From Labia minor (lineage: Eukaryota; Arthropoda; Insecta; Dermaptera; Spongiphoridae): a stretch of 64,000 bases of DNA. A program made the translations under genes and the position numbers. Each line of letters begins with the position of its first letter. Within the stretch, counting starts at the first letter, position 1. This document shows positions 1-64,000 of this stretch, piece after piece. The notes below the pieces were generated by a model. The model was not told the origin of the DNA and searched no databases. It saw nothing but the letters and a program-made list of their open reading frames with translations. Location of the stretch: NCBI GenBank assembly GCA_963082975.1, contig OY720344.1, positions 27,935,172-27,999,171 of the forward strand, given 5' to 3'.

Positions 1-526
1 AAGTTTACTATTTGATTTATATAAATTATGATCAGCTATATGATTTCGAATATTATTCCTCGGTGTATATAAATGCATTTTAGTGTAAATTTTGAATTCT
101 AATTCCAAGAACAGGATAATAATTTTATTTTATTGTATTCATTAAAATTCGTTGAATTCGTAAACTCGTCTTTAAGATTTTGTTCGGAAAAATTATCTTC
201 GTTCTACAATGAGTCAATTAAGACTACAAAATCTTGCAATATTGTCAATAGAACAAGAAATTACAAATAATATAAATTTTGAGAGCATTATACACGATTT
301 TTCTAGTATGAAAGCTAGAAGAGTAAATATTATATAAATATGTTTACGAGTGCATACAAATATGTGTAAAAAAATTTACTCTGTGTATTAATTAATATTG
401 ATTAAATAACTTAATAATTTATTTATGTGTATTAATTTATAAAAACCACTATTTGATTGACTTATAATAGAAAGGGCGGCAAACTGGAGATCGCCCCGGG
501 CGGCAAAAGTTCTAGGTACGCCACTG
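1..526 (+). mobile_element. hAT transposon 3' portion (cut by the window edge)
   Basis: Positions 188-337 translate to KNYLRSTMSQ, then RLQNLAILSIEQEI, and end near IIHDFSSMKARRV. This is the C-terminal dimerisation tail usual in hAT transposases of the ZMYM1/TTF-zinc-finger type. About 190 bases downstream a GC-rich stretch (about 470-526) ends in GGTACGCCACTG, the reverse complement of a typical hAT terminus (CAGTGGCGTACC). No open frame continues upstream of 188, so the copy is old and inactive. The 5' end lies outside the window. Confidence 0.65.
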
Positions 527-527
527 T

Positions 528-695
528 CTCTGTCGATTCATAACTGTGGATGAGACTTAAATTAAATTAATTAACTAAATTAGAACACCATTATGAGAAA
601 TGTGTTGATGGAGATTATGTTGAAAAATAAAGCAAAAAAAAAAAATTTAAAAACATCATTTTTCTTGGTCAGGCTCGACACTTTTCACCCCACCC
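528..695 (+). mobile_element. mariner 3'-end remnant, internally deleted
   Basis: Abutting the hAT end, the + strand gives RRFITVDET-like coding sequence at 531-555, the mariner motif carrying the first catalytic Asp. After a deletion it gives HYEKCVDGDYVEK and a stop at about 585-630, the standard mariner transposase C-terminus. A terminal repeat ending in CACCCTCGTAT follows near 695. The same two blocks and the same terminus occur in inverted orientation at 28680-28985, so both belong to one family. Non-autonomous. Confidence 0.65.
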
Positions 696-704
696 TCGTA
701 TTGC

Positions 705-975
705 ATTCATTTTAATTGAGTGTTGTGAATAGTACGCGTCATGGATCAATGACTCAACATTAAGTTTTGCTTTAAATTGGGTAAAACAGCGACAGAAACC
801 CATAAGATGTTGGTGAAGGTGTATGGACAGGATGCTGTGAGTAAGAAATATGTTTTTGATTGGTTTGTACGCTTTCGCGCTGGTAAGGAATCTATGGAGG
901 ACCAACCAAAAAGACAATCGATGGAATGGCGATCACTTTCTTCCCCGCGACAAATAAAAAGCCATACTGTAAAAT
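705..975 (+). mobile_element. mariner transposase fragment (N-terminal HTH joined to later region)
   Basis: The translation includes NIKFCFKLGKTATETHKML and YVFDWFVRFRAGKESMEDQP, the paired helix-turn-helix N-terminus of mariner transposase. It jumps directly to RQSMEWRSLSSPRQIKSH, which in full-length mariners lies downstream of the first catalytic Asp. About 100 codons of the catalytic domain are therefore missing. It points the same way as the fragment just upstream and runs into an inverted mariner piece at about 975. Confidence 0.7.
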
Positions 976-1137
976 TCTTGGATTCGATTCCATTCCATCG
1001 TCTTTTGGTTTCGGGGTCGTACTGGTAACACCAATTCTGTAACAATGGAACCTAGAAAGGTTGGATCCCTGTCACACATGTTGATAAAATCGCCACAGAC
1101 CTCAAAACGTATTACTTTTTGTTCATCTGTTAGCATG
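970..1137 (-). mobile_element. mariner transposase middle fragment, inverted
   Basis: On the minus strand, [29 protein letters not shown] and QYDPETK match the central part of mariner transposases (TEDQK..RVEIC..., ..FL..IVTGDETW, QYDPETKRQSMEW). It meets the + strand fragment 705-975 head-on near 975, forming an inverted junction. The junction could come from insertion of one copy into another or from an aberrant transposition. Confidence 0.65.
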
Positions 1138-1144
1138 TGTGAAC

Positions 1145-1354
1145 AAAACTTGTGTAATTTACATTTTTCGTGATGTGAATTATGGATGGCTTCTTCGAAC
1201 TTTACACGCTAATGGAGCTTTGCTATTTTTTGTGTGTATTTACCTTCATATTGGACGAGGTTTGTATTATGGATCCTACTTTTACATTTACACTTGAAGA
1301 ATTGGAGTTTTAATTTTATTTGCCGTTATGGCAACAGCTTTTATAGGGTATGTC
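1145..1354 (+). pseudogene. NUMT: nuclear copy of mitochondrial cytochrome b fragment
   Basis: One frame reads [40 protein letters not shown], then YT-stop-RIGVLILFAVMATAFIGY. This is the well conserved cytochrome b region around transmembrane helix B (consensus [20 protein letters not shown] and IGVILLF.VMATAF.GYVLPWG). The internal TGA sits exactly where cytochrome b has Trp, as expected from the mitochondrial code. The match stops abruptly on both sides: the usual LPWG that follows is absent. About 70 codons survive with no frameshift, so the transfer is probably not very old. It lies directly beside mariner debris. Confidence 0.85.
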
Positions 1355-1559
1355 ACACAGCTTCTTGAGCTTCTATCAAACTTTGAATACCCACTTATGA
1401 GACCATTCACCGAAATTTTTTTTCACACCTCGTATATAAATATAGTTTGATAGTTTCTGTCTTAAAGCGAGAAACCTTTGAGACTCTTCATTTGATTTTT
1501 ATGAATAAACCCATTTATTAACATTTTTTTTAAAATTTTTATTTATATTATTATTACTA

Positions 1560-2634
1560 CACTCCCGAGCAAGGAAATCGATCCATCCAATTTAATTTTA
1601 TATTCTTCTAAATAATTTGTATTTAATATCTTGAAAGGTATTTAAATTTGATACTAAATTAAAAAATATTTAATAATATTTAAATTGAAATTGAAATAAT
1701 TGTAATTTTGAAGTGTGCTTGTTTAAAGAAGTTTGTCTTATTAAATCAAAAATATCCAAAAAATGTACACTCGATCGCTTGACAGGGATACTTTATCCTT
1801 ATTTCTATTGATTTTTTATAATAATAATGGATATGGCTTCAGTTAATGCAGCCCAAGCTGTGGATCTTTTAAAAGCTGGCCATAACCAGCGTTTTGTAGC
1901 TAGAGAACTGAATATGGATAGGTCCACTGTTAGGAGAGTTCTCAAAAGGTTTGAAGAAACTGGATCTTTCAAAAGGAGGACTTTGGAGAAAGATGACCGA
2001 TTTCTTGTCCTTAACTCTCTCAGGAACCGACACATGACAGCAGTTGAGTTACAGAGGAGATTAACAAACGTGCACTTAATCCGGGAAAATTTCATTCTAA
2101 TGCAGGATATGATGCGCGCATCGTTCATGAATATTTAAAAGAAGTAGGAGTAACCAAGATGGAGTGACCAGCTTGGAGCCCCTACCTTAATCCCATCGAG
2201 CATGTCTGGGACGAATTGAAGAGACGAGTTCGTTCATGAAACCCACCCCCTTGATAACTAGGAACCTGGAAGCTACTATAAAGGAAGAGTGGGAGAAAAT
2301 CCCATAAAAAGTCATACAGAAAATCATTAGGAGACTTTCTAAAAGAATGAATGCTGTAAGTAGAGCCAAAGGAAGCAATATTGAACTCAAAATTTTGTTA
2401 TAATTATAAATAAAAATTATTTACTGAATTAGGAAAAAAAGTTTCTTTTTTTTGAATTTTTTCCTTTTTCGTTTAAAAAATCTGGATGATTATGCTTTCA
2501 AATTTTTATATTGAAATCCTTTTTTAAAAAGCAATTCAACAATAGCCTAGATATTGGGCATTTGGATTTATAATTGAAAAAAAAAATCAATGGAATTGAT
2601 TTTTCATGGGAGGCAATTTCCTTGCTCGGTAGTG
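1560..2634 (+). mobile_element. Tc1-like transposon, internally deleted
   Basis: Terminal inverted repeats: the left end starts CACTCCCGAGCAAGGAAAT, and the right end is the reverse complement of CACTACCGAGCAAGGAAAT. Both are flanked by TA target duplications (1558-1559 and 2635-2636). The frame from 1827 encodes a Tc3-type helix-turn-helix (NAAQAVDLLKAGHNQRFVAR, STVRRVLKRFEETGSF). It then jumps to FILMQD with ARIVHEYLKEVGVTKMEWPA-like sequence, the last catalytic block, followed by broken NPIEHVWDELKRRVR (to about 2230). Most of the DDE domain is missing, so the copy cannot move itself. Confidence 0.85.
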
Positions 2635-2765
2635 TATAATTCTAAAGATTTGTATAGATTTATTTTAAGAGCATTGAGCCTCTTACGACAAAATCACTGA
2701 TTCAAAGCAAACTTTTTTTATTATAAATCATAATTGTCATCATTGTTGTTTTTCTTTTATTTTAG

Positions 2766-5700
2766 TAATCCCTATAGAAGTGGACATAAAAAAAAAAGTC
2801 AACACAATAATCATTCAAAAGCATTAGTTAGGTCTTTACAAAAACATGGATCGACCTGGTATAAAATAACAGTGAGTCTCTATTTTCTCATTAAAATAAA
2901 AATTTCAATTGAATTAAATAAAAAATTATATTTATTTTTTCTTCTAGATTCCACATGGATCAAAATATTCAAAGTCTTATGTTTTGACTACTTTGCATAA
3001 TTATTTGCAAAATATCCCATTTGTACCATTTGCAGTGAGTTTTTTATATATTATAATATTTATTTATATATTGAACTGAACCATATTATTCTTAATCTTT
3101 TTCCATTTTTAGTACACAATACAAGGACCAGATGCATTTTTTTTTGTTGATGAATATGATGTTGCTGATAAATTGTTAAAAGCAGATCGTCAGATAACTA
3201 CAACTGAAGGATTTAAGGTTTTATTTTGATTTTTCTTGACTATGTTAAGAAAATAATTTAAAAATTTTTTTTATTAATTATTAATCTATTATTTTAGATG
3301 ATGATTCGAGTAAATCCTGGTTTTCCAAAAGTTCAAATAACTGACGAATTAAAAGAAAAAATTAAATTTGTTATGAGCAAACGATATAATGCTGAATTTC
3401 AAGCTCTAAATTTAAGTAATTTTCATCGTGATCCAGGTAAAAATAGAATTCTTTTTATTAAAAATTTAAAGGATATATTTTTTTGAATTTTTAAATTTCT
3501 AGTTTAATTTTTTTTTTATATTTAATTTATTTTTAATCATCAAGAATTCAAGGTCAATAATTCTTTTGCTAGAATATTGTTTTAGTACTTTTCTCTCACA
3601 TGAAAGAAATAAAAATAAAAAACATTAATTTTATTTAATTTCTTATCAGATTTTTTTGTAAAAAACAAAATTATAAATTCTATTTGTTAGAGCATCAATT
3701 TTGAATGATCATAGGATGATGAAGAACAAACACTATATAGTGAGCATAGAAAATAAATTTTATATTACTTTATCAGTAATCACTATTAGTCTATTATTAT
3801 TGTCAGATATTGTCAGATATGTGTATTTTGGAAATTAACATTACATTTATCGTTTTTATTTTAGATATTGCACAAGAATTCTTAGTTGGTCTATTTAAAT
3901 CAGAAATGCTTCTTCTTGTGTTAGATATTATTTCTGAAAATATTCCACAACTAAAAGCATTAGATCTTTCTGAGAATAAAATATATGGACTACAACATCT
4001 AAGCGGCATGCTTCTACAGAAAATTCCTAATCTAACAGTTTTACATTTATCGAAAAACAGAGTAACATTCTTTTGAAATTTGTCAAACTTTTTTGTTTCA
4101 GAAGATTAATAATCGATTTATTATAATTTTTTCTTTTTATTTCAGATAAGAGAAATTAGTGTTTTGGATTGTTTACAAGGAGTCCCTTTGGTTGAAATAG
4201 CTCTAGAAGGAAACCCCCTCTGTCAAAAATATAAAGATCAAAATACATATATCAGGTATTTTAGATATAGTTTTAAATAATTTAAAATTAATTTAAAATT
4301 TTCTCTTCTATCTTTGAAAAGCAGACTTTCTAAATTGTTTTGATAACATTATTCGTGAGAATTACTTTTTAACTTAAGATGCATCTATAAATATGTTTTT
4401 GGTATGTAAAATTAAGTATTAGCAATATTACTAAATGAATAAATATCGATATTTTGTTATTATGCTTAAATATACAAATTATAATATCCATAAATATATG
4501 AAACTAAGAAAAAAAAATTATTACGATAATAAAACAAACAATATTTTAATGTGTATTATTAAATATATATTTAAAAATAAATTTAATGACCAAAACATAA
4601 AAAAAAGAAAATAGAACAAAAAATAAAAAAAAATATATATTTTCTCGACACAAATATAAAAATCAAAAAAAATGTATATGAATATATATATATATATATT
4701 TAATTAAAAAAAAAAATTTAAAAAAAAATTAAAAATCATGATTTATTATTGATATCTGGATTTCATGTTTTCTATCTAAAAAAAAAAAAAAAAAAATTGC
4801 CAAATGCAAAATGAAAGGACCAGGTATCTATAATGTTTGCATTTGGGGATCAGATAACCCAGGACGGTGGGTAAGTCCACTAACAGGTTTTCATAACTCC
4901 CCAAAACAGACAAAAACATCTTGAAAAATCATGAATATAAATAAATTTAACAAAAATTATATATTTATTTATGTTAATGATTATTATACAAACACTAAAA
5001 AAAAAAAAAAAGAAATAAATAATACTAATAATAATAAAAAAAATATTAAATTAATAATGACATTATATATTGTTGTTTTTATCTTAAATTATTTAATTTA
5101 GTTTTCCATTTACTCGATATTTATCTCAATTGATAAAATTGCTAAATTTAATTTTACTATAATATTTCCAACTACTTCTTATAAATGCATCTTTTATAAA
5201 AAGCCAATTATAATAAAAGTTATATAAATCTCGATTTAGAAAGTCACCTTGTGGGTCTTACTAAAGTGGTAATTATATTAATTTTTATCAAATAATGAAA
5301 CCTATTTTAATTTTATTTTTTTTATTTTTCATTAACAGTGACGTGAGAAAGAGATTCCCAAAAGTTGTGAAATTGGTAAGATATTTTGAAAATTTTAATT
5401 TTTTTAAAAGGGGTGGTGAATCCATTTCAACATATTATTTTTTTAATTTAGAGATTGTTATTGTTTATTCACATGAATAAATTTAATCAATGGATTTTCA
5501 CCCCATTTGGCTATCTTTCTAATTTTTCTTTAATTTTCAAGGACAACATGGATCTTCCTCCACCAATAACTTTTGATGTTTCTGAAGATCTTAATATTCC
5601 AACAAGCAAACCTGTTTTCCTTTGTAATCCTGAAGCTCGTTCAATTATTATGCAATTTCTTGAACAATACTATCAATTTTATGATAGTGATAGGCAACAA

Positions 5701-6744
5701 CTTCTTGCTGCATACCAAGACGAAAGTAATTTTAGCATGTCGTCAGCCTATCCTCCGTCTCAAAGTTCATATAGTGGACCTAAGTAAGAATTTTTGTTTC
5801 ATTGTTTTTTCTAATAGAAATGTATATCCTATTTATCATTTTAATTTATAATTACAGACTAAATGAATATTTAATAAAAAGTAGAAATTTATATAAAGTG
5901 AAAGAGTCTCACCGTAGAGGCAGACTTTTAAAAAGTGGAAAGTTGGCTATTGTAACTTGTTTGTGCGAATTGCCAAAAACTCAGCATGATCCGAATTCTT
6001 TCGTAGTGGATCTTCTTGTTTATACAGTAAGTTTTTTTATTTTTATATTTTGTATATATATATATATATATATATGTTTAAATAAACAAAAAAATTTTTT
6101 TAGCCCCATCTTATGCATGTATCTGTTACTGGTGTATTTAAAGAAATCCCCAAAGAAGGAAAAGAAGTCCTCAGAAGTTTCAATAGAGTGTTTATAATTG
6201 TTCCATCTGGATCTGGCTTTTGCATTGCAAATGAACAATTTTTTATTACTAACTGTACCCAAGATCAAATTAAGGTAAAAATTTAATTTTATAAAAATAA
6301 GTTTATTATTTATTTATTATGATTTATATTTATAGTCAGCTTTCAAACCTGTCGAAACAACATCAATGGCTTCAGTTCCTAGTACTTCATCACAATCTGT
6401 TCCGAATTCTAATAATAATAATAACAACAACAACAACAACAATAATAATAATAATACTAACGTACCATTAGAAAGCCAAAATCTAGAGGAAACTAAAAAT
6501 CAAATGCTTCAAACACTAGCTCTTCAGACTGGAATGAACATTAGTTGGTCAAGAAAGTAAATATATAAATTTTCAATTGATTTACTGAATTATGATGAAT
6601 TTACAAAGAAATATAATTAATCACTTGAATTTCTTTATTTTTAGATGTTTAGAAGAACAAGGGTGGGATTTCCAAAAAGCATCTTTCGTTTTTTCTGAAC
6701 TCCATAAACAAGGCCTTGTTCCTCAAGAGGCATTTCAAATGTGA
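2766..6744 (+). CDS. Nxf1: Nuclear RNA export factor 1 (NXF1/TAP), N-terminal exon(s) not found
   Basis: NXF1, with NXT1/p15, carries bulk mRNA through nuclear pores. Twelve exons with GT/AG joins in phase: 2766-2871, 2948-3034, 3113-3217, 3298-3436, 3865-4061, 4146-4255, 5339-5375, 5542-5783, 5858-6026, 6104-6274, 6336-6556, 6645-6744. Domain order is as in human TAP: basic NPYRSGHKKK start; RNP-like RNA-binding domain (STWYKITIPHGSKYSKSYVL); leucine-rich repeats (LKALDLSENKIYGL, LTVLHLSKNR, VEIALEGNPLC); NTF2-like domain (FLEQYYQFYD, ELPKTQHDPNSFVVDLL, VTGVFKEI); and a UBA-like TAP-C domain (CLEEQGWDFQKASFVFSELHKQG). An Asn run sits in the linker before TAP-C. The upstream exon should end with two bases of a split codon; I could not find it, and the start codon may lie before the window. 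The gene converges on PTER. NXF1 paralogues exist, so the exact member is inferred. Confidence 0.92.
6410..6465 (+). repeat. AAT/AAC codon repeat encoding poly-Asn in NXF1
   Basis: A run of AAT and AAC triplets inside the eleventh exon seen encodes about 16 consecutive Asn in the linker between the NTF2-like and TAP-C domains. The run stays in frame. Mixed AAT/AAC codons suggest it is retained as protein rather than being a fresh slippage product. Confidence 0.85.
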
Positions 6745-6901
6745 AATTAAAAAAAGAAGATATCCTTAAAAAAACATTTTATAAACATTTTCATTGTACA
6801 TATTAATTGTCTATTTTTTTTATTAATTTAATTTTTAATTAAATGAAAACAAAATAATTATAACATGATTTTTTATTAATTAAATCATTCAAATATTTTT
6901 A

Positions 6902-9900
6902 TTAAATTGCGTATTCTTTTCCACTGCCATTGCATTCCCAAAGAAGCCATTTTTTAGGATTTTCTGAAATAATAGTTCTTACTTGATTACTAGTTATTCC
7001 CATTAATTCCATTTTTGGACATATATTTGATTTTATATGCCAGAATCCATGTCCTCCAAATTCCGTCTAGGAAAAATAAATATTTTTTTAATAGATCATT
7101 AAAAACATAAATAAAATAACACAACTAATCATATATTATAATAATAAATAAATACTTTCACTTTAGTATAACAATTAAAGAAATTCACTTATTAATAATT
7201 AATTATTTTCATTTAAATTATAGTAAAATATTTTATGAATATTACTTATATTTAAAAAATAATTAATATTATAAACTAATATTGAGATTAAATAAACTTT
7301 AATTACCAAACGATGTTTCGTATGAATATCATGAGAGATGAGTATTCTTCCAAGAAGGCCTTCTTTAATCAAACGCCTAATCCAGGTTATTCGTTCAAAA
7401 TCAGTAGGCATGTGAGCTTTAGGCTCTAATTGATAAGTCAGGACTTCGTTACCAAATAAGTCCAATTGTAGAAAAGAACCCATATCAGAGAAATGTAAAA
7501 TATCTTCTACAGTTGGAAATGTTCTTTCTATATGAGACATTACCGCCTGCCAAATATATACAATTAATTATGAAAAATATTTTTTATAAATAAATAATAT
7601 ATTCTAATTCTCTTGATCTTATTTTACTATAGAAGATAAATATCAAAATTTTTATTTTCGTTACCTTATTGGCTTTTCCTCCCGCTTCTAAATAAATTCT
7701 CATAATTTCTTTAGGTGCGTCTGGGTGCCTTCCGGGATGGAAGCTCACAGGACATCCTAATTCAGCTTGGACTGCTGCAGTTGCACGAATACATCGTTTC
7801 TCAAAATCTAAAAATATCGTTATTAAATAAATTTATAACTATTATGTTATAAAAAAAATATAAATATAATAGGAGATTCGACAAATTCAATTAAAGATGC
7901 AGTAGAAAGATTAATAGAGACTGGAAAAGAGGTGGGGCTTGAAATTAATAGTGGTAAGACAAAATATTTAGTATCAGAGAAAGATAAAAACTAATACACA
8001 AAGTCTAAACATAAATAAGCTGTGGTGTCTCCACTCGACTATCTCACAATTTGATTTGCATTAAATAACATATATTATATTTAAATTAAATTTAATTAAT
8101 TATAAATTAAAATTAATAAATATTATTTATTAAACCAGTGTGTGTTTGGCTCTTTATTGATGGCACCACATCATGTGCTGGCGCATGATTTGCAGTTTTA
8201 AAAAATTAATTCTGGTACTTTCAGTGAAAAAAGTGAAATTATATATATAGCAGTTTTATACAATTTTTAACCAAGTGAAAAACTATCAAACATTATCTTT
8301 ATTTTTACGGTCAGTTTAGATGTAAAAAATGAAAACGTGGTAGGTAATGACCCACTTCCAGATGAGCTACATTTCTCAAAAGTTGATAGAAAACTATGAA
8401 TTTTGAATAATGCCCATGTACCAAATTTCATCATTCTAGCTCAAACCGTTTTTGCGTAATCTTGGTTACATACATACACACACACAATGTTTATTTTTTT
8501 TAAAAAAAAATATCGTATCCCTAACATAGCCTAATGACTTGTGATGCTTCTTACCATTTATAATAATAAAAACGAAAATGACTTTTAAATTTATATTCTA
8601 CATTTCAATCAGGTTTAATGTGAGAGGGACAAATAGAAATCAAAATGGAGGTTCATTGTCGAATAATTGTTATTAATATAAATGAACAATTACTTTAAAA
8701 AGATCACTATTATACACATTTATAATCTATAAGGGTATGAGAGAATAGACATAGTTTTATGTTATATATATATTTATATATATGAAAATCTCTCTCTCTA
8801 TATATATAAAAGGTTTATATCTGCACATTGCTCAGAATTTAAAATTTTTTGTATCTCTTCGCGATTTATGACCTCTAGAATCCAAAAGTGAGTTTAGAAT
8901 TGTTCATGTCTGTCCGGAAATTCTGACGTTATAGTCTCAAAATTCTGAACAGATTTCGATGAAATTACATCACAATATTCTTACATACCTCTATTTGAAC
9001 ATAGACTATAATTTTTATCGATATTTATTCAATAACTGCAGAAATTAAGTATTTCTGTCTGAAAATTTTGTCGTAATAGATTCGAAATTGGCTAAACCGA
9101 TTTGGATGAAATTACATCACAATATTCTTGCATGCTTCTATTTGAACATAGGCTATAAATTTAATTAATATCTAATCAATAACTGCACAAATTAATTTTT
9201 TAAAATTTGATATGTATATGTTGTCATTTAGCAGTGCAAAGAATACAATACAAAGAATGTCATAATATTTATATTTTTATTTTGCTAATATTTCCAATAT
9301 TATCATATTGGCCTAATAAGTTTAAAAAACTTATTTAACACACTGAAAATATTCACATTACTCTTTTAATTTTTAAGATTATATGAAGACAAGAACTTTC
9401 TTGTACCGTGGGCCACAGAGATAGATAGAATGATATAACATATACAATAATAATATAGAATTAATTTATTGATTAAATTAAAATATATTTTAAATAAGAA
9501 CACAACAAAAATGAATGTTTTATGTGATATACTGATTGAAACAAAATGGATGAAAACCTTTTACATATAAACTTTCTATGTATGTATTACTTTGGGAGTA
9601 GAGGGGCCAGAGCACCAGTCTAAGTGTGAAGAATGCCAAAGGCGGTCTGGGCAGCTAGATCTATATATATTTGTTCAGATATATTTACATACCGTGTAGG
9701 GGCCAATCACTTCCAACCTCGCCAATAAAACCACAACGTATTTTAGGATCTTCTAATGTGCCATTACAAAGTTCTTGCTTATAAAGTTCTGTAAGGTATT
9801 CCTCACCATATGCTAGAGTAGAAGTTTTTTGAAAACTTGCCACATAATGTCCGGTTCCACTGATGATATTGACACGAGTTTGATCGGAAAGACTTTTCTA

Positions 9901-10365
9901 AAATAAATAATAAATTTCAATTATTTTCCTAATTAATAAATAATAAAATCAAATGAAAATTATAATTCAATTCACTAGATATGATGAATTTCGTTCCAGG
10001 CCATGATTGGTATTATCCACAATACATGACCCCTTCCCTGAGATTCGGAAAAGAAGCGCAAGTTCAAAACTCATTGCACTCTTACTATCATCATCCATTA
10101 GATTTAAATTATATTTTGATGAATAACTGAAAATTGAAATGATTTTAATTAAAAAAACATCTATACATAAGATGATTAATTAGTTTATATATGTACGGGT
10201 ATTGTTTAATAATTCCTAAATTATTTAGTTTAATTTTATCATGTAATCTCTCTTTTATAGCATCTTTTACAAAAGCTGGATTCTTGAAATTAGGTGTAAA
10301 ATTCATATGAAGATGTTCATGAGTTAAAATATAATCAACGGTTTGAGGTGCCACAGGCCCTAAAA
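6902..10365 (-). CDS. Pter: Phosphotriesterase-related protein (PTER), first exon not found
   Basis: Metal-dependent amidohydrolase of the phosphotriesterase family; the mammalian protein hydrolyses N-acetyltaurine. Six exons on the minus strand, in phase: 10365-10197, 10126-9976, 9897-9693, 7807-7665, 7546-7307, 7066-6902, about 357 codons against about 349 in human. Metal-site residues are conserved: HEHLHM (HxH), GEVG, the His of FHPGR, the His of MSHIER and the Asp of SHDIHTK. The C-terminus ENPKKWLL matches the family. Joined codons include VLGPVAPQTVDYILTHEHL and GSDWPLHDFEK. A tiny 5' exon holding the ATG should lie upstream; it is not identified. AATAAA overlaps the stop region as a likely poly(A) signal. 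The 1.9-kb intron 9692-7808 is packed with repeats, but the coding exons look intact. The 3' end is about 160 bases from the NXF1 stop. Confidence 0.93.
7862..8008 (+). mobile_element. LINE reverse transcriptase fragment in a PTER intron
   Basis: The translation runs IGDSTNSIKDAVERLIETG, then VGLEINSGKTKYLVSEKDK. This follows the YADD motif in non-LTR retrotransposon reverse transcriptases. It aligns with the LINE at 15520-16495 (IIGDSAMVFKDSIEKLIEAG), and the following bases correspond too, so they are one family. Antisense to the host gene; under 150 bases survive, ending abruptly at the dispersed repeat that starts at 8009. Confidence 0.7.
8009..8330 (+). repeat. Dispersed repeat B, copy 1
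   Basis: This segment (from AAGCTGTGGTGTCTCCACTC to about TTTTTACGGTCAG) matches the reverse complement of about 17240-17565 along its whole length. Shared blocks include CTCCACTCGACTATC, GTTTGGCTCTTTATTGATG, a low-complexity TTAATTAATTATAAATT core and AACTATCAAACAT. No coding content. It could be part of a non-autonomous element or a LINE 3' region; the family is not recognised. Confidence 0.7.
8810..9200 (+). repeat. Dispersed repeat A with internal duplication
   Basis: Two tandem diverged units (about 8920-9045 and 9055-9190) share GATGAAATTACATCACAATA, then TTCTATTTGAACATAG and TCAATAACTGCA. A related copy lies in reverse orientation at about 14635-14835. Text such as CGAAATTGGCTAAACCGATT is the kind often seen in non-coding parts of insect transposons, but I cannot assign a class. 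It lies in the PTER intron. Confidence 0.6.
9405..9432 (+). mobile_element. LINE 3'-terminal scrap with GATA tail
   Basis: GGGCCACAGAGATAGATAG matches the reverse complement of 15517-15538, where the related LINE ends in GAGCCACAGAGATAGATAG. The matching short tail suggests a severely 5'-truncated insertion. Confidence 0.4.
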
Positions 10366-12200
10366 CTGAAAAAGTAAATACAAATTAATCAATAATAATT
10401 AAAATATTAATAAATAATTGAATATCCATTTTTAATGTTTAAATTTATTATTATAAGTACTATAATTTGATAAATGATTAAATATATTAAATTAAATTAT
10501 ATTATGTTAAAAATATACATTAAATAATCTTCTCAGAATACTCTCGTGGACTCGATATAAATAAATAATAATTTTTTTTTACTGATTTTGATTATGATTT
10601 GATTTCATTTTATGACTTAAAATTAATCTTCTCCCCCCCCCCCCCTGTTCAACTTTAAGACATTAAAAACTAGTTTTAAGAAAGAAATCAAGTAATCAAG
10701 CACAAAAGAAAATAAATGTTAAAATATAATAATAGAATATTTATAACAAAAAGGTAATTCAGTGGTAAGAAGTAGATGATATGATTTATAAGTCAGATTT
10801 CGTATTAAATAATTTTGAATTATTCTTATGTTGAATAATATAATCTCCAATTTCTTTAAAAATCAAATAAATTCTAAAAAAACCTCCTTCACTGTGCCAT
10901 TTAAACAATCATTTGGAATGAAATGATTAATATTTATTTTATGTATTAAAAAGATGAAAGCATGTAATTTAATTAACTTATTGAAATAATAAAATATAAA
11001 AAAAAATGATTTTTAGTATTTGTTTTTTATTTAATTGTTATTATATATTAGAAAAAAATGAGAAATGTGTATTCATATTAAAAAAAAAACAAACTATTAC
11101 TCATAAAAAAGTGAAATTAAAATTAATTATTTCTTCCTCTGCTATGGTTATTTGAGTTGAAGTTCTTTTTCAATTCTTTCATGATAAAAAAAATTAAATT
11201 AAAAATTTTCACCATCATTAACCAAACTTTTCCGTTTATATGCAAAATTAATATATCGAAAAATATATTATATATTACAAAATTTTTATTTATTTTATTA
11301 ATTCACTCTATCACTATATTTTGCAATTTTATTAAAAATATATATATATACCTGTTAATAATGATGAAGACATTATTACACTTAAGTTTTCAACTAGATT
11401 GATATTTTTCAATTAAACAAAACAATTTTATGAATGTTGAAATAGCTTCTATTCTTATCTTTAAAGGATTATTTTGACTTATCAAATTTATATTTTATCC
11501 CATTATAAATTATAATATCTAATTTATCATATTTTCAAGATAATACTATTTCCTTTTAAAAAGTTTACAAAAGATTATTTATATATAAAATTATAAATAT
11601 ATTTCTATTTTAATATATATAAAATTTGCAGAAAAATTTGAGACTCCTTTATATTAGAAAAAGATATTAAAAAAACATATATATATATATGAATTAATAA
11701 AGTAAAATGATTTTTGTTAATTTTTAAATTAAATTTTTCTATTTTTAATTTATATACTTATTTATTTCTATTACTTGAATTTATTTTTTGATCTAATAAT
11801 TTTTTTAACTTTGATATTACAAAGAAACTTAATATAAATTCAATTAAATCAGCTGTTTGAAAAGATATTAAATAATTTATTTTAATATAGATGTTTTGTG
11901 AATAGATGTCTGTTACTATAAATATATATAAATACATACTAAGCTCATTCATTAAATCTTATCATTTCTAGAGAAATAAACAAAAGTATAATCTCAGATT
12001 TTTATTAAAAAATTAATAATTATCTAATAATATAATTATAATATATTAATATATAAATATTATATATATAAAATTAAGTAAAAATATTAAGAAAAAAATT
12101 GTATCTAAATACTCCCTCACCCCGAGCATGAAAAAAATATTGGAAAAATGAACTAATCTTAGTTAATGTAATGCATAAAACAATTATAATATATTTCTAA
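10366..12200. other. AT-rich intergenic stretch, no gene seen
   Basis: Upstream of the PTER exon, where its missing first exon probably hides. I see low-complexity AT sequence, a C homopolymer of about 12 at 10627-10638, and short TA repeats near 11340 and 11680. Open frames here are AT-driven and match nothing known. Confidence 0.6.
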
Positions 12201-12211
12201 AATACGATAAA

Positions 12212-12728
12212 AAGTCAATAGGTCCGTGACTTTTTGAATGAATCGCAGGTTTTTTGATAAAAATTTATTTTATTTTTCAAAGTAGTCTCCTTTGAGCTCT
12301 CTACACTTTATCCAACGTTTCTTCAATTTTTTTATCCCTTCCAAAAAATAAGATTTGTCGACGACATCAAAATAGATTTGTTTGTGAGATAATTTCATCG
12401 TTGGAATCAAATCTTTTTCTGCCATGCCATTTCTTCTCTATTAGGAAACAATAAATTATCACTCGGAGCTAAATCAGGAGAATAGGGCGGATGAAAGAGC
12501 AATTCGTATCCCAATCCATGGATTTTCATGGAAATTCACTTTTTTTTCTATTTTCTTCTCAAATCATAAGGTAGTTTGCTATCAATGGATGTCAAACAAT
12601 AACTAAGAGACCCAGCTGGTTCAAATTTCGACAGGAGTCAGCTGATAGTTGCATGCTGACGGGAGCAGTGTTGCCATTTCATTTAAGAGACGGTAAATTC
12701 AAAATGGCACGGACTTATTGACCTGTCC
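12212..12728 (-). mobile_element. mariner element with deleted 5' half
   Basis: Terminal inverted repeats: GTCAATAGGTCCGTGACTTT at the left end, and the reverse complement of GTCAATAAGTCCGTGCCATT at the right. Minus-strand coding remnants read LFHPPYSPDLAPSDNLLFPN (the D,D34D signature region), then KSYFLEGIKKLKKRW and IKCRELKGDYFEK-stop, the mariner C-terminus. The N-terminal half is gone and several frame breaks exist, so it is dead. The length of about 0.5 kb against 1.3 kb for a full mariner confirms the deletion. Confidence 0.8.
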
Positions 12729-13133
12729 TCTTATATTGGTGGCGTCACATTCGTTAATAAAGTGACAATTACATAAGAGCTAACAATATAATTCAAAGAG
12801 GATTGCTTTTATTGTGTCTTGTTTACTGGATAATAAAAGTTTGAATTTGAAAAATAAAACATCATGTTATTATTTCTATTGTTGATTTTACATAATTATA
12901 TAGAATGTGTTCATTATAAATTGTTCAGCTACAATTTCTAATACTGCTCACACACATAAAATATAATTTTTCAATATATTTTTTATAAATGATAAAAATA
13001 AATTACAATTAAATAATTCAGCTGTTACATAATAAGTAGGGGCGAAAATTACATATTTACTCGCGATCTCTCCTGATAAACCATAAAAAAACTCTACATG
13101 AAAACAACTCTTACATTATTAGTGACCCTAAAT

Positions 13134-13669
13134 CAGCGATTATCAACCCCATATGGGGTTCGAGAATATCCAAGAAAAATTATTATTTAAAAAAAAAATT
13201 AGTTAACTGAATGAAAGGAAAGCAGGTATAGCAGGTACATAGAAAAACACTTGTTTTAACAATTAGTTAGAGATCATTTAAAATAGAATCTATAGTACTC
13301 AATATACTAACAAACTAACATTATTGTTGTAATTAGATTTGAAGATTGGCGACAACTCTCGTTGAAGCATTATATTATTTGTAGATTTAACCTAAACATT
13401 TTTTTTCTCTTTTTTAGAACTTTATTTATAAATGTAACTGAAAATTAATAATACAATTAAAAGGTAAGTGATTATTAACAACACTCGGCTTTTTGTATAA
13501 ATAAATATTTTTATTCAACTTTATGATCATTTCGACAGAAAAGTCATCATCAAAAATTTGTATAATACTCTTATTATTGTTGAATACATTCAATTATAAG
13601 GGGGAGGGGGCGCGATGTAAATTATGATTCGAAATTGGGCCATGAATACTGAAAGATTGAAAAACGCTG
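13134..13669. mobile_element. Non-autonomous hAT element with 8-bp target duplication
   Basis: Ends are CAGCGATTATCAACC on the left and the reverse complement of CAGCGTTTTTCAATC on the right. They are flanked by CCCTAAAT (13126-13133) and CCTTAAAT (13670-13677), an 8-bp duplication with one mismatch. No transposase is visible inside. Confidence 0.75.
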
Positions 13670-14079
13670 CCTTAAATCTACAAATAGATAGAGTTTGTTA
13701 AATTTACTAATAACTTCTTAATAAAAATTTTTTCGCTCAATAATTATTAAAAAAGGTGAACAAACTTTTTTACTTTAAATAGCAATATCCATTTTCAATT
13801 AAATCAATCATTGAAGTATTATTTATTTCTAGAAAATAATAAGTGCATATTTTTATTTACAAAATTGAATATGTAATATTTTAATTAATTATGTATCCTC
13901 AAAGATTGCCATGGATAAATAGGATAAACGTACCAGTAGTTGACCACTGTACCAGTAATTGACCATTTGATAGATTATTGATCAAAATAAGCTATTTAAT
14001 TTTAAATTAAGCTCGTGATATGGATAAATATCAAGAAGAACCTCTTCCGGATTGCTTAACAATGAAACAGAGACCAATC

Positions 14080-14261
14080 CAGTGGCGTAACTAGGGGGGG
14101 GGGGCAAGGGGGGACATATGTCCCCGGGCGCCAAATTTAGGGGGCGCAAAATTAGGGTCATTAATATTCTTTAAAAAAAAAATTAAATTAAATATATATA
14201 AGAAAGGGTGCGCTAATTTCTCAGTTGCCCTCAGGCGCAAGAACCTCACGGTACACCACTG
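14080..14261. mobile_element. Short hAT-type MITE
   Basis: The 182-bp element has ends CAGTGGCGTAACTAGG and, at the right, the reverse complement of CAGTGGTGTACCGTGAG. Target duplications are GACCAATC (14072-14079) and GACCAATT (14262-14269). A GC-rich interior (G run and GGGGGCGC) stands out from the AT-rich surroundings. No coding capacity. Confidence 0.82.
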
Positions 14262-14634
14262 GACCAATTGCTAAATTTATAATAGAATTGTAAATCTTTT
14301 AAAACACGAGGTAAACATTATTACATTTTAAGGTTAGTTTCTTAATCAAAACGTTAAGGATATATTTCACTTTATTTTCAATAGATTATGTTTTATTTAA
14401 TAATAATTTCAAACCAATTCAATAGTTGATACTACAAATTATTATGATATTGAATATTAGAAATTGAAAAAAAATTAAATATTATATTAATTCTTTGTAT
14501 GGTAATTGCTAGAATTATTAATTTTATATTCATTGTCGGAAATGAATCGAATCCTTCACTGAGCCACGAGAGTCTCTGAATGAATAACACGGAGCATTAT
14601 ATAAATTTTTAAAAATTAATTTCCGCGGTTATTA

Positions 14635-14835
14635 ATTAGATATTTATAGACTATGTTCAAATAGAGGTATATAAGAATATTATGATGTAATTTCATAATA
14701 ATCAGTTGAGCCAATTTGAGTCTCAAACGTCACTATTTTCCGGACAAGCACACATATAGTACATACAGAAGACCTGAAATATTTTAGTCATTTTTGTATT
14801 CTAGAGATCATAAAACGCGAAGATATGCAAAACAA
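14635..14835 (-). repeat. Dispersed repeat A, second copy
   Basis: On the minus strand it reads CGAAGATA-like start, TCTAGAATACAAAAATGAC, a TGAGACTCAAATTGGCTCAA block, GAAATTACATCATAATATTC and TACCTCTATTTGAACATAG. These match the units at 8810-9200. It ends against the hAT element beginning at 14976. Confidence 0.55.
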
Positions 14836-14975
14836 CATTTTTTTATATAATATATAGAAAAAGATATAAAATATATATTTCCTAAATTTTTATCATTCTA
14901 CATTTTCAGATGTAGGTCTTTCCGAATTTTTTCCAGATTTCTCTATGACTTTAGAAATGGTCATTGTTTATAGAG

Positions 14976-16570
14976 CAGCGATTTCCAAACTGTATGTTAC
15001 TCCGCCTCTCTTAAATGTATATAAAAGTTTTGCGACTCCCCTCTAAAGAAAAAACTAATATAACAATTTCTAAACATAAATATAATTTTATTTTAGTACA
15101 AAAACAAAAAAATAATTAAAGAATAATTTTATTTAATGAGATGGATACGCTTGTTTGTTAGCACAAAGTTAATCAAATCTGGGTGAGATTGATGAGATTG
15201 TCACTAGTAGCTCTTTTTTTATTTCTATAACTAAACGGGATCTATACTTCGACTTCATTGCAGCTAATGCAGAAAATCCAGCTTGCAGCAGGACTTTTGT
15301 CGATTAATTGTTCCTTTTCCATTATTGTCAATTCGAATTAATCTTTTTTCTTGATAAACAGATTCTGTACCCATTTAATTACTGCTTGAACACTGGTTTT
15401 GTGGCCTGGCGCAAACGAGAAATTAATTGGTCACAAAGATCTTCAGATATGTCATCAACTGTATTATCACCAAGTGGTATTTGCCGCAGTTGTTTTGCAT
15501 AAGATTCGCCAATAGATAGATCTATCTATCTCTGTGGCTCTACGGAACTCGAAAGTTCTTGGCCGCAGCAACCACACTTCTCCAAGTGTCCCTATTCTGA
15601 GCCACAACCCTCCAATCCCTATCCTCTCCCATTTCTCTCACGTCCCTTCCTACATTATCCACCCACCGCGTCCTTGGTCTTCCACTCGGACTCCCCCCCC
15701 CCCAATATATTTTTGGCCATTCTTTCCTCTCCCATTCTAGCTTCGTGCCCTGCCCATCTCGACCTTTTGGATTTTAAAATTCTAACTATATCTGGAGATG
15801 CATAGAGGTCATGCAATTCCTCGTTATGCAGTCTCCGCCATTAACCTCATCTTTCTTTGGCCCATAAATGCTTCGAAGAATCGTATTCTCAAATACTCCA
15901 ATACTATTTTGGTCTTCTAATATAATACAACCGGTAAAATAATTGTTTTATATATTTTAATTTTTATCCCCTTTGATAATAATTTTGACGCGATAAGCCC
16001 CTTTATGGCATGATAACAGGCGCTTCCCGATTGTAACCTCGCTTTAAAATCTTATTGAATATTATTATCTTTCGTTATTACCTAACCTAAGTATTTAAAT
16101 TTTTCTACATTTTCAAATTCTATATCTTGTATGTTAAGACTTTGTGTGTTAATGTTATTCCTTTCTTTTACTTTGTCTCTTAGTACTATTAATTTCCAGC
16201 CCCACTTCTTTCCTGCTTCGATTAATTTTTCTATGCTATCTTTAAATACCATTGCCGAATCTCCTATTATATTTAAGTCGTCTGCGTAACCTAATACTTG
16301 AATTTTTTTGTTTAATTCTATTCCGTTTGATTTTTTCCCAATTTGTCTAATTACATATTTCGGAACTAAATTAAATAAAATTGGTGATAATGCGTCTCCT
16401 TGTTTTAACCCATTCCGAATTTCGAAAGTTTTTGATAGTTGATTCCCGCATCTTACTATTCCTTTACTTCCTACAAGACAAATTTGAATCATACGTACTG
16501 AAATATATTTTTCTTAAAATCGTCATACCTCCCTTTGCAGTAGTCCGCGCCTCCCGTTTGGAAATCGCTG
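14976..16570 (-). mobile_element. hAT transposon remnant hosting a nested LINE
   Basis: Left end CAGCGATTTCCAAACTGTAT and right end (reverse complement) CAGCGATTTCCAAACGGGAG form matching termini. Inside, on the minus strand, are AKQLRQIPLGDNTVDDISED and QLISRLRQA (hAT catalytic-domain start) at 15500-15390. After a deletion comes the C-terminus near 15295-15135, including KSKYRSRL, VTISSISPRF and ANKQAYPSH-stop, typical of ZBED5/SCAND3-like hAT transposases. A LINE (15520-16495) sits inside, so the hAT arrived first. Flanking 8-mers no longer match well. Confidence 0.75.
15517..16495 (-). mobile_element. LINE (non-LTR retrotransposon), 5'-truncated, nested in hAT
   Basis: The minus-strand frame 16492-16082 carries reverse transcriptase motifs: RNGLKQGDALSPILFNLVP (with GDALSP) and VLGYADDLNIIGDS (catalytic YADD), then VEKFKYLG. 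Further towards the 3' end broken frames give GRPRTRWVDNVGRDVREMG and WRSVVAAAKNF, the C-terminal block common in insect endonuclease-reverse transcriptase LINEs. The 3' end is a GATA-type tail at about 15515-15535. The endonuclease half is absent, a usual 5' truncation. The family (RTE/CR1/Jockey group) is not settled. Confidence 0.82.
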
Positions 16571-16604
16571 GATTAGACGATTGTTAACCATGATAAGCCA
16601 GGTC

Positions 16605-16805
16605 GGTCTGACGGGTTGCCGAGTGGATGGAGTGTATAGGAGGGATTTTTATTAGTGAATCGATAGGATTTTTTAAGGTTTAGGACGCGACTCTCTTCCT
16701 CAAATGAAGACGAGGAAAAATCGTGACTTGTGTGGGCAGGGTTGCATCCCTGAGGACCATATCTATCGGGATCATAGTGAATGTCCACCCGCTACTCCTG
16801 TATAT
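16605..16805 (+). repeat. Possible tRNA-derived SINE
   Basis: GGGTTGCCGAGTGGATGG resembles a Pol III A box of a Leu/Ser-type tRNA, and AGGGTTGCATCCCTG resembles a B box. It is unusually GC-rich for this window and ends in a TATA-type tail. The A-to-B spacing (about 130 bases) is much longer than normal, so this may be rearranged or not a SINE. Confidence 0.35.
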
Positions 16806-17239
16806 ATAATTATTTCTTTACAATTTCATGCTAAATTTTATTTATTTATGTTAAAGTTATATACATATAAATATATTATTTTGTACTTCCCGTCTTAGAA
16901 TTAACGCCGACTTGACGTATAAAATTATAATTAATTAATTTCCGATTTTTTACTATCTTGCGATTATTGGACTATACGCTTTTGGGGGGCGATAAGTTAT
17001 TTTTGGGGAGCGAAATCATTTTCAACTCTAAAAAAAAGGTAAGATGGTTTTGCAATCAGACTTTTAAACATTTCCGCTTTTTTCAATTTTTTTTAATATG
17101 GTTCTAAAAAAAAGGTAAGATGATTTTGCCAAGTGTACCTACCTTATATTAGGGATTATCATGCAATTTTTATGTGTTAAAATTTATAGGGGGGCGAATT
17201 ATGAAGCCGGCGTTTGGTCCAAAAAGGTTGAGAAACTCT

Positions 17240-17565
17240 ACTCTAAAGTGACCGTAAAAATTAAGATATGTTTGATAGTTTTTCACATGATTAAAAATTG
17301 TATAAAATAGATATTATATAGCTTGATTGAATCGCTGAAAGTACCGGAATTAATTTTTTAATACTGCAAATCCCGCGCCAGCACGTGACATAGTTCCATC
17401 AACAAAGAGCCAAACACGCGCTGGTTTAATAAATATTATTTATTAATTTTAATTTATAATTTAATTAATTAAATTTAAGTTAAATATAATATATGTTATT
17501 TAATCCAATTCCAATTGCGGGATAGTCGAGTGGAGACGCTCCAGCTTATTTTACTTTTATTAACA
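17240..17565 (-). repeat. Dispersed repeat B, copy 2 (inverted relative to copy 1)
   Basis: The reverse complement matches 8009-8330 over about 320 bases, including CTCCACTCGACTATCCCGCA, GAGCCAAACACGCGCTGG (reverse form in copy 1) and AACTATCAAACATATC. The two copies differ at many positions but keep the same boundary at the AGCTTAT/ATAAGCT junction, which may be the true end of the element. Confidence 0.7.
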
Positions 17566-17799
17566 AAATGAAAACATTAGTTTTGCAAAATTAAAAATAT
17601 TCAACGAATATACTTAAGAAATATTTTGGAAATTTGCCATTAAAGCCCTCATAAGATTTTTTATAATTTATTAAAAGATTTCCTTTCAAAACTTTTACGA
17701 TTATAAAATATTTATCACGAATATATTTATTAAAACTTTTGTGGTTTTTACATTTATTAAATAATATAATATTTATTTATAATAATATGCTTGCGTAGC

Positions 17800-18225
17800 A
17801 TAAAGACCTTAAAATAGCTTCTGCTATGCTCCAGGAAATTTGGGACCTATTAAGGTCTTGGCTTGAGAAATGGAGGATAGCAGTGAACGAGGACAAATCA
17901 GCGTACCTGACTTTTACTTTAAATCGATAAACCTGCCTAGACGTTAAATTAGACAAACCCATCCCAATGAAAAAAACAGTTAAATATCTCGGTATGCATC
18001 TTGATAGACGCCTAACCTGGGAGATGCACATTAAGACAAAAAAGAAACAACTGAGACTCAAACTAAGCAAATTGTATTGGCTGCTCCGACAAAAATCCCA
18101 ACTGACTATGGACAACAAATTACTAATTTACAAAATTATCTTGAAGCCTATCTGGACCTACGGCATTCAGATGTGGGGGACCGCTAACAAATCCAAAAGA
18201 GCAAATTCAGCGATTTCAAAATAAA
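17800..18225 (+). mobile_element. Jockey-like LINE reverse transcriptase fragment
   Basis: The + strand reads DLKIASAMLQEIWDLLRSWL, EKWRIAVNEDKSAYLTF, then after a stop VKYLGMHLDRRLTWEMHIK, KLYWLLRQKSQLTMDNKLLI and LKPIWTYGIQMWGTA. The order matches the region after the YADD motif in Jockey-clade reverse transcriptases (KTKYM.F, YLG..LD..LTW..HI, LL.Y...LKPIWTYGIQLWG.A). It ends at a CT repeat (18222-18247). Endonuclease, early reverse transcriptase motifs and gag-like ORF are missing. Confidence 0.85.
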
Positions 18226-18689
18226 GTCTCTCTCTCTCTCTCTCTCCCAAGGCTAATTATCCTTCCCGACTTAATATAATCTGATTTGAATTATTTTATT
18301 TTATTTTGTTTTATCTTGTTTTGTTGTTTTATTATTATTTATTATTTTTTGTTTTCTATTTTGTTTTTCTTTGTTCTAATTGGAACTATACCATGTATTA
18401 TTGCCTTTGGGCAAGTGGATGTCAAAAAAATATTTATAATAACATTTATAATTATTATTATTATACTCTCGCCTCAAAAGAAATAGTATACCAGACCTAG
18501 CAACAAGATTTGACGACAAGATATGAGAATGGTACCACTGGGGACACATCTCAGCTAATTTATTCCCTCTGATGTAAATCTGAAATCAAATTAGATTATT
18601 GTTTCTGCAGAAACAGATTGCTAAGTCGCAGGATAGAAAAGGAAAAAAAAAAAAAAAATTATTATTATTATTATTATTTAAATTAAATT

Positions 18690-18862
18690 ATTAACATCAC
18701 ATATTTGTATAATTTTTTTATTTAGTTAAATAAACGTATGTTTCGACTGCTTCTCTGCAGTGGTTATCAAGTACCGTACGCTTGCCCCGACTCAAGCGGA
18801 CTGAAAAAACGAAACGTTGTATGTTTATTACTAAATAAATTATACAAATATGTAATGTTTTA
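18690..18862. repeat. Foldback (inverted-repeat) element next to Tc1
   Basis: Left arm about 18690-18745 and right arm about 18808-18862 are near-complementary (arms about 50 bases; shared ACATATTTGTATAATTTATT-like block and GTTTCG at the inner ends). The loop is GC-rich. It lies only 37 bases from the end of the Tc1 element at 18900. Confidence 0.6.
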
Positions 18863-20012
18863 ATAAAAATCCCTTTAATAATTATAAAATGTATATATAC
18901 ACTGCCCCGCAAAAAAGTGACGCATCTGAAAAATTTCAATTTTTTCTCCTTCGTTCTTGTTTTTATACTTTAAATCTTATTTATATTAAAATTTATCTAA
19001 ATACTGATAATTTGTAATAGCTTTATAAAGAAAATAACATTATTTAAATTAAAAAATAAATTTATTAAAAAAAAAATACATTTGTTGCATAAAACGAAAA
19101 TTAATATTTTTCAATTTTTTTTTTAAATTAAAACTTTTAATATCGAGTATTGCCACTTCTTGCTCTTATTACTTCCTCTAATCTTCTTGGCATACTCTTG
19201 ATTAAGTTTGCCACCACCTCCTGCGGTATATCTTCCCAAGGTTCCACTAAAGCAATTCTTAACTCCAGCAAGGTGGTAGGTGGGCTAATTTTTCTTTTTC
19301 TGCGCCTTTAGAGCTCATCCCAAACGTGTTCGATTGGATTTAAATCTAGACTTTGTGCGGGGCAGTTGAATGTTAGTATCCCGACTTCCTTCAATTAGCC
19401 AGTGGTAATCCTGGCTGTATGAGGCTGAGCATTATCATGCATAAACAGGAAATTTTCGTCATTAAAGTGAGCATATGACACAACATAATGTTCCAAAATA
19501 TCATTACAATATGTTTGGGCATTTAGCGTTACATTAGAGAAAAGATAAAGATCTGTCTTTGCCTCTAAAGATATACCACCCCATACCATCACTGATCCTC
19601 CTCCAAACTGAACACTATTGGCCATGTTACATTGTGCGTAACGTTCGCTGAGTCTACTGTAAACAAAAAGACGGCCATCTGGTCCAAATAAATTGAATCT
19701 GGACTCATCTGATAACAAAATGTTTTTCCAGTGAGTCTCTGTCCAGTGGCTGTATTTTTTGGCAAAGGGCTCTTCTTCTAACTGAAACATTTCTCACTGT
19801 ACGGAGGGTCTGAGCGATCTTTGGAGCAGTTGCGTTGCGATTGCGCAACGAATTTATGACAATAAATCGGTCATCAATCGGTTTTATTGTTCTCGGGAGG
19901 CCTGATCCTTGTCTTTTGGAATAACTACCAGTCGCTCGATCTTTTGATAGCTCTACGGACGGTGGCTTCATGCAAACCTAGAGTGCGAGCCGCAAAGAGT
20001 ATACTTTTTCCA

Positions 20013-21331
20013 TCATCCACTTGTTCTGGTGTAATCATTATTTTTTATTTCAACTTTTGGCTTTCTAGGATCATACAGATCACCCGCCATATTAAAGGAG
20101 GCGATAGTCGGATCCAATTCCTTATCTCGGCACATCTTCAAAAACATATACTTCGCCAGATGCGAAGGAAAATACTTCTTTCTCCTCGCACCTCCTGGTA
20201 TTATTGCCTTTGCAGCCCTCCAACTAGCCTCTATGTTATTGGTATGAGCACCTTTTGTAAAAAATTAGGTTAAGTTAGGTTATGTTGTACCTGATTCTGG
20301 ATCCTTAAAAGTGAATGAATGATTCACTTTTAGATGTTTGAATCCTTCATCTTCAAGGCAATCATAGGCTTTCCAATAGTCGGAAACAATGATTGTGCCC
20401 GGTTCAATCCATTGTTTTATAATTGGAAGCAGTGTGTTCTTGTCCCCCTCTGTTTGACTGGAACCATAAAAACACGACCAGTTCCTTCCTCGTAACCACC
20501 AAAAACCCATTGGCCTTTAAAAAATAATAGATAAGTCCCAAAAAATAATAAAAAATTATATGTATTTTCAAAAACACCTTCAACTCTTTTGCCTCGATTG
20601 TACTTCCTTTTGCCAAATTTGGATTCGTCAATTTGGACTGTCACACCATTGCCGCCAATCTTTTCTCCTTTTTTGACCATGCCGTCAAAAACAACTTCTC
20701 TGCAAAATGACGCCCAATCAACATATGTCCTACGACTCATACTTGTGTCTTCAATTGATATTTGGATTCTAATGACAAACAAAGGCACGTTATATACCCA
20801 AAAATTGACGAATCCCAAAATTTGAAAAAGGCTCAAATGTGACCTTTCAAAAATTGTGCCGGTTCTGATCGATATCTTGGTGTTACATTGTTTGGTGGCT
20901 TGTTTCCTACACGAAACCTTTGCCCGACACCGCCATGAATAGCCATCGCTAAAAAAACAAAAAATTAATATAATTTAATATAACAGCTTAACCTAACCTA
21001 ATTAGATAAACCTAATCATACCAAATACCTTTTGCCGTGTGACTAGCGGGCTACCGCCCGCCATGCCCCTTACCTAACCTAACTAAACCTAACCTAAAAA
21101 ACCTAATCTAACTAAACCTAACCTAACTAAACCTAACCTAAAAAAGTGAAATAATAAAGAAAAGAATACTTACACTTTTGTTGTATCACTTATTAATTTA
21201 AGTGGGCCATCACATTTGGGACACTTGTATGTCGGTTCAGTTGGTATTAATTGCCAATCTTGCAACTGTTGAACCAAATTATCACTATTGCAAATCATAT
21301 GAATTTTCACTAAATTAAGTGTTTCCGCCAT
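20013..21331 (-). CDS. Merlin (IS1595-like) transposase with introns, one frameshift
   Basis: DDE transposase of the Merlin superfamily, related to bacterial ISXO2/IS1595. Exons with GT/AG sites: 21331-21174, 20948-20579 (or 20578), 20514-20291, 20251-20013. The N-terminal zinc ribbon has YKCPKCDGPLKL and, across the first splice, VDGYSWRCRAK; then come ISIRTGTIFERSHLSL, VDWASFCREV, IDESKFGKRKYNRGKR (first Asp), WVFGGYEEGTGRVFM, TIIVSDYWKAYDCLEDEGF (second Asp), and DPESG joined to AHTNNIEASWRAAKA (catalytic Glu). All three catalytic acids survive. One apparent 1-base frameshift lies in exon 3 between VPVK and EGDKNTLLPII. The frame ends inside the surrounding Tc1 ORF (stop at 20013), so its natural 3' end may be lost. 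Introns 1 and 3 contain CCTAA-type tracts. Merlin terminal repeats were not found. Confidence 0.82.
20984..21143. repeat. CCTAA/TTAGG-like degenerate telomeric tract
   Basis: Many AACCTAA units mixed with ACTAAACCTAA (20985-21025 and 21070-21142) fill intron 1 of the Merlin transposase. A short related AACCTAACTTAACCTAA block is in its 39-base intron 3 (20252-20290). The unit resembles the arthropod telomere repeat TTAGG on the complementary strand, but it is irregular. Confidence 0.75.
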
Positions 21332-21539
21332 GTTCCGCGCTTCAGACTGACTCAAACAGGAAAGGGATATGTTTTATATTTTTATATCAATCAAAAAACA
21401 CGTGTTAGAAAAAAGGCCCGTAAAGTAAAATTTAGCCTTTTAATATAAATAAGATTTAAAGTATAAAAAAAAGAACGAAGGGGAAAAATTGAAATTTTCT
21501 AGGTGCGTTACTTTTGTGCGGGCAATGTATATAATATAT

Positions 21540-22355
21540 AATAAAAAATATTTTGAATTTTTAAAGTTCTTTATTCATATTTTTTTTTTATTTTGCACAT
21601 CTTCATCTTCAACACAATATAAATAATAAAAAAAATAACATTAATATTTTGATTACTACAAAAATATTTTAATTCAATTCTAATACTTCATTATCACATT
21701 TGATTGCTTATCGATATTTGGACCTATATAGAAATTACTATTTACTTGTTTATAAATATATTTATTTATTTATAAATATAATTATAAAAATAGGGATATT
21801 TTTTAGGATTTTGAAATTATAAATATGTCTAAAGGCAAGTATTTTTTTTAGTATTGTTACATCTCTATTACGCAAATAATTTTAATAAAATTTAATCAAT
21901 GAAAATAAAAGGTATTTGTAAATATATGTTTGTTAACTTTATTTTAAATAAATATTATACCATGGCACTCAAAGATTTTTATATATTTTTATATATTAAA
22001 TTTTTATATTTGCAAGGTTGGCAAAATATAATATATATATATATCACAATAATGTTTTATTTAAAAAAAAAAATAAATATATAATATATATATATATAAA
22101 TATATAAGTAAATTTTTATATAAAAGTTGAATATACTATAATAATAGATAATAATAATTTTATGAAAGTAGATATAGAGATTTCGTTATGAAAAAACGAA
22201 ATATATACTAATGATATTATAGATTGGTAAATTATCTTAAGAGCTAAAAAAATCCATTGTATATTATACTTCATTTTCTCCAATTTAAGTTAAGAATATG
22301 GAATTCCTTAATCATTGTTAACAATAATTTCATATTTCAAAATATTTATTAATTT
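21540..22355. other. AT-rich spacer, no gene seen
   Basis: Between the Tc1 element and the 3' end of the SNM1-like gene. It contains only TA-rich low-complexity sequence and short AT-driven frames. Confidence 0.6.
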
Positions 22356-25140
22356 TCAATTAGGAATTTTATCAGAATGTAATATCGAAAAACAATTTTT
22401 TGGTTTTAAATAATTATAAAATCTCTGAATATCTTCATGTTTTGAATGATTTGAATAAGGAAGTTTTAATAAACTTATTTTTGAACTTAAAGTCCATATT
22501 TCATCTTTTGGATTTTCGATTTCTATAACTAATAAAGATGAAAATCTTTTAAATTTATTAAGATATTTAGTTAGACAATTCCTGTTTAGTTGTAATTCCG
22601 AAATAATATGTAATTGTGCGGAAGATGCCTCTTCTGTTAACATTGAATTGAGTTTATTATTTTCGATTAATTTCAAAGTATGACGATAAACCTTATAAGC
22701 CCACACTTTAGTTTTTAACAAATCTGCAATGGTTGTCCAAAGAGAAATTCCACAAAGAGGCGGAATATAAATGACAATTAAAATATCTTTTTTTTGTTTT
22801 ATATATTTTTTTATTAATTTTTGCACTCGTTCAATATCGTTAAAAACATAAGGATTCTGATAGTTTCTTGTATCAAGATATAAATCAAAATTTTCAGAAA
22901 TATTCCAAAATTCACTAATCTCTTCCATCATAAAATTGAATTGAGCTGGTCCTGAATATAAATAGGAATGTTGATTTTTAAATTCAACAAGAAACATAAC
23001 AGAACCTTGACAATAATTTGAATCCAAAACAGTTACTTTTTTATTATTAATTTTATGACTAGTACCAATAGCAAGTACACTTAATTTATTTTCTGGTAAA
23101 TGATATAATGATTTTAGTATCTTTGCCGTAAATTCACTACAATAAATTATTTTATTAAAAGTTGTGAAATTCAACTCATCTAGAATGAAAGGATTATAAT
23201 GAGTTAAAAAAAATGCCTTAGCTGTTTTATGCTGAAATGAATCAAATGAAAAATCTTTTATTATACTATTGGCATTTTGTAACCAGTCAATTGAGGAATT
23301 AGAAAAAGAAAAGTTTCTATTTAGGTGTATATTTTGTTCAGAATCTTTTTTTAACTTAATCCGTTCTGGAATACTTTGTTCGTTTGAATCTGAATCAATA
23401 TTAATAGAAAATTTCTTCTTATTATTATTATCAATTATATTAATTGAAGAATTAGTTTCTTCAGTAATATTTTCAAAATCTATACAGTTTGTAAGAAGAG
23501 ATGGACTAGGACTATAAATATAATCAGATTCTGTCAAAAATACTTCTTCATTAATATTATTTCGACAAAGCAATTTTCTAGTGAACTCTTGATTTTTATT
23601 GTGTTTACAAGCTTCTTCAAGACGTTTTTCACTTAGAAATTGATTAATTTTTATTTCTTCAGATTCCTTAACAGCACAATTAAATAAATTTATATCTGTT
23701 TCAGTCACATAAATTTGATTAACTTTAAATTGCCAAGTTATAGGTGCTGGTTTTAATTTAAGCGTTATGATTAAATTAAGGGTAAATTTACATTTACAAA
23801 TTTCTAAAATAATGAAATCGAATCCTTTATTCTGTTCAGTACACTTTAAAGAAATATTTTCCCATCCGGTACTTGACATTTTGGCATATAATTTAACTTT
23901 ATTGATTATATTTTTATTGGCGTTATTTTTAAAATTAATAGAAGGTTCGCATTCATTTTTACATTCAATATTTATTAATTTGAAGAAATCATTTTTTATT
24001 TTAGGATTTATTTCTGTTAATGATTCATTTTGTCGAGATGGTGTTAGATTTTGAGGTCGATATTCAACACTTTGAGTACTTGCAAAATCATCCATCATAT
24101 CTTTATTAAATTCATTATATTGCGATATTGAATCATCAAAACATATTCCAGGGTTTAAAGAAATTTTTTTATTATTTTTTTCATAATGTGTTGAATTATT
24201 AATTCTTTTATTGGAATTTCTATTTTTATGTTCTGAATTACAAATGGAAGAAATGGAATTTCCATTTTTTGTTGAATTTTCATTTATTTTATCATGATTA
24301 TAGGTTTTACTTGTTTTTGGACAATTGTATAAAGTTAAAGAACTATTTCTTGAATCTGCATCCGAATTATCTAAAATGATTAGCGATGTAGAAGATGACG
24401 ATTTTGTTTTTGATTTTGCCATTATTTTATCGCTCGAATTAGATGTATTATTATCATTATCAACTGTTTTAAATTTAGTTAATTCTTCATATTTAGAGGA
24501 TGTAACTTCTGCTCTTTCTAAATTAGTATTTAATAAATACGATTCAATTTTGTTAAAACTTGTATCATAATTATTGTTTTTTACTTTATGGTTTTCATTT
24601 TCCAAATGATGAAAATAATGAGGATTATCTTTAAATTGTCCATTTCTAAATTGAGCTAACCACTGATGTCCAAATTCTGTATAATGATCTGGATTTGTTG
24701 AAAAACAAACATCTTTATGTACACATTCTAAAAAGTAATAATTAATATTATTGAATATATATATATATACAAACTTAAATAAAAATAAGCAAACCTGGTA
24801 ATGAAAAAATATCAATTTTACAATTTTGAACATGCAATTCGGGTTGTGTAAAAATATCAAGTGCTGCTTGACAGTTCGTACAATAATTTTTTTCTTTATT
24901 TTTAATTCTTCCTTTATTATAAAAAATTATATCACTATCTTTTTCTATATTTTTTATGTAATTAGCAATATTTTCTGAACTTTCATTTCTATTTTCATTA
25001 TTTATTGATTCATTTTTTAAATAGGTGTTTTGTTGAGTAATTTTTTCCGTTCTGGACAGAGAAAATGAACAATTTATATTCCTATATTTTATAATATTTT
25101 TTACTTGTATTACTGGTATTATATCATCATCATCACTCAT
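22356..25140 (-). CDS. SNM1/DCLRE1A-like protein with degenerate nuclease active site
   Basis: Two exons: 25140-24795 and 24727-22356, joined in phase (SLP/E/CVHKDVCF), about 905 residues. Residues 87-107 form a UBZ4-like zinc finger (C87, C90, H103, C107), the ubiquitin/PCNA-linked recruiting domain of SNM1A. A long Asn/Ser/Lys-rich stretch follows. From about residue 605 comes an SNM1-type metallo-beta-lactamase plus beta-CASP fold: FDSFQHKTAKAFFLTHY, IIYCSEFTAKIL, VTVLDSNYCQGSVMF, LYSGPAQF, FDLYLDTRNY, and near the end LPYSNHSKHEDIQRFYNYL, lining up with human SNM1A throughout. Metal ligands are largely lost: HxHxDH has become HYNPFI, ANHCPG has become SNYCQG, and the GDFR Asp is replaced by Pro. 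The Asp of LDT and the late His remain. The frame is long and uninterrupted, so the gene is probably a functional non-nuclease (scaffold) rather than a pseudogene. An AG splice site just before the ATG suggests a 5' UTR intron. Confidence 0.85.
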
Positions 25141-25149
25141 GGCATCTAA

Positions 25150-26220
25150 AAAAATAAATTTTTAAAAGTTAATTAAAAATAAATAAATTAAAATAAGTAA
25201 AATTTAAATAACGTTTTAAAAATAAAATAATAAATTAAAATTAAATTAGATAATAAAAGAGTCGGGTTACTAAAGAGCTGAAACCATCATAGGTTTATTC
25301 TTTTTTAAAAAAAATAAAATTCATTTAATTTAAAAAAAAAACATTTTCATGAAGAGTTCATTTATATAGTAATGATTATTTTTTTTTTGGGATGATATCA
25401 AATCTTTTAAAGTCTCTTTACTAATAATTTAATATTAGATACTTAAAGTTGTGAATTATATTATAAATTATAATATATCTAATTTATGAGAATTTTATAG
25501 TTCTTCTTAAAATAAAAATTTAACACAATTATTGGTTTTCCCATATTTATTTGGTTAATTATTTTAATATTTCAAATATTATTTTTACTTTGAAAAACTA
25601 TCTAAAATTAACTAATAATAATTTCATTTTTCATATAGTTTAGAAATATATTTTTTTTTTAAATAAAATATCTGTACATACCATATTATTTTCATCTTTC
25701 CAACATCAAAAAATGAAACAAATAATAGAAATAAAAGCCGTTGTGACTTGAATGACAGTTTGTTGTAAATGTCAAATCTATTGAAAATGTCAAAAGTTGG
25801 TTATGTATATACATAATTATTCCATGTGTTCATATTAATAATAAATAAAAATAAAAAAAAATATAATTATTTTTATATTTGTGATTTAAAATTATTCTTT
25901 AAATTATATTTAAGTACAAATTAAATATTTATAAAATTTAAATAATTAAATTAATAAATTAAATATTATTTTTTTATATCTTATCTATTTTATCTATTAA
26001 AATAATATATTATATAAATTAAATTTTAATTAATAATAAGAAATTGATCATTTTTATTTTTAAACTTTTTTTTATTTTTGAATTTTTATTTATTCCTGTA
26101 TTTAAAATTTTAATTTTTCAATTTAAAATAAACAAAAATCATTGATGTGATGGATAAAAGATTTTTAAATATATATATTTGTTCGGTTAGGTTTTCGTGA
26201 ACGTTTTTATTATTATGAAA
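25150..26220. other. AT-rich upstream region of the SNM1-like gene
   Basis: Probable promoter and 5' UTR side of the minus-strand gene. Poly-A/T and TA-rich sequence; no coding homology recognised. Confidence 0.55.
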
Positions 26221-26221
26221 A

Positions 26222-26668
26222 TTTATTTCTGGATTATATTTTCACGTTTAATTGTGAAATTTGAGTCTCGACGTTTCGGTTCCCATTTTGGTGCCATTTT
26301 CAAGAGAATTTATTTATGAGGGAATTTTTTGGGGGATTCTAGGAAGTAGTTTTTTTTTCTCGTCTGTGTGACCAAGAGTCGATGTTGGGATTTTGGGTTG
26401 AATGGGTAGAAGACATTGGACTAATTATGTTCCGAAGCCCCTAAGAATTCTTGGCACTGACTCACCACTGATACTCGTCTGCTTTTGACGACTGCTCGAC
26501 CTGAAAAGGTAGATCCCAAAGGGTCGGACTTCAGTCGACCTCGGACTCTGGGTTTTAGTCTGTGTCCAAAAAAAGTTCCTTCCTAACGCCAAAATGATCG
26601 CTGAAACGTTGAGTCTCTAATCTCACAATTAAATGTGAAAATAATCCAGAAATAATTTCTCACAATAT
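26222..26668. mobile_element. Inverted-repeat element, unclassified MITE
   Basis: Left arm from about 26225 (ATTTCTGGATTATATTTTCA, AATTGTGA, GAGTCTC) is repeated in inverse near 26605-26665 (GAGTCTC, TCACAATTAA, TGAAAATAATCCAGAAATAA). Arms are about 55-60 bases and the total about 445 bases. The inner arm edges carry ACGTTTCGG and TGAAACGTT. The interior is relatively GC-rich with GACCTGAAAAGGTAG and TCGACCTCGG motifs. No ORF. Confidence 0.65.
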
Positions 26669-26680
26669 ATTCCTTTACTG

Positions 26681-26961
26681 CAGTAATTTCGAAAGTGGGC
26701 GCTCCATGGAGGCGGTGATGGCCACAGGTGCATTTAGGGAAAATTACTTGTATATTAATTTTCTATTCCGAGATCAATAAATAGATATATAAATTCACTG
26801 TTTCTAATTTACACCTTTATTTATAATATTTTGCAAATAGACACATTTATCTTTATGTTTGATTGTTTTTAAAATTAAAAAAAGTTAATTTTCCAAGGGG
26901 GAGCTGAGTAAAATTTTTTCTGGAAAGGGGGTGCTTGGCCAAATAGGTTTAGGAACCACTG
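26681..26961. mobile_element. hAT MITE with perfect 8-bp target duplication
   Basis: Left terminus CAGTAATTTCGAAAG; right terminus is the reverse complement of CAGTGGTTCCTAAAC. CTTTACTG occurs exactly on both sides (26673-26680 and 26962-26969). No transposase inside. Confidence 0.85.
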
Positions 26962-27414
26962 CTTTACTGGGTAATTTTTGGTATGTTTTGTATATATTCT
27001 CGAGATTTATATTTTAAGTCCGTTTGAGATTTAAGTGTTAGGTATTTATTTGTTATTATTTAGTTTCTTATTGAGTATATGATCTTGCTTATGAGATTTA
27101 TAAAGATTATAAGGTTAAACCGAGGGTATTTTCACTCACAATTTTAATTTTTGCCAAATCTCAAACGCTAATACCGATTATGACGTGATTATTGGTGTTA
27201 ATGGTACTTGGGACTATTAGGTGTTCATTCCAAAAATTATACAGCTTTATATATATTCTTGAAATAAGAACTATTAAAATTTACAAAAATTCAAAAACTC
27301 AACTTTATATGGCTTATGTGAAATTACATGTAAAACAAAAATAAATTGAAATGTTTAAATATTTTATTAGGTAAGTTTTAAGAATTAAAAGAGTGCATAA
27401 CTTAAATAATATAC

Positions 27415-27590
27415 TTACACAAATCTGGGTCTATTAATATTTCCCTCGTTCTTACTAAATTGTTTGGGGCTTCAATTTTCCCCAAAACCGAGTTCCACAC
27501 ATAAAAAAATATATTGTCACGTATAGGCCACTTCCACAACTTCCCGTTTTGTTTTATGGCCTTCACTTTCGGGACGTCATCTAACACTCA
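27415..27590 (-). other. Unassigned putative exon
   Basis: The minus-strand frame includes DVPKVKAIKQNGKLWKWPIR, FFYVWNSVLGKIEAPNNL and REILIDPDLC. It ends at a strong GTAAGT donor (about 27415). Composition is less AT-biased than the surroundings and reads like real protein, but I recognise no family and find no partner exon. It may be a host exon or part of an unknown transposon. Confidence 0.3.
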
Positions 27591-28679
27591 CTGTTAAGCC
27601 GGGGTCGCCTCGAACACAAAATCCGTCATATCACTCCTTCGACATAATTTTAGATAGACTTGAAAATAGTAAACAATGAGGTATATGTGAAAACATAAGC
27701 CTTAATATTAAATTTAAAGAATGTGCAAAAATTTAAAATTCTATATACTTGCAAAAATTGAAAAAGAAAACAAATTATGAATCTTTGAAATAAATATTAA
27801 ATAAATTTTTCTTGTGTTGATCTTCAAGATGGCGAACAAAACAAATCCTCCTTATACGATGGTTCGCTTATAGCTGTTAGACAAGCTTCATTTGGTCGTG
27901 TAGGTGGCTACCATCGCCCCCAATGCCTTTCTCACACCAAAAGCTTTAATTTTCGAGATATAGAAATCTCGCTATATCCCTCGGCTTTATCTTAGAAATT
28001 TTTTGCATGGCATATTAAGATTGAGAAAATTTAAAGATTTTATTCTTAAATTAGTGTTGTTATAGGAGAGACCCATCTAGCTTCATGAGGTTGCTTGTTT
28101 TGAAATGTAAATTACTGATCCAACTTACATCTTGTGGGTTGATAGAGTATTTTTGTAAAGATAATGAGTTTGCCTCTCCGGATCCAGTGATAATTAAGGC
28201 TAACCTTCTTTTACTTTTTACCGAAAAAATTGAATTGCATTTCATGATTTTACCTCTAACTAAGATCTTGATTTTAGTTTGTGGGCGCAAGAGAAGTCAT
28301 GGATAGTCGAAGTCAGGGAGACGAGACTGTTTTATATATATAATTTATTTACAACGTATATATTCAGAGGTCAGAGAAAAACGAACCAGGCGCGGAACGG
28401 GAACAGGCTAGATCCCTTTTTCCACTTCCCCTCGATGGGGAATCCCTCTGTTTTGGGAAGATCGTCCCTTACTCCCCGCTGCGGGTTACAAGCGCCAGAA
28501 GTTTATTAAAACAAACATATTTTATCATATGTAGAGCTACTGATCCACAGACTATCCGTATCAAACCAGGACACTTAATGTTATTTCTTGAAACATCGCC
28601 ACCATGCGGTATGCTCTATGTACTAATTGAAAAAAAATCGGGCTTGTGTGTGACCAATTAATTAAATTTGATTTAATTT

Positions 28680-28990
28680 AATTTAAGTCTCATCAACAGT
28701 TATGAATCGACGCAAAAATTCGTTTGGATTACGCCTACAGCGCCAAATTGTCGTTAGAAATGTTTTTTCGAAGCAATTTTTGGTCTAACGTTAGGAAATG
28801 CGGCACCCACGTTGCACACAGCTTTCCATATTCAAATGGTTTTGCAAAATATTTCGCACACGTTCAGCTGACATCGTACAGATCTCAGTCATCTTGAATT
28901 TTGAAAAATAAAACAAACAAAAAATTGAAAAACATCGTTTTTCTTGGTCAGGTCGGAAACTTTTCAGAACACCCTCGTATAAATATGACA
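28680..28990 (-). mobile_element. mariner remnant, internally deleted
   Basis: The right end carries GAAAAGTTTCCGACCTGACC and CGAGGGTG-type mariner terminal sequence, matching the one near 660-695. The minus strand then reads KMTEICTMSAERVRNILQNH, LNMESCVQRGCR and, in another frame, NPNEFLRRFITVD-like sequence at 28730-28690. This is the VSAERVRNILHEHL...FLRRFITVDE stretch of mariner. The N-terminal half is missing. Confidence 0.72.
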
Positions 28991-29044
28991 ATACTGACCT
29001 CACGTTTCACAGGTCACCATCCAAAAATTAAATAAATTAGAAAT

Positions 29045-29345
29045 CAAAATTTTGCTGCATCTACAATACTTTTCTAACTTATCTCTCTTTTGTCACCTTT
29101 TAAAACCTCTAGACTTCTTTCTTACCAAGAGAACCTTCACAAGTAAAAAAAAAGTCAAAAATCGCATTCGTCAATTCATCGAATCCCTAGCACGTGATTT
29201 TTACTTTAACGGAATCAATGGGTTTATCTCACGTTGGCAAAAGTTTCTTTTATCAGATGAGCTTATTTTAATTTACCTCCTAAAACCTGCAAAACTTTTC
29301 TTCCAGGACCATACGTATTTTTTGTAATTTTATAATTTTTTTTTT
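29045..29345 (+). mobile_element. mariner C-terminal fragment
   Basis: The + strand frame reads HLLKPLDFFLTKRTFTSKKK, VKNRIRQFIESLARDFY and NGINGFISRWQKFLLSD. It corresponds to the mariner end (SDYHLF..L..FL..K.F..., ..FY..GI..L..RW.KC...DG). Open for about 90 codons, but the catalytic part is absent. It lies just before the likely promoter of the serine protease homologue. Confidence 0.7.
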
Positions 29346-29569
29346 TTTGGAAAAAGAGAAGAAGTTTTATTCGTTCGTGTTACTTTAATCTTTAAATACT
29401 TATAAAAATAAATATAAAAAAGACACCTACAATAAATTTTTCGTTCCTAACCTCCCATGATTGTGGGAGGATAGGATTATTTCTTAATTTACCCATAATT
29501 TTTTGAATCAATATGAAAACTTAAATCAAGTGCTTTATGATAGTAACCTTGATAGAAAGGGAAGGATTT

Positions 29570-29670
29570 AAGGACGAGTGAATAGGAGGAGAGAAGCGAG
29601 TGTGAAACACCAAAGAGGATTAGAATGAATTTTGATAGCTTTGAGTGAATATTCTTGCAGAATAAGACAA
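29570..29670 (+). other. Probable 5' UTR exon of the serine protease homologue
   Basis: A less AT-biased, purine-rich stretch ends in GACAA followed by a near-perfect donor GTAAGTAACC at 29671. The coding exon starts right after TATTTTCAG (31312-31320), only three bases before its ATG, so an upstream leader exon is required. This is the best nearby candidate; the start is approximate. Confidence 0.5.
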
Positions 29671-31054
29671 GTAAGTAACCATTTTTTCATTAAGAATCAT
29701 ACATTCATATTTATTAAAAATTTATTATCAATATTTTTTATAGTGAAAATTTTTTTATTTTAATAATAAATAAATAAACATAAAACTGATATAAATAATT
29801 TAGTTAGTTACCAACCCTTATATATCATTCTTACGACATACTAGAATAAGAAACTTTAGAAAAAAAATATATATTTCTATTATACAGATGTTATGCACTA
29901 AATTTATTTTCATTTTTAATTTCAAGATCTTAGTATATAGTATTAATGCTCTTAATATTCGTAAAATAATAATTTTTTTTGCACAAAAGTATGTTTATCT
30001 TCAATATGTTCAATTTTCCAAACTATAGTAAAAAATTATATATTTATATATATATATTCCATTTATATTTATACTTGCTAAGTATATTTTAAAAATTATT
30101 AAAAATGAAATTAATTCTCATTCGGGTAAAATTGCAAAATTTTATTTATTTAAATATTATTATAACGCATTTAAATTTTATCACTCTCAATAAATTTTAC
30201 TTTATTTTTTTTTTTTTTAAAAAAAAAAAGATTTAAGAAAGTAAATTTCGGGTAAAAATAATTTTCTCATTTGATATAAATTAATTCAAGGGTCAGCGCA
30301 TTCTATTATTTAATAAAAATTGTCTCATTTTCGCGTTTTTGTATGTATTCTGATTATAATTCTAATAATTAAATTATGAGATATTAAGTCAAAATTTTAC
30401 TTGTTTATTTTATTTTGATTACTAAATATATAAATTGTGTAATGTATAATTAGGTTAATATATTAATTAATTTCATAAGAGTGTCTTATTATAAGGAAAG
30501 ACATTTTACGACAATTGTTTTAATGTTTTACTCATTTGCTATATGAAAGTAATATTAATAAAAACTCATTTCATAAATTTTCTATTTAACGATTATATTT
30601 CTAATTTAATATTTAAACATTTATTAAAATTTAAAAAAAAATTCTTCATTAAAAAAATAGGTGCATATTTTATTTTTTATGATTCAAAACCTAAAACTTA
30701 ATTCTATTAAAATAAAAAAAAAAGTAAAATTTTTACTTGGCCAATTTGATTGTCATTGTTGATAATTTCTTAATAGATAGAGAGGAATTATTACAATTTT
30801 TACTAATCGTATAATTTTTGGGATCCTTAACACTGACATAGTTTAAAATCTTTAACAATTAAATTTTTGAAACATAAAATTTTATTTTAGTTTAAATATT
30901 TGAAAATTATTAAAATTCACGAGAATGTGTTGAAACACCCAAAAATAGTTTTAATGACATAGAATAATCTTTTTGCCAAAATTTATTAAAAATCCAAAAT
31001 TCTTTGCTAATTTTTAAATAAAATCAAATTATCTATTAAATATATTGATTATAA

Positions 31055-31210
31055 CAGCGCCCGCTCTAGCATTTATGGCGCCCCGAGCAAATTAATAAAT
31101 TGGAGCTCCTCTATATACCTACAATTTATTACATTCATAAACAAAATGCCGCCCTTCAGATTTTCCGCCCCGGACAAATGCCTGGCTTGCCGCCATCTAG
31201 ACCGGACCTT
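31055..31210. mobile_element. Short hAT-type MITE
   Basis: 156-base GC-richer segment beginning CAGCGCCCGCTCTAGC and ending AGACCGGACCTT (reverse complement begins AAGGTCCGGTCTAG). GATTATAA is exactly duplicated on both sides (31047-31054 and 31211-31218). It sits in the leader intron of the serine protease homologue. Confidence 0.75.
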
Positions 31211-31323
31211 GATTATAAAAATAAACTTTAGTTTAGTTATTTTGTAAAATTGTGTTTGGATTTTTTTTTTAATACTTAAATAATACAATTATATATATAT
31301 ATATATATATATATTTTCAGGAT

Positions 31324-34300
31324 ATGAAAAACTTCCGGTTCGTCGAGAATAATCCTGTTAGCTTTTTGCTGTTTTATATCTTAATTTCAATCTGTAATAT
31401 AAATATATTGGCTAAATCATCCTGTCTTTGCCGAGAATATTGGGATTGTATGGCCGCTGGAGGAAATGCAACAAGATTTTGTTCGGTGTCCGACTCTACT
31501 GTCTGTTGCAAACTACCGGCAGAGTTAAAAGATGAATTGCCATGTGGAATTGTTGAAAACAATATTCCTTTAAATGCCGATCCGGCAAGAAAGTGGCCTT
31601 GGCATGTGAGTATTATTTTTTTTTCTATTATTATATTACTCCTATGATTTCGCAAAAATAACCGATTAATTTATATCATTCATGTTATCTTGGGTATTAA
31701 TGTAAATAGAAATCAATTATAATATGCTAAATAAAAGGAATTCTAATTTATACTGAGAAAATAAACAAAAATCCTTGAAGAGATTGAGAAACGGACTATT
31801 GTTAATATTAAAAAAAAATGTGTTTGTATCCAGATTATACAAATTAATAATTATCATGATTAATATCTATTGATTAGGCAATTTACTCTTAAATAAAAAA
31901 AAAATATTTCTTTATTTCAAATTTACCATTAAAAAAATAGTTATTATTCAGAATAATTTCCGTAAAAAATTCTAATCTTCAAATATATCATTAACTCAAG
32001 CGGAAAAGTCAAAAATGGATAGGTTATGATAACGTATCTAAACTAAATTAATATTTAAGGAAATACTAGGTATTCTTCATAAAATTAAAGTACCTGGTTC
32101 AACGAGCCGCCGCTCGGTACTTTAAAAAAATTATAAATATAACAATAACTATGAATATTTAAGATTAAGATTATTATTTAAAATAAATATCGACAATATA
32201 TATGAAACAATTTCAAATAATTTAAAAGAACATAAATTAAAAAAATAATAGTCATCAATAATAAAATTGAATCGATTATTTCGAAAAGGTATTATCTCCA
32301 ACAAATGTAATTCTTCAGGGGACTAAAAAAACGGATTTTTGAAAAAATTAAAAATTTTATTGAACTAGTTCTTCCGTGTTTCTTTTTAGCTATCTTCAGG
32401 TAATATTAATTTGTGTTAATCATTATTTTAATAAATTAGTTTTGTACTGAAAATTTCAAAAAAATTTTTTTGATATGTTCCCTTTTCGAAATAAATGGCC
32501 TTTATTAGATTGAAATAAGTTAAACAATTTGTTACTATAGCTTGTTTTTTATTTAAAAATATGAAAAAACTTTACAAAAATAATAATATACTAAAATCAC
32601 AAGTATAATATGCAACAAATGTCATTTTTGATAAAATTTTGAACTATTTTTATTTTTGTAGACAATTTAAAAATCTTGGTCGGTATTTTCATTAGTTGTG
32701 GGCCACAAAAATATATCTTCGTAAAATTGTGTATATTCTGCCGGAATATACTGAATCACCTTTATGATGTTGACTATTTTTTTGCATTAATTGGCACTTT
32801 TGAAGAATAGGCAGGAAAATCCATTTGGTTTGGTAAAGAAGAGAAATGTGTTAAATGCTTTAGTAAATGAAATTCCTCTTGGTTCATATCATTATCTATA
32901 TATTGGCGTACCTTAACAGATCCAGGGGTGACGGAACTGTACATAAACTCGTTATAGCTGCTCACAGCAAACGAAACTTTTTGCTCTCTTGGAATTTGCT
33001 TTCCAAAACTTCTTTTGGATAGTAGTTTTTATGTAAAATTGCGGCCACCATTTTTTAAAATCAATAATTTCGGAAGTTGTAATGTTGTAGATATCAATTT
33101 ATTGGTATTTGATAATTTTATTAATTCGATATACTTCTCAGGGACGTAAAACGAAACAACTGCCAGAGTTGTTACCTTTTCGAAATAAATAAAGTTATCA
33201 GAATTTTTTTCTTAATTTTGAAAAAATTCGGAGAGGTTACCTTTTTCGAAATAATTGATTCGAAAATTAAATAATAAACTTCTCAATTAATCCTCAAAAT
33301 ATATATTTATCTGATAATAGACACTTTTTTTTATTCCAAAATTTTATTAAACTTATATTAAAATTTTAATATATATGTAATATAAATATATAAAATTTGT
33401 TACATTCTTGAGTAAAGTAAAATTCCGTGGCACTCAATCACTTCAAATGCCTATTGTAAACAATTGTACAAAACAATTGTAAAATAATTTTCATATCCTA
33501 TATTGTTGCTTATTTTTGAAATGGAGATGATTGATTTTTGTAATAATTTCATATGATTTTTATACAGGTTGCTATAATGTCAGCTTTTGGCTTAGAATAT
33601 TTATGTGGAGGAAGTTTAGTAGATGAAAGATGGGTGTTAACCGCTGCCCATTGTCTTAAAACTGGGCCTCTTGTAGTGCGGTTTCCAGCAACACCTCGAC
33701 ATGATATTCCTGTAGAAGCTATTGTTCGGCATCCAGGATATAACAATGTTACATTAGAACATGATATTGCATTACTCCGACTTGGAAAACCGGCTCCACT
33801 AAGTAAAGAAGCAACTAGACCTATATGTCTCCCTTTGGCTGCTCCTAAAGGGAAATGTATTTTTACAGGATGGGGCCAAATTACGGAAGGTACTAAGATG
33901 ACCATTTTTAAAAATACTTTTTAATAAAGTTTAGTAACTAAACATTAAAAAAAAAAAAATAAAAAATTATATAAAAAAAATGCTTTATAAAATAAGGATT
34001 TCAATTGAAATACTAATATTTTAAAATTTTCCTTTATTTACAGATGGAGAGAGAGTAAAAAATTTAAAAGCAATAGAAGTTCCATTATGGGAACACGAGC
34101 GTTGTTCAAGAATTATGAAAAATCAACTTGGGTCTTCCTATCGTTTGCCTGTTACTGCTCTCTGCGCTGGAGGGGATCATGGAAGAGATGCTTGCTTAGG
34201 AGATGGAGGGGGTCCTCTTGTTTGCCGAGAAGGGGATAATTTAGAAGATAAAGACGTTTGGACTCAAGCAGGAATTGTGAGTTTTGGAGTAGGGTGTGCT

Positions 34301-34426
34301 CGATCTGGTGTCCCGGGAGTTTATACTCGTGTTCATCTCTATCGACCTTGGATACTTGGCGCTATTATAGGCCATTACCCAACACCATCAGCTGCAAAAC
34401 CACGCCAATTATTGACTCCTAGATAA
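31324..34426 (+). CDS. CLIP-type serine protease homologue (catalytic Ser replaced by Gly)
   Basis: Secreted trypsin-fold protein of about 328 residues. Exons: leader ending 31605 (ATG at 31324), 33568-33889, 34044-34426, all in phase. Residues about 12-31 are hydrophobic ([18 protein letters not shown]), a signal peptide. A Cys-rich clip-like module follows: [20 protein letters not shown]. The protease domain starts [20 protein letters not shown] and keeps the catalytic His (TAAHC) and Asp (HDIALLRLG). The active-site motif reads [11 protein letters not shown], where active proteases have GDSGGP, so the nucleophile is Gly. The IVGG activation site is also absent. Arthropod relatives of this kind act as cofactors in prophenoloxidase activation and melanisation; that role is inferred here. 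Its large intron carries a 1-kb transposon-like element. Confidence 0.9.
32269..33261. mobile_element. Unclassified DNA transposon-like element in an intron
   Basis: Left end GAATCGATTATTTCGAAAAG and right end (reverse complement) GAATCAATTATTTCGAAAAA form terminal inverted repeats of about 22 bases. AAAATT occurs next to both. About 990 bases lie between them, with a minus-strand frame at 32965-32774 ([20 protein letters not shown]...[14 protein letters not shown]) that I cannot place. TACCTTTTCGAAATAAA motifs recur inside near 33176. Confidence 0.6.
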
Positions 34427-36050
34427 AATAAGGTTCAAAATGGATATTTTTATTTATAAATTAAAATTATAATTAAAAAAAAAATGTTTGTGTTCGACTT
34501 AGAATAAGGACTACATTTTTGTTTTCATTAGACTCCTATTATTTATTTTTTTAGTTTTTTTTTTTATTTAATTTTATTTTAATACTATTTATAAAATGAT
34601 GAAAACGAACTCCAAATATTTATTAACATACCCCATTTTAATCAATAAAATCAATCAATCATTTTAATCAATAAATATAAATTTCTTTAGTAAACAATAA
34701 TTTGATTTTCTAAAAATATAAAATATAAAATTTAGGTTTTAAAATATAACTATGACTATATCACTTTTTTAAAACATAGCCAACATAATCCTTTTGATAT
34801 GCATATTAACAAATCAAGTGTTAAAATAAAAAATCAAATAAAAGGATCAAATCAAAACTTTGTCCTAATTTCAATATTATACATAAAACAAAATAAATAA
34901 AAATATAATTTTCATTTATTAATATAATATAACATGATGAGTGAAAATTGTTAAAATTAATAATTTAAATGAGATAATGTACATAAGAAATACAATACAT
35001 TAAAGTAATTATTCTTAACTTAGGCAGTAGGTGGCTGTATTATAAATAAATTTGTTTCAAAATTATATTTTTTAATATAAATTCTTATAGATTCACATTT
35101 TAGGATTCAAACATAAAATTTATCATTTTTATGTTTCTTTTATAAGTTGGATACAGAGAAAAATAAATAGTAAAATAAATTATTTTAATGTTAAATAAAA
35201 AAAAATAAGATAAAATATTTAATCATACTATATTGACCCTCCTTTTTATTTAATGTATAGAAAATAAATTTTCTAAATTTCATTTTATTAAGATTAAAAA
35301 AGATTTAATTTAATATTATCTAATTTCTCTCTGTATCTTTTATGTTTAATTTTTCCAGAATTATTTAATATATTCGGTTTGTAAATAAGAAAATTTTCAA
35401 ATAGGATTATCATAAACTTTGAATTGAATTAAATATAAATATTAAATCAATTTTTAACATTTTCTTATTCTTTCTAAAAATACATATTGTAAAATAAAAA
35501 ATATAACATAAATAAATAATTTTTTTTCTTTTATACAATTATTTACAAACATTCTATTCGCTGTTTGAATTAAAACCATAATTATAGATTGTTATTAATG
35601 TCTTACACTTGAAAATATTTAATTTTTTTAATAATTTTACTCTAATCCAACATATAATAGAAAGGATGGTTAGAGAAAAAAATATTTTAATTTACATTCA
35701 TTTGGACTGAATACAGCAATATATATATATATATGCTGCTTCCATATTACTATATATATATATAGTATATATTAGGTCTTAAATTTGTGTAAATAATAAT
35801 TTTAATCGAAATTAAGTAATTGATCTAGGTGAGCAGCAAATAAATATTAGAATCAATTTCTCCAAAATGAAATGTTCATTCGTCTTTCTGCTTATTTAAT
35901 ATAAATAGGATTGCGCAATCATTGTATTTAAAACGTTACATTCAATTTTAAAAAAGGTCATATTATATCCATTATTAAGAAAAGATCTTAATACAATATA
36001 TACATTAAAAAACTCGGTTCAATCGAAATTGTCAATATATCTCTATTCAC
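34427..36050. other. Convergent intergenic region, no gene seen
   Basis: Between the 3' ends of the serine protease homologue (+) and ATF7IP (-). Extremely AT-rich, with several AATAAA-like signals for both genes and a palindromic TATATATA pair around 35720-35770. No coding homology. Confidence 0.6.
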
Positions 36051-39000
36051 TTACTTCCCAACAATATTTAAAACAATACTTTCAGGTTGACTAAAAGGGC
36101 CTATCCGTGCATGAACATCCACAGCTCGCACTGCAAAATGATATTTATGTCCGACAACAAATTGTGTAAGAGTACATGCCATTGGTAGAGGCAGAGCTTT
36201 TACATCTCCAACTTTTTTCCATAAACTTGTTGATGGTTTGGCTCCTTGTGTTTCTTCATATGCATATAATTGATACGACACTATTTCTGCAAACTCTCGA
36301 GTTAGATGCATCATCCAAGAAAGAACAATACCATTTTGTGCTTTAGCATTTACTCGAGAAATTTGTAAATCTGGCCTTGGAGGAGGAGATAACCAGGTCG
36401 GATTGATTTGTACAGTGGGCTGTGGTGGCAATGGAGCTGGATGAACCACAGCCAATTGAGCATTGATGAGTTTGCCATTTTTCAGGATGTATGTTCCTTG
36501 ATTTGAGATATCATTCGATGTATTAGGACTTGTCATGATTACATTGGATGGCAATGAGGGTGAAGAAGTAAGAAGAAATGCTGAAACCGCTTGATTTTGC
36601 TAAAAATAAATAAAATAAAAGATATTAAAAACTAGAATAAAATGAATTATAGCAAATAATATAATTAAGTATATAAATATTTTAAAACGCTTAAAATAGA
36701 TTTATATTAGTGTCTTTAAAACAATGTAATTTATTTTTATTATTTTGTTTTGAATTTGAGTCAAACATTTTATTTTATTTTCGTTAATTTTTATTACCAT
36801 AGAAATAATTCTATTTTTTTATTTTATAATATATATATGTAAATTAATTACAAAATTTTATTATTGATGGAAATTGTTTTTAAACTTGATCTTGCAAATA
36901 ATAAAGATTTGGGTTTCAGGAAGATTTTGATTCAATTTTCATAATTATGAATAGAAATTTGCGCCATATATTAGATAATTTGTACCATATACAGGAAGTG
37001 CGCTAGTGTAGTGAGGTATATTCTTGGTTGAAATCATTTTATTTAAAATAATTTAGAAATAAGGTATTTATTTTGTTCTTTTTGGGTATTATAAAATAAA
37101 TACCCAAAGAAAATTATGAAAATTTTAATTATTCCTCTACCAACCAAACAATTTAAATAAAAAATTGTAATTTAAGACTTACATTTTAAAGCAAAATTTG
37201 AATATTTTTTTTTTGGTGTTTTCGATAAATAATTTATCAAACTAATTATTTTTCTTTAAATATTAATATTTATCTTTTATTATATTCATAAATGAAAAAA
37301 AACTAAGCATTAATTTAATTTACAACTTAAAATTTTTAATTTATATGATTTAAATTTTAACCTTAAATCAAAATAATATATATTATTTCTAAAAATCTAT
37401 ATATAATAAATAATTGAGTATATTTTTCATTTTAAAACAAAAACCTCAAATAACTAATTCTATAAATCATTTGGCATATTATTTATTATTGTGAAGATAA
37501 AGTTAAATTAAAATAATATATATACATTTAAAATTATCAAACCGGGAATAACAAAAGTAAAATTAATGTCATCAGGATTGAATTAAAACAAATCATATTT
37601 TACAAATATTGCACTCACATATTGCTTTATTATAATTTTGATTATTATAATAATTGATATGGATTCCTGAATTTTATTTTAAAAATAATTGCCACTGCTA
37701 CATTTGATAAAATGCTTTAACAATAATTTAACATAAATTAACATAACATAAATTAATGAAATTGATATTATATTAAGTATTTAGTTATTTAAATTATTTT
37801 AGAACCATTTATTTACCGAAACCGAAGTTGGTGGTATGCATCGAAGTCCTCCGTTTGGTATTAGCCGGATTTCTCCTTTCTTTGGAATTATATTATTCCA
37901 CACTTGCTGTGGCTTTGAATTAATGGTTTGAAGAGTATTTACCGGAGAAACAAGTGCCACGGTTGTAGGCTGTTTACGATTGGTAAGTGGTTTAATTTGA
38001 CGAGCTGGTATTATTTTATTAGTAGGTTTATTTGTTTTAACTGAACTATTATTTGTTTGAGGAATTTCATCCTCTTCAGTTAAATCAATATCAATTACAG
38101 TATTGTTATTTTTAGGTGTTAGTTTAGGTGGGTCTGGGAGATTTTTTAAAGAATTAGATTTACTTTTATTAAGGTGATTAGTATTAGATGGAGGATTCGG
38201 AGTAAGTACAGGAGGAGTTTTTGGTTTCAAAGTTGGCGGAACATTATTTGGTGACGGGGTTAATATTGGAGGTGCTTTTGGAGGTTGAGAACGTTCTTCT
38301 TGAGTTGGCGTTTTATTAGATCGTGGTAAAATTGTTTTTATGCCTTTTAAAGGAGAATTGACTTTTGTATTGTCTTGTTGTGACGAAATAGTTGATCTAA
38401 AATAAAAAAGATTATTATTTCTTTTCTTATATTTTCATATATTTGAAATCTAATTTAATGTCTATTTCTTATCTGCGCCTAAAATTAAAATTTATTAAAA
38501 AACCGACTTTAAGTCATATGATGTATTCTAATAATTATGATATGACCATATCTCGAAGGTTACTCTCCTATCAATTATTCAAAGACTTATTATCGAACTA
38601 ACTAGTTTAACCATAATTATTTTATATAATTGGTGCCGAATACAATCGCTAAATAACAATGCTCCTTTTTTATTCAGTTTTCCTAAGATATGTCTTTTTT
38701 ATAAATGATAGTACCTGATTTCCAGAGTGACTGCTAGGTCGGTACTTAAAGGATATTCTTTAAGTTTTGAGAAAATTGCGGTTCTATCCGGGGATAATAA
38801 TAATATGACTGTACCAATTATTAGGAATATCCTCAATTCTACTTTTTTATCTGATAAATACCTATATTTGTATATAGCAAATAGATCATTAATCAACTTA
38901 GTTTTTTCAAAAATCCAGAAATTATTTTTCTGTATAAAACCAATGATAAGAATTTATGTAAAGAAGTGTTTAACTGGTTCGATAATGTTTATAAAAAATA

Positions 39001-41530
39001 TTGATTCTAGCAATTACCACCCAAAATTATAAAATATAAATATATATATAAATTCTTATTTTTATTTCTAAGTTGAAATTAAAAAATATTGATTCTAGCA
39101 ATTACCACCCAAAATTATAAAATATAAATATATATATAAATTCTTATTTTTATTTCTAAGTTGAAATAATATGTCATATAAACTGATATTATTATTATTT
39201 TATACGTGATATATTTTAATAACAATCAGTTTATATGACATATTATTTCAACTTAGAAATAAAAATAAGAATTTATATATATATTTATATTTTATAATTT
39301 TGGGTGTTAATTGCTAGAATCAATATTTTTTATAAACATTATCGAACCAGTTAAACACTTCTTTACATAAATTCTTATCATTGGTTTTATACAGAAAAAT
39401 AATTTCTGGATTTTTGAAAAAAATAAGTTGATTAATGATCTATTTGCTATATACAAATATAGGTATTTATCAGATAAAAAAGTAGAATTGAGGATTTTCC
39501 AAAGTCAACTTAACTTAAATCATTGAAATATTTTGATTTGAACTTTTGACACCAGTTACTAATTTCTTTAATTAAGAAAATACCAATTAAAATGTATTTT
39601 CCTGTAAATGAGACATATACATATTTTTCACCTCAAAAAACCCCTTTAACATGAATTTTATAAACATTGTGTGTACAATTTTCAAGATTAGAAAAATATA
39701 CATAAATAATTATATACAATTTTTGCTAGTAAAATTAGATAAGATTAGTTAGATAAATAGAAAGATTGTTTATTACTATTTACTAATATTTGTTTAAAAA
39801 CAAATTATTTCCTAGTTATTAATCACTATTTATATATTTAAAAATAAATAATTTTTCACAATACCTTGAAATTGAAACTTCCGTACTTCGTGTTGTGTTC
39901 GGTGAATTATTTACAGGTATATTATTTTTTACATTTGTATTAACATTTGGTTTTGATTTATTCAATTGAGAACCTGAACTTGAGTTATTCTGTTGTGCTT
40001 GTTGATTGAAAGCAAACCGAGATCTACCAACTTGGATAGCTACTGACCTGACCAATTTCAATGGCAGAGGAGGTTTATCTTTTCCTTCGGTTTGGGCTGT
40101 TAATTTATGAAGAGCTTTTGTAAGGTGTACAACTTGTTTATTGATACTTTCCAGTTGGGTTTTTAATTTTTTATTACTTTGTTCTAAAAAATGACACTTT
40201 GCTCTAGTTTGTCCTAATTCACTTTTAGAATGGATAATATTACAAAATTGTTGAATTAGTATATCACTTAAATCTTTTTTTGTTAGTATAGGTTTTTCTT
40301 CAGTAATAAATTTAAAAACTCCCGGAAGTGGTTGTCTTTCCTTAGAATCTTTGAGAAAATCCTTTTTTTCTTCTTCATTTTTTACCTTATCTTCAATTAA
40401 AATAATATCATTATCCTCTTTTATTTCTACATTTTTTGGTTTTTCTAATACAATTTTATCTTTATTAGTTTCATTTATATTATTAATAATTTCACTATCT
40501 TCATCTTTAATTTCCTTATCATCCTCAGTTTCCTTATTAAGTTTTTTATTATCTTCATTTATATTATTAGTTTCTTCGTTATCATTTTCATTTTCAGGTA
40601 TCCCAAGTATGGTCTTATTGAGTTCTTTATCAATTTGAGTTTCCTTTTTTGAATTTATTGATAATTCTTCGCCACAAGGTAATGATTCAGGAATTTCAAT
40701 ATTTGTATCAATAATTTTATCATCTATCTTTTCTTCTGAATCACTGTTTTGAAAACTTTGTTGATCAATTGTTTCGTCTTCTAAAATATTTATCTTTTTA
40801 GGTGACGGTTCATCATCAGAATTTTCTAAACTATTTCTTGTTCTCTTTAATTTAGATTTTTCTTTTTCTTCAGGTTCTGTCTGGCTCTCTTCTGGTAAAT
40901 CGTCTGGAGACAAGGATTCTATAATGGGTGAACCATTTGATAGATCCTTATTTAATAGTTCATTATCTCTGATAGTTGGTTCTTCGGTAGGTTCATAGTT
41001 AAGTTTAGTTTCCTTTTCTATTGGTAGAACAATTTTAGGTTTTTCATTATCTTGGTCTAATTTTAATCGTTTAGATTTTATTTCTGTTTCTAATTGATCA
41101 TCATCATCATTATTTTTTTCTTCAACTTTTTCTTGTACTAATAATTGTTTAGAATGTTCGAGAAATTTATTTTCAGAACTTGATAATTCTGCCTGAGCAT
41201 TGTCATTGTCCTTTTTATTTTTATTAATATTTTGAAATAAGTTGTCTACTGATGGTGTTCTAGTTATTTTGCATATTAAAGATTCCTTCTCTAAACAATT
41301 ATCTTTTTTTATTTGAAATTGTTTATCACTATTTTCTATAGTTTTTGTTTCATTTACTTTACACTTGTTAGTTAAATTATCAGAGGTCAATTCAGATGTT
41401 TGTATATTTGTTGTTTCACCATTGGTACCATTCACATTTATGTCTATTTCACCACAGTCATCCATCTCTATCGAATATCCAGAAAGTTTTGAAAGTTCTT
41501 TTTCATTCTTTTGTTGATGACAAATTTGAT
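36051..41530 (-). CDS. ATF7IP / windei-like SETDB1 cofactor
   Basis: ATF7IP (fly Windei) stabilises the H3K9 methyltransferase SETDB1 and supports heterochromatin silencing. Exons: 41530-39866, 38396-37817, 36599-36051, in phase. The first is highly acidic and Lys-rich with a KKINIL-type nuclear patch. Its end (about 40270-40080) has FCNIIHSKSELGQTRAKCHF, a coiled coil and KLVRSVAIQVG, the SETDB1-binding region. The second carries the SUMO-interacting motif VIDIDLTEEDE. The last encodes the C-terminal fibronectin III domain (QNGIVLSWMM, SYQLYAYEE, WKKVGDVKALPLPMACTLTQ, YHFAVRAVD, GPFSQPES), nearly superimposable on human ATF7IP. The start codon is not in the 41530 exon, which needs one base from an upstream exon; 43126-42976 fits. 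One intron holds a giant hairpin. Confidence 0.92.
38823..39497. repeat. Giant near-perfect palindrome (foldback) in an ATF7IP intron
   Basis: The sequence from CTCAATTCTACTTTTTTATC to about 39190 is repeated in inverse orientation from about 39225 to 39497, with only scattered differences. The left arm contains an exact tandem duplication of about 88 bases (39000-39077 region repeated at 39085-39166, starting AAAAAATATTGATTCTAGCA). The loop of about 35 bases is around 39190-39225. Arms of about 285 paired bases give a very stable hairpin if transcribed as part of the pre-mRNA. Confidence 0.88.
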
Positions 41531-42975
41531 CTGGAAAAAATAGATATATTATTTAACAAAAAAAAAATATATTAATTCAAAAATTATGGAAATAATCACT
41601 AAATAAAATATTTTTGTAATAAATTATGTATTTCTTAAAATTAAAAGTGATTATTTTTAAAATCAAAATAGATAATTTGACAGAATAAAGTTGTTTAAAT
41701 TGATCCTTTAAGACCAAATTTTTAAATCTTTTTCATATTAACATACGGCTTGTAAAATACTTTACTTTTATGAAATAATAATTTTCCTTTTTATATCTTA
41801 AAATAATAATCATTCTGCACTCTACCTTTAAAACTCATCAAAAAATCTAATGTTTTACACAAATTATATAGATCTAGGAATTGTTTGGAGATTTTATATG
41901 TAGATTTAATCCTTCTAATTTAAAAATATTAAGCTCTTAATTTAATTTTATTTTGCACCTTATCTAAAAAAACATTTTTTATTTCTAACTATTCAGATGT
42001 GATAATATCTTCAATTTTATGCCTCCTACAATTCAATTTTAAGAATTTTTAGGATATTTATTTGACAAGTAGAATCTTAGTATTTTTGTAATATAACCCT
42101 CGTTGAGAGAAGAAAGAATTTTGGACGATGTGGCATCCTTGATGAAACCGCAAGTGATGTCAATATATAGTCTTAATATAAATGAAATGAAGTAATTTTA
42201 ACGTATATTTGATTAAATACAATATGAAAAATATATGCTTATTACATTCTTCTTTTAAGAATTCATTTTTTTTTCAGTTGTAACTTGTAATTTTTAGCAC
42301 TATTAATACCTAGTCAGGGCCGCCCTAACCACAGGGCTAATTGGGCTATAGCCCTAGGGCGCAAGCCTTCTGGGGGCGGCATTTTTTTATTGGTTTATAT
42401 ATTTTTACTAACCATTAGGTGTAATTTCTTATGAAAAGGGGCGCAAAATTTTAGGAGTCCACGGGCGCCGAAAATCTTAGGACGGCCCTGCTATTAGTTA
42501 TTCTTCAACATAATAGAAATAATTATTTGTAGCTATAAATACTGTGGTTTTTAAATTCCTAAATGGGTTTTGGTTGTATATTAAATAACTTTATTTAGTT
42601 CTTATCTCTCCAAATTTTGATTTATATAACACCGATTCATTTCTTCCTCCCTCTTTTGAAAATCTTGTATAAGACATTTCATCCAAAGAGACAATCCGAT
42701 ATTAGATTTGGTCCTGGATTACAAAAAGATCATGCGGAATATTTCGGAGAAATTTCAGTTATTCTTGGCTTTAAAGTAACACTATTCAACCGCTTGAATA
42801 AAAAATAATTCTTTACTTTATATGATTCCTATTATAGAATTAGAATCTTGAGCATTATTAAATATTTGGTAGATAATTCCAAAGTAACTAATTTCTAAAT
42901 ATCGATTCTTCAAAAAGATCATCTCTTCAAAATAAAAAAAAAAAATAATATTAATATCTAATTGGGAGTCCAAAC
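41531..42975. other. Intron or upstream region of ATF7IP with a hAT-like MITE
   Basis: AT-rich. Inside, 42315-42490 is a GC-rich MITE: CAGGGCCGCCCTAACC at the left, and at the right the reverse complement of CAGGGCCGTCCTAAGAT. No clear target duplication is seen. A short + frame at 42617-42808 is unrecognised. Confidence 0.6.
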
Positions 42976-43126
42976 CTCGGCCATGTTTTTGGTTTATAAC
43001 AGTGTTCTTGTCATATGATGACACTAAAGGGGGAATTGTTTGTGCATATCTTCGTCTTTTTTTTTGTTGATATATATCATCATAACTAAACTTGTTAGCC
43101 AAAATAGTTTTAGATTTCTTGGGCAT
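42976..43126 (-). CDS. Possible first coding exon of ATF7IP
   Basis: The minus strand from the ATG at 43126 reads MPKKSKTILANKFSYDDIYQ, then KKRRRYAQTIPP and KNTVINQKHGRG, a basic, codon-like N-terminus. A GT (GTTTGG) after CGA-G leaves phase 1, exactly what the 41530 exon requires (G+AT CAA gives DQICHQQ). The donor is not strong and I know no close homologue for this segment, so it could belong to another transcript. Confidence 0.4.
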
Positions 43127-43199
43127 GATTAAAAATTTAGCTGCGGACAAACAATGATAATTAAAATTTTTGCTAATTTAATTTTAAGGATAATTTTTT

Positions 43200-44821
43200 A
43201 TATTTTTCAAAACATAATTTTATCTAATCTTCTATTTAACCTTTAAATGTTAAATTTTAAGATAAGTTTTATAATTATTATTACTTTATTCATTAAATTA
43301 GAAAATGTTTAAAAAAAAATTATGGAAGCTCATAAAATTTGTCAAATTGAATTGAAAGTCTAATTTTAGAAAGTTATTTAATTATAATTAATATAGGTCG
43401 ATAAGTCTATACAATCCGTATGATCATTTTACTTTTGTTTTTGAACTGGGAGGTAAATCAATATGGTAGATTTAGGATAGATGTATAATAAGAAAAATGT
43501 AGTAAAAGGTATGGTATGATAAGATATGATATATTTTGTTATATCATATTATATACCTGGGGTATTAAAATTTTCTATTTCATTAATCTTGTTGACTACA
43601 GTTTGACAGGATTCGATCACTTTCATCTTCTCATTACGAAACCTGGAACATTAAAATTAAATATAATTATATCTGTTCAATTTAGGATATACTCTAGAAT
43701 CGTTGAATTGGAGTAGCAGAATAGTAGGAAGAGTAGTAGAAAAACAAGATGGCTGTCCCATGTTGCCATATTACTTTTACATTCCTATATAAAATTAAAT
43801 AAAAAGTTTAGGCTAACCTCAAAATTTCGAATTTTAGTAATCAATAGAAATAATTGTTTTGAATTCGAATACGTTCAACAGTGGCAAAAAAAAAAAAATT
43901 AAAATTATAAAAATTTTTTTTTAATAAGATAATGGAAAGTGAGCATTAAAAATGTTTCCTAAAAGTTATGTTTATCTTTCTTGGAATTATAAATTATTTT
44001 TCTTTTATAGCCTACCATTTTTAAAAGTAATGTTAATTTAAATAAGATAAATTTAAAATAGGCCACATAAATATTAAAACAAAGTAATTCTAAATTTTCT
44101 AAAATAATTTGTCCAAGAGATTATGTAATAGATGTTATATTACTTTTGAATAAGATCAATCATCACAAATACTGAAAGTTAATTTTACTATTTAAATTTT
44201 ATTTGCAGCATTCTTTCAATTCGTTCCATTTTATAAAATGTTTCTTCTCAGCATTCCTATCCAGTCTTAAATTTCCTTAATTTTATAAATATCTACAATT
44301 ATTTAACAAATAATCTCGTAATCTATATTGGGAATCCTTTGGAATGTTTTAGATGGATGCCTTATTTTAAGTTTTTGTATATTAAATTAATCAAGTGTAA
44401 CTCTTCGAGCTCAACATTGAGCCACCACTTAACACAATGAGTGTTACATCATTTTACTACTAGACTGGCTTAATATATTTAAAACGGAAATCGATAAAAA
44501 TGTTTATTTTTCAAGTCAAAATATTTTCATTCAAGTACCATTTCATAAATTATGTAAAATAAAATGGGAATAATATATAATAAAATCATAAATATCTTAT
44601 GAGTTTATATATTGAAGCTTTTATAGATTTGAAAAATATAATTTTCAAAACTGGTAATTTTTAAAAATAAAGCTCAAATTTTAAATGTTTGAGCTAACGA
44701 TGATTCACCGGACAAATTTTTAGTGTATTGTACAAAAAGTTCATAAGATATAAATTTTAAATAGTTTCCTTATTGCCAACTTAATAGTCTAGCTGGAATA
44801 TAAATATGTGAAACTATTAAG

Positions 44822-44852
<31 letters not shown>

Positions 44853-47221
44853 TCGGGATTTTAGTAAAATATATATATATATATATATATAAAGATAGAT
44901 AATTTGGAATTTTAATTATAACTCTTTAGAGAATATAAAAAACTAAAATAACTTAGTCTTATTTCAAAATAGTTTAGAAAACGTATAAAATAAAATAAAT
45001 TTAATTCCCATAAGATGAGTAAAGTTCTTCAGTTGGTAGTATTAATGGCTATCACTTTTGACTATGTTGCCAAACCTCGCGTAAAGATTTATCATGGTTC
45101 AAAGAGCTTAAATATAGACGTTTTGCTAAAAAATATTATGTTCTTTTAAACATATCCTAGAGACTAATCATTCTTTGATCTGATACATTTAAAAAATAAG
45201 TTTAGAAAAGGAAACTTACTGGTTTAGAAGGATGCTATATGCAGCAACGCTGCCAAGTATTAAACACTGAAAGGCCGTTAGAAAATGGAGGGCGCGCGTG
45301 CATGCGTGCTGCTCTCCTCAATTCATTCCCCCCACCCAACACATAGACAAGAAATATTTTCCACATTTGAATACCATTGTTGAAATTAATTTTTAAGAGA
45401 CATATTGGAATCATCCATATAAGAACATTAAAGCTTAGATAAAGATACAATATAACAATATTTCTATTTAGAGAAAAAACAATGTTTATGTTATGAAGAA
45501 AATGATATGAAAATTACATAAGTGATTTTTCTTCTTTTTACTAATTTACTTCTTCTTAATTCAAACAGTATTCAATTGGAATTTCAAGCATCAATTCACT
45601 TTAAGGTTAAGAAAATTGTATGATTCATTTTTCCAAGAAAAGTATTATTTTTAATTTTTATTCTTAGATATTTTTAATCAGTCTTGTTTAGTTCTTAGTC
45701 TTATAAAGTCAAATGCCTTCCAGAGTCAATTCCAAATATTTAGCTTTTAACAGCTAATTTACAATTTGTAGGTTAATTATCAAATATCAAGTTTGAGGTT
45801 CAAGTTTTAAAGGAAGTTATAATAAGTATGAATTTTGTTTTGCAGAAGGAACAATCCCTTATTTAAGTCAAATTTCTTAAATATATGTAATATACGAATC
45901 TGTTTATTATGGATAATGTAAATATATATATATAGTTATTAGAAAAATAATTGTTTGAAAAATATCCAAACTTTTGACAGAGACTGTATTTCATTATTTA
46001 TTCTATATAGTTGTTTATTTACTTGAGAAATTATTAAAATTGAATAATAATTATTATTAAATTAAAAGAAACTTAAAATAATTACTATTTACCCACAAAT
46101 TATACTGTGATATATATATATATATATATATGAAGAATTAATTTCCTAACGAAATTAAGAAGTTCTATTTATATGTAAGGTCGAGAAAATTAACAAAAAT
46201 AAAATAAAATACTCCATATAGATCAATATCAATCAATAATATAAAACTAAAAATTGAGTATACACTAAATTCTATTCTCAAAAGTGATAATCTAAGTACG
46301 CCATAATTTTGGCTGGGACTGTATGCAGTTGCCAAGTAAGAACGTCCTCTATTCCAAAACTAATATCATGTTTTTTAAGCATGAACAATTATATTTAAGG
46401 TATTAAAAATAATGGTAACAAGTTCCTACTATACTTACAAATCATATGTGCGTAATGAGATGTAGAATATATTCAAAATAAAAAATTTGTAGCCAATTAT
46501 GTAGAGCAGATGTAACACAGAGGAGATCGTGGAGTTAGAGTCTTATCCATGAGGCGGCGCGTTCGGATAGGTTCGTCAGTTCTCGGATTCAAGGCCCCTC
46601 CTTTTAACAAGTGAGAACCCCAAGTTTCAAATAACCTAAAGAGCAGTGATTTTTTACAAAAATCGATTGCAATTGTTTATAATTTTCTGTTTTTCTGTGA
46701 CTTATATAAAATTGTGAAAATAATCTATTTCGAAACTAGCGGTTGTTTTTTTTTGATAAGTCTGCTAGATCGATAGAGAAATGGCTTCTGGCATGCGCAG
46801 GCTAACAAACACGAGGCAATTCTGCTTGATTCGTCAGAACTGGGTAGGTCACGTGTCTAAACAGGGAGTGGGATAAATACCGTGGGTTCAACTTGTATAA
46901 ACTTTTAGCCATAATACATTTTTTTTATTGTTTAATGATAAATATTGTAATTAGTAAGTCGATTATTAAAAATATATTTAGTTAGTTTTTTTATAATTAA
47001 TAATTAAACAAAGTAATTATTAAAATTAAATAAATAATAATTTATATTATTAATTGTTAACTATTTTAAAATTCATTAATGATATTAATAACAATATTAT
47101 TAACAAATTTAAGCTCAAATTACCTACATTTCTTTCTTCCTTTACAAAATGTTGAATAAATTCTAGAAAGTAGTTATGGAAAGATTTTTGTAATATTATA
47201 TATCTGTGGCACTACTGAACC

Positions 47222-47268
<47 letters not shown>

Positions 47269-47820
47269 TGTTTTTTTAAGAAAACCTTTTAGATAGTTTC
47301 GGCATTTATATTTGTTTAATTTAATGAGGTTATGCGTTATTAGGCCATGTTTAATTTTTTAAACTTAAGTAAAATTAATGTTTTATAGTTTTGTTTAGAA
47401 TAGCCAAAACTAAGTTTAGTTACATTCATCCGTAGTCTAACCTTTTACTATGGACTACAGATAAAGGGGAAAGAAATTTTGTATTCGGGTCATTTTAATA
47501 TAAAAAAACATCATATTAAAAGAAAATAAATTCAACTAATATTTCAAATGGAACAAATGAATTTTTTAAAATATTTAAAAATATGAAAAAGTATTAATAT
47601 TTATATAATGATTGAAAAAATTAATTATAATTTATTAACTCGAAGTTTAGTTTTTTTTATCAAATGTTTTCTTTTAATATCCAGTACATACAAATTTTTT
47701 ATTAATTAAAATTTTCATAAAAAATAAATAAAGTTGGTGCGCTCTAGATTGTTTTTTCAAGCAATCCAACTAGAAAAGAAACATTTTGATAACAATTTTT
47801 GCTATAGCATCTTCAAAGTA
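43200..47820. other. AT-rich intergenic region, no gene recognised
   Basis: Between the ATF7IP 5' end and TEFM. TA microsatellites lie at 44826-44846, 44870-44890 and 46111-46131, with a longer (AT) run of about 40 bases at 47226-47266. A small GC-rich patch occurs near 45280-45345. The 5' exon of TEFM with its start codon should lie in the distal part but was not found. Confidence 0.55.
46510..46615 (+). repeat. tRNA-like GC-rich patch, possible SINE head
   Basis: GATCGTGGAGTTAGAGTC could be an A box and TTCTCGGATTCAAGGC a B-box-like sequence (consensus GGTTCRANNCC), about 60 bases apart. It stands out in base composition. No tail or second copy with clear homology was found, so the assignment is weak. 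Confidence 0.3.
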
Positions 47821-47879
47821 ATGTTGATTTTGGGAAAAAGAATAATATTTTCATTGGCATTCGGTGTGTTTACTTAAGC

Positions 47880-50800
47880 CACAGGGAATTCTCTCTGCCG
47901 GAGTAGGATTTTACCCCTGCAGAGTTTTGAGCATCAGAACCCGGAAGTTTTCCACGGCCTCTTCTCCTCCTACACTCGAAAACATCTACGATGCCACCCA
48001 GCAAGTTATCATTGTCAACAAACTTAAAGAATTCACCCAAGGGGAATTACATAGGTTAGTATTTTAAATCTATATTATATGAGGTATAAATTACCAGAAT
48101 ATGATTAAAATTAATTGTGGGTACTGTGGAGATATTCAAGAAATTTAATTTTGCTAGATAAATGTATTAAGGGGAATTTTAAGCAAAGAAAAATACAAAA
48201 ATAAAATATACTATACTACAAATAAATGTTTAAGAATAGACAAAAAATATAATATACTGAGGGTTAATGATAAAGAAAAAAGGATGAAAATAATACGTTG
48301 GCAAATAAACCAATATTTCGAAAAATATGAATTTTACGAAATAAGTTTTTTAAAAAAACTTATTGTAAGTGTGATTATAATAATTTTTTTTAAATATAAA
48401 TTATTTAAATTTAAAATATAAAACTTTATTATCCATAAATAAAAAAAAATGGAACTTGGAATGGAGATATTTTTGACAGATTATTATACTAATTCATGTT
48501 TAAGGAAAACAAAAGATTTTAGTTTTCTTAACAAAAACTAATACAAAGAGTTACATATATTAATAAAGAAGAAAACAATATATGAATACTTACCGAAGAT
48601 GATATTAATGTTCACAAAACAGTTGACAAGACTATATTTGATAGTGGCTTGGCTCACACTGCTCTGATTGGCTAGAGGTTTCCCGCTGGTCACATGACTA
48701 AGCGCGGTAAGAAATTTTGAACTAATGAGTTCATCTAGGCTGAATTTATTTCCCTATTATAGTTGTTAAAGTATTCCAAAAATAATTCTGCGAGTGAATT
48801 ATTAATTGTGTTTATTCTTCGATTATTATTTTTATAAATATATAATTGGAAAAAAATATTTTTATATATATTAAAATGGTTGAAGAGTGTCATTACTTAA
48901 AAAAACAAAAATATAAAATAATTTTTCTTTATAACATTTTAATATAAAGAGATTTTCAAATCATTAAAAAAATTTATAATTTGATTTTCATCTATCCATT
49001 TAGATTTTATGAGTATGAGACTAATTGATTAATAATACACTGACCATAATTATTCGATTTTAATTCAGTTTTGAAAAAAAAATTTAAAAAATTCCTTCCA
49101 TTTATCGACTATTCGCCGAAGATACCCGAAAAATGCCGAACTTTGTGACGTCACGATCGTTTCGGCTGTTTGCACAAGTTTTTGATTATGCTCTGCTTGG
49201 GAAAATATTCATTGTTTTCACATCAGGAACTTATTTTTCTTTACTTCCATGCCTTGTCTCTGTTCAATTTCTTCAATGAATTATTCTTATAATTGAAGAC
49301 ATAAAGATATAATTTTTCAGTCTATTCATATTTTTATTCCGCCAATTTTTTTCAATATATATCCCACTTTCTTGATTAATTAATAAAAGCTTGTAATCTA
49401 AATGAGAAAGTTAATCTATTAATAACATTGAAAACTATGAATTTAAAGTATATATAAGTCAATTACCTATGAAATAAACTTGATTTTAAAAGTCTTTATT
49501 TCTGATTAAAGGTTATATTTGAAAATGAATGACCATCGATATAGAGGGTGTTGGTTTCTGGTAGTCAATTCTATTACCGCTTTTAGTTTGCTGAGTTGGC
49601 CTGCAACGGAACTCAGGTGCTCAACTGGGACGGGAAAAGAGACCGTCAAATGGCCTTGAAAGCACCCATCTTTATTTAACAGAGCTTAGTTTTAATTTAA
49701 TTTCATATGTCCAATATTTGCATTAGAAAATTAAATTTTATAAATAAGCCCAATTATTTAAATAAAAATAAAATGTCAAATGATAATAAAGAAGAATTTA
49801 CATTTGAATAATCTAAATCAAAATGGCAGACAACTGTGCTTAAATTCTCTTTAAAAGATTTCAACACATTACTTGAAGCAAATATTTTTCAAAATATATC
49901 TAGAAATGTCCTTTTTTCCTCATAATTCTTGATTTGAAATAGAATTATTATAAATTTCCATTATGTTTAAGTTTTAAAAGAAATCCAACATCTTCATTTG
50001 TATTATATTTCTCAAAACATTAATGTATCAAATAACACTAGATGAAACATTTGTCTTATTTAACTTACTTTTTTAAATCATACTTTAAATAGACCCAACT
50101 TTACATCAGATTGATTAATATCCCCAATACTTATATAAGATAGTTAAGTTTATAAAATATAAATTGTAAAATGAGAAAAACGAATTCATTTTAAATGGTA
50201 ACCTAACAACTAACGACATTCTACTTATTTGGATCTCGTCCTATCTTATCTTTCGTTCTGATTAAATTCGATCTGTTCTAAGATTCTACACTGTTACATA
50301 TAATGTTTATATATATTTTGATACAATGGCCCACAATGAAATATAAATAAAGTATATTAAAATACTTATACTAACATAAACCATATGAAAATATAATTAT
50401 TAATTAAGTCAAAATTTGACTTTCTATTACAAGATAAAACATTTATAAAGGAACAATGATAATATGGCTGAAATAGATGATAAATACGAGTTACATTTAG
50501 AAAAGATCGAAACTACTAGTCCAGTAAGTCAGCAAGAATTTATTCTTAAATAATTAAATCGATGACATTCACAAAATGAATAAACTTTTAAAACTTACAA
50601 AATTAAAAAAAAGGGAAAGAAATGAAAATTACAATTTAATAATTATTAATATTATATTATTATATCTTATTAGAGATTAATTGTTAAGATCTCAAAATCA
50701 ATTATATGTGAAGATTTTTTGCAGAATTTACTTCTGTTTGTGAAATCAAAAAATCAAATTTCTTAATTTAAGCTCTTATTTATCGAAATTATATCATTTT

Positions 50801-53800
50801 ATTTTATTATATATTATCTATTCAAGTTTCTAATTGAAATAATATATTTAAATATCAGAAAGTAATTTATTGATTTTTTTATTGTGTTCGTAAAGTAGGG
50901 ACAAATTTGAATTTGGCGATAATTGTCAAATGACAGTTGGTAGCCGTGTTTTATCGTTTTGTTGTTATCCACATGTTTAACCCAGGTTTAACCAGGTAGC
51001 CAGGCCCCCTAACCTCTATTGTTCTCCGTGAAACAAAATTTTTGGCGCCATCTGGTTATGCTGGTATTGGAAAATATAATAAAAAATCGGGCTTGTGTGT
51101 GTGTTGTGTTTTTTATATTCAATTAGTTACTGCCAACATTTGCATGGTGGCGCCAAAAATTTTGTTTCATCGAGAACATAGAGTTTACCAGTCTGTTAGA
51201 TGGTCTGTGCAGGTAGCGTTTATGCTGTATGTTGTTTAGGTTAGTCAGGGAGCCAATGAAAATTGAATAATGTACCAAGAGGTAAAAACATTATAAAAAA
51301 GGTGAATCCAGAAGTTGATGAAGTTTGAGACCATGGGTAGTATGTTAAACGTTAAGCCGGCTCCACACATGCGGTGTTTGTCAAATAACGAATATTTACC
51401 AAATACCGAGCACAAAGTTTTGGTACTTGTATTGAATATTCGTCGCGTTTTAATATTATTAATATATAAATATAACCTCCTAAATTTGGTTTATTGAATT
51501 TAATTGAATAAATTAATAATTGAATACAATTAATCATAATAATTGTAATCTAATAATTTATAAATAAATTATTTAATTGGAATTGTTAGTTTATTATATA
51601 AAAAAGGAATTGTTAGAGAAACAATATTATTTATTAAAATTGTGGATATAAATATTCTCAAATATTCGTCTTGTGCTTGCTATAATAGCGAACTAGCGAG
51701 CACCCGAATGTTTGTGCTCGGCATATACCAAGCACAGAGCAAGCAACCCATCCACACATGCGGTGTTTTCCAAATGGTTTGCTTGATATTTGGCAAACAT
51801 CGTATGTGTGGAGCCGGCTTTAAAGAATTCTGGCGTCCACGATCTGTTCGATCTGAAGTAAACATTGTTGTTATGCGTGACACTATGACCACAAACTCCA
51901 GAAAATCAGTTCGTCGACGAGCTCAACATCCCGCGAAATAATTGTTCCTTTGAATGAAAAATTTCCTCAAAAAATTATCTCTTTGCGTGGCCACCAGAAA
52001 TGGTCATGCGACCTTACGACCTGCGACATTTTTTTAAAGGATTTGTTAAATCAAAGCTGCACGTGAACAAAACCCAAACAATGGATGAAATTGCAAGGTT
52101 TATTTACATCATTCTACCATATGTTTGAACTTCAATGAACGCATTACTCAATGCCGCGTGACATTGGCTGGTCATATGACGGATGTAATTTTTCATAGTA
52201 GTTATTTAATGTGTTTGTAAAAAAAAATTAAATTTTATGTTTTATAGAAATTTAAAATTCCTACCTACTTTTCTAATATCCTTTACCAGGGATCAGCAAT
52301 CAAAGGGCAAAACGTAAGTTCAACATTTCTTGGTGGGCCAAAAAAAAAAAATTTGTTGAAGCTATTATTATAATATAATATATTTAACTTAACAGTAATC
52401 AACACACAAGTGACCCGCAAAAGGTTTAGGGTACCAATAAAATGATATTGTACTATTATTCTTGGCGGGCCGCACAAAATTAGTCGGTGGTTCATCCAAG
52501 CCTCCATGAAATATGCAATTAAACTTCTTAAAAGTCAATCATTTTTTAAGGAAATAAGATTTGCAAAAACCTACTTCAGCTGAGTACTTAAAAATGCTTT
52601 GTCAGGAAGTTAGGAAGTAGTTTTTTGTTTTCATTGCAGAATTATGTTAAAATTTTGATAATATTTAGAGAATATATATTATATATTTATAATATTAATC
52701 ATATACTGAAGGAAAAAAAACAAACACCATGGAATTGTAATAGACAAACAAATCAATTGGATGCTTATTTACAAAATCAATATTAATATGCCTTTCACAT
52801 CTGAAATGCCTCTTTTTAATCTATTATCTTGAAACTCTAAACAAATAATTCAAATAAACAAATGTTTTCCCTAAATTTCATTCTTTCAATCCAATTGATT
52901 TGAACATTTTATAGTTGAAATATGAAAAAATATAATCGAGTTTGTGTTAATTAAAAATAACTATTATTAACAATTAATTTACATATAGGAATCGAAATGT
53001 TCATGAATACTTAATAACTCCTTAGTGTTCGGATTTTTTTCCGCTAGAGTTTATGAAATATTTTTTATGATTTAACATTTTAATATCATAATACCTCTTT
53101 GTTTCTTATTTGTCAAAATTATTAAAGAATTAAAAAAAAGAATTGTTTATTTTTTTATAAAACAATTATTATTATTTGAAATATTTTAGATATTTGGGTA
53201 ATCAAGCAAAAGCAAAGAAGATTATCGCTCTTCGAGAAGGTCTTTTGATGAAAACTCATAAAATGAACGATATCAACCATATATCAGATTTACTGAAACT
53301 TGAGGGATTTAATTATGGAATTTTGAAAAAATTTTATAATAAACTTCTTAATGAAAATCCTCCAAATATATCTTTAGATAAAATAGCAGAAAAGCTATGT
53401 AAACCTTCAAAAATAAACGAAAATGTAAATTCAATACTAGGAATAATAGTAGGAATAAATGATATCACATGGGCACATATAAACAAAGAAAAAACTGTTC
53501 TTAATTGGGATCTTTATTTTGGAAATTTTGATCGTCTCCATCCAAAAATAATTGTGCAACATATAGAAGCAATTCTGAACAAACTTCCTCAAGGTAGGGT
53601 CATTTCATTTTTAAGCATAACTTAGAATAATAATCATTTTTGATATTGGTCTTTTATTTCAATAGTTATAGACTTTTCTTAATCTTGCTTTGTAAGTTTT
53701 GTTTAGATATATCTGTTTATACATTAATCACCCCATATAACGTTTAAAATTTCAATTGGGTGATTAATTTAAAAAAAATAGGATTAAAAAGAAGCTTGTG

Positions 53801-55938
53801 AGTTTGTTTGTAAGCACATTCGCAAGTCAAAGTCAAATTTATAAGTCTTGGGGGGGTTTATAATTATAATAATAAAATAAATGGTAATTATATTAAATTG
53901 TCATCCAGTCATGGATTTGGATAAAACTTTACCATTGTTCCTTTTTTAATTCCAAATAAACTTATGCAAATTTTGTGGATAGTTTTTAGTTTACGAGATA
54001 AAATGGAGTAAAGTTTGCATATAAATCCATTGATATTCTATATAGCTACCATGTTTTATTTTTTGACAACAGAGGGTCCCGCCAATTTTCGGTTTTTTTT
54101 CAGTTCGGATTAAATATAGAAAAATTAAAAAATTAATTAATTAAATAATTTCTCTATATCCAAACCGAACCGAAAAAGCCGAAAATTTATTTAATGACAT
54201 CATATTTCGAGGTTCAATAATAAGCTAATCTGGCAAACTTTAATCCTTTTTATCTCTGAAACTAGAAACGACCCGCAAAAATTACATAAGAAAAGTTTAT
54301 TTGGAATTAAAAAAGGAACACACTGGTAAAGTTTTATCCAAATCTAAGACTGGATGACCATTCAATATAATTACCAAATAAATTTTTATTTTTTTTTTAA
54401 ACAAAACTTTTTTAAATTATTTTTTTTTATTTCAGACTTTAACCTTTTTGACCAATCACAATATTATTATCTTTGAATGTTTTATTTTTGTATATTTTAT
54501 TCAATATTATTTATTAAATTTTAAATTAGAAATTTGACGGATCATGACCATATCCACTACGCTACCCTCATTAATTATTTATTATATATATCTAAATATT
54601 TAACAGCTTTTTTATTTCTGATTTTTTTAAATGTATTATTAATGTTTTTTGAAAATCCTAGAAACATATTATTCACAAGTACTTTAAAACATAGCTGCTC
54701 AAAAATATCAATAAATACAATATTATTTTTATATATATTATCAAAATTATTGATTATTAATTTCATTCTAATTTGTTTTTATCAAAATATGTTTTTTAGC
54801 TGCCTTGTTCCTAACTACTTATACTAATTTATATATAAGCAATCTCGCCAAATTTACTTACTTTAATTTATTAAAAATTAACAAATCATTATTTTTTATT
54901 TATTAGTATTGCTTTTAAGATAATGTAAGGCATTTTTACTTTATTGCCAATTTGAATTTAAATATGTTTCTTTTGATTTTGATTATATAGTAATTTAAAT
55001 TTTTCAATCTTTCAAATGAATATTTACGTAAAATTGGTAACCTTAAATGAATAGTTTTTAAAATAAAAATTAAAAATGAGAAAATAAATATGTATTTTCA
55101 TTTTTTAACTCTACCTTTCAACCCTGATAAGTTGATCAATTTCTTTCTTTCTCCTATTAAAATTACTGACGACTATTATTCGAACCGACTATGAATTAAA
55201 ACGAGATAGGACTGAGACAAATTTCAATTTATTTATTTCATTTTTTTTTTTTTGTTTTAACTTAACTTATTGAAATTTTCAAAAAATGAGTTAATAAAGA
55301 ATCTCTCTTTATTGAATATTTTTAATAAAATATATAAATAATAAAACATTAAACTCATTATTTGTTAAGAGCTCCTTATAAGTTACATTTTCGATTAGTA
55401 TATTTAAAGACCGAAATCAAAAGATTATCTTTTCTTTTTCTCTAGTAGTAAAAAACTTACCCCTACATGTTTGATAAAATATATCTCTATAATTTTTTTT
55501 TGTTATTTATATTTTTTTAAAAGAATTTATTATAAAATTTACCTGTTTTTTTTTTTTTTTTTTTGGAAAATTAACTTTTTTATTTTTTTAGCGGACGCTT
55601 ATATATTTGAAGATCAGTATGGTGTCAAATCTCCAATAGGGTCAGCTCTGCACATCGCAATGGAGTTTAGTCCTGAAAAGAGGACCGTGTACTTTTTAAA
55701 AGGACGCGCCCTCACAAAAGTGTATGATTTACTTGTAGGTGGTGAACGTGTTTCATCTCAAGAAACTGCCGAGAAACTTTGTAAAGAGGAAGTTAATGTC
55801 CCTGAATATTTGTTTTATCTTTATAAAGTACAAAAATCGGAACATCGAGAAAATTTAAGTAGATCATTATTGTTAGCCATTACATTTTTAAAACTTATGA
55901 TAGAAAACGATGTTAAATTATTATCTAAATTTAAATAA
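47880..55938 (+). CDS. Tefm: Mitochondrial transcription elongation factor TEFM
   Basis: TEFM raises the processivity of mitochondrial RNA polymerase POLRMT. Exons: about 47880-48054 (5' limit uncertain), 53190-53593, 55592-55938; joins ELHR/YLGNQ and LPQ/ADAY are in phase. The first exon has an Arg-rich presequence (CRVLSIRTRKFSTASS) suited to mitochondrial import, then IYDATQQVIIVNKLKEFTQG, which leads into the tandem helix-hairpin-helix part (KAKKIIALREGLL, ISDLLKLEGF). The second carries the start of the RNase H-like fold, ILGIIVGINDITWAHINKEK with VLNWDLY, matching SIVFGTRRIAWAHLDRKLTVLDW of human TEFM. The third continues ADAYIFEDQYG and ends RENLSRSLLLAITFLKLM, like human VEELYDSLLQAIAFYEL. 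No in-frame ATG precedes the first exon before a stop, so a short 5' exon is missing from this model. Intron 1 is 5.1 kb and repeat-rich. Confidence 0.87.
51005..51205. repeat. Short inverted-repeat element in TEFM intron 1
   Basis: GTTCTCCGTGAAACAAAATT followed by TTTGGCGCCA (51018-51048) is repeated in inverse at about 51148-51180. Flanking CTCTAT is also mirrored. Arms are about 36 bases and the total about 200 bases. The middle contains AAAAAATCGGGCTTGTGTGT, which also occurs at 28628-28650 beside a mariner fragment. Confidence 0.6.
51357..51823. mobile_element. MITE with TTAA target site (piggyBac-like) in TEFM intron 1
   Basis: Ends GCCGGCTCCACACATGCGGT and the reverse complement GCCGGCTCCACACATACGAT are terminal repeats of about 35 bases. 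TTAA adjoins both sides (left immediately at 51353-51356, right one base away), the duplication of piggyBac elements. An internal partial copy of the terminal repeat (TCCACACATGCGGTGTTTTC) lies near 51751. No transposase. Confidence 0.65.
52284..52503. mobile_element. Weak hAT-like remnant
   Basis: CAGGGATCAGCAATCAAAGG, GGTGGGCC and GGCGGGCCGC resemble the terminal regions of hAT MITEs. Termini do not pair well and no target duplication is clear. It lies in TEFM intron 1. Confidence 0.3.
53875..54395. repeat. Long foldback element between TEFM exons 2 and 3
   Basis: The left half (from about 53875, TGGTAATTATATTAAATTGT, GGATTTGGATAAAACTTTAC, TTTTTTAATTCCAAATAAAC) is mirrored by the right half ending about 54395, and the mirror continues inwards through TTTCGG...TTCGG motifs near 54090-54180. 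Arms are about 240 bases with moderate divergence. It contains no ORF and is probably a Tc1/mariner-type or other foldback MITE. Confidence 0.8.
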
Positions 55939-56380
55939 CCGTAGATTTATAGGAATATATTTTAGAGTTTAATTTCATATTGCACCTATTACTTAATAAA
56001 TATAATCATAAATAATTTGATTATAAATTAATATTTAATAAATCTTTAGTTTAATATTTTTAATGTTTATTAATTAAATCAATTCAATCTTACTAATTTA
56101 ATTTTTTTTTATAAACATTCGTTACTGTGCTCAAACGTTATAAAAATTACAATCTTTTTTTAATCTAATTTAGAAAGAATAAGGAAGTTTACTTTTTCTC
56201 AAACTTATTTTATAAGTGTAAAAATTTTTACATAACTCTTTATACATTTTTCATACTCACTCCTAAGAAGTTCTTAATGTAAATTTAAAAAAAAATATTG
56301 ATTTGTTAATTCTCATTTAATTATTAATGGGAATTTAATTCAAATACTTTGTATTAAATATATATATATATAAATAAAAA
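55939..56380. other. TEFM 3' flank, no gene seen
   Basis: AT-rich downstream sequence with AATAAA at about 55997 and 56037, plausible poly(A) signals for TEFM. Confidence 0.5.
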
Positions 56381-56381
56381 G

Positions 56382-56650
56382 GCGCCACAGGGTGAGAGGT
56401 TAGCGAAGCTGCCTCACATTCTCGAGGTCCTGGGTTCAAGTCTCGGGCCTGGTAAGAGAATTACTCTAGTTGGGGTCTATGGGACTGAGTCAACCCAGAT
56501 TCCGGGATCATCATTGGGATAGCTATTTGATAGCGCCTCCGATCAAGAAAATCAAGGTAAAGGTATACTGATCATAGGATACCTAATTCAAATAACCGAC
56601 TTGATAGGCGTTGTCCTTGCGTAGGGCGTGCAAAAGTCAGAGTTTTATAT
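56382..56650 (+). repeat. tRNA-derived SINE
   Basis: GAGAGGTTAGCGAAGCTGCC (A-box-like) and CCTGGGTTCAAGTCTCGGGC (good B box, GGTTCAAGTC) are about 45 bases apart, as in tRNA-headed SINEs. A body of about 180 bases unrelated to tRNA follows, ending in a TA repeat at 56645-56667. It is much more GC-rich than its surroundings. Confidence 0.72.
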
Positions 56651-56667
56651 ATATATATATATATATA

Positions 56668-57475
56668 AGGTGAAGTGGGGTAAGTACGTAAACAGGGTAA
56701 GTGCTAAATATATTCCTCCAGAAACAGAAATTACTTTTGAAGATCTTCTACTGACAATGAGTTCTATTAAATGCAATGCGCCTAAACCTTTAAACAAAAA
56801 AAGGAAAGTTGGATGTGGAGCAGAAGATGTAATGTTTAGGATTTTAAAGGAAAAAAAACTTGAAGAATCTATTAAAAGTTTATGCTGTATCTGTAAATGC
56901 GATTATTATACTCAAAATAACGATTGAATTCAATGCATAATATGTACATAAGAGGGCTATATACAATAAGGGATCAAGAAAAAACAATACGAATGTAAAG
57001 AATGTGAAGACCATTAATATAAGTTTCAAATATAATTGATTTCTATTATTTACTTTATGTTTTATATTAAAATTCTAATGTTTATTTTTTCTAATTTTTC
57101 TAATGTTATAAATCACACAACTTTAAAACTAATCAACATATTTTAGTTATGTAAAAAGCAGTATATAGTAAAAATGTGTGAAATTCTCCTCCTGTCCCGT
57201 AGTTCATCAAATAAAGATTCAATTCGCTCGTAATATGCGTGTACGCTCTTGCCCCGTTTTCAGGGAAAGTGCGAACTACTTGCCTTTTGTTACAATTTGT
57301 TATATTAAACATATTTTTGAATATAATTGTATATTTCTATCAATACAAACTAGTTAGTAGTAACATAACAATTCAGTAATACTAAAACAAGATTATTATT
57401 TGTAAAATAAATAAACTTTTTATTAGTTCAAAGTCAAACTTTGCAAAAACTAGTCTGCAGTTACTCCACTTACCT
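56668..57475 (+). mobile_element. pogo-like DNA transposon remnant
   Basis: Terminal repeats AGGTGAAGTGGGGTAAGTAC at the left and the reverse complement of AGGTAAGTGGAGTAACTGC at the right; TA on both sides (56666-56667 and 57476-57477). The frame to 56927 reads VSAKYIPPETEITFEDLLLT, KRKVGCGAEDVM and LCCICKCDYY. It resembles the tail of pogo/Tigger-type DDE transposases with a Cys-rich C-terminus; the DDE domain itself is missing. Termini are clear; the superfamily is inferred. Confidence 0.6.
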
Positions 57476-57479
57476 TAAA

Positions 57480-59570
57480 GGATTTATATTAAAAAATACG
57501 AAAATAAATAAAATTTTTACTAATTTATTTTATTTCTGAAAAATATAGATACATTTAATAATTAAGTCTATTCGATACCTATAAATAAATAAATAAATAA
57601 AGTGTTACGTTTTTGGATTATCCAAATTTCTGACTATCGGTTTATGATCATGGTAGGTATATTATTGAAAATTAGAAAGATAAAAATATATTGTATGTCC
57701 TTTTGTATATCGTTAGATATATTTATATATATTTGAATACAATCAATCAACGAATATATTTTGTCACAGAACTCGAAATCTGCATCTAAGATCGTTATGC
57801 TTCTATAGAGTTATCTTATACCTAACATTTATCGATTTATTTAGAATATCCCTACTATAATATTTAAGACAAACTTCAATCATGCAAGCTAAAGCAAGGA
57901 CAAAGAGTTCGTCATTTGTTGAAATTATTGAAGAGCATTTCTCAAACTATTTCAAGTGATAATTTAATTAGATGCTTTTGTTATATTCCACCGGTGGGCA
58001 AAAGCGACTCTTCATTGCGTTGTACGGAGGGTTCCAACGCAGATTTAAATTTTTTTATTTTATTATCATTTCAATATTTTTTAAAGTGAATCACGTTAAA
58101 TTAAATTTGTTTGTAGTTAAGAATAAAATTGGTTATACTTATTTTAGTTTCATTATTAATTTATCTTTTTTTATGTGTAGATAGATTTTTTTAATAATTA
58201 TTTTGACCATAGATAAAATATTTATTAAGTATTAAGATTATGAAATATAGCCGAACCGAGTACTTCCTAATACTCCTATTTCTCCTTTCCATTATATTGT
58301 AAATATTATTGTAAATATATTGTAAACAATTTATTGTTGCCCAAAGAAAGGGCAGATGTAGATCTTAATTGGAAAATAAAAAAAAAAAAAGATTATGAAA
58401 TAATTACTTGATTTTTTTTCCCCTTTAAAATTTGTTTTTATCTTTAATTTATACTTTACATAGCACTTAAGATTTGTGAATTTTGTGTTTCTAAAAAACT
58501 ACGATGTGACTCTACATAATAATAAAAAACTGGAATACCACATTGACTTAACTTTACTCATCCCTGATAAAATTTATATATTAGATGAATAATATAGGTA
58601 TATACCATTTAGAGAAATTTACTGACAAAACTTGGATTGTATATATAATAATATATTTATATGATTAGAACTTGAAATTACACTATTGTAAGTAATATAA
58701 TACTTCAAATATGTATAAAAAAATGTTATTTTTCAAAATAAATATTTATATTTCAAATAATATCATCTTTTTTGAATGTTTTAAATGTTAAAAAAATCTT
58801 GTAGACAAACGAATGTTTATTTTCGTTTAAATATTTAATATATTTTATTTATTTATACTCCTAAAACAACAAATTTTATTAATAAATAAATAAATGTTAC
58901 TATCCTAGTCAAAAAACATTTTTATTTCTGTTGTAATTTATTTGTTTATTTAAGGTGGAACACAAAATTTTTATATTTCAATTGATTTATTTTGTGAAAC
59001 TACATATATTAAGTTTTTTTTTTCTTATTAGGGATCACTTTCAACACATACCGTAGCCTATATAAATTATGTATTACATAAATTAAATATTTACTTAAAA
59101 ACAATCCTATATGTCTTGAACAGCTTTCACTTAGAATAGAAAACATCACTGATAAAAATATTTTTTAAACATTAAATAAAGAATATGCTTTTTTCACTAT
59201 CAAGATATGATTATAAAGTTTTAGAAAAAAAAAATATTTTAGATTTTGTATTAACTAGTTTTATTTCTTTTTGAATAGTTTTTGATTTTGATTAAAAAAT
59301 AGAATTTTTTTAGTCAAATTCTTATCTTTATTGATCCCAATTAAAGTTACCATGTATTATATGATAATAAAAATATTACATTGATAAAATATTAAAGAAT
59401 CTAATAATATTTAATCATTCAAACTGAATGAATTCAAAAAAAATTTTAATATTGAATTTATAACTTAATACGCTATCTACCGTTTTTATTTAATTTTTAC
59501 CGACCGACGATAGTAAGGGAGGTATTGTTTTTTTTGAATATGCCGAATCTAAATATATATATCGAAAATT
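57480..59570. other. AT-rich region without recognisable genes
   Basis: Low-complexity A/T sequence with an AAATAAATAAAT-type repeat at about 57580. A short + frame at 57972-58184 matches nothing I know. Confidence 0.55.
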
Positions 59571-59576
59571 ATTTTG

Positions 59577-60220
59577 TGTAAGGGGAAGGGCCCACAGTGA
59601 GTGCCAACAGGCCCCTTACAAGGAGAAGGGAAGAAGGGGGAGAGAAGGGAGGGAAAATGTGATAGAAGAGAGAAGAGGGGAAATGGGAGAGGGAAAAAAT
59701 GAACTTTATGGAACGGGTAAAGAGTTTAGGTCTCCACAGGTAAGCAAGTGGGTATTTTCTTGAAGAGGGAAAATATTACCAGCACTTGCAGAGTCCAAAC
59801 TGCCTTTCCCCCAGTGGTCCAGCGGAGATGAAGTTAATTGGGCGCCATGCTATACTCAGGGTAAAGCAAATTTAAAGAGACTCGACAATAAGGATGTAGT
59901 TAAATTAAATTGAAAGACGATTGTAAAAAGAAAACGTATAATTATAAGTTGAAAGGAATATTATATCAATTCTCCACCATGGGAGTCACAAAAGATCCAT
60001 CCAACATGGAGGATCAAAACACGTCTTTATATAAAGAACGCGTGGAGACAAGACTATACATCTTTACATAAAGAACGCTAGTAACCGACTGACTATATGA
60101 TGCTAAGTCGCCAACCGCACTGAGGGCAGTGGGAATCCCTTAGACGTTGCCATTTAGTTATGCAACAGCGCTTGGGGTGACTTTGTCATATTTATATATA
60201 AAAAGTATACATCCGTTACA
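59577..60220. other. GC- and purine-rich block, origin unknown
   Basis: Compositionally unlike its surroundings: a G/A-rich run at 59580-59700 (GGAGAAGGGAAGAAGGGGGA), then unique-looking sequence containing two TTTATATAAAGAACGC-like motifs (60030-60080). Its edges TGTAAGGGG and CCGTTACA are mirror-like, as at the ends of a long terminal repeat, but the flanking 5-mers differ and no coding element is attached. It could be a solitary LTR fossil or something else. Confidence 0.3.
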
Positions 60221-60479
60221 TCAGGTGTTTTGTGGGTTAAATTTTATGACGCTTGATGCTTTATTGAAATAAGTTTGATATAAATTTAAATTTAATAAAA
60301 CATTTTTGTTTAAAGCAATAATGCTTCACAAACTAATTTATACAATCTCAAAAAAAAAAAATTCTATAAATATTTAAAATTCCTTGGGTAAGATTAAAAT
60401 TTGAAGTACAATTTAATTTAATGCTCAATTTTTTACCCGGCTTTCACCAAGTCATATTGCCTAATTATAAATTCGAATT

Positions 60480-60975
60480 TTATAAATTAAAGGATGTCCT
60501 ATTAAGACCTCCTATTTTGAAATTTGAAAGATCAGTGCTTGAAGACATTGAGGTTATGCATCGAACAAAATATGCGATCGCAGAATGGTTTTTACAGTAA
60601 CAATAGGGAATTTTCGAAAGAAATAATCTTTTCTGATGTTGCATTAAGCAGAATTTGGGAAGTTTAAGAGTGATCCCCTTCACACCCCATTCATTCACTG
60701 TTTGGTGGGCATTTTGGGCCGGCGAAAAGATGATTGTTGGATTGGTTTTCTATGAGAATTGCTGAAGAGATTTCTTGAAGTGATGTGGAAACCTCAATCA
60801 TGCAATTTCACGCCCTTAGATTGAAGGTTTTTAAAAGGAAAGGTCTATATCAACTATACCAAAACGATTATTGAACCAAAAAAACACGTGATTGATGAGC
60901 TACTATATTAAAATGTTAAAAATTTCGACAAAAGGGTTATGGAGTACCCTCAGTTTTATTTTAACATAGGTGTTT
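60480..60975 (+). mobile_element. Decayed Tc1/mariner-type transposase remnant
   Basis: Scattered frames on the + strand give HRTKYAIAEWFLQ, KEIIFSDVALSRIW, then TVWWAFWAGEKMIVGLVFYE. This resembles the IIFSDEA.F...VTVWC..WAGGIIGPYFFE block of a Tc1/mariner-related transposase family common in arthropods. Many stops and frame breaks; no terminal repeats located. Confidence 0.5.
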
Positions 60976-63900
60976 TTAATGGGACACTTTAGAACTCTTA
61001 GAAACTAGATTCCCGAATTTCTTATATCTTTCAGATCAAATTATCATAACGGATGTGTGATGAAACTGAACTTGAAACCAATAAATATATCTACTTAAAT
61101 TTCTTATCATAGTTTCTTACCAAATGGTCAGCAGGTTGCAGACTGGACGTCTAGAGTCTAAAGATTAAAATTTGTTCTATTAATATATATATATATATAT
61201 ATACTTAAAGTATATATTAGTCCAAATAACAATTGTATATGTATCAAATTTAGCAGATTCTCCCTGATTCATTGACATTTCAATTAGAGAGTAATAAAAA
61301 CATTGTAAGTGGGCGATGATATCAATTTTACTCAACATAAATGTACTTCTTTTTAGATTAGTGATTTATATTATCATTAATTTAATTTAGTGTTAGATAA
61401 TAATTTGGTTCTAAAACAATCACTTTTATAATATGTATAATTAACCTAATCTTTTAAAGTATCTTATTCAACAATTGATGCCGAGGGATCGAACCCCGCC
61501 AAATTCAAGAATTTAATAGATACATTAATTATTCATTAATATACAAAAAGTGAAAATGGATTAGAATAATATTATGTGCCGGTATTTTAAAATCTAAAAT
61601 AAAAGAAAAACGAATGTTGATATTTATTCTTCGGCATAGAAGATTAACCCATTAACTTTTATAAAAATGCGAATATACTAAAAATAATTTAAAATATATT
61701 TATATATCATAATATATATAATTCACTCAATAAAAGTTAAAATATTTGGAATTAAATTTAAATTGAAAGAAACATAATGTTTATTTTTATATATTAATAA
61801 CTAAAATAAGAAAAAGAAAAAGAGGTAAGAAGAAAATAAAATAAAAAAGCAATATGAAATGTTATTTATATATATATTTTGATATTACTAGTAGAACTGT
61901 TAAAGATGAGCAGGGTCATAGATATTAGATTGAATAAATGCTCTTTTTTCAACAGTTCATCCCATGGAAAAATTAACAATTTTTGTTAAAAAATTTAGTA
62001 AATGTTACAATGACTTCTTTTTTTTAAATATATATGTGCCAATTGTTTTCGAAGATATATTTTTAATAATAATTCTTGAATATAGTACAAATTCCAGGAG
62101 TAGCAGCATTTCATTAAATGATTTTTAATATAATTAAATTAAAAATCCAATTTTGCTTTTGATTCAATTATTTTATTGTGTTTTTCTTTTTCATAATCTT
62201 ACCTAAAATCATAAACACTAATTAAATTTATTTCTTTTGGAATTCTTAAATAAAAAATAATTCTCACCAATTGATTATGACCAGATTTTTATATCATAGT
62301 AAACGAATAATATAATAATTAAGAATATTTGTAAATTTATGTAAGTATATTCTAATAAAGAAAATAGATCCTATCATTAATGTCTAAATTGTATTTTCTT
62401 CGAATTTATGCGATTAAAATATTTTTAACATCCCTAAAATATTTCAAATAAATACATAATCAAATAAGTCAAAATTTATTTTCTTCTATTTATCTTCTTA
62501 GTTATCAATTTGTCCAGATAAATAAATCTTCAGTCATATATTTCTCTGATTAGCAATCTTCATATATCTTTAAAGAAAGATTTAAATAAAAATGGTCAAT
62601 GATTGTCATCAACTTCTTTGAAAGAATCAATGCTCTTCTGGCTTCATTATATTGATTAATAAAAGTAATGCAACTGGATAAATGAAACCTACAAAACTGA
62701 TAAAAGGATTAAAATAAATAAATATATATTGAATTAATAATGGACAACTCAAAGAAATAACTAAAAAATAAGCTAAATAAAATGAATTAGGAATTGATCA
62801 ATTTTACATTATGAATTTAAATATAACATGAAAAGAAAAAGAAAAATGAAGGGCGGCCAAATAATTGAATTCAGTTTGTTAGATGTTTCAAAATTTATAA
62901 ATGAATTTTTTTTTCTTTTTCAAAATTTTTAAAAAATATAAATAATGTCTGAAAAAAAAATTAAAAATAAAAACAAATAAATAATATAATATTGAAAAAT
63001 TTTTTATTCTCAAATAAATAATTTTCTAGGGGATTTTAAAAATTGCAAATTGAAAAGTTTTTTTAAGTAAAACAATTAATAAAAAGAAGAAATTAAAAAT
63101 AGTATTTAATGTTTTAAATTAAAAAAAATGTATTATTAATGATTGAAATTTCTAAATGATTCTTGTTGATTTTCTTCAAAGTCAGTACAAAAATATTTGT
63201 ATTAATTTCACTCGTATTTTACAAATTAGCATTTTATACGTTGAGTCGTCTAGTTCCGGTGCCTTTATCAAGAGTTACTAAATTGGACAAATAATCAATA
63301 AAGCCAGAGAATTTCATTAAAAGAACGGAGTCTAATGTAAACATTAAAAATTCCAACTCAATTATTTTTTTTTTACTTTAAAATCAATATATATCATGTA
63401 CCATTAATCATTTACCTGTAGTACATATACTTTAATAGTTTTTTTTAATTAACTATCGTAAATTATCTTTTAAATTAAAGTTTTGTTTATATATATAAGT
63501 ACTGTATTAAAACTTTATTATATATATAAATAATATATGTATTTATAGCGAAGGGAATTGCATTTTCAATGAAAAATTCGGTTCCAAATATATATTTATA
63601 AATGTATATATATAGGTATATGTGACCTCGTTACAAAATGGCTAATTATAGTCAGTTTGCATTTGCAAAACTCTTCTCCAAAATTAAATATGAAATAAAT
63701 ATAAGTCTGAAATTAAAAAAGTCATTGGCATTTTTGTTTTATAGGAAAATTATTAATTATATAAAACAATTTTAATTTGGATTAAATCAGAAGATCATCT
63801 AAAGTTGTGTGTTTTAATTATCATGAATTTTCCATGGGATTTTAATTAATTAAATTAACAGGTAGAGGGGGGGGGGGGTTAAAGGAGGGATATTGAATCA

Positions 63901-64000
63901 TAAAATTTTATACCATAGCACAGCATACATGTTTGAAAATTAGATTAATATATATATATATATATATATATCGCGAATTTAAATTTATCAATTTTTTTTG
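60976..64000. other. AT-rich terminal region, no gene seen
   Basis: Low-complexity sequence with TA microsatellites (61182-61202, 63950-63972) and a G run of about 10 at 63868-63879. A B-box-like GGGGTTCGATCCCTCGGC on the minus strand (about 61500-61483) may be a scrap of a tRNA or SINE; the other half is not visible. Confidence 0.55.

Follow-up and report, generated by a model that had tools for sequence, protein, structure and literature searches.

The window, the whole 64,000-nucleotide stretch of the Labia minor contig analysed here, contains an SNM1A-like gene on the minus strand (25140 to 22356), which starts with an ATG at 25140 and is divided into two exons (Table 1). With the splice as read from the sequence, the frame is open over 905 codons and a stop, without an internal stop codon, and a stop-to-stop frame of 856 codons spans 22356-24926 on the minus strand. 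Across the splice junction, the protein reads ...HVQNCKIDIFSLP-E-CVHKDVCFSTNPDHYTEFGH..., which aligns with the UBZ-PBZ peptide of human SNM1A (peptide taken from PMC11199599). The coordinates and the open 905-codon splice agree with an earlier note on this DNA, which had described a long uninterrupted frame at 22356-25140 in two exons. The protein ends soon after the PYSNHS/LKP region.

Table 1. Coordinates of the SNM1A-like gene and its parts in the window, and of the SNM1-like proteins found in bacterial metagenome-assembled genomes (MAGs).
Feature	Position	Strand	Remarks
Exon 1	24795..25140	-	Starts at the ATG and ends at a phase-1 donor; encodes residues 1-115 plus the first base of codon 116
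Intron, 67 nt, GT-AG, phase 1	24728..24794	-	Separates UBZ4 and PBZ fingers; predicted from sequence
Exon 2	22356..24727	-	Other two bases of codon 116, then through residue 905 to the stop
UBZ4-type finger, C87-x2-C90-x12-H103-x3-C107	24820..24882	-	4/4 zinc ligands kept
PBZ-type finger, C117-x5-C123-x6-H130-x5-H136	24666..24725	-	4/4 zinc ligands kept; spacing as in human SNM1A
MBL/beta-CASP (SNM1 nuclease) domain	22359..23288	-	Residues ~596-905
Degenerate motif 2, HxHxDH to H625-Y-N627-P-F629-I630	23184..23201	-	1/4 ligands kept
Motif 3 His to Tyr687	23013..23015	-	Placed by alignment
Motif 4 Asp to Pro709 (GDFR to GPAQ)	22947..22949	-	Placed by alignment
Motif A Asp734, kept	22872..22874	-	Placed by alignment
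5'-phosphate pocket Y...K (YSIGK in SNM1A) to P771...G775	22749..22763	-	Lys loss firm; Tyr loss alignment-dependent
Motif B His876, kept (PYSNHS)	22446..22448	-	Placed by alignment
Pfam DRMBL match	22386..22652	-	Pfam
SNM1-like proteins	L001 5971-6840, L002 5057-5932, L003 5956-6855		Riflebacteria, Eisenbacteria, Coatesbacteria MAGs

Like human SNM1A (DCLRE1A), the predicted protein has a UBZ4 followed by a PBZ with identical PBZ spacing, a long linker and an MBL/beta-CASP domain with DRMBL, and the two also share the residues of motifs 1, A and B. The UBZ4-PBZ arrangement is an SNM1A feature (PMC11199599 and general background). Between the two proteins, 25 of 64 residues in this segment are identical (39%), with 3 gap positions. 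The earlier note had seen a remaining UBZ4-like finger, and all four of its ligands are indeed in place; to this can be added the adjoining complete PBZ (Cx5Cx6Hx5H), which went unnamed there. The Pfam PBZ model (PF10283) scored 16.3 bits, under its cut-off of 22.7; for the human SNM1A peptide, Pfam lists no PBZ at all. A PIP box of the form Qxx[ILMVA]xx[FYW][FYW] had no match across the 905 residues, a pattern that a degenerate version could escape.

Two stretches of the linker stood out by eye on the minus strand. At ~24350-24400, STSLIILDNSDADS resembles a SUMO-interaction motif and is followed by acidic residues; simple patterns for such motifs did not pick STSLIILDNSDADS. At ~23740-23815, the hydrophobic stretch FIILEICKCKFTLNLIITLKLKPA lies amid an otherwise polar linker, together with an in-frame GT...AG pair spanning 51 nt, which could be a short intron instead of coding sequence.

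Family identity and fold of the nuclease domain

When the C-terminal 324 residues were compared with PDB sequences using phmmer, human SNM1A (E-value 4.3e-24) scored ahead of Apollo (5.6e-14) and Artemis (0.0036), a ranking that rests on the human members in the PDB and on search scores rather than on a tree. The nuclease domain shares 28% identity with human SNM1A over 278 aligned positions. SNM1B/Apollo (DCLRE1B) has the same nuclease fold and 25% identity over 267 aligned positions, but it scores below SNM1A as a match to the window protein. The Pfam DRMBL model (PF07522), with a cut-off of 22 bits, scored 39.4 bits, and no Lactamase_B model was reported by Pfam for the window up to an E-value of 0.1. 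By sequence, SNM1A is the nearest of the three to this domain, ahead of Apollo and Artemis, and the protein is an SNM1A homologue and probably an orthologue. The earlier assignment to the SNM1 family, with an SNM1A-like MBL/beta-CASP domain, holds, as the phmmer and DRMBL scores are not those of a chance match. Considering that only one of the six metal ligands is left, we refer to it as a homologue and not as an SNM1A nuclease. Searching the 64-kb window with the spliced protein and the human SNM1A domain (tblastn, to an E-value of 1) revealed no second copy of the gene.

Relatives were also sought in larger sequence collections. Of 138 pattern matches in the genome_contigs scan, three were confirmed, all from bacterial MAGs. 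Their frames of 292-308 residues all score above the DRMBL cut-off, and two of the three also do so for Lactamase_B_2; unlike the window gene, all three retain the six zinc ligands intact. Such genes were scarce in their phyla (1/39, 1/47 and 1/1 genomes searched, the finding genome included each time), and horizontal transfer or binning contamination are possible origins. No relatives were confirmed in viral_contigs among 15, 25 and 101 pattern matches (queries: window domain, A1 and A2), and none were found in phages by tblastn. Animal relatives were found in none of the viral_contigs, phage and genome_contigs scans.

An AlphaFold model of the domain built from four sequences, the window protein and its three bacterial relatives, had a mean pLDDT of 53.6 and a pTM of 0.53; a single-sequence model was set aside (pLDDT 34). 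With the four-sequence model as query, Foldseek returned eight SNM1A entries first, then five Apollo and then eight Artemis entries, the SNM1A entries having a TM-score by query length of 0.66-0.69 and an rmsd of 6.7-7.9. As the model is of low quality and sequence also enters the Foldseek ranking, this backs the fold but proves no detail.

Conservation of the fold was further assessed over the 243 gap-free columns shared with five intact members, namely human SNM1A, human Apollo and the three bacterial proteins. At the 64 columns that are hydrophobic in all five, the window gene encodes a hydrophobic residue in 57 (p 4e-16). These columns and the DRMBL match, sequence signs accompanied by a low-confidence model, agree with the earlier view that the fold has been kept. 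Of the 42 columns that are invariant in the intact members, half (21) were kept and half (21) changed, and many of the changed ones are not ligands.

Loss of the catalytic site, probably under frame constraint

The zinc ligands of these nucleases are provided by motif 2 (H-x-H-x-D-H), the motif 3 His and the motif 4 Asp (PMC4678830), and in SNM1A they form metal site 1 (H732, H734, H793 and D815) and site 2 (D736 and H737) (PMC7607226). In the window protein, the corresponding positions read H625, N627, F629, I630, Y687 and P709 in all alignments, so that one ligand of six is kept. The earlier note had read HxHxDH as HYNPFI, the ANHCPG His as Tyr and the GDFR Asp as Pro, and had concluded that most nuclease metal ligands are lost; every one of these readings was reproduced, also in the alternative alignment A3. 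Nevertheless, the active site has not been wholly erased, as the motif-1 Asp, the motif-A Asp (D734) and the motif-B His (H876) are retained.

The phosphate-binding pocket, to which Y182, K186, T257, S258 and S274 belong in SNM1B (PMC4678830), is altered as well. Among the four pocket columns that are invariant in the five intact members, Y has become P, K has become G, T has become I, and S is kept. The change of Lys to Gly is also found in A3, and the Lys loss is seen in the phmmer alignment too; this loss is firm. The Tyr column holds Pro in three alignments, while A3 opens a gap and places a Tyr from a few residues earlier in it; the Thr position lies within a gappy stretch. Unlike human SNM1A, the window gene is without five of the six zinc ligands, the pocket Lys and a matched PIP box.

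The retained residues raise the question of a still active hydrolase, in which residues that stayed in place or moved, for example H625, D632, D734 and H876, would have formed a rebuilt metal site. The motif-1 Asp, H625, the motif-A Asp and the motif-B His are consistent with such a site. Against this, the five missing ligands include the motif-2 Asp that is essential to SNM1A, whose substitution by itself abolishes activity (PMC4678830), and the pocket Lys is gone as well. Substitutions in the SNM1B pocket lower its activity, with no significant effect on DNA binding (PMC8450094). We therefore regard a rebuilt hydrolase as very improbable.

Zinc ligands have been kept at eight of eight positions in the fingers versus one of six in the nuclease domain (Fisher p 0.003). 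Inside the nuclease domain, an excess of loss at the ligands themselves was not significant (1/6 versus 20/36 kept, p 0.18), and with zinc and phosphate pocket positions combined the counts were 2/10 versus 19/32 kept (p 0.07, Tyr counted as lost). Because the changes spread beyond the ligands, it is the fingers that differ cleanly from the nuclease domain; the ligands do not stand apart from the remainder of that domain in this way.

An assembly error or a wrong gene model could mask a canonical motif 2. Starting 8 nt past the codons for the retained LTH, a 13-nt out-of-frame stretch at 23178-23190 (minus strand) reads like codons for the missing F-H-S-D plus one extra base. Along the coding strand of the CDS this pattern is matched nowhere else, and it occurs twice in 128000 positions over both strands of the window, this stretch included, which corresponds to 0.0006 per 40 positions; the pattern was picked after being seen, and the stretch also resembles a splice-acceptor tract. 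One possible history is that indels offsetting each other's frameshift scrambled motif 2. However, motifs 3 and 4 are altered at separate places of an unbroken frame, and LTH and YCSEFT on either side of motif 2 are both in frame, at a spacing too short for an intron, which leaves an assembly or model error with a next to negligible probability. Inspection by eye led us to reject a hidden intron at motif 2 as well, since the conserved residues on its two sides lie too close together.

Decay of the gene was simulated in 200 runs, starting from the present sequence with point mutations only, an assumed kappa of 2 and the local AT-rich composition; ligand codons were treated as independent and as changing at the gene-wide rate. 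Random point mutations of the coding sequence were missense in 74% and nonsense in 7% of cases. At 0.005 substitutions per site, ~40% of the simulated genes were still open. Raising this to 0.02 left 3% of the 200 genes open, with a chance of 0.002 of even three of the six ligand codons having changed, and at 0.05 none of the 200 was open and the chance of five of six having changed was 1e-4. Indels, which the simulation leaves out, would add more breaks. As simulated stops arise long before five ligands are gone, constraint on the reading frame was probably still in force when the ligands disappeared. On this simulation we rejected neutral decay as the sole origin of the losses, and the earlier argument from the open frame to selection stands in this form: under the simulation used, neutral decay of an unconstrained gene fails to explain the loss.

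Codon-position composition also looks maintained. GC1, GC2 and GC3 were 0.309, 0.280 and 0.126, and in each of the three parts measured (N-terminus, linker, nuclease domain) GC3 was the lowest. On either side of the gene, the stretches 21501-22340 and 25161-28000, which may include other features, had a GC content of 0.238. Considering that ~40% of the simulated genes remained open at the lowest divergence above, neither the open frame nor the composition proves present-day constraint. This leaves room for early gene decay, in which catalysis was lost first under selection on the recruitment part and all constraint has since been lifted, so recently that stops have yet to arise. The changes at half of the invariant columns and the unmatched PIP box would fit such a history, whereas the composition and the intact finger ligands look like those of a maintained gene; we consider early decay unlikely, but with a real share of the probability. 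It would still include a pseudonuclease stage, because the ligand losses must precede the release from constraint.

A probable recruited pseudonuclease and its counterparts

The SNM1A architecture in the sequence (UBZ4, PBZ, long linker and MBL/beta-CASP domain) is intact, the two-metal site is dismantled and the pocket Lys is gone. With a probability of roughly two in three, we propose that this gene is a probable SNM1A orthologue whose product has turned into a pseudonuclease, a protein that is recruited but catalytically dead and that may act as a scaffold. In human cells, the PBZ, PIP and UBZ elements bring SNM1A to damage, and nuclease-inactive SNM1A still forms foci (PMC11199599). By the proposed route, the losses would have accumulated in a constrained reading frame, as the simulation suggests, while poly-ADP-ribose and ubiquitinated PCNA would still bring the protein to damaged or stalled replication sites. 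There, the inert nuclease domain could serve as a binding platform or an occupancy factor without cutting. As no PIP box was matched, the PCNA half of this recruitment idea is weakened. Also counting against the pseudonuclease proposal are the changes at half of the invariant columns, the non-significant excess of loss at the ligands inside the nuclease domain, the PBZ score under the Pfam cut-off and the poor quality of the structural model.

Alternatively, the protein might be a negative regulator. In competition with an active SNM1 enzyme for binding to ubiquitinated PCNA or PAR, it would hold resection back. Intact recruitment fingers beside a dead cutting site are what such a competitor would have, but it requires an active paralogue and the 64-kb window holds none; we judge this improbable.

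The nearest precedents for a pseudonuclease of this fold are the INTS9-INTS11 and CPSF100-CPSF73 pairs (PMC7980224). INTS9 and CPSF100 resemble the window protein in their MBL/beta-CASP fold, as far as the low-confidence model indicates, and in their degraded catalytic motifs, INTS9 having lost three of the four motif 2 ligands (PMC7980224). They differ in belonging to the RNA-processing branch, as do the beta-CASP pseudonucleases met in our literature search, and in the C-terminal domains that pair them with an active nuclease. By analogy, the proposed pseudonuclease might also partner with an active SNM1 enzyme.

A broader version of the pseudonuclease reading is that a whole animal lineage has made SNM1A a conserved beta-CASP pseudonuclease of the DNA branch, a non-cutting scaffold recruited to repair sites by PAR and ubiquitin. 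We put this forward tentatively, at somewhat less than even odds. If true, such a lineage-wide case would demonstrate selection for a role of SNM1A outside catalysis. A maintained SNM1A without its cutting site would represent a natural separation-of-function allele, and would imply that recruitment and scaffolding are selectable without exonuclease activity, which is testable in crosslink and double-strand-break repair. Among the matches listed in our literature search, whose coverage leaves out most subscription journals, no title or abstract opening reported an inactive SNM1A in insects. A survey of Drosophila pseudoenzymes (PMC12869072) does not contain 'Snm1' in its main text.

Trypsin-type, NXF and fn3_4 gene pieces are located near the SNM1A-like gene and, together with Tc1/mariner-like frames, suggest an insect or other arthropod host. 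Downstream of the gene, 15500-20974 contains frames that by eye look like reverse transcriptases and transposases; one stretch there, 19395-19793, had no Pfam match at an E-value of 0.01. The Tc1/mariner-like frames were likewise recognised by eye in the window.
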